This document shows, in pieces, positions 1 to 48,975 of a DNA stretch of 48,975 nt; the stretch's first letter is position 1; each line of letters begins with the position of its first letter. Where the stretch lies: positions 1-48,975 of the IMG/VR virus record IMGVR_UViG_3300042988_001645. One strand, written 5' to 3'. The notes beneath the pieces are model-generated. The model was given only the letters and a program-made list of their open reading frames with translations, was not told where the DNA came from and did not search any database. This DNA comes from a virus. A program made the position numbers and the translations under genes.

Positions 1-366
1 AGACCCGGGGCGTACAAGATTCGCGGCGATGATTTCACCGACATGGCCTACACCGACGCCTTCAACCAGGATGCCGATGCGGTCTTCAAGGTGAAGCACT
101 ACATGGTCCCGGACGAGAACGGGATGAAGCACAGCGAGATCCACATGTACGCCCCGGGTCTCCGCGAAGGTACTCTCGACGGGCTCGTCATCAACGGCGT
201 CCCGTGCACCAACTTCGACTTCAAGCGGATCATCGTCGAGAAGGACGAAGAGCAGGAAGAGGACCAGTACGGGAAGAAGCATACGTCCGCCGTTCCGTCA
301 TCCACGTTCTCTCGCGACAAGGACTTCTACAAGGGGCCGGACCCCAAGGTGCCGAATCCGAAGTAA
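1..366 (+). CDS. Hypothetical protein, 5' end outside window
   Basis: The frame is open from base 1 to the TAA at 364-366. An ATG at 43 would give 107 residues, but no Shine-Dalgarno sequence precedes it and the frame continues upstream with protein-like sequence (…GAYKIRGDDFTD), so the true start is probably left of the window. The product is hydrophilic, with an acidic stretch (EKDEEQEEDQ) and a Pro/Lys C-terminus ending PDPKVPNPK. No family is recognised. The primase gene starts 4 bases after its stop, so it is probably the previous member of the replication operon. Confidence 0.6.
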   Translation, partial: RPGAYKIRGDDFTDMAYTDAFNQDADAVFKVKHYMVPDENGMKHSEIHMYAPGLREGTLDGLVINGVPCTNFDFKRIIVEKDEEQEEDQYGKKHTSAVPSSTFSRDKDFYKGPDPKVPNPK

Positions 367-369
367 CTC

Positions 370-1443
370 ATGCGCGACCAGATCTACGCGCTGCTCCAGA
401 AGTATCTCCCTACCGGACTACGACCTGGAGCAGGCGGCAACGTCCTCACGAAGTGCCCGTTCCACAAGGAAGGCCAGGAGAAACGTTCTTCGTTCTCGGT
501 GAACGTAGAGCTGGGGCTTTTCCACTGCTTCACCTGTCATGTCGCTGGCGACGTCCGCTACCTCCTGAAGCTGCTGGGGCTGCCACGTTCGCAGATCGAT
601 CTGGAGTTGAAAGGTGTCCAGGCAACTCTGGACGCCAACAAGAAGAGCATCGAGTTTCAGAAGCAGCACTTCTTCTCTGGCAACGACCCATTCAAGGCGA
701 AGTACGAGCTGCCGGAAGAACTGTTGGGGCTCTACGAGTTCTGTCCTAACTCTCTTGTCGAAGCAGGGTTCGATGTGAACCTTCTCCGCGACTTCGAGAT
801 TGGTTTCGACAGAAGACTGCTGCGTGTCACCTACCCCCTGCGCGACATGTACGGAGCGCTGGCGGGAGTTGCAGGTGGCAAGACGCTGCCCACCCAGAAT
901 CCGAAGTACCTGGTCTATCAGGGTGGGCGGCAGGTTGGTGGGAAGTGGGTGCCGGGCGACTTCGGGCCGATGTTCGACCAGGAGTATCCGGGCTACACCT
1001 GCGAGAATCACGACTTCATCTGGAACTACCACCGGGTCTACCCCAGGGCCATCCAGGCAACGTCAGACGAGGATAGTACAGTCATCCTCGTTGAAGGCTA
1101 CAAGGCGTGCATGTGGATGGTGCAGTGCGGATACCGAAACACGGTGGCTCTCATGGGCTCGTACATCTCCGAGAATCAACAGCGGATGCTGCACCGTCTC
1201 GGCGGCAGGGTGTACATGTTCTTCGACAACGACAAGGCTGGAAGAGACGCAACGAACAGAATCGGAAGGTTGCTCTGGCGACCACTGCACGGTCGCTTAT
1301 TTGTGGTGCCGTATCCACAAGAAGATGTGCAGGCATCGCTCTCGGACGGGAGCGACTCCCAACCAGACGACTACATGGCGGAAGGCATCCACGAGATGGT
1401 TGCCGGCAGTACCGCCTTCCACGTCTACACAACGCAGAGGTGA
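370..1443 (+). CDS. DnaG-type DNA primase
   Basis: This 357-residue protein would make RNA primers for phage DNA replication. A CHC2-type zinc finger sits at the N-terminus (C29, H32, C53, C56; seen as KCPFH and FHCFTC). A Toprim domain follows: the catalytic Glu lies in VILVEGYK (E242) and the Asp pair in MFFDNDKAGRDA (D286, D288). These are the hallmarks of the DnaG/TwinkleN family. The protein is shorter than bacterial DnaG (about 580 residues), and no C-terminal helicase-binding or helicase domain is visible, so it looks like a stand-alone phage primase. ATG 370 is the first start after the previous stop; its Shine-Dalgarno is weak. It is followed 3 bases later by the Cys-rich protein and then by the DNA polymerase. 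Confidence 0.9.
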   Translation: MRDQIYALLQKYLPTGLRPGAGGNVLTKCPFHKEGQEKRSSFSVNVELGLFHCFTCHVAGDVRYLLKLLGLPRSQIDLELKGVQATLDANKKSIEFQKQHFFSGNDPFKAKYELPEELLGLYEFCPNSLVEAGFDVNLLRDFEIGFDRRLLRVTYPLRDMYGALAGVAGGKTLPTQNPKYLVYQGGRQVGGKWVPGDFGPMFDQEYPGYTCENHDFIWNYHRVYPRAIQATSDEDSTVILVEGYKACMWMVQCGYRNTVALMGSYISENQQRMLHRLGGRVYMFFDNDKAGRDATNRIGRLLWRPLHGRLFVVPYPQEDVQASLSDGSDSQPDDYMAEGIHEMVAGSTAFHVYTTQR

Positions 1444-1446
1444 CAC

Positions 1447-2871
1447 ATGGCCGGTCTCAGCAAGTTCCGCATCAGCACCGAGGCAGCAACCGCGAAGAGC
1501 AGCAGCAAGGGTCCGCGGGGCAACTGGCGTGACCGCTTCACGTGGAACGAGGACGGCAGCGACTCGTTCATCTTCGTGAACGGGGAATACGTCGATCCCG
1601 ACCCGTCGCCGGAGCAGATCGACATCGACCCGAAGACGGGCCAGCAGCAGCCGGTCCTCGTCGAGTACTACAAGTGGCTCCAGCACAAGGCCAAGGTGTC
1701 GGGCCGCCAGTGGCCCGCTGACGCGCCCTGCGCCCGGGGCTGGGACAAGCACAGCCCGAAGCCCTGCGCCGCCTGCCAGTCGAAGGAGCTCGGAGAGAGC
1801 CGCATCGACCTGAAGACGCGGTTCTCCTTCACCGTCGTGCACCTCGCGCCGTACCACCGGCACCCGCAGATCGACAAGAAGGGCCAGATCGTGATGAAGA
1901 AGGACAACTCGGGTCCGTACATGACCGAGACGGCCTGCTCTGGCCCGCAGACCTGCAACTTCTGCCGGACCGCCACCGGGCAGATCCCCATCCTCAAGAA
2001 GCCGAACGAGATGTGGCCGCACTTCAACCCCGCCGATCTCTCCGTCATCTTCGGGGCGCGCAGGTACCTCGACGTCGGCTCCGGGCACCTGAACGACATC
2101 GTGACCTGGGAAGTCCAGACCCTCGGCCACTGTGGCGGCACGGCCTACGTCCGCAACCCGGACGGCAGCTACATGCTGAACCAGCAGGGGTACGGCATCC
2201 CCAAGGGCCGCTGCAACAACAAGCTCACGATCACTGACTACAAGTGCTCGTCGTGCAACAACGTCCTCCTCGCGAACGTGCAGACGGACCCCCGCGGCCC
2301 GAAGATGCTGGAGGACATCGCCAAGCGGAAGTTCCAGTGCCCGCACTGCCAGCGGCAGGTGATGCTGGCCGAGGTGGTGGCGTGCAACGCCGGGTGCTCC
2401 GGCGCCGTCTCGGATAGCATCTTCGACGTCGTCGTCACCGCGGCCAAGCAGGGCGAGGGCACGCAGTCGCACCTCGTCCTCCAGGGCGTGAACAACATCG
2501 ACGCCTTCGAGGCGGAGATGAACCCGAACGTCAGGGCGCTCATCAAGGGCTCCCTCCGGGACCGCATCAAGGAGCTGGCCATCCCGTTCGACTTCACCGA
2601 GATCCACAAGCCGCTGGAGTTCGCCGAGATGTGCGAGCGGCTGGAGATCACGAACGTGCACCCGCCGCAGACGGTCGGCGGGTACCAGCAGGCCCCGCAG
2701 CAGCCGTACGCGCAGCAGACCCCGTACGGGCAGAACCCGTACGGGCAGAACCCCCAGGGGGGCTACCAGCAGCCCCAGCAGCCGCAGTACACTCCGTACC
2801 CTCCGCAGCAGACGGGGTCGCCCCAGCCGCCCCCGTTCGTTCCCCCCACGAAGCCCAACTTCGGGTCGTAG
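1447..2871 (+). CDS. Cys-rich zinc-binding protein with Pro/Gln tail; possible ssDNA-binding protein
   Basis: A 474-residue protein starting at an ATG preceded by GAGGTGA. The first about 400 residues hold many Cys pairs (CAAC, CNFC, CSSC, CPHC, CNAGC), suggesting several structural zinc sites. The last about 70 residues are a low-complexity Gln/Pro/Tyr/Gly tail that includes a tandem PYGQN repeat. It sits between primase and polymerase and is followed by a strong terminator. Phage ssDNA-binding proteins can combine a zinc-stabilised core with a disordered tail, so an SSB or replisome scaffold role is a reasonable inference, but I do not recognise a specific family. It could instead be a virion or processing protein. 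Confidence 0.8.
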   Translation: MAGLSKFRISTEAATAKSSSKGPRGNWRDRFTWNEDGSDSFIFVNGEYVDPDPSPEQIDIDPKTGQQQPVLVEYYKWLQHKAKVSGRQWPADAPCARGWDKHSPKPCAACQSKELGESRIDLKTRFSFTVVHLAPYHRHPQIDKKGQIVMKKDNSGPYMTETACSGPQTCNFCRTATGQIPILKKPNEMWPHFNPADLSVIFGARRYLDVGSGHLNDIVTWEVQTLGHCGGTAYVRNPDGSYMLNQQGYGIPKGRCNNKLTITDYKCSSCNNVLLANVQTDPRGPKMLEDIAKRKFQCPHCQRQVMLAEVVACNAGCSGAVSDSIFDVVVTAAKQGEGTQSHLVLQGVNNIDAFEAEMNPNVRALIKGSLRDRIKELAIPFDFTEIHKPLEFAEMCERLEITNVHPPQTVGGYQQAPQQPYAQQTPYGQNPYGQNPQGGYQQPQQPQYTPYPPQQTGSPQPPPFVPPTKPNFGS

Positions 2872-2888
2872 GGGATGATGTAGTGCCT

Positions 2889-2928
2889 AGGGGCTCCCTC
2901 TCTGACCAGGGGGAGCCCCTTCTCTTTT
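2889..2928 (+). terminator. Rho-independent terminator
   Basis: A perfect 10-bp stem (AGGGGCTCCC at 2889-2898 with GGGAGCCCCT at 2911-2920) and a 12-base loop are followed by the pyrimidine run TCTCTTTT. It lies between the Cys-rich protein gene and the polymerase gene. The polymerase Shine-Dalgarno (GGAG) follows directly, so the hairpin may tune expression between the two genes rather than end transcription fully. Confidence 0.85.
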
Positions 2929-2937
2929 GGAGACTTC

Positions 2938-4923
2938 ATGCCCACGTTCGATCTGAGCATCCCTCCTGCCTACTTCGTCGAGACCGAGCACGAGGCACGG
3001 CAGTGGATGAACCACTTCCTCCAGAGCCACAAGGTCAATGGTGGTCTGGGGCTCGACTCCGAGACCAGCGGCCTCAGCAAGCACAAGGACGTCGTCCTCA
3101 TCTGGTCGCTCTCTGATGGAGCGAACCGCATCTGCCTCCCTGCGAAGTTCATCCATCTGTATCGCGAGCCGCTCTTGGAGAACCCGGAGGTCAACTTCGA
3201 CCTCACGAACGCCAAGTTCGACGCGCACATGTTCGCCAACTCCGGCGCCGACATCTCCAAGGCCGGAGAGTGGCGGGACACCATCGTCCAGAGCTTCCTC
3301 CTGAACGAGAACAACCAAGGGCGTCACGGCCTCAAGGAATGCATCCGGGAGCACTTCGACCGGGAGCCGGCGACCTTCGAGAACATCTTCGGGAAGATTC
3401 CTCCCGCCAAGAAGGGCACCGTCAAGAAGACCTCCGGCGACCTCATCCACGCCGCTCTCGCGGACCCCGAGAAGCGCACGGCGGCTGCCGACTACGCCGC
3501 GATGGACGCCTACAACACCACGATGCTCCGGGCGCACTTCGACAACATGCTCGAACGCATCCCGATGTACGAGGGCATGAACCTCAAGCAGTTCTTCTAC
3601 ATGACAGAGGTGCCCTTCACGAAGGTGCTCTGGAAGATGGAGCGCCGCGGCTTCCAGGTCGATGCAGCCTATCTCTCGGACCTGAAGACGCCGATGGAAA
3701 AGCGGATGGAGCAGATCCAGAAGGACTTCATTCAGTTCTCTGGACAGCTCATGAAGCTCAACTCCACGGCGCACGTTCGCTGGTTCTTCTTCGAGTTGCT
3801 CAAGAAGACCCCGTGGAAGATGACCGATGGCGGCACCTCTGGGTTGGTTCAGCCATCGGTGGATGCGGAGGTGCTCGAAGACTGGGCAGGTCAGGGCGAC
3901 GAGTGGGCGAAGTTGCTCCTGGAGTACCGCGGCATCAACAAGATCTACGGCACCTACGTCACGAGCATCATGGACCTGCTCGATCCCGTCTACCGGGTCC
4001 ACACCACGCTCAACCAGACGGGCGCACAGTCGGGACGTCTCTCCTCCTCCGACCCGAACCTCCAGAACCTTCCTCGCGCATCGGAGGACGAGTTCAAGAT
4101 CCGGGAAGCCTTCATCGCCAGCGAGAAGAAGCGGCTCATCGTTGCCGACTACGAACAGCTGGAAATGCGGCTCATGGCGCACTTCTCCCGCGACCAGAAG
4201 ATGATCGACGCCATCATCCGGGGCACCGACCTGCACTGCCTCACGGTGTCGGAGATGTACGGCATCCCCTACGACGAGGTGATGGCCGCCAAGAAGGCAG
4301 ACAAGATGGTCAAGAGCGGCAAGCAGGAGGCGCTCTCGAAGCGGGAAGAGCAGCTGTTGTTCTTCCGGCAGGCTGCCAAGGCCACGGGCTTCGGCATCAT
4401 CTACGGCATCGGCGGCCCCCGCCTCGCTGCGCAGCTCACGAAGCTCGGCTCGTCCGTCCTCTCTCCGGAGGAAGGTTTCGCGCTCATCAACAAGTGGTTC
4501 TCCGTCTTCCCGGGGGTGCAGGACTTCATCGAGGCGATGAAGCTCCAAATCGCCCGGTACGGATACGTCCAGACGCTGACCGGTCGGTTCCGTCGGTCGG
4601 GCAACGTCACCACGATGTCGAAGCGGGATCGTTCTCAGACAGAACGAACCCTCATCAACGCCATCATCCAGGGCAGCGCAGCAGATGTGGCGAAGAACGC
4701 CATGCTCCAGGCGGAGCACGACGCGGAGCTCAACTACTACGGAGCGCAGATGCTCCTCCAGGTCCACGACGAGCTCATCTTCGAGGTGCCGGATGTCCCG
4801 GAGGTGGTCGACGCCTGCAAGGCACGCATCAAGACCATCATGGAGAACCCGTTCAGCAAGCCGCTGCTCGTTCCACTGCCTGCCGAAGTGGGCTCTGCCT
4901 GGTCTTGGGCCGCCGCCAAGTAA
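2938..4923 (+). CDS. Family A DNA polymerase with 3'-5' exonuclease domain
   Basis: A 661-residue replicative polymerase of the Pol I family, lacking the 5'-3' exonuclease domain. The proofreading domain is N-terminal: LDSETSG carries D40 and E42, and Exo II (NFDLTNAKFD) and Exo III (YAAMDAYNT) follow. In the polymerase domain, motif A is VADYEQLEMR (D404), motif B is R477-xxx-K481-xxx-F485-xxx-Y489-G490, and motif C is QVHDE (H610, D611, E612). All catalytic residues appear intact. F485 occupies the position of E. coli Pol I Phe762, known to discriminate against dideoxynucleotides. The ATG has GGAG 7 bases upstream, directly after the terminator. Confidence 0.96.
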   Translation: MPTFDLSIPPAYFVETEHEARQWMNHFLQSHKVNGGLGLDSETSGLSKHKDVVLIWSLSDGANRICLPAKFIHLYREPLLENPEVNFDLTNAKFDAHMFANSGADISKAGEWRDTIVQSFLLNENNQGRHGLKECIREHFDREPATFENIFGKIPPAKKGTVKKTSGDLIHAALADPEKRTAAADYAAMDAYNTTMLRAHFDNMLERIPMYEGMNLKQFFYMTEVPFTKVLWKMERRGFQVDAAYLSDLKTPMEKRMEQIQKDFIQFSGQLMKLNSTAHVRWFFFELLKKTPWKMTDGGTSGLVQPSVDAEVLEDWAGQGDEWAKLLLEYRGINKIYGTYVTSIMDLLDPVYRVHTTLNQTGAQSGRLSSSDPNLQNLPRASEDEFKIREAFIASEKKRLIVADYEQLEMRLMAHFSRDQKMIDAIIRGTDLHCLTVSEMYGIPYDEVMAAKKADKMVKSGKQEALSKREEQLLFFRQAAKATGFGIIYGIGGPRLAAQLTKLGSSVLSPEEGFALINKWFSVFPGVQDFIEAMKLQIARYGYVQTLTGRFRRSGNVTTMSKRDRSQTERTLINAIIQGSAADVAKNAMLQAEHDAELNYYGAQMLLQVHDELIFEVPDVPEVVDACKARIKTIMENPFSKPLLVPLPAEVGSAWSWAAAK

Positions 4924-4956
4924 AGCATACGGGGTGGTCGTTTCATCCTGACACGC

Positions 4957-5014
4957 GCCCCCGGAGGCAGGGCCCGAGGGTATCAGGCCCTCGGACATGG
5001 CCCTGGTCGGGGGC
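4957..5014 (+). other. Three-tier hairpin upstream of the HU-like gene
   Basis: Three stacked perfect stems nest in the 128-base gap between the polymerase and HU-like genes: GCCCCCG 4957-4963 with CGGGGGC 5008-5014; CAGGGCC 4968-4974 with GGCCCTG 4999-5005; CGAGGG 4975-4980 with CCCTCG 4988-4993. The apical loop is TATCAGG and there is a 5-base bulge on the 3' side. No T-run follows, so it is not a classical terminator. It may be a leader structure, an RNA-processing site or a small structured RNA. Confidence 0.6.
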
Positions 5015-5051
5015 CCCTAGCACAACAGGTGGTCGGAGTTTCGTTACTTCC

Positions 5052-5342
5052 ATGACCCACAACGAAATGGTGAGGAAAGTCGCGAAGGTAGCGGGGTTGC
5101 CGGCTTCGACCGTCGGCCCTGTCCTTCGCGCCTTCATCAGCGAAACCAAGGCAGCCCTGCTGTCAGGGCAAGAGGTTAGACTCTACGGGTTCGGCGTCTT
5201 CTCCGTCCGCATCGCCAAGCCCAGGGTTCTCTTCGGCGGGCGCAGAAAGACGACCAAGAGACCCATTGTTCGGTTCAAGGAGACGAGACATGGAGAAATA
5301 TGGGGTGGTGACCAAGACGCCGGAAACGAAGACGGCCAGTGA
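5052..5342 (+). CDS. HU/IHF-family DNA-binding protein
   Basis: A 96-residue protein with the HU/IHF layout: two N-terminal helices (MVRKVAKVAGLPASTV…VLRAFISETKAAL), then the conserved turn GQEVRLYGFGVFSV, a basic beta-arm region with K/R residues (RRKTTKRP) and IVRFKETR. HU proteins bend and compact DNA, and phage versions act in replication, recombination or packaging. The ATG at 5052 is preceded by GGAG; the same frame is open far upstream only as a shadow of the polymerase gene. Its last 53 bases overlap the next gene in another frame. The tail after KETR (GEIWGGDQDAGNEDGQ) is acidic and unlike typical HU. Confidence 0.85.
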   Translation: MTHNEMVRKVAKVAGLPASTVGPVLRAFISETKAALLSGQEVRLYGFGVFSVRIAKPRVLFGGRRKTTKRPIVRFKETRHGEIWGGDQDAGNEDGQ

Positions 5343-5448
5343 GACTTGTCACTGCCCCGAGTGCGGCCACGTCATCGACAAGAGCACGCCGAACTACTGC
5401 ATCGAGTGCGGGACCAAGCCCTTCGAACCGCGCCCTCCCAAGAAGTAG
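5290..5448 (+). CDS. Small zinc-ribbon protein
   Basis: A 52-residue protein with two CxxC knuckles (CPEC and CIEC, 17 residues apart), the pattern of a zinc ribbon. The Lys/Pro C-terminus reads PFEPRPPKK. The start is ATG 5290, with a perfect AAGGAG 7 bases upstream, which favours it over an in-frame start at 5266. It overlaps the end of the HU-like gene by 53 bases. The function is unknown; small zinc ribbons in phages often bind nucleic acid or host proteins. Confidence 0.75.
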   Translation: MEKYGVVTKTPETKTASETCHCPECGHVIDKSTPNYCIECGTKPFEPRPPKK

Positions 5449-5472
5449 AACCCCCCACAAACAGAGGCTCTG

Positions 5473-6747
5473 ATGGCATCCAAGAAGAAGGATGGTGGCG
5501 CTAGCATTATCAAGTTTCCGTCGAGAAACGAGAAGGCGCTGGAGCTTCTCGACATGGTGAACAAGAAGATGAAGGGCCGCGCTCAGCTGAAGATGGCGAG
5601 CGACTACGTCCTTCCGTTCGCCACGAAGAGGATGCCGACCGGGCTCCTCTCGCTCGACGTGGAGTTGAGGGGCGGCTTTCCCTGCGGAGGTCTCTCCCAG
5701 ATCGTCGGTCCGAAGAACGCCACCAAGACCTACCTCGCCTGGCAGGTCATCCGGCAGCAGCAGTTCTACAAGGGCGACGACTTCATGTGCCTGCTCGCCA
5801 TGACCGAGATGCGCGCCGACCGGACGCAGGCGCGGCTCGCGGGCGTGGCCATCTCCCTCGGTGATGGCGACATCGACGAGCTGGAGAGGGCCCGGATGGC
5901 GCAGGGCAACCCGAAGTTCACCAAGGAAGAGCGCGTCGTTCTGCGGAAGGAAATCGGCACCATCCACGAGGTCCACGGGGACTCGGCCGAGACGCTCTTC
6001 GACATCGTGCTGAAGGCCGTGCACGAGAACATCTACCACCTCATCATCATCGACTCCTTCGGCAGCATCATGTCCGCTGCGGAAGCCGAGGCCGACTCCC
6101 TCACCGAGAAGACCTACGGCGGTGCGGCAAAGCCCATCACCGAGTTCCTCCGCAAGCTCTCGTCGATGCTCACCATGGACGACGAGTACGGACGTCCCCG
6201 GGACGTCTGCATCCTCGGCATCAACCAGATCCGGGATGCCATCGGCCAGCCCAACGTCGAGTTCAAGAGCCCCGGCGGTCGTGCCCTGGAGCACGCCAAG
6301 TTCGTCGACCTGAAGGTCGAGAGCGGCAAGCAGGACGGCTACCACGACAGCAAGTACACGAGCGACGGCTCGAAGAAGCGGTGGATTCAGACCGGCAAGG
6401 AAGTGCAGTGGAAGATCCTGAAGGGCAAGGCCGGCATCCACGAGGGAGCGAGCGGCAGCTACATGTTCAGCTTCATCACCGGCACGGGCAACTTCCACCT
6501 CGACACCGTCGTCGCTGGCGTCCAGCACGGGATCATCGAGCAGGCTGGCGCATGGCTCATCCTGCCGAACCCCAACGACCCGTCCAAGGCGCTCCTCAAG
6601 TGCAACGGCAAGGATGCTTTCGTCCAGGCGCTCGCGGAGGATGACGCTCGCTGCTTCGCGGAAGGAAGCGTCGACTCGCTCATGAACCACATCCGCACCG
6701 AGGTCTTCAAGAAGAACGGCATCTACATCAACTACGAGTGGGAGTAG
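5473..6747 (+). CDS. RecA/UvsX-like recombinase
   Basis: A 424-residue RecA-fold ATPase that would form filaments on ssDNA and catalyse strand exchange in recombination-dependent replication. Walker A is GPKNATKT (79-86), Walker B is LIIIDSFGS, and the L2-side motif CILGINQIRD…GGRALEHAKFVDLKVE matches RecA. In Walker A the Gly before Lys is replaced by Thr; T4 UvsX is also non-canonical here (GPSKSFKS), so the protein is closer to the phage UvsX type than to bacterial RecA. The N-terminus is basic. GAGG lies upstream of the ATG. The next gene is a resolvase-like nuclease. Confidence 0.92.
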   Translation: MASKKKDGGASIIKFPSRNEKALELLDMVNKKMKGRAQLKMASDYVLPFATKRMPTGLLSLDVELRGGFPCGGLSQIVGPKNATKTYLAWQVIRQQQFYKGDDFMCLLAMTEMRADRTQARLAGVAISLGDGDIDELERARMAQGNPKFTKEERVVLRKEIGTIHEVHGDSAETLFDIVLKAVHENIYHLIIIDSFGSIMSAAEAEADSLTEKTYGGAAKPITEFLRKLSSMLTMDDEYGRPRDVCILGINQIRDAIGQPNVEFKSPGGRALEHAKFVDLKVESGKQDGYHDSKYTSDGSKKRWIQTGKEVQWKILKGKAGIHEGASGSYMFSFITGTGNFHLDTVVAGVQHGIIEQAGAWLILPNPNDPSKALLKCNGKDAFVQALAEDDARCFAEGSVDSLMNHIRTEVFKKNGIYINYEWE

Positions 6748-6749
6748 TC

Positions 6750-7307
6750 ATGGCCAAGAGCCGTATCCAGAAGATGTCGGCTCGACAGGAGCGGAAGATC
6801 GCAGAGGACGTGGGAGGCCGGAGGCAGGCAGGCTCCGGCTCCTCCTGGCGCGCCAAGAGCGATGTCCGGACGATGGGCAAACTCCGGGTCGAGGCGAAGT
6901 TCACCCAGAAGCCGACCTACACCCTCAAGCTCGATGATTGGAAGAAGATCCGGGAGGAGGCCATCAAGGGCGGCCTGGAGACTCCCGTCATGCAGGTGGA
7001 GTTCACGCCTCCCGGCTCTTCCCCTGGGATGAAGTTTGCGGTCATGGACTACAAGCTCTTCCTGGACTGGCACAAGTTCTCCCAGGACAAGGGCATCCAA
7101 CTCGTCGAGACCTGGACCGGCTCGAAGAGCATCGAGGTATCAGCCCTGGAGCTTCTCCAGCTCAAAATGCAGGCTCTCAAAGACGACACCACCCCGACCA
7201 CGAAGTTCACCTTCTCCGTGCTGACCGAGCCCAGAGAGCAGAAGTGGGAACTCGTCGTCATCCCGTGGGACGTCTTCACCGAGATCTACGAGGCGTACCA
7301 GCCATGA
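6750..7307 (+). CDS. PD-(D/E)XK Holliday-junction-resolvase-like nuclease
   Basis: A 185-residue protein. The N-terminus has the pattern of phage Holliday junction resolvases of the restriction-endonuclease fold: basic start, QERKIAEDVGGRRQAGSGS, then SDVR (D38) and VEAKFTQK (E48, K50), which give the D…ExK active site. It follows the recombinase by 2 bases, which fits resolving branched DNA after strand exchange. The C-terminal half (about 75-185) is beta-rich and family-specific. Start ATG 6750 has GGGAG 5 bases upstream; an in-frame ATG at 6738 would overlap the previous gene and lacks a site. Confidence 0.7.
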   Translation: MAKSRIQKMSARQERKIAEDVGGRRQAGSGSSWRAKSDVRTMGKLRVEAKFTQKPTYTLKLDDWKKIREEAIKGGLETPVMQVEFTPPGSSPGMKFAVMDYKLFLDWHKFSQDKGIQLVETWTGSKSIEVSALELLQLKMQALKDDTTPTTKFTFSVLTEPREQKWELVVIPWDVFTEIYEAYQP

Positions 7308-8164
7308 GACAAGTAGTACAGCTCCACACCATCGAGCAGTGGATGGCGATGAACAAGGAGGCGCAGGAGATGGTCCTGCGGGCCCTCCGGGTCAGGGAAC
7401 GACTCTGGTCGTTCCGGTTGGCGAAGGAGCAGGACAAGGTCTCGTCCAAGGCCGCCGGGTGGGTCCCCTGCAAGCCCTGCGACAAGAGGGGATGGATCTA
7501 CAGGCAGCCGAGAAAGCCGGGCGTCCACCCCTCGGCTCTTGGGACGACGTGCCTGCTCAAGATCTACTTCGAGACGGTCGGGATCGAGCAGCAGGTGATG
7601 CACGAGGCGCGGCTGCTTCTCCTCTTCGACCTGGGGACCGCCGCCCACAACATGCTCCAGGACTTCGGCCTCGCCGGGGCCTGGGGCGAGCAGTACAGGG
7701 CGGAGGTCAACATCGGGGACACCGCTCTCGCCCAGGAGCTGATGATCGAAGGGCACGCCGACGCTGACAACATCCTCATCGTGGACGACATCGCCGGGGC
7801 ACCCATCTTCGAGGTGGGCATCGTCCACGAGTACAAGACCATCAACAACCGCGGCTTCGAGGAGCTGCGGAACCGCCCGATGCCGAAGCACAAGATGCAG
7901 GCCACCATCTACTCGGCCTGCTTGAACCGCCCCATCGTCGTGTACCTCTACATGAACAAGGACAACTCGAACATCCAGGACTTCCCCATCGTCTTCGAGC
8001 CCCACATCTGGGAAGCGATGAAGGTCAAGGCGAAGGCCGTTCGAGATGCGGTCTGGGACGGCACCAAGCCGCCCGCCGACGTCGGGTATCACTGCAAGGA
8101 GTGTGGGTACAACTACCAGTGCGAGCCTTACCAGGCTGCTCTGGCCGCAAAGAAGAAGGGATAG
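7304..8164 (+). CDS. RecB/Cas4-like PD-(D/E)XK exonuclease with Fe-S cysteines
   Basis: A 286-residue nuclease. The motifs seen are D153 or D155 in GHADAD, E176-Y-K178 in VHEYKT, and Q199-ATI-Y203, which is the QxxxY motif of the RecB/AddB/Cas4 group. Four cysteines (C83 in TTCLLK, and C264, C267, C273 in CKECGYNYQC) are placed as in the 4Fe-4S cluster of AddB and Cas4. Members of this group are DNA exonucleases acting in end resection. A further CKPC pair occurs at 56-59. It overlaps the upstream nuclease gene (ATGA). It is not part of a CRISPR locus, as no array or cas1/2 is present. Confidence 0.85.
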   Translation: MRQVVQLHTIEQWMAMNKEAQEMVLRALRVRERLWSFRLAKEQDKVSSKAAGWVPCKPCDKRGWIYRQPRKPGVHPSALGTTCLLKIYFETVGIEQQVMHEARLLLLFDLGTAAHNMLQDFGLAGAWGEQYRAEVNIGDTALAQELMIEGHADADNILIVDDIAGAPIFEVGIVHEYKTINNRGFEELRNRPMPKHKMQATIYSACLNRPIVVYLYMNKDNSNIQDFPIVFEPHIWEAMKVKAKAVRDAVWDGTKPPADVGYHCKECGYNYQCEPYQAALAAKKKG

Positions 8165-8166
8165 AC

Positions 8167-8751
8167 ATGGCAGCCTTTGGCAGTCTCAACTTGAACCCGC
8201 CGGTTGCTCTGGAGCAGGGCGTAGCGATGCTCGATGTCATGGATCAGGCGATCCAGGACACCATCTCTCGTGGGCTCTTCTTCCAGCCGAAGCCGGACTC
8301 CCGGCTCTACCAGGGAGTGTTGCCGCAGGACCTCTCCCGGTTCGACGACAACAAGCTGGGCGACCTGCTCGACGAGATCGCCCGGTGGTGCAACTGGGCC
8401 TCGTTCGAGCTCACCCTGGCTCGGCAGGCGAGGAACCAGTCGGAGGCGAGACTCTCGCTCACCCGGGCTCGGCTCCGCCTCAACGTGAAGCACGGGGAAG
8501 AGAAGAGGGTCTCCAACCCGGACAAGGACGACATCGTGGAGTGCGACCAGAAGTACCTGGAAGCAGAACGGTTGCACATCTACTACGATGCGAAGTTCGA
8601 CTTCGCACGGACCGTCTACGAGAGCAGCGTGCGGGACTGGGAGACGGTCTCTCGCCACATCACACAGCGGGGCCAGGAGATCGACCGTATGGTTCGGGGC
8701 TCGAACGTCGCCAACATCCCGATCTCCTCCAGCGCTTTCAGGAGGCCGTAA
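8167..8751 (+). CDS. Hypothetical helical protein
   Basis: A 194-residue protein starting at ATG 8167, with AAGGGA just upstream; a longer in-frame start at 8101 would lie inside the nuclease gene. Residues about 70-180 are rich in Arg, Glu and Leu with long predicted helices (for example LTLARQARNQSEARLSLTRA), suggesting a coiled or helical bundle. The gene sits between the Cas4-like nuclease and the dNMP kinase and overlaps the kinase start by one base. I recognise no family; a recombination or replication accessory role is inferred from context only. Confidence 0.75.
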   Translation: MAAFGSLNLNPPVALEQGVAMLDVMDQAIQDTISRGLFFQPKPDSRLYQGVLPQDLSRFDDNKLGDLLDEIARWCNWASFELTLARQARNQSEARLSLTRARLRLNVKHGEEKRVSNPDKDDIVECDQKYLEAERLHIYYDAKFDFARTVYESSVRDWETVSRHITQRGQEIDRMVRGSNVANIPISSSAFRRP

Positions 8752-9404
8752 TGGGCATCATCGTGGGAATCATGGGAAATGCCAGGTCTGGGAAGGACAC
8801 GACGGCTCTCTACCTGGCGGACAAGCACCGCTTCATCCGAGTCGGGCTGGCAGACCCCATGAAGAGGTTCTGCAAGGAGGTCTTCGACTTCACGGACGAG
8901 CAGCTCTACGGGGACAAGCGGGACGAACCAGATACTCGGTACCCCCGTGTCGTCGAAAAGGGGTTGCGTGGGGAGGTCTGTGAGCACCTCACCCCGCGCT
9001 ACGCGCTCCAGACCCTCGGGACCGAGTGGGGGCGTAACTGCTACGACGACATCTGGATCGAGCACGGCGTCCACGTCGCGCAGGAACTCATCGACGGGTA
9101 CGCCACGTACTCCGCCAAGGAGGGCCTCCAGTTCACCGAGAAGGACGTCGGCATCGTCCCGGGCGTCTTCTTCTCGGACCTCCGCTTCATCAACGAATAC
9201 AACGCCGTCAAGAAGGCCGGAGGGCTCATGGTTCGCATCAAGCGGCCCGGAGCCACCGGCATCCTCGGCATCACTGGGCACCAGTCCGAGGAAGAGCAGA
9301 AGAGCATCCCAGACGACAAGTTCGACGTCATCCTCGACAACTCAGGGGACTTCGCCTTCCTCTACGAGCAGATAGAGGGGAAGATCATCGCAAGGAGTCT
9401 GTAG
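8751..9404 (+). CDS. Deoxynucleoside monophosphate kinase
   Basis: A 217-residue P-loop kinase. The P-loop is GNARSGKDT (9-17), followed by an LADPMKRFCKEVF segment and a lid-like RIKRPG region, typical of phage dNMP kinases such as T4 gp1. These phosphorylate dNMPs (dTMP, dGMP and modified dCMP) to dNDPs to feed DNA synthesis. Length and motif order fit the family. The start overlaps the previous stop (TAATG) and GGAGG lies at 8741-8745, a good ribosome site. No thymidylate synthase or dCMP-modifying enzyme is in this window. Confidence 0.85.
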   Translation: MGIIVGIMGNARSGKDTTALYLADKHRFIRVGLADPMKRFCKEVFDFTDEQLYGDKRDEPDTRYPRVVEKGLRGEVCEHLTPRYALQTLGTEWGRNCYDDIWIEHGVHVAQELIDGYATYSAKEGLQFTEKDVGIVPGVFFSDLRFINEYNAVKKAGGLMVRIKRPGATGILGITGHQSEEEQKSIPDDKFDVILDNSGDFAFLYEQIEGKIIARSL

Positions 9405-9581
9405 ATGAAAGCGTGGCGATTGGAATACAACAACATGGTGCTCGTGATCCTCGACATCGACGACCGAACCCGGGAAGTGAAGCGCACCTCCCAGCTCCGA
9501 TTGAAGAAGCCGATGACCGCTACGGACGCCCAGCAGTATGTCGACGGGCACTACCCGATGATGCGAGAGGTGTCTCCATGA
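9405..9581 (+). CDS. Small hypothetical protein
   Basis: A 58-residue frame starting at the ATG right after the kinase stop and overlapping the next gene by four bases (ATGA). It reads MKAWRLEYNNMVLVILDIDD and ends MMREVSP. AAGGAG lies at the end of the kinase gene, a good ribosome site. The tight coupling on both sides supports translation. No family is recognised; the order of strands and helices is compatible with a small alpha/beta fold. Confidence 0.7.
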   Translation: MKAWRLEYNNMVLVILDIDDRTREVKRTSQLRLKKPMTATDAQQYVDGHYPMMREVSP

Positions 9582-9865
9582 ATGGCCCGACCTGGCTGTC
9601 GAAGTACTACTCTGCGGACGAGATGGCCTTCCTGAACCCCAAGGTGGTCTTCGAGGGGAAGAACAAGGCCGTCGTCCAGTTGCGCCGAAGCCGTAGCAGC
9701 GGCGGGACAGTCCAGGTCGGGTACGTCATGGTCCTCAAGAAGGGGCGGAACCGGGCCACCCCCTCCACTCCGCTCTGGGAGGGGGAGGCGGACCCGGTAC
9801 GGATGGCTCTCCTGCGGAAGACTCTCCAGGACTCCGACGGGGACACCTTCCGTGGGTCTCTATGA
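9578..9865 (+). CDS. Small basic hypothetical protein
   Basis: A 95-residue protein starting at the ATG that overlaps the previous TGA, with GAGAGG upstream. The middle part is basic (LRRSRSSGG, LKKGRNRA), with beta-strand-like stretches around KAVVQL and QVGYVMVL; the C-terminus is acidic. It could bind nucleic acid, but there is no recognisable family. The next gene starts inside its 3' end. Confidence 0.65.
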   Translation: MNGPTWLSKYYSADEMAFLNPKVVFEGKNKAVVQLRRSRSSGGTVQVGYVMVLKKGRNRATPSTPLWEGEADPVRMALLRKTLQDSDGDTFRGSL

Positions 9866-10058
9866 TCGAGCGACATGTCCCATGTGCGGACGCTGGTACC
9901 AGCTCCGTGCAGGTTCCATGTTGCAGATCGTCATCGACGACACCCACGCCCCGCTCATCTGCTTCTTGTGCGTCCGAACGCTGAAGAAGCTCGGGTTCAT
10001 CAACAACACCGTGCTGGTGAAGCAGGAAGAGAACACCAAGCGTGTGGTCGAGATCTAA
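9852..10058 (+). CDS. Small zinc-ribbon protein (GTG start)
   Basis: A 68-residue protein read from GTG 9852, overlapping the end of the previous gene by 14 bases. Two Cys knuckles, CPMC near the N-terminus and CFLC about 30 residues on, indicate a zinc ribbon. Starting at the later ATG (9882) would remove half of the first knuckle, which argues for the GTG. It ends RVVEI, directly followed by the next ATG, whose product ends with the similar RIVEI. Function unknown. Confidence 0.65.
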   Translation: MGLYDRATCPMCGRWYQLRAGSMLQIVIDDTHAPLICFLCVRTLKKLGFINNTVLVKQEENTKRVVEI

Positions 10059-10529
10059 ATGTTCGAGAGCCTATCCAAAAACCAGCGAGACTCGCTGAGG
10101 TTCAGCAGCGTCAAGGGAGAGTTCGTGCAGCTCCGAACGAAGTTCAAGAACCCTTACTTCTCCCCGAGGGTCATCAACGCGCTCATCGAGGACATCATCG
10201 AGCAGGCCCAAATCCTGCTCCTGGAGCACGGCTACTCTCCTCCGAGCCCGTCTTTCATCCAGATGCTCCAGACCGCGGTGGATGACGTCGGCTACCAGGT
10301 CCACATCAAGGGCATCTCTCTCACGAAGCTCATCTCCATCGAAGTCACCGCCGATACGACCGTCGAGGGGAACGTGAACTTCCACCTCAAGCCTCTGTGC
10401 GAGGATGGGAAGTACCTGCTCAAAGCCATCGAGCAGCACCGCACCCCCGACCCGGTCTTGCCCCCTCTGCCGACGCCGCAGTTTGTGCAGCCGACGAAGG
10501 GAAAGATCACCCGCATCGTCGAGATCTAG
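10059..10529 (+). CDS. Hypothetical protein
   Basis: A 156-residue protein whose ATG directly abuts the previous TAA. The N-terminal 55 residues look helical (RVINALIEDIIEQAQILLLE), the middle is beta-rich (residues about 75-115), and a Pro-rich segment (DPVLPPLPTPQF) precedes the C-terminal KITRIVEI. No family is recognised. The adjacent 55-base intergenic gap ends the tightly packed run that began at 5290. Confidence 0.7.
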   Translation: MFESLSKNQRDSLRFSSVKGEFVQLRTKFKNPYFSPRVINALIEDIIEQAQILLLEHGYSPPSPSFIQMLQTAVDDVGYQVHIKGISLTKLISIEVTADTTVEGNVNFHLKPLCEDGKYLLKAIEQHRTPDPVLPPLPTPQFVQPTKGKITRIVEI

Positions 10530-10584
10530 CCCCAACAAACCACCACCAGCGAGAGGCATAAGGGGGTATGGAGGATTCCCTTAG

Positions 10585-11247
10585 ATGCAAGATCTAACCT
10601 GCTGTGACATCACCCCCTGGTACAACGAGATCTGCACCAGGATGCACGAAGCTCATGCGGCTGGGATTCCCGTCGTCCAGTTGGGAGCTTCCCACCCTCG
10701 CGGATTCATCCCGACGGTGATTCTTCGCCGTCCGTCGGTCCGCGCACTCCTCAAGGAGTGGCAAGTCGACACGACGAGACCCCCACCCGATATTTACCCT
10801 GTCGGTAACCAGTGGCTTCCGGCCATGGGGCTCGACCTCAACACTTGCGACCTCGCCCCGTTCCACAACGAGATCGAGCTCCGCAACTACGAGGCCGAGA
10901 TGGAGGCCTACAACAAGGCGCTCCAGTCCGGGCAACGAGAGGTTCCGGTCGTAGACCTCACCAACTACCACCCCCGTGGCGGCATCCCGTACACCATCCT
11001 GGCCCGCATGGACCGCCGCAAGAGCAAGAAGTGGCTGGATGAGACGAGGGCGGAGATCGACCGGCTGAAGGGCGAGATCAACAAGGCGGAGGCCTTCGCC
11101 AGGACCCAGGAAGAACGTGGTAAGGCCTTCATCGACGACGGACGAGATGGCTCAAACCTCTTGGGAGCGGCACAGCAGTTGAAGACGGACGCCGCTTTCA
11201 TGCGCGCTCAGGCGAAGCTGCTCGAACAAGAACTGGTTGGTGTGTGA
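10585..11247 (+). CDS. Hypothetical protein with internal duplication and C-terminal coiled coil
   Basis: A 220-residue protein with GGAGG 10 bases before the ATG. Two related halves are visible: CDITPWYNEIC…IPVVQLGASHPRGFIP near the N-terminus, and CDLAPFHNEIE…VPVVDLTNYHPRGGIP after residue 85. Both share the order CD-x-x-P-[WF]-x-NEI … PVV-[QD]-L … HPRG-x-IP. The remaining about 75 residues are a charged helix likely to form a coiled coil. No known family; the repeat suggests a duplicated ligand- or protein-binding unit. Confidence 0.75.
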   Translation: MQDLTCCDITPWYNEICTRMHEAHAAGIPVVQLGASHPRGFIPTVILRRPSVRALLKEWQVDTTRPPPDIYPVGNQWLPAMGLDLNTCDLAPFHNEIELRNYEAEMEAYNKALQSGQREVPVVDLTNYHPRGGIPYTILARMDRRKSKKWLDETRAEIDRLKGEINKAEAFARTQEERGKAFIDDGRDGSNLLGAAQQLKTDAAFMRAQAKLLEQELVGV

Positions 11248-11771
11248 TGCCCAAGACGTCGATCACCATTTGGTTCCCGGAACTCCCTCCTACCGCGAAC
11301 AAGCTCTACTATATGGGCACGCGGCTGAAGAACGATGCGCGGGAGTACCGGGAGCGGTTCAAGATGTACGTCGTGCAGCACTACCTGCACGAGTTCGGCG
11401 AGATGCCGCAGCCCAACCGCAAGGCGTTCGACAAGAAGTCGGATGCGGTGATCGACGTCGCCACGGAGGAGCCGAACCTCCTCTTCGGCCTGGACCTGAA
11501 GTTCTACATGGACTGCCTGACGACCTGGGGAGACGAGAATCTCTACAAGTCCCAGCGGGCAAAGTTCCGGTTCAAGAAGACGGACCTCTCGAACCGCATC
11601 AAGTTCATCGAGGACTGCTTCAAGCACTCGATGGACATCGACGACTCGCTCACCTTCGTGAGCTCCCAGATGAAGATCCACAGTCCCAAGCAGGAAGGCG
11701 TGATGATCACCTACTACGTCATCCAGCCGGAACAGGTGGCGGTGCCGAGAGCACCTGGAGGAACCATGTGA
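11247..11771 (+). CDS. RusA-like Holliday junction resolvase
   Basis: A 174-residue protein. The N-terminus (ITIWFPELPPTANKLY) and the acidic cluster KKTDLSNRIKFIED…DIDDSLTF…QMKI match the RusA pattern: Asp at the start of a helix (D113, D123), an Asp pair (D132/D133) and a downstream Lys (K143) in a beta strand. RusA cuts four-way DNA junctions as a dimer, usually in lambdoid phages. The protein is longer than E. coli RusA (120 residues), with an insertion at about 55-105. It would be the second resolvase-type enzyme in this arm. The ATG overlaps the previous stop; a GTG one codon earlier is possible. Confidence 0.7.
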   Translation: MPKTSITIWFPELPPTANKLYYMGTRLKNDAREYRERFKMYVVQHYLHEFGEMPQPNRKAFDKKSDAVIDVATEEPNLLFGLDLKFYMDCLTTWGDENLYKSQRAKFRFKKTDLSNRIKFIEDCFKHSMDIDDSLTFVSSQMKIHSPKQEGVMITYYVIQPEQVAVPRAPGGTM

Positions 11772-12214
11772 AGTCCCTGAACCCGGATACGTTGAGGCCG
11801 GCACAGGGGGACGAGCTGTTGGAGCGGCAGGCGAGAACTGGTGAGTACGCAAACGGCAAGACGGTCGAGTGTCGACCGGACCTCACGGACCCGAGAGTAG
11901 TTCATCAGGTCCACAGGGCTTTGTGCGTCGGCACGCCGTACGCCGCCTGCATGTCCTGTCGCCACCACCACTTCGAGTACTTCTTCGCGGTCCAAGAAGA
12001 GAACGTATGGGTGCAGTGTCCTAGATGGAGCCATGAAGCTGGTACAGGACCGCCAGACTTCTACACCCCGGTCTGGTTGTCGGAGTGCCGTGCTAAACCC
12101 TACGTCTACTGTCCCCAGTGCCCTAGCCGAGAAGAACTGGTCGAGCTGCAAACCGACAAGCAGAAGGAAGGATGGTTGGAGCGGTACAAGAAGCTGACGA
12201 AGGAGCGGCGATGA
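11768..12214 (+). CDS. Hypothetical Cys/His-rich protein (GTG start)
   Basis: A 148-residue protein starting at GTG 11768, which overlaps the previous TGA; GGAGG lies 6 bases upstream. It holds CMSCRHHH, an isolated Cys in WVQCPRW, and CPQC near the C-terminus, followed by a charged helical tail (KQKEGWLERYKKLTKERR). The Cys/His set is compatible with a zinc site. No family is recognised. It is one of several consecutive small Cys-rich genes. Confidence 0.65.
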   Translation: MKSLNPDTLRPAQGDELLERQARTGEYANGKTVECRPDLTDPRVVHQVHRALCVGTPYAACMSCRHHHFEYFFAVQEENVWVQCPRWSHEAGTGPPDFYTPVWLSECRAKPYVYCPQCPSREELVELQTDKQKEGWLERYKKLTKERR

Positions 12215-12531
12215 TCCCTGGTGACGAGATTCTCTTCAGCTGCAACGAGTCCGAGCTTCTCTGGATCGCTCGGATCCAGGGGCACCCCATCCTCCGGAGG
12301 GGTATCCCTCGCGACGAGTTGGTCGGCATCCTGGTCGGGGATGTTCGCGTCCAATCACACCACATGTCCGGAACCATCTTCTCCAGAGCGAGCCTGGAAG
12401 ACGGCATAAGGGCGAAGTGGAACAGCCTTATGGGTCAGCTTCCGGGCTGCACCGGACAGTGCCGGACTTTCCTGTGCACCGAGGAGCGGCACATGGATTG
12501 TTTCGTGAAGAACGCTCGCTACCTCACATGA
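12211..12531 (+). CDS. Hypothetical protein
   Basis: A 106-residue protein starting at an ATG that overlaps the previous stop (ATGA), with AAGGAG upstream. Cysteines are clustered at the C-terminal end (LPGCTGQCRTFLCTEERHMDC). The N-terminal half looks like a small beta domain (GDEILFSCNESELLWIARIQ). No family is recognised. Its stop overlaps the ATG of the next gene. Confidence 0.65.
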   Translation: MIPGDEILFSCNESELLWIARIQGHPILRRGIPRDELVGILVGDVRVQSHHMSGTIFSRASLEDGIRAKWNSLMGQLPGCTGQCRTFLCTEERHMDCFVKNARYLT

Positions 12532-13691
12532 TGAACCGCGAGTGCTTCACGTGCATCAAGCTCAAGAACTGCTCCAAGGTCGACGTGGAGCTCGTTCTCC
12601 GTGGACACGTCTGCCATTTCTTCGAGATGGCCCCGGAACCCGTGATCGAGGCTCGCAGCGACACGGTCAAGACGTTCGGCTTCATTCCCGCAGTTCGCAA
12701 CATGATGTGTGTTCCCCGTAACCCGCAGCAGGAGGAGCGTCTTCGAATGAGTTTCGCAACCCCGGCTCCGGGGACGACCTACAGCGAGAGGCGCAAGCAG
12801 CTCGACGTGATGTCCTACGGCGACGTTCGGCATCTGGCCGTAGACCACTACAAGAAGCCGGACGGGTCTCAGCTGCTCACCCAGCTGGAGACCCTGGCCG
12901 TCGCCTCGATGGCGCAGACCAGGCAGACCGTCCTCGACTTCGAGCTCAGCAACGGACTGATCGTTCCCGACAACCAGCAAGGAGAAGCACCAATGGCCCA
13001 GCAGTTCGCCCCGCCCCCCATGCCCCCCGGCATCCCCGCCCAGCAGCCCATGCCTGGAGCACCGCCGCCCTTCGCGCCGCAGGGGGCCCAGCCGCCCCCG
13101 GCCCCGCCGATGGCGCCTCCGATGCCCCCGCAGGCCGCCCCGCCGCCGCCGTACGGCATGGCACCGCCTCCCGGCTCGGCTCCCCCGGTTGCGACCGCCC
13201 AGGAGGCCGCCCAGGCGGCCGTGGCCCCGCCTCCGCCGCCTGTCGAGGCAGCCCCGACCGGCAAGAAGAAGTCGGCCAAGGGGGCCGCCGTGGCTCCGGC
13301 GCCGCCTCCCCCTCCGCCCAGCCCCATGGCAGCTCCGCAGCAGCAGTTCGCGGCCCCCCAGTGGCAGGCCCCGCCGCTCCCCACGGCCGCACCCCAGCAG
13401 CCGCAGTTCGCCCCGCCGGGAGCCGCCCCTGCCGTGGTGGACTTCTCGCCGGTCCTCCAGGTCCTGAACCAGGTCGGGTCGGCGGTGAACACCGTCGGAG
13501 CCGCAGCCGACACCAACACGACGAAGCTGCTCGCCGCGGTCAACGAGCTGAAGACGATCCTCATCGCCCAGACCGTGGGCATCCAGCACATCTACCTGAC
13601 CACGCCGGCGCTCCAGCAGCACACCCAGGGCAAGGACCTGGGCGACGTGATGAAGTTCCTGGCGTACCTCCAGGCCTACGTCCCTCGGTAG
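12528..13691 (+). CDS. Zinc-finger plus Pro/Ala-rich linker protein
   Basis: A 424-amino-acid frame (ATG 12528 or 12531) ending at TAG. There are three parts: a Cys-containing N-terminal domain of about 150 residues (CFTCIKLKNC…GHVCHFFE); a long Pro/Ala/Gln-rich, probably disordered region (about 155-315) with a basic island KKKSAKG; and a C-terminal helical domain of about 85 residues (VVDFSPVLQVLNQVGSAVNT…). An internal ATG at 12993 has AAGGAG 8 bases upstream and would yield a 232-residue product made of the linker and C-terminal domain alone. No family is recognised; a scaffold or adaptor role is possible. Confidence 0.75.
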   Translation: MMNRECFTCIKLKNCSKVDVELVLRGHVCHFFEMAPEPVIEARSDTVKTFGFIPAVRNMMCVPRNPQQEERLRMSFATPAPGTTYSERRKQLDVMSYGDVRHLAVDHYKKPDGSQLLTQLETLAVASMAQTRQTVLDFELSNGLIVPDNQQGEAPMAQQFAPPPMPPGIPAQQPMPGAPPPFAPQGAQPPPAPPMAPPMPPQAAPPPPYGMAPPPGSAPPVATAQEAAQAAVAPPPPPVEAAPTGKKKSAKGAAVAPAPPPPPPSPMAAPQQQFAAPQWQAPPLPTAAPQQPQFAPPGAAPAVVDFSPVLQVLNQVGSAVNTVGAAADTNTTKLLAAVNELKTILIAQTVGIQHIYLTTPALQQHTQGKDLGDVMKFLAYLQAYVPR

Positions 13692-13697
13692 GGGCGT

Positions 13698-13736
13698 CGA
13701 CGACTGCGTCGTCGGGGGAGCAGCCAGCCCCCGACG
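13698..13736 (+). promoter_or_regulatory. Two mutually exclusive RNA hairpins
   Basis: Just after the TAG at 13689-13691, hairpin A pairs CGACGAC 13698-13704 with GTCGTCG 13708-13714 (3-base loop). Hairpin B pairs CGTCGGGGG 13710-13718 with CCCCCGACG 13728-13736 (9-base loop). They share bases 13710-13714, so only one can form at a time. No T-run follows. The arrangement is compatible with a conformational switch or a structured barrier between two genes. Confidence 0.55.
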
Positions 13737-13801
13737 GCCGGCGCCCTAACACGATCCCGCCTCAGAAGTTCGTCTCCCTCACGGCAGAGCAGATCCGAAC
13801 G

Positions 13802-13927
13802 ATGCCGGACATCTCCATCCGGCATTTCATCGACCAGGTCTTGGGCGTGTGCCTGCCTCTCGACACGCCCAGATCTGTCCTGCTCTCCAAACTCGACAGC
13901 ATGGCTGTCGCGGCGAGGACCGTATGA
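13802..13927 (+). CDS. Short orphan reading frame, possibly the 3' part of a longer product
   Basis: From ATG 13802 a 41-residue product (MPDISIRHFIDQVLGVCLPL…) ends at the TGA that overlaps the next ATG. The Shine-Dalgarno is poor. The same frame is protein-like further upstream, from about 13757 (TIPPQKFVSLTAEQIRTMPD), but has no ATG, GTG or TTG between 13691 and 13802. It may therefore be translated by frameshifting from the preceding gene, or be a remnant, or start at 13802 in a reduced form. Confidence 0.4.
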   Translation: MPDISIRHFIDQVLGVCLPLDTPRSVLLSKLDSMAVAARTV

Positions 13928-14466
13928 CCGTTCAGGTTGCGGTGACGAATCATGCCGTAGAGCGCTACAGACTGCGGGTCGTGAGCGCAGCAAAGTTGGA
14001 CGACGAAGGCATTCGCACGACCATTCGAAACCTCGTGGAGGATGCCTTCGAGCGTCAGTTGGTGCGGGATCACCCCGGCTACCCGAAGCGGCGCATGGTC
14101 CCTTTCAAGGTCGGCATCGAGCAGATGTTCCTGGCGCTCGGACCGAACGAGACGGAGTTCCCTGGAGACTGGGCCGTCATCGGAGTTCTCTTCGATCGAG
14201 AGACGGGTCAGAAGTCCATCGGCACAACAGTCGGGGAGCTCATCCCCGAGGAACTGAAGCAGTCCATCATGGAGTCCAGCAAGACGCCTACAAAGGCGAA
14301 GTACCTCGTCCGCATCGGCGGCACAGGGAAAGAGATCTACGAAGCAAAGGATGACGATGCCCTGGGGGAGTTGCTCCAGCGCCGTGCTCCACGACCGGAC
14401 GAAGTGGAAGTCTTCGAACGGAAGGAACTCGTCATCCGACAGGTCTACGTGATCGAAAAGAAATAG
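13924..14466 (+). CDS. Hypothetical protein
   Basis: A 180-residue protein, the last gene of the left plus-strand block. The N-terminus (VTNHAVERYRLRVV…) has the look of a small alpha/beta domain in which a helix starts with NHAVERY. The middle contains MFLALGPNE and WAVIGVLFDRETG strands, and the C-terminus ends VFERKELVIRQVYVIEKK. No function is assigned. The ATG overlaps the previous TGA. A strong terminator follows. Confidence 0.75.
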   Translation: MTVQVAVTNHAVERYRLRVVSAAKLDDEGIRTTIRNLVEDAFERQLVRDHPGYPKRRMVPFKVGIEQMFLALGPNETEFPGDWAVIGVLFDRETGQKSIGTTVGELIPEELKQSIMESSKTPTKAKYLVRIGGTGKEIYEAKDDDALGELLQRRAPRPDEVEVFERKELVIRQVYVIEKK

Positions 14467-14483
14467 CCCACATGGTGTGGGCT
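14465..14483 (+). other. Short hairpin overlapping a stop codon
   Basis: AGCCCAC (14465-14471) pairs with GTGGGCT (14477-14483) around the loop ATGGT. It begins within the TAG that ends the preceding gene and lies just upstream of the main terminator; it may protect the 3' end or add to termination. Confidence 0.5.
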
Positions 14484-14487
14484 AGGG

Positions 14488-14544
14488 GAGAGGGGACGAC
14501 ACTTGTCCCGGGGCACGGGCGGGATGCCTACCCCTCTCTTTTTT
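14488..14544 (+). terminator. Rho-independent terminator between convergent genes
   Basis: GAGAGGGG (14488-14495) pairs with CCCCTCTC (14531-14538), followed by TTTTTT (14539-14544). An inner GGGAC/GTCCC stem lies in the 35-base loop. It ends the left plus-strand operon; the T-run includes the stop codon (TAA on the minus strand) of the convergent gene. Confidence 0.75.
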
Positions 14545-14845
14545 AGCCCGTTCGCGGCTTCATCGTGGAGTCTTCTCCCGTCAGGACACACTTCCCGAGG
14601 CGGATGCACTCTCCGCCGAAGTGTTCTGCCGGGGTCTCCACCTCGCACAGAGAACAGTGCAGTCCCTTTATCCCGAGACCCTGCACCACGACGAGCCGTT
14701 GAGTCGGCGTATGTCGAAGAAGAATTTCGGTGAAGTCTACGGACTCGACGGTGGTGTGGTGGAACAATTCTGCGCGCTCGTCATTCGAGAGAATCTCGCG
14801 TGTGTCGCCCCAGAAAATGACAAGCGTGGGCGCCTTATTGGTCAT
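14543..14845 (-). CDS. Small hypothetical protein with Cys cluster
   Basis: A 100-residue protein starting at the ATG whose upstream GGGAG lies inside the end of the helicase gene; a GTG two codons earlier is too close to that site. The N-terminal half (MTNKAPTLVIFWGDTREIL) looks like an alpha/beta start. The C-terminal part has CSLCEVE…GECIRLGKC, a possible four-Cys zinc site. It overlaps the helicase 3' end by 11 bases and is probably co-expressed with it. No family is recognised. Confidence 0.65.
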   Translation of the reverse strand: MTNKAPTLVIFWGDTREILSNDERAELFHHTTVESVDFTEILLRHTPTQRLVVVQGLGIKGLHCSLCEVETPAEHFGGECIRLGKCVLTGEDSTMKPRTG

Positions 14846-16298
14846 CTCCACGCTCCCGCATCAACTGCCTGAACTGTTGGTTCAGACGTTCCTTGTCGTG
14901 AGAGATCCGGTCCAGGTACTCATCTACACCCATCCCTGAAGAGCGTAGCTTGAGCTTCTCCAGCATCCCCTTCTTCGGCCTCGTTGCAAAGAACCGTTGT
15001 ACGGTTACGTTTCGTTCACTTTCCGGCAAGTCTGCGTGGCTTCCATACCTAATCCCACGTCCTTCAACTTGACGTAGCTTCTCCTCGTTCCAGTGAGGTT
15101 CGAGGATCTGCATCAACCTCGTGCCCTTGAGGTCGAGACCCTCCCCACCAGCGGACGAAAGCATGAGCGCCCGGATCTTATTTGCGTTGTACGCCCTAAC
15201 AAGGGCGTCACGTTCGTCCTTGCCCATCTGTCCCGTGAATTCGCCGTACGGGATTCCAGAGTCCTGGAGCTTCTTCTTGTAGGGGTCGATGCCGGCGGCA
15301 AGGTAGTTCGAGTAGACGACAGCCTTCGCCTTGGGATCGACGTCGAACCGCTTCTTCAGCTCCTTGAACGCCTTGTCGATCTTGGGCGAAGAGGGCTCCC
15401 CTTCTGTGTGGTAGGGCTGCGAGAAGTTCGAGACCTGGCGCACGCCAGTGAGGAAGGCATTCAGATCGCCTGCTTCCTGCTTCGTGGGCGGTAGTCCCTT
15501 CCGGACCTTGTAGCGCACCCAGTACGGCGCCCTCTTCATCAGGGTGTCGTAGATGTCGAGCTGCGACTGGGACATCGGAACACGGTGCGTCTCTCGCTTC
15601 ACCGATGGGAAGTTCTCCTGCTGCCCCTCGTGGTAGTCGACCCACTTGTTTAGGGTCTTCTTCAGCGTCGGCCTCTGGGCTGGATTGAGGACCGGGATCG
15701 AGGCAGGCTTCACCCCGCGGATGGCGCCCCAGAATCCAGGGCTCTGCCGGAGCTGGGCGATGTACTTGTCCTCGAACTGCTTGCGGTCCTCGGGCAGAAC
15801 CTTCCCACCCGCCGCCATGTTGACGAGCGGTGCCATGTCGGAAGGGCGGTTGTAGAGGACGGACCCGGTGAGAAGCAGCCGCTTCTTGGCCTTGTTCTTC
15901 TTCAAGGTCTCGTAGGTCTTTGTACCAGTTTCACGCGCTCGGTGCGCCTCATCCACCACCATCATCGGACTCTGGGGCGGCAGGCCCTTCCGGGCGATGT
16001 TCTGCATCGAGACGATGTTCGTCTTGGGATGCTTCCCCTTCGTGTGCTTCTTGATCTCCTTGCGGTAGTTCGCCTGGAGAGATGCAGGCACCACTACGTC
16101 CGCCGGCAGTTGAAGAGCGTCCTGGGCGGCGATGGCGGTGAGGGTCTTCCCGGAGCCGAGACCGTGCGCCACGACCAAGCCCGGCTGGTCTTTCCGCTGG
16201 ATCTTGTCGACGACCCGTTTCTGGTGCGGCTGGAGCGCCGTTTCCACGGCCGCTTCCTTCAGTAGTCGGGCGGCCGCTAGGAAGGCGTCGAAGCGCAT
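14835..16298 (-). CDS. SNF2/DEAH-type superfamily 2 helicase
   Basis: A 487-residue SF2 ATPase. The motifs seen are a Q-like ALQPHQKRVV, Walker A HGLGSGKT (45-52), DEAH (116-119), LLLTGS (141-146), and a C-terminal RecA-like lobe with VVYSNYLAAG, SAGGEGLDLKGTR and QVEGRGIRYGSH (motif VI). Order and length fit SNF2-like phage translocases, which remodel protein-DNA complexes or branched DNA. The start at 16298 is the last ATG before the helicase domain; longer in-frame extensions run into the divergent gene and are not protein-like. The N-terminus (MRFDAFLAAARLLKEAA) is helical. Confidence 0.88.
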   Translation of the reverse strand: MRFDAFLAAARLLKEAAVETALQPHQKRVVDKIQRKDQPGLVVAHGLGSGKTLTAIAAQDALQLPADVVVPASLQANYRKEIKKHTKGKHPKTNIVSMQNIARKGLPPQSPMMVVDEAHRARETGTKTYETLKKNKAKKRLLLTGSVLYNRPSDMAPLVNMAAGGKVLPEDRKQFEDKYIAQLRQSPGFWGAIRGVKPASIPVLNPAQRPTLKKTLNKWVDYHEGQQENFPSVKRETHRVPMSQSQLDIYDTLMKRAPYWVRYKVRKGLPPTKQEAGDLNAFLTGVRQVSNFSQPYHTEGEPSSPKIDKAFKELKKRFDVDPKAKAVVYSNYLAAGIDPYKKKLQDSGIPYGEFTGQMGKDERDALVRAYNANKIRALMLSSAGGEGLDLKGTRLMQILEPHWNEEKLRQVEGRGIRYGSHADLPESERNVTVQRFFATRPKKGMLEKLKLRSSGMGVDEYLDRISHDKERLNQQFRQLMRERGDDQ

Positions 16299-16312
16299 CC
16301 CATCTTCATACA

Positions 16313-16391
16313 ACCTCGGACTCGGCGTGCAAAGACCTCGTCTGGAAGGGGATAAGAACCTGAGCAGGAACCCCCCGTATTTCCGAGGTCT
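16313..16391. promoter_or_regulatory. Inverted repeats in divergent intergenic region
   Basis: The 96-base gap between the divergent helicase and DUF5131 genes holds three copies of a CCTCG core: ACCTCGGA (16313-16320), AGACCTCG (16333-16340), and TCCGAGGT/CGAGGTCT (16382-16391) in inverse orientation. Such spaced inverted copies could be operator half-sites controlling both genes. No clear -35/-10 pair is visible on either strand. Confidence 0.35.
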
Positions 16392-16394
16392 AAA

Positions 16395-17126
16395 ATGGCC
16401 GATCGAGGTTTTTCTCCGTTTGCGATGATCCACATGAACGTCTTGGTGGGTTGCATGTTGGTGTCGGATGGATGCAAGCACTGCTGGGCCGCCCACTGCG
16501 TCAGCAGGATGAAAGACGCAAAACTCTACAAAGGCCTGCTGAAGTTCACGAACACCAACGGGTGGACGTGGACCGGGAAACAGATCTTCGTCCCGAAAGC
16601 TCTGAAGGTCGCCAGCCGTTACAAGAACAGGAACATCTGGGTCGCACCGCACTCCGACGTGTTCCTGGAGTCCACCTCTCTCGAAACCATCGCTCTGATC
16701 TACGCGACGTTTTACGAGAATCCGTCGAACAACTTCTTCGTGCTGACGAAGCGTATCGAGCGGATGCATCAGTTGTGCACTGACGGCACGCTGCATAAGG
16801 AGGTGGAGAAGGTCCTGGGGCGTACGGTCGTATGGCCGCCGCCCAATGTGATGGACGGAGTGAGCATTGAGAGCGAGCGCACTGCCCAGGCTCGTCTCCC
16901 GGTCCTGCGCGACATGCCGTCGCCGTACCGGGTCATCTCGGCGCAGCCCCTGTTGAAGCACGTGAACTTCTCGCCGTGGATTTCGGACGGCAAGGTCCGG
17001 CTGGTGTTGATGGGGCCGGAGGCAGGACCGATGAGCCGTGAAACTGACTGGCCTGTGTTGGCGGATGTGGAGTCCCAACTGGTGCGGAGCCGGGTTCCGC
17101 ATCTGACCATGTGCTACCCGGTATAG
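16395..17126 (+). CDS. DUF5131 (phage Gp37/Gp68) family protein
   Basis: A 243-residue protein with the family's signature features: the Cys motif GC-x6-C-xx-C (C20, C27, C30; VGCMLVSDGCKHCWA), then SDVF, VLTKRIERM, the segment VMDGVSIESE, YRVISAQPLL, and LVLMGPEAGP. The Cys pattern resembles metal or Fe-S binding and the fold is thought to be TIM-barrel-like, but the biochemical role of the family is not established. It is found in many phages and prophages. It is divergent to the helicase and followed by a basic protein 10 bases away. The Shine-Dalgarno is weak. Confidence 0.85.
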   Translation: MADRGFSPFAMIHMNVLVGCMLVSDGCKHCWAAHCVSRMKDAKLYKGLLKFTNTNGWTWTGKQIFVPKALKVASRYKNRNIWVAPHSDVFLESTSLETIALIYATFYENPSNNFFVLTKRIERMHQLCTDGTLHKEVEKVLGRTVVWPPPNVMDGVSIESERTAQARLPVLRDMPSPYRVISAQPLLKHVNFSPWISDGKVRLVLMGPEAGPMSRETDWPVLADVESQLVRSRVPHLTMCYPV

Positions 17127-17136
17127 GAGAAAGACC

Positions 17137-17712
17137 ATGCTCGGACAGGAAAAGATGGAGAAGTTGAAGGAGCGCACCAAGGCGATGATGATCGAGTACA
17201 AGAAGTTCCCGAGGGCGGAGCTCATCAACGACCAGCACGACGAGGCCGTGGACAAGGCTCTCCGGGAGCAGGGGTACAAGGGCCCCATCCCGAACGGTTC
17301 GTTCCACGGCCGGGTCCGCAAGATCGTCATCGCCGGGTACGCCCCGATGCCCCTCAGCCCGGGAGACCTGGCTGAGATGTCCGCTGCGCTTCCCCGCAAG
17401 CCGCAGCACGTCCTCGCTCAGAAGAAGAAGGGCGTCCGCAAGATGAAGCCCATCGAGAAGGCCGTCGTGCTCAAGCACGGCAAGTCGAAGAAGTCGGCCA
17501 ACAACCGCAACAACCTGAGGGCCAAGAACCCGTCGATCCCGGTCGGCCTGCCCCCGCCCCCGAAGGAGTTCTACGAGACCGTCGGGAAGCTGGTGCCGAT
17601 GATGACCGCTGCCGGCCTGTCCCACTTCCGGGTCATCCGGAACGACGACGGCATGGTCGACATCGAGTTCGAGGTCCGCCGGACCTACCGCCACCCGATC
17701 GGCCGGGCGTAG
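17137..17712 (+). CDS. Basic hypothetical protein
   Basis: A 191-residue protein with AGGAG before the ATG. It is Lys/Arg-rich, mainly at 90-125 (AQKKKGVRKMKPIEK, KSKKSANNRNN), which suggests nucleic-acid binding. A Pro stretch (GLPPPPKEFYETV) precedes a C-terminal alpha/beta segment (FRVIRNDDGMVDIEFEVRR). No family is recognised. It shares an operon with the DUF5131 gene and is closed by a strong terminator. Confidence 0.75.
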   Translation: MLGQEKMEKLKERTKAMMIEYKKFPRAELINDQHDEAVDKALREQGYKGPIPNGSFHGRVRKIVIAGYAPMPLSPGDLAEMSAALPRKPQHVLAQKKKGVRKMKPIEKAVVLKHGKSKKSANNRNNLRAKNPSIPVGLPPPPKEFYETVGKLVPMMTAAGLSHFRVIRNDDGMVDIEFEVRRTYRHPIGRA

Positions 17713-17717
17713 GTTCA

Positions 17718-17755
17718 AAGAGCTTGGGTCCTCACCGACCAAGCTCTTGTTTTTT
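17718..17755 (+). terminator. Rho-independent terminator between convergent genes
   Basis: A perfect 10-bp stem AAGAGCTTGG (17718-17727) / CCAAGCTCTT (17739-17748), an 11-base loop, then G and TTTTTT. It ends the plus-strand pair and separates it from the convergent lysis/tail block, whose last stop codon sits in the T-run. Confidence 0.88.
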
Positions 17756-18191
17756 AGCCCTCTGCCGAGACGCCAAGGAACTTCTTGGCGATGGCCGCGG
17801 CAAGAACGCTGGCAGCTCCTCCGAGAGCGGCCGCGATGAATCCCCAAGGACTCTCCCCCTTCTCGATAGGGGGTGGGGGAGCCGGAGGACATGCCGGGCA
17901 CCCAGGACAGTTGCAGACGAAAGTCTGCGGCGCCGCGGCCACGGGCGCTGCGGCAACCTGAACGACTCGGTCCCGGTAGACGACCCTCTCGTAGTAGATG
18001 GGCCCTGCTTCAACCTTCTCGGGCGCCATTGTCTCGATGCGAGCAGGTGGCGGGGCGGACTCCACAATAGGTGGCGGCGGTAGAGGGCCAAGGTCCCCCC
18101 TCGTCTCCTCTACCGCCGCCTCGGTTGGCTTGCTTTGGATACCAGAGCAGCCAAGCATCAAGCTAAGTATCAAGCAGGTAGCAAGTCGCAT
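17754..18191 (-). CDS. Lipoprotein with C-terminal membrane segment; spanin candidate
   Basis: A 145-residue protein. It has a lipoprotein signal peptide (RLATCLILSLMLGC, lipidated Cys at 15), a Pro-rich periplasmic region (PLPPPPIVESAPPPA, PPAPPPP), four clustered cysteines (CNCPGCPAC, 93-101) and a hydrophobic C-terminal segment (WGFIAAALGGAASVLAAAIA, about 116-135) followed by KK. A lipobox plus a C-terminal transmembrane segment is the layout of a unimolecular spanin, which spans inner and outer membranes and disrupts the latter at lysis. Alternatively it is the o-spanin partner of the upstream membrane protein, whose stop overlaps its ATG. It is the last gene of the minus-strand block. 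Confidence 0.7.
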   Translation of the reverse strand: MRLATCLILSLMLGCSGIQSKPTEAAVEETRGDLGPLPPPPIVESAPPPARIETMAPEKVEAGPIYYERVVYRDRVVQVAAAPVAAAPQTFVCNCPGCPACPPAPPPPIEKGESPWGFIAAALGGAASVLAAAIAKKFLGVSAEG

Positions 18192-18970
18192 CACCGGCCC
18201 CGCAACACCGCGGCCGCACCACCCTGCACCGTCATGACCGGAAGTTCCGGCTTCGGCATCCACGGCGTACCGAAGGTCAGGTCGATGTTGAACTCGATCT
18301 GGGTGTTGAAGAGGAACGGAAGTGGTGGGAACGCCAGCACCGGGCCCACCGCCCACCCGATGTTGTCGACCTGTCCCCGAATGCCGCCGCCCCATCCCGG
18401 CAGAGAGTTCGTCGGCTCCTTCTGCATGACGGCGACGGTCTTGGACGCCGAGAAGATGGACGAGAAGAGCTTGGCCTTCGGGAGCGGCGTGTCTCGCCAG
18501 CAAGCAGCCTGCCCCACGATGACGTGGTTGTTGTTCTTCGTCTCGTAGGTGATCTCGTCGGCTTCGACATGACCAGTAGCCCCGGGGGGAAGCAGACAGT
18601 CCACGGTCGTCCCATCAGGGCACGGAATGGCGACAGGCGGCCCCTCAACAGGGACCTCTTTGGTCTGCCACTTCACGACCTCGATGACTGTCGGCTTCTT
18701 CCCCAGGGTATCTTTGAGGCGCTGGACCTCGTTCTCCAGAGCAGCGTTCTCCATGAGGAGCTTCTGCTCCAGGGCCTTGAGGTCGGCCTTGGCGGCTTGC
18801 GCTTCGACAATGAGATCCGCCTTCACGAGCTTCTCGCGCTCGATGTAGGACGCGAGCTCGTTGCGGGCGCTGCGCGCACTGTTCCAGGCGAGCACCAGAA
18901 GAATCACGACAAGCAAAGTGACTGCTCGGAAGATCCAGGGCAACCACGGCTTCAGCTTGTCGAAGAACAT
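18191..18970 (-). CDS. Membrane-anchored coiled-coil protein; i-spanin-like candidate
   Basis: A 259-residue protein with one N-terminal membrane segment (about 12-30, WIFRAVTLLVVILLVLAWNS), then a coiled coil (about 33-92, with ENAALENEVQRLKDTLG), and a larger C-terminal domain with two Cys near 117 and 125. N-terminal anchor plus periplasmic coiled coil resembles Rz-type i-spanins, but it is about 100 residues longer than usual, and the C-terminal beta-like domain (AVGPVLAFPPLPFLFNTQ) is extra. It lies directly between a holin-like gene and the lipoprotein gene. Function remains inferred. Confidence 0.65.
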   Translation of the reverse strand: MFFDKLKPWLPWIFRAVTLLVVILLVLAWNSARSARNELASYIEREKLVKADLIVEAQAAKADLKALEQKLLMENAALENEVQRLKDTLGKKPTVIEVVKWQTKEVPVEGPPVAIPCPDGTTVDCLLPPGATGHVEADEITYETKNNNHVIVGQAACWRDTPLPKAKLFSSIFSASKTVAVMQKEPTNSLPGWGGGIRGQVDNIGWAVGPVLAFPPLPFLFNTQIEFNIDLTFGTPWMPKPELPVMTVQGGAAAVLRGR

Positions 18971-18977
18971 GTAGAGC

Positions 18978-19280
18978 TCAGGGAGTCGGAGGAGGTGAGT
19001 TCGTGACCCCAGGTACGGAGGCAGGAGGTACTACGTTCTTGTCGCCGAGGTTGATGGCGCCAACGACGCCAAAGAGTCCGGCCACGCCGAGGCGCTTCAA
19101 CCAGTCCTGCCACGACCATTCCACCGCGACGTCGATGCCAGCGGCGAGGACCTGGGTGAGGATCCCTGCGAGCCAGGCAATGAAACCGCGCGCCCATCGC
19201 CGAATCTTCAGCGGGTCGCCGTGGAACCACTCGATGAGCCGGTGGATCTTGCCGTTCTCGTCGTTGAGGAAGTCGAACAT
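18978..19280 (-). CDS. Putative holin
   Basis: A 100-residue protein with two hydrophobic segments, about 31-51 (RGFIAWLAGILTQVLAAGID) and 62-78 (KRLGVAGLFGVVGAINLG), joined by a short Trp-rich turn (VEWSWQDW); the C-terminal tail is Pro-rich. Size and topology fit a small holin with two membrane spans, and the neighbours are spanin-like. Start ATG 19280 has GGAGGG at about 10 bases; an in-frame ATG at 19340 lacks one. No endolysin gene is recognised next to it, which lowers certainty about a full lysis cassette. Confidence 0.6.
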   Translation of the reverse strand: MFDFLNDENGKIHRLIEWFHGDPLKIRRWARGFIAWLAGILTQVLAAGIDVAVEWSWQDWLKRLGVAGLFGVVGAINLGDKNVVPPASVPGVTNSPPPTP

Positions 19281-19363
19281 CGGAACACCCTCCAATCCAC
19301 TCAGCGTAGAGGCAAAGCCGAGTGGTGGGTATCCCGTCATCTGGGTTGTAAGAGCCGTCCCTA

Positions 19364-19816
19364 CTAATCCTCACTCAGATGCGACTTCATGAAGGCGAAG
19401 ACCATGTCCCACTTCTGCGCGGCGGTCAGGTCATTCCAGTCCTTCTGCGTCATGTTCTCGAAACCTTCGAGCTTCTTCGACGCCTTCACGGCCTGTTTGC
19501 TGGTACGAACTGCGGTCCGACGTGCGTTGCGAGCCTGAAGGGCCGCGGCTTCGGCACTCTTCATCACGACGGCGCCGTCAGAGTACTGAAGCAGATCCCA
19601 CGGCAGGTTGAGTTCGTGGTCGTTGGTGTAGAGCCCCGTCAACAAAGCACGAACGTCGGAAAGAGAGACGTCGGCGAAGACGTACTCGTTCTGTGGCTTT
19701 TTCAACCCACCGTTCTCGACCGCAAAACGGTAGAGGAACTCCTCTGCTCTGCCGGTAAGACCTTCCGGAAAGCGGAATGCGTAGTTTCCGGACGCTCTGT
19801 CGAAGACGAGGACCAT
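19364..19816 (-). CDS. Hypothetical protein downstream of the tail fibre
   Basis: A 150-residue protein, 9 bases after the fibre stop, with GAGG inside the fibre's 3' end as ribosome site. The N-terminal half is an alpha/beta domain (MVLVFDRASGNYAFRFPEG…); the C-terminal half is helical and basic (AAALQARNARRTAVRTSKQAVKA split by Ala/Lys), ending WDMVFAFMKSHLSED. Genes in this place often encode fibre chaperones, but I see no specific motif. The 83-base gap after it holds only the next gene's ribosome site. Confidence 0.65.
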   Translation of the reverse strand: MVLVFDRASGNYAFRFPEGLTGRAEEFLYRFAVENGGLKKPQNEYVFADVSLSDVRALLTGLYTNDHELNLPWDLLQYSDGAVVMKSAEAAALQARNARRTAVRTSKQAVKASKKLEGFENMTQKDWNDLTAAQKWDMVFAFMKSHLSED

Positions 19817-19825
19817 TTGCCAGCC

Positions 19826-22606
19826 TCAGTTGAACCCGACGATCGTGAAGGGGAGATTTATAAACACTGGGGCATCCCCCTGATTGGGGTCGTGCCACAT
19901 GTATCCAGCGGAGCACACAAATGAAACCCCGTCGCCGCTAGGAACAGCCTTGTTCCAGAAAAACCAGGCGTAGCCATTGTCGGCTTGATTGACCGACATG
20001 GCCACCCACGTGGTGGCTGAAGGGAATGTGACTACGCCACCAGACGCCGTCACCCCAGCCGTACCACTGATCAGGTTCCCAGCCGAATCGCACTTCGCAG
20101 CGCCTGTTACGGTTGCATTTCCAACGGACGGGAATGTGTGCGTGTGATCCGACGCGGCGTACGGATGGGAATGAGTCGGAGCCTTTCCATCCAGAGCATT
20201 CTGGAGCCCGGTGACCTCCGAGATCGAGTGGTTGTGGGCTCCGGTAGTGTGGGTGTGGTCCGACGCAGCGTATGGATGTTCGTGGGTCGGCGCTTTCCCG
20301 TCTAGAGCGCCCTGGAGTCCCGAGATCCCCGAGATCTCGTGACCGTGCGTGTCTGAAGCGTATGGATGGGAATGAGTCGGGGCTTTCCCGTCCAAAGCAC
20401 CCTGAAGACCCGAGATCCCAGAGATCTCATGGCCATGCGTATTCAGAGAGTACGGGTGGTCGTGCGTCGGTGCTTTCCCGTCCAGGGTAGTTTGGAGCTC
20501 AGAAACATCGCTGATGGCGTGGGTGTGGATCGTCGGTGCCTTGCCGTTGATCTGGCCCTGGAGCCCAGTATCGGCCACCCCCCACAGACGATGCTCTTCA
20601 GCGATCGCATCGCTGAGGTCGATGTCGGCCTGCGACCTGATGCCGGCCTCTTCCGAGATGGCCAGGCTCAGGTCTGCGTGGGTGTGGAGAGATTTTGCGT
20701 CCGAACCAGTACCGCCGGTCAGGATATCGACGTGGTCCTTTGTGAGGGCAACGTCCTGCTCTCCGATCTTCGCGAGAGTCAGGTAGCCCTTCTCTCCGTC
20801 GAAAGTGGCCCGGACGCCGGGGACGCCATTCACGCCACCTGCCTGAATGTACCCGGCAGCGTAGAGCGTTCCTCGAACTGTGGTGACCGCCCCGCTCTTG
20901 CCGATGTCGACGCCAGTCGCTCCGGCCCCGATGTCGACATTCGATCCTGCCGTGTCGAGCGTTCTACGAACCGAGCCATCCGGGGTCCTCAGGTTACTGA
21001 GGACAACCTGCGTACCGCTCGGAGCGATCGGGTTCGTGGGGATGAGCCGAACGTTGCTGAGCTCGATGACGACGTTGGCTGGAGTGGCGGCGAAGTAGAA
21101 GCCGCCCGAGAAGCCGATCTGGATGTCCGGCGTGGCGCCACGGATGTTGATGGACTGAGAGACTGTGTACCCACCAGCCGGGGCGACCTGATTCTCCAGG
21201 AGGACGAGCTCGATGGTATCGGCACCTGGAGAGGTAGCGACCCAGGCCAGGGCCGTGACGAGATCCGGGAAGTCGCCGGAGGTGCCGACCGTGACGAACG
21301 GCGTGTACGGCATGAACGACGGAGCGGATAGCCAGTCCACCGGACGGTTTCGGTAGTTGGCCGGCACGGCGGCCCAGATATCCACCGTCTGTCCAGAAAC
21401 GATGGGCGGGGAAATCGTGAGCTTGACCCCGACAGAGAACGGACCTCGGTAGACCGTCAGAGTCCCATACGAGCCGCCCGACTCCTTGACGGTGGAGAGC
21501 TCGACGTATGGGTGGTGTTCGTGGACGATCTCGCCGACTCGTGCCAGCTCTTGCGCGGACATGGGGCGCAAGGCGACGTGGGCCGGGTCCAGGATCTCCT
21601 CGACGATCCAGCGGTAGCCGTTGTTGCTCCAGCTCTTGGTCGAGGATCCGGTGATCCTGGCGTAGTCGCCGACTCGCACTCCCGAAGAGCTGCCAATACG
21701 AACGACCCTACCGTTCGGGATTTCGAGAATGTCGGTGACGAGGACCTGTTTCTCGGCCCCCAGAGCCTGCGTGCCGTCGGCATGGGCCACCGCCGTCACG
21801 GCGGAGCGGGACTGCTTCCCGGTGCTCTCGTCGACTAGGAAGAAGAACCTGGTCAGGGTAGTGGGAGAAGAAGATGCGTTGAGGATCTCCCCCGCCCCGA
21901 AACCAGACGGACCGCCATCCACGAAGACCTTCTGGTCCGGGGCAATGATCCCAAGATCGAGAACAGTCGCCGGGCCAGGGGTCGAACCGATCTTCTTGTA
22001 GACGATCTCGTCGCGCATCAGCTCGCTGTAGAGAACGTCCGTGTTGGACATCACCCGACCGAACACCCGGGTCAGGGTCTCGGAGGTGACGCTCTCGCCA
22101 GGCACCATGAGCGCGGTGTCGTAGGCGTTGCCGATGCGTCCTTCTGGCGCACTGGGCTGGTCCCCACCGGCGGCGAAGAAGTCCTGCTCGCTGATGTTGA
22201 ACCCAAGAGCGGTGGCGGCGGAGCCTCCAACGACGCGGAGGTAGATGTTCGAGGAGGACGAGATCTGCGAAGAGCGAACTCCGATGCACCCGTCGGCATC
22301 GAAAGCGACGAGAGCCGCCTCCTCGAATGCCGGGCCGTTCAGGTCGAGAAGGGCCTGGGAAAAGGCGACGATGCCGGTGGTGGAGGCGGAGACGCTGGCC
22401 TCCACGGTGATGATGGATCCATCCGCCGGACTGACCGTCTCGATCTCCAACGTGCCGCCGTTTGCCGGCAGGCCGGAGAAGTACGGCAGCGCCTGGTTCT
22501 GGTCGGCGTTGTTGCGCCTCTTGTTGCCGCGGATGGACGGGGTCGGCGGTCGACGGAGAGCCGTACCGACGAGATGGGGCCGCCTGAAGTAATTCATCTT
22601 CGACAT
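19826..22606 (-). CDS. Tail fibre protein with His-rich repeats
   Basis: A 926-residue fibre. The N-terminal about 350 residues are beta-rich and probably attach to the baseplate. A middle segment (about 480-640) has beta-helix or beta-sandwich features. Residues about 685-829 consist of repeats of the type DGKAPTHxHPYA…HGHEISGISGLQ with many HxH triplets. The last about 100 residues (from FPSVGNATVTGA) form a likely C-terminal receptor-binding tip. HxH motifs in T4 gp37 coordinate metal along the trimer axis; the same is likely here. GGGAG precedes the ATG. Confidence 0.85.
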   Translation of the reverse strand: MSKMNYFRRPHLVGTALRRPPTPSIRGNKRRNNADQNQALPYFSGLPANGGTLEIETVSPADGSIITVEASVSASTTGIVAFSQALLDLNGPAFEEAALVAFDADGCIGVRSSQISSSSNIYLRVVGGSAATALGFNISEQDFFAAGGDQPSAPEGRIGNAYDTALMVPGESVTSETLTRVFGRVMSNTDVLYSELMRDEIVYKKIGSTPGPATVLDLGIIAPDQKVFVDGGPSGFGAGEILNASSSPTTLTRFFFLVDESTGKQSRSAVTAVAHADGTQALGAEKQVLVTDILEIPNGRVVRIGSSSGVRVGDYARITGSSTKSWSNNGYRWIVEEILDPAHVALRPMSAQELARVGEIVHEHHPYVELSTVKESGGSYGTLTVYRGPFSVGVKLTISPPIVSGQTVDIWAAVPANYRNRPVDWLSAPSFMPYTPFVTVGTSGDFPDLVTALAWVATSPGADTIELVLLENQVAPAGGYTVSQSINIRGATPDIQIGFSGGFYFAATPANVVIELSNVRLIPTNPIAPSGTQVVLSNLRTPDGSVRRTLDTAGSNVDIGAGATGVDIGKSGAVTTVRGTLYAAGYIQAGGVNGVPGVRATFDGEKGYLTLAKIGEQDVALTKDHVDILTGGTGSDAKSLHTHADLSLAISEEAGIRSQADIDLSDAIAEEHRLWGVADTGLQGQINGKAPTIHTHAISDVSELQTTLDGKAPTHDHPYSLNTHGHEISGISGLQGALDGKAPTHSHPYASDTHGHEISGISGLQGALDGKAPTHEHPYAASDHTHTTGAHNHSISEVTGLQNALDGKAPTHSHPYAASDHTHTFPSVGNATVTGAAKCDSAGNLISGTAGVTASGGVVTFPSATTWVAMSVNQADNGYAWFFWNKAVPSGDGVSFVCSAGYMWHDPNQGDAPVFINLPFTIVGFN
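20120..20551 (-). repeat. Tandem repeats coding for His-rich fibre shaft
   Basis: About five in-frame units lie inside the fibre gene, each beginning GKAPT. Units 2 and 3 are 30 codons each and differ at few positions; unit 4 is 37 codons and the first is 22. Each contains one or more HxH triplets (HDH, HGH, HSH, HEH, HTH, HNH). Because the units are similar at DNA level, recombination could change shaft length. Confidence 0.85.
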
Positions 22607-22616
22607 GCGGTCTCCC

Positions 22617-23261
22617 TCAGAAGCGGATTTCCCACTCGACCTGGAACTCCAAGGCCTGGGTCTTCTCGATGGGCTCGACGAGCGACTTGTAGGCGGCGGG
22701 CGACTGGAAAGGTCCGGAATCCTTGTCGATGGCGCGCTGCCCGGCTTCGAAAGAGTTCTGGTGGCCGTTCGTGAAGAGTCCGAGCTCGCTGATGAAGCGC
22801 GAGTTCACCTCACCGAAGGTCAGGTCCGTCTCGGAAAGCGTCTTCACGTAGCGGACGGTCGTCCTGGTGGGGCGGAGAGGGAAGTCGGTGGCCGAGTGGT
22901 CGAGCGAGACGAGGAACCGGTTGGCGGTGATCTCCATCGGCTCCTTCAGGGCGACGACCGTGGCGTCTTCCGTCTGAAGACCTGCCCCGACGCCGAGGTA
23001 GAAGATGCGGTCGTTGCGCTGGGGGGTCGAGCCGTTCGCCGCGTACGTCATTAGCATCGCGAGGAACTCGCGGCCGGTGTTCGTCCAGATGTTGTGCCCT
23101 TCCCGGTAGGACCCGGGGACGATCTTGCCACGCTCCCGGCAGAGAGCCCTGACCCAGCCCTTCACCTCGACGACGCTCCTGTCGTCCCACTCCCGAAGAA
23201 TGAGCCCCGACTTGAGCCGTACGCGGCCAGAGTCTCCGACATGGACGAAATCGCTCGGCAT
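22617..23261 (-). CDS. Tail/baseplate-associated structural protein
   Basis: A 214-residue protein lying between the fibre and the 1413-residue baseplate protein, with its start right next to the latter's stop. The N-terminal part (GRVRLKSGLILREWDDRSVVEV) and middle (GREFLAMLMTYAANGS) lead into beta-rich sequence (RFLVSLDHSATDFPL, FISELGLFTNG), ending FQVEWEIRF. Proteins with a short positively charged start and a 'SELGLF' strand are seen in phage tail/baseplate clusters; the family is not certain. Likely a virion component linking fibre and baseplate. Confidence 0.65.
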   Translation of the reverse strand: MPSDFVHVGDSGRVRLKSGLILREWDDRSVVEVKGWVRALCRERGKIVPGSYREGHNIWTNTGREFLAMLMTYAANGSTPQRNDRIFYLGVGAGLQTEDATVVALKEPMEITANRFLVSLDHSATDFPLRPTRTTVRYVKTLSETDLTFGEVNSRFISELGLFTNGHQNSFEAGQRAIDKDSGPFQSPAAYKSLVEPIEKTQALEFQVEWEIRF

Positions 23262-26200
23262 CTACAGTCTCCTGGCGACTGCACACGCCGTCATACCGCT
23301 CGACGCGAGAGCCACGGTCAGTTTCACACTTGTAGCTGAGACTTCCGCGATTGGATAGGCTCCAGGCCCATACCCCACATCTTGGGTATCGCCCTCCGCC
23401 AAGAAGAGATCGCCCTGGCGGAAGCCGGCCTCTCCGGGGTTGAAGGTCCCGAAAGACCAGGTGGCCACGTCGTCGGTGACCAGTGCGTCTGGAATCCCGG
23501 TCACCGTGAGCTTCACCCCATCCGTGACGAACTTCTTCGGGATGTCGAGACTGAACTGGCTGTCGGAGTGCGCCTTCTTGATGAGCTTTGCCTGGTAGGT
23601 TCCGGACGGGAGATTCATGTTGAGAACCCCATTGATGGGGTCCGTCACGATGACCCGCATCTCGTCGTCCTGCACTAGCTGAAGCTCGTCCCCGATGTCG
23701 GCGATGGCGTGGAAGAACGGATCCGAGAAGGCGACCGCGTACCCGTCCACGGCCACAAACTCGTACGTCTCTTCCGACGGCGATACGAAGAGCTGCTCTC
23801 GGTAGATCCGGTACTGGAGAGGGTCTCCCTCCGAAATCAGTGTCACCGGGGGAGACACCCGCAAGGTGTCCCAGATCGTGCCGTCCCCCGAAGCAATGAC
23901 TTCGGTGATGGTGTGCCTACGTGCTCGCACACCGTCCGACACGACGAACCAATCCCCGGGCGCAACGCTGTCAGAACGCAGCTGGGCCGTGTCGAGAACG
24001 ATGTCGGACAGTTCGTAGGTCGACGTTTCGAACGTGTAGGAGAACGGCGTCACGCTGACCACAGTTCCCGCACGGAGCAGGGCGCTCATCTCCCGGAGAA
24101 TGCCGTAATGCATGGGAGCTTCCAGCGGCACCCATTGGTACGGACCGTCCGAGACCTTGATGGTCGACTCGGTGAGCTCGGAGATGGTGTAGAGGCCCTT
24201 GTTTATGGAGTTGAGGATGAGCAGCTTGTCCCCAACTCGGGCAATCGGCGGGTCGAAGAACTCGTTCTCCCGATTCGAGATGAGCCCAGCCCCTTCGACC
24301 TTGAGCCGGAAGATGCTGGCCGGGTCGACCACGAGATCTTCTCCGGCGCGCCGCAGCCAGTAGAACTTCTCGTCCCACCGGGTCGGGTAGATGTACCGTA
24401 GCGTCTTCGAGTCCAAGAAGGGCGGGATGCCGAGAAGGTAGCCGACGTGGTCGGAGAACATCGGGCCCAAGAAGGGGTTCGCCCTCGCCTTGAACTTGAG
24501 CTTGTCCTTGATGGTGACCGAGTCGTTGTACTCGGCAGTGTTGGTGATGGTGAGCGCCACGTAGGACGGAGTGATGCGCCGCAAGAAGCTCGAAACGAGC
24601 TGGATCTCGGAGGATTGGAAGATGTTGTCGTTGATGCGGATACGCGCCGAGTGGTAGCGCTGGAGGAGCTGGGAAGAGGTGAGGCCGGACCTCAGGCTGG
24701 TGAAGTCCTGGATCTCGACCCCCTTCGAGAGGGAGGCGAAAGCCTCCACGATATCCCCCACCTTGTACTCTTCTTCGGTCGCCGGGTTCGTGTCGACGCC
24801 GGACAGAGTGGAGTTCAAGTCGATGGGGAAGGTGTAGATGCGGAGCACGTTCTGGGGCTGGTTCGTGCTGTCGATGTCCTCGACGAGGATGCGCCCCATC
24901 ACCGCCTCGCCTGCCGCGTTCTTCCGGTAGTCCTTGTCGACTGCCCGGATGATGCCCCGCTTCTCCGTGAATGGCAGACCGAGAAGAAGAGATGCTCCCA
25001 GCCGGATCTTGTCGATGGCCGGGCCATTCACGTAGGCGAACATGAGGCCCGCCACCGCCTGGCGGTAGCTTGCGTTCGTGGTGACGTTCTCCAAGTCCTG
25101 CCGGGTAAGACCGACCAACATGCCGAAGTTGCGTTCGATGTTCTCCGAGTTGTCGAAGAACGTGACTTCGGCCCAGAGCCGCTGCGGAGCCGGGCTGGCC
25201 GCGGTGAACCGTCCCGGGATGAAGCGCAGGAACTGACCACCACTCTTCCGGTGGATCTCGACGGCGCAGGAGAGAATCTTCGGGAGGGGCTGAACCCATG
25301 GGACGGGCCGGGACAGCTTCAGCCGATTTCGGCTGATGACCTCGGAAATGGGGTAATCCCCTGCCAGAGCCAGCGGCATGACGATGCGGAACGTGTCCCC
25401 GGCCATGAGCCCGATGTCGACGAAGTCTCCACCTTCGGCGTTGATGAGGTTCGTGCCGGCGCGGAAGGTCAGGTTCCCAGAGAAAGCGACGTCTCCATCG
25501 ACCAGATAGTCCGACCGTTCCGTCAGGACGATGGGGGCGTGGGCAAGCTCGAAGCGCTCCTCTCCCCGCACCTGGTACATCTTGCCGTCGATCTCTTCCA
25601 CCTCCGGCTGCCGGATGTACTCCTGAAGCGCCGGGATGGATCGTACCGTGCCGTCCACGGGGATACGGCGGTTCCGGATCACGCCTCGTGGAGTGACCTG
25701 GAACTTCTCCCCAGCCACGTCGAACGTCGAGGTCGTGGAGAGCTCGACGTTGTAGTAGGCCTTCTGGAAGAAGACAGAAGAGACCCCGTTGTAGACCTGC
25801 AAAGCCTTTCCACCCAGCGAGAGGCTCTTGTCAGGAAGGATCCGCACCGTCTCCAGGCGGAACCGCTGAGCGATGGACTGGAGCAACGACTGTGGGATGG
25901 GCGGCATCTCGCCATCCAAGGCAGTCTCGGTGGACAAGATGAAGCCGATCCGGTTCCGATCGACCCCTACGACCTGAAGGGGCACGTCGACGGCCGTACC
26001 ATCGGACATGGAGATGGCGACCACGAGCTGGTCGCCGGCCGTCACCCCCAACGCCTCGAAGTCCTGGGTCGTAGAGACCAGGGTATGAGGGGCTCTCCAG
26101 AACATGCCCCGCCGTCCCGGAATGAGAACCCGCTCGTCGGTGACCAGTACGATGATGGGGACGCGCTGATTCAGGTCCGTAGAGACGCGGACGATGGTAC

Positions 26201-27503
26201 GTGCTTCGCCATCCACGATGACCACCCGTCCAGGGGCCAGCGAGGCGAGAGCCTCGTTCCCGACGTAGGGAACGGTGATGGTGTCGGTGAGTTCCGTCTC
26301 AATGGGCGGGATGAGAAAGCCGACCGGACGGTAGATGCGGCACTCCGGCTGGGGCGAATCAGCGGTGCTGGAAGACGGCGGCTTTCGATCGACGATGACG
26401 TTCGTACCGGCCTTCGTGACGATCCGGTAGGTGCCGGAGTTCACGCCCTGGGTGACGTGGATGAAGTCACCGACGCGCACCTCGTCCATGCCTTTCGGCA
26501 CTTCTCCGACAAAGACAGGGAAGCCGAGGAGCTGCGAGAGAATGAAGTCCTCTCGCCTGGGTCCGCCCACGTTCCAGTTCGTCGACTGGAAGGCGAAGTC
26601 GAAGTAGACCTCCTTGACGATGGCGTCCGTCTTCTCGTCCGGGGGTGGATTGTCGATGGGGTTCTTGGGAAGAACCTCGGACACGTAGAAGCCGCCCGGC
26701 CTAGGAGAGAGTCCAGTGATCGTGTAGGTCTGGACGTTTTCCGGGTTGCGGCTGTAGACGATCTGGAAGGGGCGGTTGGCGAGGTCGGGGCGGACCGCAC
26801 CCTGAACCGAGATGAGCTCGTTGCGGCTGACGATGATGGCGAGGCCGAACTCTCCCGTGGCCCCCGTTGCGGCAGCGGCACCAGCCTGCTCGTTCCCGAT
26901 GAAGAAGGTCGTCGTTTCGGGGTCGATGGGGAGCCGGGGCTCGTAGCAAAGCCAGCGCCGCTGGAACTGGTCCTGGATGTCCCGGACGCTCTTGTTGAAG
27001 TCGACCTGGTAGAGCTTCAGAAGCTCGGCTCCGGAGATCTGTACCAGAGCAGACCAGAGAGTCTCGAAGAGTTCCTTTCCCTCGACCTGCGACCACACAT
27101 CTCGAAGGTAGCTCCAAATGAACTTGCCGTCCGGGACGAGACCGCGGGCATGAGGCACCATGATGGCGCGCACATCCACGGACTGTCGAACGATGACGCT
27201 CTCGTACACCCCATTCGACGCCACCATGCCGACGACGTACTGCCCCACCACATCCGGGGCGAAGGAGACGATGGCGCCGGAGTCGTCGAGCTTCTTGAAT
27301 CCCTCCATCGCGATCTTCGATCCGATGGGGACGGAGATGAACGAGAAGTCGTAGGTGAGAGGAAGTCCGTCCGGCTCTGTGCTGAGGCGCGCATCGACTG
27401 AGATGACGGCACCGATGATGGCGTATTCGCTGCTGACCGTGAGCGCCCCGATGGGCTGCTTGCGCTCCTCGATGACCCGGCCCGTGAGCAGGAAGGAGGC
27501 CAT
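23262..27503 (-). CDS. Giant baseplate/tail structural protein (1413 aa)
   Basis: The N-terminus has an Ig/PKD-like module (about 20-110; SVDARLSTEPDGLPLTYDFSF and VGQYVVGMVASNGVYES). Then comes a helical region typical of tail proteins (FIWSYLRDVWSQVEGKELFE, about 130-190). The remaining about 1200 residues are beta-rich and hold repeated units of the type GD-x-[FL]-x-[IV]-…-G-x-Y-x-I (for example near residues 343, 700 and 1090). The place downstream of the J-like gene and upstream of the fibre fits a gp7/I-like baseplate wedge and fibre anchor. The ribosome site (GGAAGGGG) is inside the readthrough-like extension of the preceding gene. Confidence 0.75.
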   Translation of the reverse strand: MASFLLTGRVIEERKQPIGALTVSSEYAIIGAVISVDARLSTEPDGLPLTYDFSFISVPIGSKIAMEGFKKLDDSGAIVSFAPDVVGQYVVGMVASNGVYESVIVRQSVDVRAIMVPHARGLVPDGKFIWSYLRDVWSQVEGKELFETLWSALVQISGAELLKLYQVDFNKSVRDIQDQFQRRWLCYEPRLPIDPETTTFFIGNEQAGAAAATGATGEFGLAIIVSRNELISVQGAVRPDLANRPFQIVYSRNPENVQTYTITGLSPRPGGFYVSEVLPKNPIDNPPPDEKTDAIVKEVYFDFAFQSTNWNVGGPRREDFILSQLLGFPVFVGEVPKGMDEVRVGDFIHVTQGVNSGTYRIVTKAGTNVIVDRKPPSSSTADSPQPECRIYRPVGFLIPPIETELTDTITVPYVGNEALASLAPGRVVIVDGEARTIVRVSTDLNQRVPIIVLVTDERVLIPGRRGMFWRAPHTLVSTTQDFEALGVTAGDQLVVAISMSDGTAVDVPLQVVGVDRNRIGFILSTETALDGEMPPIPQSLLQSIAQRFRLETVRILPDKSLSLGGKALQVYNGVSSVFFQKAYYNVELSTTSTFDVAGEKFQVTPRGVIRNRRIPVDGTVRSIPALQEYIRQPEVEEIDGKMYQVRGEERFELAHAPIVLTERSDYLVDGDVAFSGNLTFRAGTNLINAEGGDFVDIGLMAGDTFRIVMPLALAGDYPISEVISRNRLKLSRPVPWVQPLPKILSCAVEIHRKSGGQFLRFIPGRFTAASPAPQRLWAEVTFFDNSENIERNFGMLVGLTRQDLENVTTNASYRQAVAGLMFAYVNGPAIDKIRLGASLLLGLPFTEKRGIIRAVDKDYRKNAAGEAVMGRILVEDIDSTNQPQNVLRIYTFPIDLNSTLSGVDTNPATEEEYKVGDIVEAFASLSKGVEIQDFTSLRSGLTSSQLLQRYHSARIRINDNIFQSSEIQLVSSFLRRITPSYVALTITNTAEYNDSVTIKDKLKFKARANPFLGPMFSDHVGYLLGIPPFLDSKTLRYIYPTRWDEKFYWLRRAGEDLVVDPASIFRLKVEGAGLISNRENEFFDPPIARVGDKLLILNSINKGLYTISELTESTIKVSDGPYQWVPLEAPMHYGILREMSALLRAGTVVSVTPFSYTFETSTYELSDIVLDTAQLRSDSVAPGDWFVVSDGVRARRHTITEVIASGDGTIWDTLRVSPPVTLISEGDPLQYRIYREQLFVSPSEETYEFVAVDGYAVAFSDPFFHAIADIGDELQLVQDDEMRVIVTDPINGVLNMNLPSGTYQAKLIKKAHSDSQFSLDIPKKFVTDGVKLTVTGIPDALVTDDVATWSFGTFNPGEAGFRQGDLFLAEGDTQDVGYGPGAYPIAEVSATSVKLTVALASSGMTACAVARRL

Positions 27504-27506
27504 CGG

Positions 27507-27626
27507 CTATACCCCTTCCGCCGCGTCGACGAGGAGCAGGGACCTGCCGCCGAAGACGTACTTCAGGTTCGGCTGTTCCTGGTAGAGCTCGACTTCTCGG
27601 CCCGAGGAGATACCCCACCGAATGTA
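27507..27626 (-). other. In-frame coding-like extension after UAG
   Basis: Immediately after the TAG that ends the lectin-fold gene, the same frame stays open for 39 codons (YIRWGISSGREVELYQEQPN and 19 more) up to a second TAG at 27507-27509, three bases before the next ATG. It has no start codon of its own. It reads like the end of the last beta-sandwich domain and fills what would otherwise be a 123-base gap in a block where genes touch or overlap. Confidence 0.55.
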
Positions 27627-29903
27627 CTACCACTCGGAGAGGCAGTTCACCTCGGAGTTGAAGTTGCCGAAAGCGATGGTGGGGTCCTGGTCCGTATCGT
27701 CATACTGAGGGACGAAGCGGTCCCAGGGGATGGAGATGATGGGGATGTCTTTGAGAAGATTCCGGTCCCACACCTCGACTGCCCGGCCAGGAGAGTAGAC
27801 GAGGCGGTAAGAGCCGACGTCCCCATCCATCGTCATCCAGGACATATCGGCCGAATGGAGCTTTCCGAGTTCCGTCTGGTTGAGGATGTCGTCGAGCCCG
27901 TTCTCTCCGCCAGGGATGATGGCGATCTTCCGACCGTGCTGCCCACAGTCGAAGAACCCGAGATGCAGTTTCGAGGGCTCGTTGTCGGGGGTATCCACCG
28001 TCCCGAAGTAGACGGTGATGCCAGCCCCAGTCCACATGGCCGGGGCGTTCGAGGTTCCTTCCTTGTCGGTGTAGGAAACCACGCGGCCGCGGAAGTCGAT
28101 CTGAAGCCCACTCAAGTAACGAAACTCCCCGACTCTCGCGTAACGATAGTAGGCGTATTCACCCGTCGGGGCACCGAAGCTCGACTTCTCGATCCGCTGC
28201 GTCTTGTTGGCGAACGAGAACTCGTTCTTGCCGTTGTGTATGGGCTCAAAGAACGTGAAGGAGTGCTCGGGAGGCGCGCCATCTCGCCCCTCCCAGGCCC
28301 TGTAGTTTGTGAGGTACGAAAGAGAGCCGATCTTCATCTCCATGTCGGCTTCTACATTCCGCAAGAAACCGACGTCGACCACGCCCTTGGAAGGTTGAAG
28401 GAAGTTGGTGGGTGTCGGAAGGGGAAGGGGAATGTCGTCCGGCCCAATCAGCGGCAACGACATGAACGGCACGTCGACATCTTCGATGTAGAGGGCGAGC
28501 TCGCTCCGAGCCCGGTCGAGCGTCAGCCGGACGAGCTGCATCGAGGAGTAGTCCACGGGGCGTAGAGCCCCACCGTCCCGGACCACGTGGTAGCCGAGCT
28601 CGATATCCCCGGGCGCGGTCGGGTCCTTCACCAATCCGTAGGTCTTCACCAACTCGGCTTCCAGAGCAACGACCTGGTAGATCTTCTCGGCGTCGTTCAC
28701 TCGAAGCCCGAAGCCGACGTTGGCCCCGGCCAGGTTGTCGATGCTACCCGCCATCCAGGCCTCGATGGAGAAGCCGGAGGTACGCCCTTCAAGCACAGGC
28801 TCTTCTCTGCGCAAGAACGAGTCCCCGTTTCCGCTCTTCTTCATGGTGGCGTAGGTGGGAATGGTCTGACGACCAGGCTGGAACCACCAGCTCAGAGAAG
28901 GGGCCACCATGCCCGCTGGCGTCCACCGGCCAAGAGTCTTGTCCGTAGGAAGACGCCTGTCGTATGCGAAGAACGATGCGGGGAGGTCTGGGTAGATACG
29001 GAGGGAATGGCCGGACTGGGCCAGCTCGCGATCGACACTCAGCGGGGCATACGGATAGATGGTGAAGTCCGAGAATCGAACGACATCGGACTGTCCTCCC
29101 CCATTCCCAAAGAAGAGTCGAACCAGATGTTCCGGACCGTCTCGGCGCTGGGGAAAAGTCTCCGAACCCGGCGAGAACTCCCCGAGTGCGCCCATGTCGA
29201 AGGTGCCGATAACTCTAGGGGTCTCCCCCTCCCCAGCGATCCATAGCTGGATGGTCTGCCCGGTCTCGTCGACGTAGAAAAAGATCGTGAGCAACGAACT
29301 GGTGCCGAGAAGGTCCCATCCGACTTGAATGGTTTCCTGCTGCGGCCGCGCTGAGTCGAGAGCGTGGAGCGGACCGCCGACCACCAGCCCACCACCAGAC
29401 TGCGGGAAAACGAAGAGCCCGGTGTTACGAATCCCGTACTCGAACCCCATATAGAGTGGGGCCAAGAAGGTTTCGTCACTCCAGTACCGACTCTTCATCT
29501 CCCAAGTGTGGCTCACCTCGAAGGTGATGCTGGCTAGGACCGGGCTGTACCTCTCGACTGGCAGAGTCAGCTCGTAGATGCCGGCGTCCATCCCCTCTTC
29601 GCTGCCCGGCCCGATGAGCAGTCGATTGCCGTCCGCCATGCGGGGCAGCACCGAGTGCGTTGGACGTCTGCGCTCGGGCGTCTCTACCTTCACATCGGCA
29701 AGGAGCTTCGTGTCGACTTCGGGCAGGATGATGTGGCCGTCGTCCTGCGCGTGCATCACCGTGTTCGACAGTGCCAAGCGGGCGCTGATCGTCCCACCGA
29801 CGACGTACTTGTCCGTCGACTTCAAGCTGAATACGACTGGGGTACCCGGGACCAAGGGCTCCGCGTTTTCGCCGAGGGTTGAGTTGACAAGCTCTAGAGC
29901 CAA
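27627..29903 (-). CDS. Tail-associated protein with ConA/LamG-like domains (TTG start)
   Basis: A 758-residue protein up to the first TAG. Starting from TTG 29903, a beta-rich N-terminal region is followed by three ConA/laminin-G-like sandwiches. Their closing strands look like VVRFSDFTIYPY, EMKIGSLSYLTNYR and, at the very end, NCLSEW-stop-YIRWG. Such lectin-like folds bind glycans or form rigid spacers in fibres and baseplates. The gene lies just after a plus-strand gene and has its own -10-like TATAAT upstream. The stop codon interrupts the last motif (see the 39-codon extension). No ATG or GTG is available upstream in frame. Confidence 0.75.
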   Translation of the reverse strand: MALELVNSTLGENAEPLVPGTPVVFSLKSTDKYVVGGTISARLALSNTVMHAQDDGHIILPEVDTKLLADVKVETPERRRPTHSVLPRMADGNRLLIGPGSEEGMDAGIYELTLPVERYSPVLASITFEVSHTWEMKSRYWSDETFLAPLYMGFEYGIRNTGLFVFPQSGGGLVVGGPLHALDSARPQQETIQVGWDLLGTSSLLTIFFYVDETGQTIQLWIAGEGETPRVIGTFDMGALGEFSPGSETFPQRRDGPEHLVRLFFGNGGGQSDVVRFSDFTIYPYAPLSVDRELAQSGHSLRIYPDLPASFFAYDRRLPTDKTLGRWTPAGMVAPSLSWWFQPGRQTIPTYATMKKSGNGDSFLRREEPVLEGRTSGFSIEAWMAGSIDNLAGANVGFGLRVNDAEKIYQVVALEAELVKTYGLVKDPTAPGDIELGYHVVRDGGALRPVDYSSMQLVRLTLDRARSELALYIEDVDVPFMSLPLIGPDDIPLPLPTPTNFLQPSKGVVDVGFLRNVEADMEMKIGSLSYLTNYRAWEGRDGAPPEHSFTFFEPIHNGKNEFSFANKTQRIEKSSFGAPTGEYAYYRYARVGEFRYLSGLQIDFRGRVVSYTDKEGTSNAPAMWTGAGITVYFGTVDTPDNEPSKLHLGFFDCGQHGRKIAIIPGGENGLDDILNQTELGKLHSADMSWMTMDGDVGSYRLVYSPGRAVEVWDRNLLKDIPIISIPWDRFVPQYDDTDQDPTIAFGNFNSEVNCLSEW

Positions 29904-29932
29904 GAGGGGTCCCGTGTAGTAGAGTTCCGGCG

Positions 29933-29938
29933 ATTATA
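29933..29938 (-). promoter_or_regulatory. Candidate -10 element for the distal tail operon
   Basis: On the minus strand the hexamer TATAAT lies about 30 bases before the TTG start of the lectin-fold gene, in the short gap left by the oppositely oriented zinc-ribbon gene. The -35 region 17 bases upstream (TGTGCA) matches the consensus poorly, so a sigma-dependent variant promoter or chance are both possible. Confidence 0.35.
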
Positions 29939-29954
29939 CGGAAGGGGGTCGAAG

Positions 29955-30260
29955 GTGCACAGCTTCAAGGAACTGAAGCCCGATGAAATCAGGGCCATTT
30001 TGGATGCTCGAAACGAGAAGGGCGAAAAGCTCTACGAAGACGTTCTCACGCCCCTGACCTCCCAAGAGGCTGCCCTCTTTCAAAACTCCCCCTGCCCGAA
30101 GTGTGGGTCGGCAGCCGCCCCCATGCTGAATCTCCAGAGGCCCTTCGCCTCGAACTCCCCTCTTCCGAACAAGATCCTTCGATGCGTGGTGTGCGGCACC
30201 GAGTTCGACCCCCGCACCCAGCTCATCCACTTCGCGAACATCACTTACGCTTCAGATTGA
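29955..30260 (+). CDS. Zinc-ribbon protein encoded against the tail operon (GTG start)
   Basis: A 101-residue protein starting at GTG 29955, preceded by GGAAGGGGG. The N-terminal half is helical (FKELKPDEIRAILDARNEKG). Two Cys knuckles, CPKC and CVVC, separated by about 29 residues, form a zinc ribbon; the end reads TQLIHFANITYASD. It is the only plus-strand gene in the about 31-kb minus block, and its 3' end overlaps the 3' end of the J-like gene by 20 bases tail to tail. No family is recognised; an inserted accessory (moron-like) gene is a fair inference. Confidence 0.7.
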   Translation: MHSFKELKPDEIRAILDARNEKGEKLYEDVLTPLTSQEAALFQNSPCPKCGSAAAPMLNLQRPFASNSPLPNKILRCVVCGTEFDPRTQLIHFANITYASD

Positions 30261-33200
30261 CGCGCTCGCCGTCCGGGACGACCGTGAGCCCGGACACGTC
30301 CTGCCCCGGCATGAAGAAGGTGACCCGAGGGGACCCGTGGTACGGGACCTTTGTGTCGGTCGGGTTTGGCCCGCCCAGGTAGTTCTCCGAGAACTCCACC
30401 CACATCTTCCGGTCCCAGTCGTAGATGGTGGCGGAGACCTTGGTGGGGGTTTCCGGGTTCCCTCCGTGGTCCATCACCCTGCGCTCGATCTCGGACACGT
30501 CGACAGCGGTTTCGATGGTGGTCTGCTCGACGTACTTGCGGATGTCGGCGGCAATCACGCTAGGGTCGGAACCCCCGACGTAGGTAGCATCGTAGGAGAT
30601 GTAGGCCGGCAAGAAGTGCCGAGCCAAGATGCCGGCGGCAAGAAGACGGTCGCTCGCAGAGTCGACGAACTCTTGGACCTGCTGAACCAAGTCCGCCCTT
30701 TCGTAGCTGATCTGGACTGGAGAACCGACGATGCGAACGAGACTGCTGCGGGCGTCTTCGGAGCCGGGAGGCAACACGTAGAGAGGTAGATCGACGAACC
30801 CGGTCTCCTGCATCGAGTAGGAGAAGTTCGGGTCCTCTACAACGTGCCGGTACCCGAGAGACGAGTACGTCCCTTCGTCCACCACCAGGTAGCTGTCCTG
30901 GGAGATGTTCGCCGCCGAGGAAGGCGACAGGGAGACGATCTCGGTGTCGAAGTAGTAGAGGAACCCGTCCCGATTCTCGCTCATCTCCGTCGTGGTGACG
31001 CGCCGCACATTCGGGCGGAAGATGCGATACGGCTGCCGGATGCGATCCGGAATCGTGCCCTCGATGAAGACGTACGACGCCCCCGGTTCTCGGGCGACCT
31101 GTACGACCTCCAAGTCCACCGGTTTCGCCTCGTACATCCGGATAGGAGCTCCCGCCACGATCTCGGTCCCGGTGGCGGTGGCGATACTTCCTCGTCCGAC
31201 TTGCTCCAAGGCGGTATCAGGGGCTTCCGTGATCGCCCATGCACAGGGGCTGCCGGGGTTCTCGAACTGGGTGTTGGGCGGAACATCCACCACGACCGTG
31301 CTGGCCATGCCGGTCGCGGGATTCACGTTGAGCAGCGCCGAGATCATGAAAGATCCCATGTACTGCTCATCGGCGTTGAAGATGGTGATGTAACTGCCGA
31401 TGTCGGTCGTCTCGAACACCGATCCGTCGTTGTTGATGATGATGTTCGTGCCCTGCCCAGCCGGATCGAAGTAGTAGGTCCCTTGAGCCCCCTGCTTCCT
31501 GAGAACAGGGCTCGTCGACGACAGAACGCGGTCGAGCGTGAGGGACATGCCGTCGGCGGCCACGCTCGTGACATGGTAGCCGCCGGCGTCCACTCCCTCC
31601 TCGATGAAGAGGAGGTTGCCGACCATCTCCGGACCGAAGGCGTAGTCGACCATGCAGGTCGGTAGCGTGAGCCGGGTCGTACCTGCAACCGATTGGACGA
31701 TGAGAGCGGCGACCTTCAACGTCTCGTCGGCGAGGGGCACCTCGTGGTGTACTGAAACGAAGTCGCCGACCGTGACACCCATGGCGAACACCGACTCCTG
31801 GGCGTCGCCGGAGAAGAAGATCTTGAACCCGCTTCCGGTATCTTCCACGGAGAGGCCCCGCGGGTACTCGGTCGGCTGGGCATCCGAAGTCAGCCGGGGC
31901 GGGACGATCTCGTAGGCCCCGTACCTGATCGGATCGGGCCGGTACTTCATCAGCTGGCCCGTCGAGGTCTTGTACGAGTAGGTAGTAACGATATCGGCGA
32001 GTCCGGTGTGCTGCTCGAACAGGGTAGGCTCCCGGAAGTAGGTCCGGAAGACACCACGGGCAGGAGCGCCCCACTCGTAGAGGCTGGCGCTCATGGATTC
32101 GATGACGGTCTGGAGTTCTTCCGCGGTAGGCGGTTCCGAGATGCCCCAAGATCGCAGAGCATCGGAGAGTGCCTCGCCCAGGCCCTTGTACCAGTTGACG
32201 AAGAAGTCCGGGAAGCTGACGGGGAACTCGACGATATTGAGTCCGCCGCCCGCACCGTACTCTTCTAGGAACTTCCAGATCTCCTTCAGAGGATCGACCG
32301 GAAAGACCCCGTAGATCTGGATGAAGTAGACGTAGCAGGTTCTCGTGACGTCCGTACCGCCGTCACCGCCCGGGATGTAGACGTCCTTGCCGTACTTGAA
32401 CTTGTGCACTGCCTTGATGAGGTAGTCGCCCTTGTTGGGGCCGTTCTTGAGCGAGAGGCAGTCGCCGGGCTTGGGGTCCGCCGGGGGGTAGTTCACCTCG
32501 TCCCCCACCGACTCGACCGTGAGCATCACGTAGCTGCACTTCCCGACCGTATCCGAGCGGAGATCGAACTCTGCCTGGCCGAGCGGGGAGGTGACGGGGA
32601 TGTAGACCCCGTCTGCCTGGTCGAAGTTGAGTGAGTAGCGCCGGTCCCCAGAACCAGCCGCAACACTCGTGAGACCGTCGATGATGCCGTCGAGGTCCGG
32701 AAGGACGTAGGCACTCGCGAGCTGGCTCTGCCCCAACACCTTGGCGGAGGTCAGGTTTCCAGTCGGCACAACCGCCACCGGGTCGGCCGCAGGGATGGTC
32801 AGACCGGTGGACTGCTTGGCCGAGTCGAGGAGCAGGATCTCTCGAACCCGAACCAGAGGACGCTCCACAGGACTGAGCGGGGCGAACACCTCGATGGGCA
32901 GATCCACGGCGGTCGAGGTGAGCTTCTTGTTGAGGAAGATGCCCTGACCGCCCAAGGTCGCGTCGAAGGCGACGATGGTGTAGTCCCCGGCGTCGGACCC
33001 TTCGAGGATGCGGAGGGCATCCCCGACTCTCGCCCCGTAACGGAGCAGGTCGTTGTTGGCGAGACGGACGAAATCGGAACCGATGGTGGTCCGAAGATCC
33101 CTCTGAATCGCGTCGCCGAACGGGAACCGCATGACGCGGGGCTCGAACAGGTTGATGCGGATCTTCTTGAGAATGCGGTAGCGGCCGCTGCCGGTCGAGT

Positions 33201-34830
33201 CGGTGTTGCCGGAACTCGCTCGAAGAGCGCCGTCCAGCCACAGCACGCATCTCCCCTCTACGTCGTAGGTGATGTCGCCGATGGTGTAGAGACCGGCGTC
33301 TGCGCCCTCCTCAATGCTCAGGAGGTCTCCCGCCTCGACACCAGCCGTCTTGAAATCGAATGGTGTAGGCTCCTCATCGACGAGGCTGACGTCGGTGACG
33401 GCGTTCGAGCCGCCCGTAGCGACCAGGGTGTGCCGCTCCAGGTAGAAGTGCGGGTTGATCTCGGTGGAGCCGGACTTCCCCATATCGTAGGCGCCGTCGA
33501 GCACAACCTTCGTCGTGTTCTGGGAGGTGGGACGGACGTAGACGTCGGAGCGTCCGTAGATGTGGACTTCCTGGTTGTTGACCACCCCTTCCGGACTCAG
33601 CTTGCCGATGTCGGGGATGGACGAGATCTTCACCGTCCCCTTCTTCGAGAAGCCGCCGCTGAAGGCCCGGGGCAACGTGTCGGTGACGACTTCCGGCAGG
33701 TTCGCACTCGGGTCCGACCAGCGGACGAAGTAGGCGAGCTGGTACGGGGCAGATGCCGCGCGCTGGCTGAAGTAGGTCTCTTCGACCTGGAGCCGAACGA
33801 AACGCTGCTCCTGAGTCAGAGAGCTGAACTCCGGCTGCGTCCTGTCGATGTAGATGTAAAGGGCGTCTCCCGGCTTCGGAACGTCCGACTCAGACCCTTC
33901 CAGCGTCATCGCCCGGACGTAGGCCACTCCCTTGTAGAGCTCGACCTCCCCGGTGATCCAAGCATGGCCGGGAGATGCGGCGACGAGGAGGTCGCGCTGC
34001 ATCTCGGCGTCTTTCGCTCCGACCACCTGCACTGCGCGGAGCTGCCCCTTGAACACGTTGAAGAGCCGAGCCACCGTGCCGCGCCTGTTGGCGAGAGAAC
34101 GCTCGGTGAGGGAGCCCTCGGCGGCCGCCACGAACTCGGGCGTCTCCTGCCGCTCTGCGCCTCCGGTGAACTTTCGGAGGTTCGTGGCACGCACGACGTT
34201 GGGGATGCCCTGAATCCCGACGACATCGTCGACATCGACGTTGTACGTGGCACCCGGCTTTTCGGCACGCACCGGGATGTCGAGGTAGAAGAGGGAACCC
34301 TCTCGATTGAAGGCCATCGACTCTGCGGAGATCGAGATGGAGCTGGTCGGGAAGAAGTTGAGGTTCGAGCGGCTGTAGATCATGTTGCCGACTTCGATCC
34401 GCATGTCGGCAGGGTTCGGGAAGTAGAGACGCACCTGCCCCACCGCAAAGCCGCCAGAGTCTCGGGAGTCGAAGACGTTGGCTACGAGGGCATCGGCGTC
34501 GTCATCCGAGAGAAGGGTGGGGTCGATGAGCGACTGGGAACGGCGGATGGAGGCCGTTTCGCGCTTGAACGGTTCGAGGATGAGCTGGAGCGGCTTCACG
34601 AAGACGTCGCGCAGCGCGCCGGGGTCCGAAGCGTAGATGTCCGGGAAGTCCTGGGCGAACCGGTCCGTGATGAACTTGTCGATGTCCGTCTCGAACGGGT
34701 CCGTGCCGAGGTAGGAGAGCACCGGCGCGATGAACTTTGTCTGCGCTGGAGAGCCGGCAGACAGGTCCACCCCGGGGTCCAGGGCGGAGAGTCTGTCTTC
34801 CAGGAACTTACGCAGTTCAGCATTGGCCAT
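30241..34830 (-). CDS. Baseplate J-like protein, greatly extended (1529 aa)
   Basis: The first about 260 residues match the baseplate J/gp47 type: helical start (LRKFLEDRLSALDPGVDLS), a strand/loop region GNMIYSRSNLNFFPTSSISI, the module EKPGATYNVDVDDVVGIQGI, and VRATNLRKFTGGAERQETPE…RSLANRRGT. J proteins form the baseplate wedge with W/gp25. Canonical J is about 300 residues; here about 1250 extra residues follow, with several copies of a short unit GD-x-L-x-I-x-x-G-x-x-x-G-x-Y-x-I (near residues 500, 600, 786 and 1070). The extension probably adds beta domains outside the wedge. Confidence 0.85.
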   Translation of the reverse strand: MANAELRKFLEDRLSALDPGVDLSAGSPAQTKFIAPVLSYLGTDPFETDIDKFITDRFAQDFPDIYASDPGALRDVFVKPLQLILEPFKRETASIRRSQSLIDPTLLSDDDADALVANVFDSRDSGGFAVGQVRLYFPNPADMRIEVGNMIYSRSNLNFFPTSSISISAESMAFNREGSLFYLDIPVRAEKPGATYNVDVDDVVGIQGIPNVVRATNLRKFTGGAERQETPEFVAAAEGSLTERSLANRRGTVARLFNVFKGQLRAVQVVGAKDAEMQRDLLVAASPGHAWITGEVELYKGVAYVRAMTLEGSESDVPKPGDALYIYIDRTQPEFSSLTQEQRFVRLQVEETYFSQRAASAPYQLAYFVRWSDPSANLPEVVTDTLPRAFSGGFSKKGTVKISSIPDIGKLSPEGVVNNQEVHIYGRSDVYVRPTSQNTTKVVLDGAYDMGKSGSTEINPHFYLERHTLVATGGSNAVTDVSLVDEEPTPFDFKTAGVEAGDLLSIEEGADAGLYTIGDITYDVEGRCVLWLDGALRASSGNTDSTGSGRYRILKKIRINLFEPRVMRFPFGDAIQRDLRTTIGSDFVRLANNDLLRYGARVGDALRILEGSDAGDYTIVAFDATLGGQGIFLNKKLTSTAVDLPIEVFAPLSPVERPLVRVREILLLDSAKQSTGLTIPAADPVAVVPTGNLTSAKVLGQSQLASAYVLPDLDGIIDGLTSVAAGSGDRRYSLNFDQADGVYIPVTSPLGQAEFDLRSDTVGKCSYVMLTVESVGDEVNYPPADPKPGDCLSLKNGPNKGDYLIKAVHKFKYGKDVYIPGGDGGTDVTRTCYVYFIQIYGVFPVDPLKEIWKFLEEYGAGGGLNIVEFPVSFPDFFVNWYKGLGEALSDALRSWGISEPPTAEELQTVIESMSASLYEWGAPARGVFRTYFREPTLFEQHTGLADIVTTYSYKTSTGQLMKYRPDPIRYGAYEIVPPRLTSDAQPTEYPRGLSVEDTGSGFKIFFSGDAQESVFAMGVTVGDFVSVHHEVPLADETLKVAALIVQSVAGTTRLTLPTCMVDYAFGPEMVGNLLFIEEGVDAGGYHVTSVAADGMSLTLDRVLSSTSPVLRKQGAQGTYYFDPAGQGTNIIINNDGSVFETTDIGSYITIFNADEQYMGSFMISALLNVNPATGMASTVVVDVPPNTQFENPGSPCAWAITEAPDTALEQVGRGSIATATGTEIVAGAPIRMYEAKPVDLEVVQVAREPGASYVFIEGTIPDRIRQPYRIFRPNVRRVTTTEMSENRDGFLYYFDTEIVSLSPSSAANISQDSYLVVDEGTYSSLGYRHVVEDPNFSYSMQETGFVDLPLYVLPPGSEDARSSLVRIVGSPVQISYERADLVQQVQEFVDSASDRLLAAGILARHFLPAYISYDATYVGGSDPSVIAADIRKYVEQTTIETAVDVSEIERRVMDHGGNPETPTKVSATIYDWDRKMWVEFSENYLGGPNPTDTKVPYHGSPRVTFFMPGQDVSGLTVVPDGERVNLKRK

Positions 34831-34833
34831 GAA

Positions 34834-35475
34834 TCACCCGATGGTCACAAGCGCGGAGCTTCCTACCATGCTCTTCAGGTCGACGACCGCGGAGAGAGTT
34901 GTCGTCTCGACATTGAACTTCACAGAGACGAGAGAGGCGGAGAGGAGGCGCTCGGACGGCGGAATCCTGGAGTTGCGGGCTTGCTTGGCCGTGATCTGCT
35001 GCCGAGTCCGTTCAACAGCCTGCGACAGCGCGGCAGAGGCAGAGTTCCTGTCTGCCGTCTTTCCCACGATGGAGCTCGCCCCACCACCGCCTGCCGGATC
35101 GAAGATGTCCGAGCCCGGAGTCGTCAGGAACACCATCGTCCACTCCTGGACGAGACGGTCGATGCCGGACACCGTCTTCACGGGCTTCGTGATGCCGAGG
35201 GACAGGGCGGCGTCGGTGTGCGTGGCAGATGTGGAGGTCAGGACGAAGAGGCTGTCGAGCGCCTTGCCGACCTGAGAGTCCGGGATCTTCGCCACGAGTC
35301 GGTTCGGCCCCAGGATGAGGAACTCCGTGACCTGAATGCCGTTGAAGACGATCTCTTCCGCCTTGTTGAAGCTGTCCCCCGTGATGAGGATCGCGGGCGG
35401 GTCGAATCCCCGCACCGGCACCATCGAAGAGATGCGAAGAGAGACCTTCGCCTGGACGACCCGGAAGTCTCTCAT
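34834..35475 (-). CDS. gp25/W-like baseplate wedge protein with N-terminal IPT-like segment
   Basis: A 213-residue protein placed directly before the J-like gene, as W (gp25) precedes J in P2-like phages. The segment IDRLVQEWTMVFLTTPGSDI (about 105-124) followed by a glycine-rich loop and a C-terminal strand pair (LVSVKFNVETTTLSAVV) resembles the gp25/GpW fold. The N-terminal 90 residues (PPAILITGDSFNKAEEIVFN) look like an IPT/TIG-type Ig module and are an addition to the usual fold. The assignment rests on position and pattern, not on a decisive motif. Confidence 0.6.
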   Translation of the reverse strand: MRDFRVVQAKVSLRISSMVPVRGFDPPAILITGDSFNKAEEIVFNGIQVTEFLILGPNRLVAKIPDSQVGKALDSLFVLTSTSATHTDAALSLGITKPVKTVSGIDRLVQEWTMVFLTTPGSDIFDPAGGGGASSIVGKTADRNSASAALSQAVERTRQQITAKQARNSRIPPSERLLSASLVSVKFNVETTTLSAVVDLKSMVGSSALVTIG

Positions 35476-35792
35476 TTCGAGGCATCCTTCTGCGCCAGGT
35501 ATTCGAGGCCGAGGGCCTTGAGCTTGGCGGGGTCATCCCCAGCTTCCTGAATCTTCGAGACGGCGTTGTTGATGTCCGCCTCGATCTTGTCGAGCATCTC
35601 CAGCTTGCCGGGCTTGGTCCCGGACTTTGCTCCGGCCGCGTCCAGCAACAGGCGCGCTCCCTTACCGCGGATCACGTCGATCTGCTGCTGGATGAGATGG
35701 TCCAGGGTCAAGGAGGCGACAGCCTTGTTCGTCTCAGTCCCTCGGATGAAGGAGTAGGCGGAGTGGATGATCTCTTCGATGCCGGAAGCCAT
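35472..35792 (-). CDS. Small hypothetical structural protein
   Basis: A 106-residue, mainly helical protein (LDHLIQQQIDVIRGKGARLL; MLDKIEADINNAVSKIQEAG). Its stop overlaps the ATG of the gp25-like gene and it begins 1 base after the 712-residue gene's stop, so it is translationally coupled in the virion operon. No family is recognised. A chaperone or small wedge component is possible. Confidence 0.65.
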   Translation of the reverse strand: MASGIEEIIHSAYSFIRGTETNKAVASLTLDHLIQQQIDVIRGKGARLLLDAAGAKSGTKPGKLEMLDKIEADINNAVSKIQEAGDDPAKLKALGLEYLAQKDASK

Positions 35793-35793
35793 A

Positions 35794-37932
35794 TCAGTAG
35801 CCCACCGAGTTCAAAGTAGAACCATCGCTCTCCGACGGCGGCGAGAAGCTGTTTCTGGCAAACGTAGAAGAGGCCTGGAGGAAGGCGCCGCCATAGGAAG
35901 CCTGGTCGGAGTCCATCCCCAAGATCGACTGAAGGTCGCACTTCAGGAGCATGTCGGCTGCCCGTAGGAAGTGCCTCTCTGCGAGTGTCGTCAGGATCCC
36001 CTCCACAATCTGGCGCTCTTCTTTACCTGCTCCGGATGGGAGCATTGTGGAGTCATCCCCCAAGAGGTTCAACAGTTCTCTTAGCTTGAGACGAAGAGGC
36101 TCGATCTCCGCGAGCGCCATGTTCCGCTGCGCCGAAGACTGCGACGTGATGAGCGGGGCGAGAGCTTTGTCGATGCTCTCCATACCCCCCGCAAAGGGCG
36201 TCTCGGCCCATCCCGCCAAGAACTTGTGGAGAATGGACTCCATCTTCAGGTACACGGCCACAACGGCACTTGTACCTACGATCGGGGCCGAGAAAGTCGG
36301 CACGGCCTCCACGAGCTCGATCTCTGACTCCGAGACGCCAGCTACCTCCATGTCGATGGAACGACCCGGGTTGAAAGAGTCTCTGGCCTGGAGACGATCT
36401 CCCACCTGAACGAGACTTCTCTGGTCAACGGTCCCCGGACCAAGAACGATCGCGTTCGACTCGGCCCTGTAGATCCCAGACAGTCCGAGGACCTCCGGGG
36501 CGGACAAGACCTTGATGTATGCGCCTGGCCCAGTCGCTACCGTGGAGAGGGCCACGGTGGAGTCGGAGGCAACCTCAGCAGTCAAGGCCGGGAAAAGTGA
36601 GGTGACCGCCTCCGCCACGTACTTGGGAGCGATCTGATCGGTGCCCTTCTGCCCCGCTGAAAAACCGAGCGCAGTGTGGGCAGAGTTGATCGAGATCGCG
36701 GTGCCAGGAGCCGTGATTCCGCTGATCATCCCGTCCGGCCACATGTAGAGGCTCTCGACGATGATCTCGTAGTAGACCAGGGAGTAGAGCATCACCCTGG
36801 AAGAAGAACCTGCGAACGGGGTGGCGGCGATTCCACAGCCCCGAAGATTCATATCCTGATTCAGAACCTCCAAGAACTGAGTCAACGTCGCGTAGGTCCC
36901 GGCCACGTCGATGCGCCAAGACTCTTGAAGCCCGTCACTCGCCCTCCTCGTCGTCAGAAAGAGGGCTCCTCCGGGGGGAATAGTCAGCGGAAACACAATG
37001 TCTTCGCCGACCAATACGGAGGAGCCCCCAGGGAAGAAATAGAACGAGCCGGATGTGCCGCAGACCTCCAGCGCCAAGACAGTAGGCTTCGGCGTCTCGA
37101 TCACGAATGGGCCCTGCGCAGTAGTGGCTACGGCAGGCGTCGGGACGCTGGTGCCGATGGTTCCGGCAGGGAGCAGCGTGTCATCCCACCTCGGGGGTTG
37201 AGAGACCGTAGTTATGGCAGCCTTGCTCCCGAGAAGACGGGCCGCAAAGTCTCGGGACACTTCTGGGGATCCGGAAGCGTCTACGTGCGCCATGATCTCT
37301 TCCAGATCCGTCCGGGCCCTGGAGACAGTGGCCGACCCCAGAAGGGCGCCGAATGGAGCGGCGTCGAAGTTGGCGATGCCGCTGCTGAGCAGGTACATCC
37401 GTTCGAGCAGGTCCTCGTGGGCAGAACGGAGTTGCTGAACTGTGCCCGGCATGTCCTGGCTGGCCTCTTGCCCGGGACGGAGCAACTCCTTGGACCCTCG
37501 TTGCTTCACATTCCTGGCAAGGTATGTGTTCAAGAACTCCGTAACGGCCTTGCCGTACAAAGAGACAGAGATGGAGGTCGTGCGGGTCTTGGCGTCCAGG
37601 TTGGGCAACGTCTCCAGGTTGATGAGTGCCGAGTAGGCGCGGCGGAGAACGTGCCCGCCCTCGATCTTGAAGGAGGCGTTGCCGATGTCCTGGACGACGC
37701 CCCGTAGATCCTCGACAACCGCAAGCTCGTCCTGGATGGCGGCGAGCAGTCCATTCCTCGCCAGAAGGGCAAAGTAGAGCGCCGCCCGAGGCTTCAGCAT
37801 CAGGTTCAACGCGATGCTGTCGAAGATGGCCGCCGCTTCCAGATCAGGACGCGGGGCTCCCGCCAGCTTGCCCTCGGCTACGTTCCGTACGAGGAGGGAC
37901 TCAATGTGGGCTTCGACGGTGCGAGCCGGCAT
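35794..37932 (-). CDS. Large structural protein, helical N-terminus and beta-rich centre (712 aa)
   Basis: Residues 1-250 are helical (for example AAAIFDSIALNLMLKPRAAL and RSAHEDLLERMYLLSSGIAN). Residues about 280-560 are beta-rich and include FYFFPGGSSVLVGEDIVFPL and a VGDRLQARDSFNPGRSIDME unit similar to those in the larger tail proteins. The last 120 residues are helical again, with EIEPLRLKLRELLNLLGDDS. No named family is recognised. The gene precedes the gp25-like gene in the same operon, which suggests a baseplate role. Confidence 0.65.
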   Translation of the reverse strand: MPARTVEAHIESLLVRNVAEGKLAGAPRPDLEAAAIFDSIALNLMLKPRAALYFALLARNGLLAAIQDELAVVEDLRGVVQDIGNASFKIEGGHVLRRAYSALINLETLPNLDAKTRTTSISVSLYGKAVTEFLNTYLARNVKQRGSKELLRPGQEASQDMPGTVQQLRSAHEDLLERMYLLSSGIANFDAAPFGALLGSATVSRARTDLEEIMAHVDASGSPEVSRDFAARLLGSKAAITTVSQPPRWDDTLLPAGTIGTSVPTPAVATTAQGPFVIETPKPTVLALEVCGTSGSFYFFPGGSSVLVGEDIVFPLTIPPGGALFLTTRRASDGLQESWRIDVAGTYATLTQFLEVLNQDMNLRGCGIAATPFAGSSSRVMLYSLVYYEIIVESLYMWPDGMISGITAPGTAISINSAHTALGFSAGQKGTDQIAPKYVAEAVTSLFPALTAEVASDSTVALSTVATGPGAYIKVLSAPEVLGLSGIYRAESNAIVLGPGTVDQRSLVQVGDRLQARDSFNPGRSIDMEVAGVSESEIELVEAVPTFSAPIVGTSAVVAVYLKMESILHKFLAGWAETPFAGGMESIDKALAPLITSQSSAQRNMALAEIEPLRLKLRELLNLLGDDSTMLPSGAGKEERQIVEGILTTLAERHFLRAADMLLKCDLQSILGMDSDQASYGGAFLQASSTFARNSFSPPSESDGSTLNSVGY

Positions 37933-38372
37933 CAGTCATCCTCATCCTCAGGAAAGTCTTCGATGAGCTGCCGCTGCGCTTCGATGAGGGAGACCTGGTT
38001 CACGTTGTCTCGTTCCAGGTGTTCGATCTTGGCGACGTGCTCCTTCGTCAGACTCCGTACCCACTTCCGGATCTTGTCGGGCGGGAAGTTCACCAGGTCG
38101 CAGATGTTCTCGAAGGAGTTGAAGAGCTCGCTGGGCTCGAAGAGCCAGCGGTACGCCTTCTCGGCTTCCTTGCGCTGCTCGATCTTGAGAGCGTCTCGGT
38201 AACTCACCCAGTCGAAGGCGGCCCGGATGATGACCTTCAACCAGAGTGCTCGATAGGGGACGTAGTGATCTGGCCCGCGCCGAGGGGTGTCCCATGAGAA
38301 TCGACGCCCACGCGGGGCGTAGACCTCTACGGAGTGGGTGGCCACCAGCTTGGCGAGAGTGGTCGCGTTCAC
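37932..38372 (-). CDS. Hypothetical protein (GTG start)
   Basis: A 146-residue protein starting at GTG 38372, which overlaps the preceding stop (GTGA). It has basic and aromatic stretches (YAPRGRRFSWDTPRRGPDHY, YRALWLKVIIRAAFDWV), a helical middle with Arg/Lys/Glu, and an acidic C-terminus (EDFPEDEDD). Residues about 85-130 (NICDLVNFPPDKIRKWVRSL) could form a helix-turn-helix-like bundle. It overlaps the 712-residue gene by one base. Function unknown. Confidence 0.65.
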   Translation of the reverse strand: MNATTLAKLVATHSVEVYAPRGRRFSWDTPRRGPDHYVPYRALWLKVIIRAAFDWVSYRDALKIEQRKEAEKAYRWLFEPSELFNSFENICDLVNFPPDKIRKWVRSLTKEHVAKIEHLERDNVNQVSLIEAQRQLIEDFPEDEDD

Positions 38373-39274
38373 GGGGTCACATTCACGACGAGGGGAACGG
38401 CACCGACCGTGTAAGACGGAATCCGGGTGGGGTAGAGGTCGTCGATGAGGCCGACCGAGACGGAAGTCGTACCTTCCGCGACGGCCGTGACCGCCAGCTT
38501 CTTCGTCTCCGGCTGGTAGGCAACCATGGCGACGAGCGAGTCCGAGTTGGTCAGCTCGAAGATGTTCATGAACTTGTCGTCATGGCCCTGGAAGTCGGTG
38601 AAGATCGTCTCGATGTCGACCAGCACCGCATCACCGACCTTCAGGTTCAGGACGGGCGGGTTGAAGATCACCGAGACCGGGGCAGGGTGAACGAGGTCGA
38701 TGAGGTTCGCCGTCGGACGGTCCGGTACCTGGAAGTTCCAGAGCTGATCCTCCTCCCCGGCGAACATGAACCAGAGCCTCGCTCCACGGATCAGATCGAC
38801 GACGATGTAGCCGTTCTTGTCGGTATGCATCTCCAAGGAAGTCGGAGCGACCATGTTGCCGTCGACGACCTTGGGGCTCTTCGTGAGGAGATCCATCTCG
38901 GCAACGATGCGAACGAGTGCCCCCTGCACCGGCTCGTTCTGGTGGCCGACGAAGCGGCCGACGCATCGACAGAGCCTGGTGTCGCTCGGAACTCCATGAG
39001 CGCCGAGCAGGGTGCCGGAGATGTCGTACAGGTTGGGCTCTGTTCCGAGGACGAGTACGCGCCAGGGATTCCGGAACAGCACTCCGAGCTTGAAGGCCCG
39101 CAGCTCGTACTCTCCGGCAGGGACGAGGAAGCTCGCCATGCCGGCGTCGTCGGACTCGGCAGATGCCACCGCTCCGTAGGTCGTCGGACTCAACAGGGCA
39201 AGTGACGCTCCTTCGATGGGCGTCTTCGAGATCGAATCGTCCGTGACATAGACGTTCACAACGGCGTCGGCCAT
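38369..39274 (-). CDS. Ig/carboxypeptidase-regulatory-domain structural protein
   Basis: A 301-residue protein. Two domains look like carboxypeptidase regulatory or transthyretin-type sandwiches: 1-90 (VNVYVTDDSISKTPIEGASL … AGEYELRAFKLGV) and about 100-185 (VGHQNEPVQGALVRIVAEMD … GYIVVDLIRGA). The C-terminal 90 residues (VLNLKVGDAVLVDIE … LAVTAVAEGTTSVSVGL) fit a BIG2-like Ig domain. Phages use such domains as decoration or adhesion modules on tails and capsids. It is coupled to its neighbours by start/stop overlaps. Confidence 0.7.
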   Translation of the reverse strand: MADAVVNVYVTDDSISKTPIEGASLALLSPTTYGAVASAESDDAGMASFLVPAGEYELRAFKLGVLFRNPWRVLVLGTEPNLYDISGTLLGAHGVPSDTRLCRCVGRFVGHQNEPVQGALVRIVAEMDLLTKSPKVVDGNMVAPTSLEMHTDKNGYIVVDLIRGARLWFMFAGEEDQLWNFQVPDRPTANLIDLVHPAPVSVIFNPPVLNLKVGDAVLVDIETIFTDFQGHDDKFMNIFELTNSDSLVAMVAYQPETKKLAVTAVAEGTTSVSVGLIDDLYPTRIPSYTVGAVPLVVNVTP

Positions 39275-40200
39275 TAGGGCGACCTCCTCGACAGCAGCGG
39301 CGGAACGGTCTGCACGGCGAACCCGTCAGCGGCCGCTCCGAGCGCCGTCGCGAGATTGAAGCTGGGGGTCGATGGGACGGTGATCGTCCGCACGAAGGAC
39401 GTCCCCTCGATGGCGACGGTCAGGGTGGCTCCGCGCAGCAGTGGCACTTGCAGGAAGCCGTCGGCATTGGCCTCAACGACGACGGACAGAGGAGCGCTCA
39501 GGGCGGACGGTCCCATGATCGGAGAACCCTGCATGGAGAGGATGACCTGACCGCGCACTGGGTCGCCATCCATACCAACGAAGGTCATGTACCCGACGCT
39601 CACTCGGTTCGGGTCCACCGACACCTTCGAAGCCCGGACTCGATCCGAGAAGCCGGACACCGGAGAGAGCCCAGCCGCGGTGAATCTCCAACGATACAGG
39701 TCCGAGGAAACCGCCCCGGCGAGATCGACGTAGTTGTACAGAAGGACGTCAGGGGCCAGTTCCGGATCGAGATCGAGCCCGTGCGCCCGGTAGCCTTCTT
39801 CGAACATTCCCGGAGGCGAGTTCTCGATCTCGATGTAGTGGCCACGGCCGGTCAGATCGTGGGTCAGCCTCACGGCGGAAGCCGCAACATCGAGTGTGGC
39901 CAGGTTCGGAACCACTGCGTCGATGGCACTCACCACCATCTGAGGCGTCCAGTGCTTCACCGTATCTGGGAAGTAGACCGAGTGGAACTCGCCGTCGACC
40001 GAGAGCTTGAGCGAGTAGCCGCCGATGGGCCAAGCCGTGCGGGCCTGGCTCGACATGACCACGGCAGGGGTTGCGGCACGACCAGTGAGCGGTGCCCACG
40101 TGTTGGCGAGGTCTTCGCTCTTCCAGATCTCGATATTCGTGAAGCCCAGCGAGATGAGCTGGGCCACGTTTGCTACAGGAATGGAGATTTGGGAGAGCAT
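39274..40200 (-). CDS. Structural protein with Ig/transthyretin-like C-terminal domain
   Basis: A 308-residue protein. The N-terminal part (NVAQLISLGFTNIEIWKSED … LSPVSGFSDRVRASK, about 1-200) resembles fibronectin-type segments describing 'IEIWKS'. The C-terminal part (about 205-290; MDGDPVRGQVILSMQGSP … GFLQVPLLRGATLTVAIEG) fits a carboxypeptidase regulatory-like sandwich related to the neighbour's domains. Its stop overlaps the neighbour's start by one base. It is likely a virion protein; the host-surface or assembly role is unknown. Confidence 0.65.
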   Translation of the reverse strand: MLSQISIPVANVAQLISLGFTNIEIWKSEDLANTWAPLTGRAATPAVVMSSQARTAWPIGGYSLKLSVDGEFHSVYFPDTVKHWTPQMVVSAIDAVVPNLATLDVAASAVRLTHDLTGRGHYIEIENSPPGMFEEGYRAHGLDLDPELAPDVLLYNYVDLAGAVSSDLYRWRFTAAGLSPVSGFSDRVRASKVSVDPNRVSVGYMTFVGMDGDPVRGQVILSMQGSPIMGPSALSAPLSVVVEANADGFLQVPLLRGATLTVAIEGTSFVRTITVPSTPSFNLATALGAAADGFAVQTVPPLLSRRSP

Positions 40201-40491
40201 CTACTTCTCCTTCTTGGACGGGACGGGTGGGCCGCCGATCGCGTCCGTAACCCGTGCGGCCGCAGCACCGGACTCCTGGGAAGACTCGATGGCAGTGTCC
40301 ATGTGCTTTCGCATCACGGAGTAGATGTTCGTGACGCTGTGCTCGTCCGTCGTCTCGACGTCTTCTCCTCCAAAAGGTTTCTGGATAGGGGTGAAGAGTT
40401 CGTCGTCCGGTTTGGAGTCGATCGCCTTCTCCGCCGCCTTGAGGGAGCGGTTGATGTGGAACTTGGCGCACAGCTTCTTCCAGAAACTCAT
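40201..40491 (-). CDS. Small hypothetical protein
   Basis: A 96-residue protein starting at ATG 40491, overlapping the previous stop (ATGA). The start is basic (MSFWKKLCAKFHINRSLKAA), the rest hydrophilic (ESSQESGAAAARVTDAIGGP), ending KKEK. It abuts the structural gene downstream. No transmembrane segment or family is seen. It is probably an accessory protein for its membrane-protein neighbour. Confidence 0.6.
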   Translation of the reverse strand: MSFWKKLCAKFHINRSLKAAEKAIDSKPDDELFTPIQKPFGGEDVETTDEHSVTNIYSVMRKHMDTAIESSQESGAAAARVTDAIGGPPVPSKKEK

Positions 40492-40856
40492 CGGTCGCCT
40501 CGATCTCGACGAGGAGATGGCTGAACCCCGTTGAACTGGATGTTGAGCATCGAGATCATGTCGCCAATGCGGTCTAGGGCCAGCGTCGTTTCCTTCGAAG
40601 CTGCTGCGTGCTCGGACACCATGTCCACGAGCTTGTTCGAGATGCTCTGAGAATCGTCGACTCGCTTCTCCTGGGCCAAAACGACTCTCTTCCCAACCTC
40701 GTCCACCGTCGCCGCGAAGTCCTTCGCCATCTGCCGAGCGTCGTTGTTCAGGCGGACGTTGTCCCTCCACAGCCAGATCGTGGACAGCACGGGCGCGATC
40801 ATGAAGAGACCGATGATCCCGTAACTCTTCACGACAGCCTGGATTAGATCGTCCAC
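40488..40856 (-). CDS. Membrane-anchored coiled-coil protein (GTG start)
   Basis: A 122-residue protein with an N-terminal membrane segment (about 10-30; YGIIGLFMIAPVLSTIWLWR), then a long amphipathic helix (about 32-105; AKDFAATVDEVGKRVVLAQE). Its GTG start adjoins the previous stop. Single-span anchors with coiled coils occur in holin-like or spanin-like phage proteins, but it lies in the structural operon far from the lysis genes, so a second holin/antiholin or tail-membrane component are both possible. Confidence 0.6.
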   Translation of the reverse strand: MDDLIQAVVKSYGIIGLFMIAPVLSTIWLWRDNVRLNNDARQMAKDFAATVDEVGKRVVLAQEKRVDDSQSISNKLVDMVSEHAAASKETTLALDRIGDMISMLNIQFNGVQPSPRRDRGDR

Positions 40857-41066
40857 TCATTTCCCCGACAAGTACGCAGCCATGTCCTTTACAGCGACAG
40901 AAGAAACTACCTTCGTGTTCACCGCCTGGATGCCGCGCCCCCCTGTCCGCCCCTTGAGAATCGCCTCCAGGACCTGCGCCTCGTTCTCCAGGCGCTTCTT
41001 CTCCTTCTTGACGTACTCCTTCGTCGTCTTCTGGAGATCCTTCAGCATGTTGATCTGAACGGCCAT
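40857..41066 (-). CDS. Small basic helical protein
   Basis: A 69-residue protein starting at ATG 41066, which overlaps the stop of the sigma-like gene. A charged helix (LKDLQKTTKEYVKKEKKRLE) is followed by RTGGRG and a short hydrophobic end (VVSSVAVKDMAAYLSGK). An in-frame start at 41138 would lie inside the sigma-like gene without a better ribosome site. Function unknown. Confidence 0.6.
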   Translation of the reverse strand: MAVQINMLKDLQKTTKEYVKKEKKRLENEAQVLEAILKGRTGGRGIQAVNTKVVSSVAVKDMAAYLSGK

Positions 41067-41947
41067 CAGTCCACCACCCTCTCCTTCAAGAGCTTCTTGA
41101 TGGTGTTCTTGGCCTTCGAGACCTTCGAGACCTCCCACTTCAGTTTCTTGGCGATGTCGCCAGACTTCGTCATCGGCATTCCCCCGTCACGGGGGTAGAT
41201 GAGCTCGTGGACCTTCTGCTCATGCGGCTTCAGGTCGTGGTAGATGATGTGCGCTACCTGCTCGTACGGATCGAGACGGCGGTTCCCAGCGCCTTCGACC
41301 TCTTCTCCGCCGCCGCTGATCTCGTAGTCGCGGCGCATCTCCTTGTGGACTTTCAAGACGGACTTCTCCGGTAGTCCGGAGTGCTGGGCGATCTGCTTCA
41401 AGGTCGGCTCGTACCCGAGCTTGTCCGTCAGCTCCGCCTTCGCCGTCTCGAACTTGTTGAAGATCTGGCTCATCGGCTCGGTGACGCGGGCCGTGTTCTG
41501 GAGCTTCACGGCTTCCCGCTTCAAGCTCTTCAAGCCCCAGTTCAGCCAAGTGGACGGGCTCGCTCCGTTCGGATTCGACGGTGCGTACCGAGTGAAGGCC
41601 TTGTGGGCGAGCTCGTAGGCCTTCCCCTCCAACTGAACCCGGTTCACCTGGGCGCCGCGGAACTTGTTGAGGTTCTTGTTCACGACGCCACTCATGGCGC
41701 CCATGAGGTCATCAAACCTCTCCCCCTTCTCGTGCTTGGGGGCATCCTTCCAGGCCTTCCACAGCGTCAGGTCCTTGTTGACCTTCGGAGACGCTACCCC
41801 CTTGTACGAAGCGACAGGGGCAACCGGCTTGAGCGGCTCGACCTTGATGGGCTTGTAGGATGGAGCTTTGGGCGTGGCTCGCGCCTGGGCAGACAGTTTC
41901 GCGAGGACCCAATCAAGGGCCTCGACCTTGTCCCCCTGGGCGCTCAC
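41066..41947 (-). CDS. Sigma-70-like RNA polymerase sigma factor (GTG start)
   Basis: A 293-residue protein with sigma-like architecture. After a Pro/Lys N-terminal tail (about 1-60), region 2-like helices run through AHKAFTRYAPSNPNGASPST and WLNWGLKSLKREAVKL. Region 3-like sequence contains ELTDKLGYEPTLKQIAQHSG, which matches the 'lgrePt..eiA..lgi' pattern. A C-terminal helix-turn-helix (SGDIAKKLKWEVSKVSKAKN) corresponds to region 4. It would recruit RNA polymerase to phage (probably late) promoters. It lies inside the virion operon, between small membrane-protein genes and a virion-like protein, an unusual place for a transcription factor. Confidence 0.7.
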   Translation of the reverse strand: MSAQGDKVEALDWVLAKLSAQARATPKAPSYKPIKVEPLKPVAPVASYKGVASPKVNKDLTLWKAWKDAPKHEKGERFDDLMGAMSGVVNKNLNKFRGAQVNRVQLEGKAYELAHKAFTRYAPSNPNGASPSTWLNWGLKSLKREAVKLQNTARVTEPMSQIFNKFETAKAELTDKLGYEPTLKQIAQHSGLPEKSVLKVHKEMRRDYEISGGGEEVEGAGNRRLDPYEQVAHIIYHDLKPHEQKVHELIYPRDGGMPMTKSGDIAKKLKWEVSKVSKAKNTIKKLLKERVVD

Positions 41948-41950
41948 GTC

Positions 41951-42739
41951 TTACGCCGCGCCGCCTGAGAGCATCGCCCGAGAAGGCGTGGTGCCCCGCG
42001 TGGAGGAGTTGCCGGCCGAGACGACGCGCTGACCGAGACTGGGGGTCGGGCGAGTGCCGATGCCGGGGGCTGCGGACGCCTTCAGGAGTTCCGGATACCG
42101 GCGCTGGGCGTCGGACTGGCGAGCCTGAGCGAGCTTGTCGAAGAAGGCGTCGACGTTGGCGGTCGGAGACGAGTACTTGATCTTGTCGCCGGCCTTCTGG
42201 AGCAGAGAGCCAGCCTTCCCCACCGTGTTGCCGAGGAGCTTCTGCCCGCCGTGGGCGACGGCCTTCGCCTTGCGGGCGGAGAAGCCGACAGGATCGTCGA
42301 TGAACCGGTGGGCGGTGCTCTTCGCCTGGTTCACCGCGCTCCGACCCATCGACTGAAGCTCCCGGACCGGACCGTTCTTCACGCTGTTGGCGATGTCGGC
42401 AGGCGAGCTCTTCACGGCCTTGTTCACCATGGACTTGCCGGCGTACATCCCCTTCTTGAGGGTGTCCTGCCAGCTGGCGTCCTTTTCGAAGTGGCTGGCC
42501 AGGTTGTGGAAGCTCCGGGCCTCGGCGGTCTTGGCGAGAAGAGGGGACATCGTCTCGGCACCATCCGCCTGGACGAAGAGCCCTTCGATCTTCCGCTGCT
42601 CCTTGGCCCGCGCGCCGGCGGCTGCCGAGAAGAGCTGCTCCGCGTCGGCACGAGTGCGCGCCCTGGTGAGTACCGTCACCCGTGCGCGGGTGAGTTCCTC
42701 GGCGCCCAGGTTGGCGACGCCGGATAGCTTGAGCTTCAT
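41951..42739 (-). CDS. Hypothetical protein, Ala/Lys-rich
   Basis: A 262-residue protein, helical and rich in Ala, Lys and Ser (ARVTVLTRARTRADAEQLFS; GRSAVNQAKSTAHRFIDDPV; FDKLAQARQSDAQRRYPELL). The C-terminus is low-complexity (SSTRGTTPSRAMLSGGAA). It overlaps the upstream gene (ATGA) and ends 3 bases before the sigma-like GTG. No family is recognised; composition suits a virion-internal or DNA-associated protein. Confidence 0.6.
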   Translation of the reverse strand: MKLKLSGVANLGAEELTRARVTVLTRARTRADAEQLFSAAAGARAKEQRKIEGLFVQADGAETMSPLLAKTAEARSFHNLASHFEKDASWQDTLKKGMYAGKSMVNKAVKSSPADIANSVKNGPVRELQSMGRSAVNQAKSTAHRFIDDPVGFSARKAKAVAHGGQKLLGNTVGKAGSLLQKAGDKIKYSSPTANVDAFFDKLAQARQSDAQRRYPELLKASAAPGIGTRPTPSLGQRVVSAGNSSTRGTTPSRAMLSGGAA

Positions 42740-43473
42740 GAATGTCCCCCTTCAGAGTGGTGCTTGTCTCTGTGTGCCTTGCGGATGCGCTTGCGAGCGT
42801 ATTCGCCGAGGCCCAGCGCTGCGCCGCTGGACATGACGATGAACTTGGTCTTGGGGTCGGCGCCCGGAACCGGGATGAGCACCTTCTTCTTGAAGAGGCG
42901 CCCTACGGTCTGCGTCGTGGGCTTCGAGAAGGCCTGTCGGCCGGTGTCCGCCCAGTCGTGCATGAACTTCGCCGCGCCGGCGCCGCCGATGACGTGGGTG
43001 GCAAAGCTCTTCGCCTGCGCCGCGGGGGCGGCTTCCGTCTTCCCCTTGCGAAGCATCTCGTCCGGACCTGGTTCCATCCGATCGGGGCGGATCCGGGAGG
43101 AGGTCTTCTCTACCCCCTGTTGGGGCCGCTCCTGCCCGTGCACCCTACCAAGGAGGTATGCCTTCTCCGTGTCCTTGGCGCGGCCCTTCTTCGTGGCGTA
43201 GTGGTGTCCGACCGCACCGGCGCCGGCTCCGACTGCGAGACCACCCGCGGCAGTCCAGAGATGGGACTTGAAGGACGCCTCTTTCTCGACCTCGTCAGGA
43301 AAGTCCGACCGGACCTTCTGTAGAATGGCCTGCGCCTTTTCGTAGGCGGCGCTCGGCATGGGTTCGGGCTTCGGGTAGTTGAGGAGCGTCTCGGAGGAGA
43401 TGCCGGCGAGACTCATCTCGGCGATCTTGTAGAGCTCGTCCTCGAAGGCCGTCCTGACGATCGCCCAGTCCAT
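42736..43473 (-). CDS. Hypothetical protein with N-terminal AFxDELxKIA motif and Gly-rich hydrophobic segment
   Basis: A 245-residue protein. It starts MDWAIVRTAFEDELYKIAEM, sharing AF-x-DEL-x-KIA with the adjacent 100-residue protein. A Gly/Ala-rich hydrophobic stretch (about 71-92; LWTAAGGLAVGAGAGAVGHH) could insert in or associate with membranes. A second, weaker one lies near 160 (HVIGGAGAAKF), and the C-terminus is very basic (ARKRIRKAHRDKHH). Function is unknown; it may be an ejected or membrane-interacting virion protein. Confidence 0.65.
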   Translation of the reverse strand: MDWAIVRTAFEDELYKIAEMSLAGISSETLLNYPKPEPMPSAAYEKAQAILQKVRSDFPDEVEKEASFKSHLWTAAGGLAVGAGAGAVGHHYATKKGRAKDTEKAYLLGRVHGQERPQQGVEKTSSRIRPDRMEPGPDEMLRKGKTEAAPAAQAKSFATHVIGGAGAAKFMHDWADTGRQAFSKPTTQTVGRLFKKKVLIPVPGADPKTKFIVMSSGAALGLGEYARKRIRKAHRDKHHSEGGHS

Positions 43474-43476
43474 TTC

Positions 43477-43779
43477 CTAGCCTTCCTGCTGCTTCCGAAG
43501 CATCCGGCCGGTCTGGTAGTCGTTCACGGCCTTCTTCGCCTTGCGCTCTCCGAGGAGGGCGAGTGCGCCGCCGGCGGCACCGGCGGTGAGGATGTGCTTC
43601 GTGTTGTAGCCGGCGAGCTTCTTGAAGAACTTGGAGAGCCCTGCCTTGGCGCGCCCGGTCCCGATGGATGCCGACGCGAGATTGTGGGGGCTCTTCGGGA
43701 TGGCGCCCGTGCGGGCCATTCCCGTCCCGGCGATCTTCGTCAGCTCGTCGTAGAAGGCTCGAAGGCGCAACGAATCCAT
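43477..43779 (-). CDS. Small protein with N-terminal AFxDELxKIA motif
   Basis: A 100-residue protein beginning MDSLRLRAFYDELTKIAGTG and carrying a Gly/Ala hydrophobic stretch (about 62-76; HILTAGAAGGALALLGE) followed by KAKKA. In motif order (AFxDELxKIA, then a glycine-rich hydrophobic segment, then basic residues) it mirrors its 245-residue neighbour and could be a short paralogue. It is encoded 3 bases upstream of that gene. Function unknown. Confidence 0.65.
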   Translation of the reverse strand: MDSLRLRAFYDELTKIAGTGMARTGAIPKSPHNLASASIGTGRAKAGLSKFFKKLAGYNTKHILTAGAAGGALALLGERKAKKAVNDYQTGRMLRKQQEG

Positions 43780-43838
43780 AAAGTGTGTCCTCGTTCGGCT
43801 GAAGGTACACCAAGCAACCTACTGTGGAAACAGCGGAC

Positions 43839-46607
43839 TTACCCCACGAAGCCCCTGCCGCCGTTCCGGACGAGCGCGTCGATGTAGGCATCCACCTTCT
43901 CTAGTTTCTCTTTGCGTACATCGTAGTCGGCTTTCACCGCCGCCTCTTGCTTGCTGTTCATGTGCTTGAGCTGCATGGTGGGGTTTTCCAAGAGCCCGAC
44001 AAGCGACCCCTTTTGGATGCACTTGGCGTTCACCGACATCGTGTGGAAACCGGATTTACCCTTCTTCACAACCGGCTTCATCCCCTCGAAATCGATCTCC
44101 AGGTCGCTCGAACCGAGAACATCGAGCTTCGAGGCGATGGGGCGGCGGGTGTAGCCCCGGATGAAGGCCTCTACGTCCTTCTTCTCCGAACGCACCCGGC
44201 CGTAGATCAGGCCGAGGGTGTTCACCGCCCTCTCGATGCTGAGGAGCGCCCGCTTCTTCGAGTCCTTCTGGACCTGGGCCTTGATCGCCTTCTCGTCCGC
44301 TTCTGGAGAGACGATGAGCCCTTCTTCCGGAATCCTGGGCGGAGGCTTTTCGATGCCGGCCGTCAAGAGCTGGTCCACGATGGACTCACAGCCGAAGAAC
44401 TTCTTGTAGACCTTGGGCCCAACGTTCTCGTTGTCGTAGGACGTCGACATCCAAGAAGGCTGAACGACGTACTCCACCGGGATCGCGTGGTCGAGTGGGA
44501 CGGGAATCTCGTGGCCCTCGGTGACGTAGATGGCGTTGAAGTAGTTCGTGGTCTCGGAGCCCTTCTTGTCCTGGTGAATTCCGTACGGGGCCTCGACCTC
44601 GATGAACCGAATGGTCCCGCCGTGTAGTCCGACCGAACCGACCGTCTTCGTGCCAGAAGGATTTGGAATCCTCGCAGTTGCTCCTGCCGTCGAGTTGGGG
44701 TTCGAAGTCTCTGCGGTAGCAGTCCCGGCAGGGGCCGGCTGGGTCGTCTCCGCTACGGTGGTCACTGTCGCCGTCTTCGTCTTCTGGGACGGCTTCCCGC
44801 CGTCCATGGACGTAGAGCGGTAGGACATCTCCTTCTTCTGGAGCGTGTGCAGAACGGTGGTCGTCGAGACGCTGACTTCGGTTTTCTGTGGGGTGCAGTC
44901 TCGGAGGAAGTCCTTCCGCTTCTGATCGTTACCGACCCCACTGTTCCCAGTACCCCACGCAAGGCGGTACCGAGTCAGCTGCTCGTAGGATCCGGACTTC
45001 CTCAACCCGTCGAGTGCCTTGCCCACGAACTCATCGTCGATGCCGAGATGGTTCCGACAGTGCGACATCGAAACCTGGGTGGAGCCGCCATCTTGCCCGA
45101 TGTTGTGCTGCACACTCTCGATCATCCCAAGGAACTGAGGCGGCGCGCCCCACTCATCCCCCGGGGCGGTAGATTTCTGCACCGCATCGAGCAGCTTGTC
45201 TTCGTCGAGCCCCTTCGTATCCTCGACCATGAACGGCTTCTGGATGACGAGAGCAGGGAACCCGGCGACGAGGTATGGGATGAACCGGGCGCCTAGATTC
45301 ACCGTCCGCTGCCCGATCCGATACTTGAAGAAGTGGAAGAGCCCGGTCCTGCGCTGCCAGGTCAGAGTTGCATCCTTGAACTGCTTGGCTGCCTCCGGAT
45401 TCACGCCGCGGAACTGGCCGAAGCTGTCCGGCAGCCACTCCAGCTTGGCGATGATGCCGGTGTGGCGCTCGTGGTCCATGAGCACGCGCCACTTGTGGTT
45501 GATGTTGGCCGCCACGTTCTTCGCCATGTCCATGATCCGTGGCTCAAGAACGTAGTGGGAGGTGAGAGCACTCTGTCCGGCCAGATGGTTGTAGTAGCCG
45601 ATCTCGACTCGCGTCACCTCGGTCAGGAAGTTCCGGTCGTAGGCGACCTGTGTGAACTGCTCTGGGAAGATGACGTTGCATGTAGGAGGGGCTGCCATGA
45701 AACAGTCTGGGCGGAAGATCTGGGTCAGGAGCCGGTCGTCCGTAGCCTCCGGCTTTCCCCCTTCGACGAACATGGGAGAGGGATTCGCCACGATCGCGTA
45801 GTAGATGTAGCTGCACAGGAGCTTGAACATGTCTCGCAGGGAGATCTGTCCGTCCTGATTCTGGAGACGACCGAAGAGCCAGTCGAAGAAGATGATGTGA
45901 TTGAGCATCCTCTTCGCCGTGTCGTCTCCGTCTTCCGCCGTCACCTGTGCAAGGAGATGGTTCCGAAGCTCGGCGATGGTGAAGAAGTCATTCACTCCGA
46001 GCGTGACACCACGGACTCCGCCCATCACCTCCATCATGTGGAGGATGCCGCCGGCCAAGCCGCCGACGTTCTTGAACTGCGGGGTCTGCGGCTTGCCGTT
46101 GATCCACTGCCGCAGCTTCTCGGGCTGACTCTGCGTAGGCAGGTTCGCGAAGATGGAGGTGTTGGAGGCGTAGACCGCGCCCTTGTTCCACAGCGCGTTT
46201 CCGCTGGGCCCCCAGTCCATCATCGTGGCCTGGAGCGTGTCCCAATAAGACGAGTGGTCGAGGCACTGGAGGATGACCGCTCGACTCATCGGCGTCTTCA
46301 CGAAGCTGAAGCCGACGATCTCTCCGACGAACATCAGCTTGTACGCCGCGTCGAGCTCCAGCTCCTTAGAGACCAGTTCCTGCCCGCCCTCCACGATCGC
46401 TTCGACGGGCCCTTCGGTATCCTCCAAGAAGAAGAGGTGCACCATCGTCCTGGGCTTGAAGTCGATGCCTTGGTCGAGAGGGACGATCTGTATCGCGGCC
46501 GCAGAAGGAGCCCAGATGCCGGTGGAAACCTGGGCGGAAACGACCGGAACCTCTCGGCCTTCCAAGAACAGGCGTAGATGAAGAGGTTTGGCGAGACCTA
46601 GACCCAA
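43839..46607 (-). CDS. Baseplate hub-like tail protein (922 aa, TTG start)
   Basis: The start is TTG 46607 with AGGAG 7 bases upstream; no ATG or GTG in frame fits better. The N-terminal half has a gpD/gp27-like pattern (VPVVSAQVSTGIWAPSAAAI; LMFVGEIVGFSFVKTPMSRA; VILQCLDHSSYWDTLQATMM). A long helical and beta middle follows, then a Thr/Ala-rich linker (about 610-650, TVTTVAETTQPAPAGTATAE). The C-terminal part (IRFIEVEAPYGIHQDKKG … HIPVPLDHAIPVEYV-like) is beta-rich with a helical end. It likely forms the tail hub below the tube; no cell-wall hydrolase motif is visible. Confidence 0.65.
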   Translation of the reverse strand: MGLGLAKPLHLRLFLEGREVPVVSAQVSTGIWAPSAAAIQIVPLDQGIDFKPRTMVHLFFLEDTEGPVEAIVEGGQELVSKELELDAAYKLMFVGEIVGFSFVKTPMSRAVILQCLDHSSYWDTLQATMMDWGPSGNALWNKGAVYASNTSIFANLPTQSQPEKLRQWINGKPQTPQFKNVGGLAGGILHMMEVMGGVRGVTLGVNDFFTIAELRNHLLAQVTAEDGDDTAKRMLNHIIFFDWLFGRLQNQDGQISLRDMFKLLCSYIYYAIVANPSPMFVEGGKPEATDDRLLTQIFRPDCFMAAPPTCNVIFPEQFTQVAYDRNFLTEVTRVEIGYYNHLAGQSALTSHYVLEPRIMDMAKNVAANINHKWRVLMDHERHTGIIAKLEWLPDSFGQFRGVNPEAAKQFKDATLTWQRRTGLFHFFKYRIGQRTVNLGARFIPYLVAGFPALVIQKPFMVEDTKGLDEDKLLDAVQKSTAPGDEWGAPPQFLGMIESVQHNIGQDGGSTQVSMSHCRNHLGIDDEFVGKALDGLRKSGSYEQLTRYRLAWGTGNSGVGNDQKRKDFLRDCTPQKTEVSVSTTTVLHTLQKKEMSYRSTSMDGGKPSQKTKTATVTTVAETTQPAPAGTATAETSNPNSTAGATARIPNPSGTKTVGSVGLHGGTIRFIEVEAPYGIHQDKKGSETTNYFNAIYVTEGHEIPVPLDHAIPVEYVVQPSWMSTSYDNENVGPKVYKKFFGCESIVDQLLTAGIEKPPPRIPEEGLIVSPEADEKAIKAQVQKDSKKRALLSIERAVNTLGLIYGRVRSEKKDVEAFIRGYTRRPIASKLDVLGSSDLEIDFEGMKPVVKKGKSGFHTMSVNAKCIQKGSLVGLLENPTMQLKHMNSKQEAAVKADYDVRKEKLEKVDAYIDALVRNGGRGFVG

Positions 46608-46616
46608 GAGCTACTC

Positions 46617-48458
46617 CTAAGGATTGAATCGGAAGACCGTCTGCGTCGTGAGCGGAGAAGACGCGACGGGCTGAAGTGTCTGGAACGCCTGCAACGCTGT
46701 GGCGGGATTCGCCAGAGGATTCGTGAGCAGCTGGTTGGCGTTCGCTGGGAGGATGGTGTTTGGCCCAGTCGAGATCCGCGTCCAACTTGGCGGGATGCGA
46801 GTCTGGACCCCAGTCAGGTCAGACCCACCGACCGGACCCTCCAGTCGTGCGTTCGTCCAGCCCTCGTTGTTCGGCGCTGGCGCGAAGTTCCCGCCAATGG
46901 TGGGTGGGGCCGAACCTGCCCCCTGCTGCCCGCCGGCGGCGATTTGCCCGCCGATGGTGTTCTGCGTCTGCCCGAGTCCGAACTGCGGCGGCCGGTCGAA
47001 ACTCATCCCGGAACGGTCGATCATCCCAGAAGCCACCCCACCAATCGTGGCGATCCGATCCGCCGTTGCGATGCCTCCGAGAACCGCCTGCCCACCTGCG
47101 ACGATGGGCATGATCTTCGCCTCGGCCTGGTCGATGGCCTTGTTCATGGATTCGGATACCTTGGCCCCGATCTTGCCGACCTGGTTCCGCGCCCCTCGAA
47201 TGAGCATCAGCCCGTACGGATTCTGCGCCAGCACTTGCAAGGAGTTCGAGAGGATGTTGTCGGGCGGGACGAGTCCCCAGGATCGGAACTGATCGTAGCC
47301 CTTCTTCATGACCGCGTTCGCCCATCGCGCGTTCGGAAGCTCGGAGAAAGGCTCGGCCAGCTTGTTCCCGAACTCCACGGAAGCGGAGGCGTAGTAGGCA
47401 TTCGCCCCGAACTCATCCTCCACCCTCGACAGCGCCACGAACTCGTCGGTGTTGTCCCCGAAGACCGTGTAAGAGATCGGCGTGTCGATGCTGCCCTTCT
47501 GGGAATCGACGAGCTTGACCGGCTTGTCGTCGAAGACGAGGGAGCCTGCGAAACCCATTGGAACTCGAATCGGGTTCGCGCAGAACATGTCGAGGTAGGC
47601 GGCTGGCATGTTGGCGTAGTTGGCGAGCTCGCGCGCCATGGCTCGCGCCCCACTCACCGCGCTCGTCACGCTTGACATGATGCCGGTGACGAGACCTCCG
47701 AGAAGGCCGATCAGACCGACCTGCCCGCCGACCATCGTCAGCTTCTTCACCGCAGCCGGACGGAAGGGCGAGAGCATTCCGGAGTAGTAGCCCACACGTC
47801 CCTGGTAGGCGACGTCGAGATTCGTGAGGCGTCGGATACCAGTCTGGTCCGCGCTCGGGTCTCCGACGCGAGACAGGAGAACGTAGTCGGTCACGAACAT
47901 CTGGAACTGGAAGGGGACGTGGTTCTTCTCGACGGCCTGCTTCGTCGAGCCCGTGGCCATGATGTAGCCGGAGATCATGGTCTCGTCGTAGGTCAGGTAG
48001 ACCCTGGCACCCGTCTCCACGCACTTCGTGCCGCGCAGGAACTGGTCGTAGTTGTGCCACCACTCGGCTTCCCAGTTGAAGTCGAAGGTGTTGAGGAGCA
48101 CGCCCTGGATGGAGATGACACGGGGCCGCTCACCGTAGAAGAAGATGAAGGACTCGCCGAACGTCTCGACGATCTGCTGCTTCTCGATGCGCTCTTCGGT
48201 GACGGCCTGGATCAAGAAGTTGGAGTAGTTGTCGGAGAACGCCGTCTTGCCGTTCTCCGTCCCTCGGGCTCCGGCATTCGCCATCGGAATGACAGTACCG
48301 TCAGACTTCACGACCCGAAGCGTGGCGTACGAGTCTTCCTTCAGCTGGATGCCGCGAGTCGGGCGGCGGACGTTGTTCATCCGCTCCCCCTTGGGATCCC
48401 AAGCCTCGTCCTTCGTGATGGCGTCGAACTTGTCCGGGATGATCACCACGAAACTCAT
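46617..48458 (-). CDS. Tail/baseplate structural protein (613 aa)
   Basis: Residues 1-220 form a beta-rich domain (FFYGERPRVISIQGVLLNTF, WWHNYDQFLRGTKCVETGAR, FQFQMFVTDYVLLSRVG) reminiscent of tail-tube-proximal adaptors or hub partners. A Gly-rich hydrophobic segment follows (about 240-270; MVGGQVGLIGLLGGLVTGIM). The C-terminal about 170 residues are low-complexity (Gly/Ala/Gln/Asn; GGQIAAGGQQGAGSAPPTIG). It is encoded directly before the hub-like gene. The exact family is not certain. Confidence 0.65.
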   Translation of the reverse strand: MSFVVIIPDKFDAITKDEAWDPKGERMNNVRRPTRGIQLKEDSYATLRVVKSDGTVIPMANAGARGTENGKTAFSDNYSNFLIQAVTEERIEKQQIVETFGESFIFFYGERPRVISIQGVLLNTFDFNWEAEWWHNYDQFLRGTKCVETGARVYLTYDETMISGYIMATGSTKQAVEKNHVPFQFQMFVTDYVLLSRVGDPSADQTGIRRLTNLDVAYQGRVGYYSGMLSPFRPAAVKKLTMVGGQVGLIGLLGGLVTGIMSSVTSAVSGARAMARELANYANMPAAYLDMFCANPIRVPMGFAGSLVFDDKPVKLVDSQKGSIDTPISYTVFGDNTDEFVALSRVEDEFGANAYYASASVEFGNKLAEPFSELPNARWANAVMKKGYDQFRSWGLVPPDNILSNSLQVLAQNPYGLMLIRGARNQVGKIGAKVSESMNKAIDQAEAKIMPIVAGGQAVLGGIATADRIATIGGVASGMIDRSGMSFDRPPQFGLGQTQNTIGGQIAAGGQQGAGSAPPTIGGNFAPAPNNEGWTNARLEGPVGGSDLTGVQTRIPPSWTRISTGPNTILPANANQLLTNPLANPATALQAFQTLQPVASSPLTTQTVFRFNP

Positions 48459-48664
48459 CGCTCGACCCCCAGACGAATCAAGACATCGCGGATGTCACGA
48501 GCAACGCGGTAGTCGGCCTTCACCTCGTTGTTCATGATTTCGGCTGCACGCAGCTTCATCTCGACGACGACCACGTCGTCGATGATGGGATTGTCGACGA
48601 TGAAGACCGTGTAGGGCCTTCCGGCTTCGACGACTCGTGTTGCGAGGTCGGTTCGGAAGTTCAT
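48455..48664 (-). CDS. Small hypothetical protein
   Basis: A 69-residue protein with an alpha/beta pattern (YTVFIVDNPIIDDVVVVEMK) and a helical C-terminus (DYRVARDIRDVLIRLGVER). It overlaps the start of the 613-residue gene (ATGA) and begins 3 bases after the upstream stop. It is coupled within the tail operon; no family is recognised. Confidence 0.65.
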   Translation of the reverse strand: MNFRTDLATRVVEAGRPYTVFIVDNPIIDDVVVVEMKLRAAEIMNNEVKADYRVARDIRDVLIRLGVER

Positions 48665-48667
48665 GTG

Positions 48668-48975
48668 CTACCCCTTGGCCCCGGCGAGAGCTGTCTCACT
48701 GGCGTTCTTGAGCGCCTCGCCCGGCTTGCCGGTAGGGGCCTTGTAAGTCTTATCTCCGGAGGCGATGGCGATCAGAGCGTCCGTCATCGTCTTGAAGAAG
48801 ATCATCTGAGCGTTTTCTTTGTTCTTGGTGGTGGCGTCGTTTGCCCCAGCAGTGAGTCCCTGCGCCGCAGAACGACCGGTAGAAGCCTGTTGCAGGGCAG
48901 ACGCCGCGTCCGCCGAGATTGGCTTGCTGAGAACCTGGTCGGCGGCGCCGTACCCCTCCGCCCGCAGAATGGTGA
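48668..48975 (-). CDS. Hypothetical protein, 5' end outside window
   Basis: A frame open from the right edge to TAG at 48668-48670, about 102 codons. It reads (in order) ILRAEGYGAADQVLSKPIS, then an Ala/Gln/Thr-rich part (DAASALQQASTGRSAAQGLT), a helical stretch (ENAQMIFFKTMTDALIAIAS) and the end ETALAGAKG. There is no start codon here, so the gene begins beyond the window. Composition is that of a tail or virion protein and it precedes the tail genes in the same operon. Confidence 0.6.
   Translation of the reverse strand, partial: TILRAEGYGAADQVLSKPISADAASALQQASTGRSAAQGLTAGANDATTKNKENAQMIFFKTMTDALIAIASGDKTYKAPTGKPGEALKNASETALAGAKG

Follow-up and report, generated by a model that had tools for sequence, protein, structure and literature searches.

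Stop codons in viral structural genes can be bypassed by programmed readthrough, as in the production of the A1 protein of phage Qbeta, and known readthrough adds a separate domain to the protein. In the gag-pol gene of murine leukaemia virus, the stop codon that is read through is UAG (PMC5009743). UAG can also be decoded as an amino acid; genetic code 15 phages read it as Gln (PMC9523058). The in-frame UAG analyzed in this study, which lies near the 3' end of a phage tail-protein gene, shares with viral programmed readthrough the in-frame extension after a structural-gene stop, with the murine leukaemia virus case the identity of the stop, and with the code 15 phages the presence of a UAG within the frame of a late structural gene. 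Judged by the features tested, the UAG does not belong with either programmed readthrough or the code 15 phages, and we conclude that it is very probably an isolated, unprogrammed nonsense substitution, namely a real recent allele or a single-base consensus error.

The window, that is, the whole stretch of DNA analyzed, is a 48,975-base IMG/VR virus record derived from a metagenome as a virus contig, and its relevant features are collected in Table 1. The tail-protein ORF ends in ...NCLSEW-UAG (minus strand), and the same frame stays open for the 39 codons translated as YIRWGISSGREVELYQEQPNLKYVFGGRSLLLVDAAEGV (27626-27510, minus), of which EVELYQEQPNLK is one peptide. The second UAG is followed by CCG and then by the ATG of the next gene at 27503 (minus). 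The original prediction, which was made from the letters of the DNA, had described the tail-protein frame, the position of the UAG and the open continuation accurately, and the 123-base gap that it noted between the genes (27626-27504) is correct. The junction layout, 758-UAG-39-UAG-Pro-Met..., is alike in two related phages (L003 and L004, with UAA-CCG-ATG) and different in another (L002), and is therefore not special to this record.

Table 1 Features at and around the interrupted tail-protein gene, in window coordinates.
Feature	Position	Strand	Remarks
Baseplate wedge gene upstream, 1529 aa	30241-34830	minus	phrog_6, E 1.9e-9; gene order conserved
Tail-protein ORF as it stands	29903-27627	minus	758 codons + UAG, TTG start; homologues in the same place in relatives
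Predicted RNA hairpin, 7 + 6 base pairs, UAG in 6-base loop	27611-27644	minus	RNA folding; not predicted in relatives
In-frame UAG	27629-27627	minus	Sense codon at the same column in 15/15 relatives
Extension, 39 coding-like codons	27626-27510	minus	Homology to the C-terminus of the proteins of relatives
Second UAG	27509-27507	minus	Matches the end point of most relatives' genes
Next gene, 1413 aa	27503-23262	minus	Same order in relatives; begins in the extension's frame, 3 bases beyond the second UAG

Several other loci of the window were noted along the way. A small gene (29937-30230, minus) separates the baseplate wedge gene from the tail-protein gene, and L002 and L005 have matches to it in the equivalent position. 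A 926-aa protein encoded downstream of the tail genes (19826-22606, minus) carries phage tail repeats (PF12789) in three stretches and is a possible fibre-type protein. An ORF at 41066-41947 (minus), inside the tail/structural block, matches sigma-70 region 3 (PF04539, E 1.7e-7). Two overlapping frames occupy 40201-40860 (minus). The first (40856-40488) encodes a 122-aa protein with a hydrophobic N-terminus that looks holin-like by eye, and the gene after it starts with MSFWKK at an ATGA junction and ends at 40201, a layout that is similar in L002. Codon bias switches frame near 40488, and we considered a programmed frameshift there and rejected it in favor of ordinary overlapping genes joined at the ATGA. 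Another suspected in-frame UAG, at 9402-9404, is the end of a gene, with the ATG of a separate gene immediately after it.

We scored the extension with a codon-usage model derived from the tail genes of the phage itself. The log-odds of the extension was 0.335 per codon, compared with 0.336 +/- 0.148 for true 39-codon stretches, and all off-frame stretches of equal length scored below the extension. The 39 codons past the UAG are genuine coding sequence. They were also considered as a separate small protein, and this reading was rejected because none of the codons is an in-frame ATG, GTG or TTG. Against the L002 homologue, the extension shows 50% identity and a pN/pS of 0.46, measured over a short segment with synonymous sites near saturation, and the preceding part of the same domain shows 51% identity and a pN/pS of 0.60, again with synonymous sites near saturation. 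This comparison, a weak test given the short segment and the near-saturated sites, gives no sign that the extension would have been under long relaxed selection. Normal codon usage and normal conservation of the extension are what one would see with a stop that is very recent or not real.

Querying viral_contigs and phages directly with the 758-aa protein returned no match, genome_contigs yielded no relative, and a search that allowed any codon at the site found no further record of the same phage. Relatives were instead reached through the neighbouring genes (the 1529-aa gene upstream and the 1413-aa gene downstream), with L007, L008, L014, L015, L060 and L064-L068 added by synteny and profile comparison. 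Together with L002-L006, this gave 15 relatives from IMG/VR, which are phage records reaching about 210 kb that share the gene order; L007/L008, L003/L004 and L066/L067 are near-duplicates, so that the independent lineages number fewer than 15. The homologue in L002 is 46-48% identical and those in L003-L006 are 25-33% identical, and their alignments all run past the stop as far as the extension goes. The residues at the UAG column in the 15 relatives are E, D, D, E, K, K, K, T, E, M, L, R, R, R and A; a stop is present in none of them, and all continue to matching C-termini. The sense codon in every relative strongly supports the suspicion that the UAG occupies a residue position and that the downstream frame belongs to the domain. 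The motif of the closest relatives is mostly W-x-[YF]-[FILV]-R-[WFY]-G, and the guess that a residue belongs at the position of the stop is therefore right for the family. The pattern that would have spoken against it, with homologues all ending at SEW and unrelated sequence beyond, is not the one that the relatives display. The intact gene is about 798 codons long, and the UAG removes the last 5% of the tail protein.

To place the stop in the protein, we modeled residues 528-798 with AlphaFold2, treating the UAG as a residue (mean pLDDT 76, pTM 0.77). The C-terminal part of the tail protein is predicted to adopt a ConA/LamG-like beta-sandwich fold. Foldseek matched the model to ConA-like lectins (VIP36, Emp47p) and to phage LamG-type proteins, such as the LamG protein of Ralstonia phage RSL2, with best E-values of 9.2e-6 in the PDB and 2.2e-6 in the viral library. 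While the beta-sandwich is common to these domains and the one modeled here, the TM-scores are modest, only about 0.3-0.5, and the tail protein has no Pfam or PHROG family match by sequence up to E 0.1. The UAG corresponds to residue 232 of the model, in the middle of the last predicted beta-strand (226-239), and W231, R235 and G241 (domain numbering) are nearly invariant in the family. The 30 residues beyond this strand form a low-confidence tail that is predicted to be unstructured. The original prediction had also proposed that two earlier domains of the protein end in comparable strands. This holds for the middle domain, which is homologous to the C-terminal domain (hhalign probability 98.4%) and has a Lys aligned at the UAG site; for the first domain, the hhalign probability is only 9.6%.

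Programmed or regulated readthrough of the UAG, yielding short and long forms of the tail protein, would agree with an extension that is in frame and conserved, and with the stable hairpin that holds the UAG in its loop. The hairpin (z -3.0 to -3.7) is among the most stable structures across the two genes, where 5 of 218 folding windows reached z <= -3. However, it is not predicted in the relatives, and the 110 nt from the UAG onwards are no more structured than shuffled sequences (z +0.27). With the hairpin absent from the relatives' predictions, the stop located in the loop and nothing structured downstream, we rejected the hairpin as a readthrough element; a ribosome with the UAG in its A site would presumably have opened it already. 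In contrast to the viral programmed systems, the stop here is unconserved, being absent from all of the relatives even though they keep the extension, and it has no downstream stimulator. It also falls inside a beta-strand rather than ahead of a separate domain, and the short form would lose half of a strand that belongs to the core of the fold. The stop is followed by U, and UAG followed by U is regarded as a context of efficient termination in E. coli. We therefore consider regulated readthrough, which had been among the options proposed, to be highly improbable, given that no relative has a stop at the site and no structure lies downstream. A newly arisen, phage-specific readthrough element, in which the hairpin loop would set the share of proteins with a complete last strand, is just as improbable; if true, it would give mixed baseplates.

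A different way to obtain the full-length protein would be suppression, by an amber suppressor tRNA of the phage or the host or through a local code in which UAG is sense. That phages can read UAG as Gln is established (PMC9523058). Large tRNA arrays, with 13-40 matches each, are present in six of the eight relatives searched, so the phage may carry one in the missing part of its genome; the window, which is a fragment, contains no tRNA genes. The arrays of the relatives (L046-L052) contain 13-43 tRNA genes each and cover most amino acids. Yet among about 188 tRNAs in six relatives, none was called with a CUA, UUA or UCA anticodon, the anticodon of one L050 tRNA being ambiguous. A tmRNA gene was also found in the phage record L051 (4937-5308, minus), with the tag ANDNVELPAWMIGASAPEFRAAA. 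Moreover, UAG terminates 17 of the 43 coding segments in the window, including the two UAGs described here, which leaves 15 other genes that it ends, and an interior UAG occurs in one gene only. UAG is therefore a working stop here, and the view that there is no general stop reassignment is upheld; the 1413-aa gene ends in UAG at the point where its L002 homologue has its C-terminus. The difference from the code 15 phages lies in a single UAG in a single gene, in the 15 other genes ended by UAG and in the fact that no suppressor tRNA was identified among the kin. Suppression is the faintest of the prospects considered, and the earlier suggestion of suppression in a special host fares no better, with no stop at the site in the relatives and no suppressor tRNA identified in their arrays. 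The unconserved stop, the lack of downstream structure and of any identified suppressor, and the UAG-U context together leave a programmed mechanism with little support.

Of the four origins that had been proposed, regulated readthrough and suppression are thus unsupported, and a nonsense mutation or a sequence error remains. This is an ordinary kind of cause, and we found no difference between our locus and such cases in phage structural genes: there is a single interior stop in a gene that is otherwise intact and conserved, all relatives have a sense codon at the site, and UAG can be reached from several of their codons by a single substitution. About 22 kb of conserved tail genes contain neither another interior stop nor a frameshift, and the relatives' genes are free of interior stops across 40,624 aligned columns. 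Of the single substitutions in these genes, about 3% would create a stop, and one nonsense change therefore gives no useful bound on the error rate. Selection should act against a nonsense change in a conserved structural gene, and finding one in a consensus is unexpected unless it is an error or a tolerated loss.

These two origins are about equally likely. A single-base sequencing or assembly error, in which case the actual genome carries a sense codon at the site and encodes an intact protein, comes close to an even chance. It would account for a single stop amid conserved genes that are otherwise intact and for an extension that is fully conserved. The record is assembled from a metagenome, and the site follows GG within an imperfect inverted repeat, a kind of context that is linked to Illumina errors. 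On the other hand, consensus errors are rare in assemblies of ordinary depth, and the conserved genes bear no other sign of error, such as a frameshift. The probability of a true recent nonsense allele, in which most of the product would stop at residue 758 and lack the final part of the last strand, falls a little short of one half. Such an allele is a single-base step from codons seen in the relatives, and of the about 40 C-terminal residues that it would cost, the last 30 are predicted to be unstructured; the lost half-strand, however, includes near-invariant residues of the family and is kept by every relative.

In either case, the substitution lies near the 3' end of a baseplate-module tail-protein gene that has about 798 codons when intact. 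If the base is real, most ribosomes would end at codon 758, and the main product would then lack the second half of the last beta-strand of the C-terminal domain together with the tail, and would probably be impaired. Ordinary low-level near-cognate decoding of the UAG would supply at most some full-length protein. In itself, a lone nonsense change or sequence error in a single virus record has little significance. Annotation should present the locus as an interrupted gene, about 798 codons long, rather than as a 758-residue protein followed by a gap. In addition, the comparison brings together a divergent family of ConA/LamG-like proteins of the baseplate module, which had gone unrecognised by Pfam and PHROGs.
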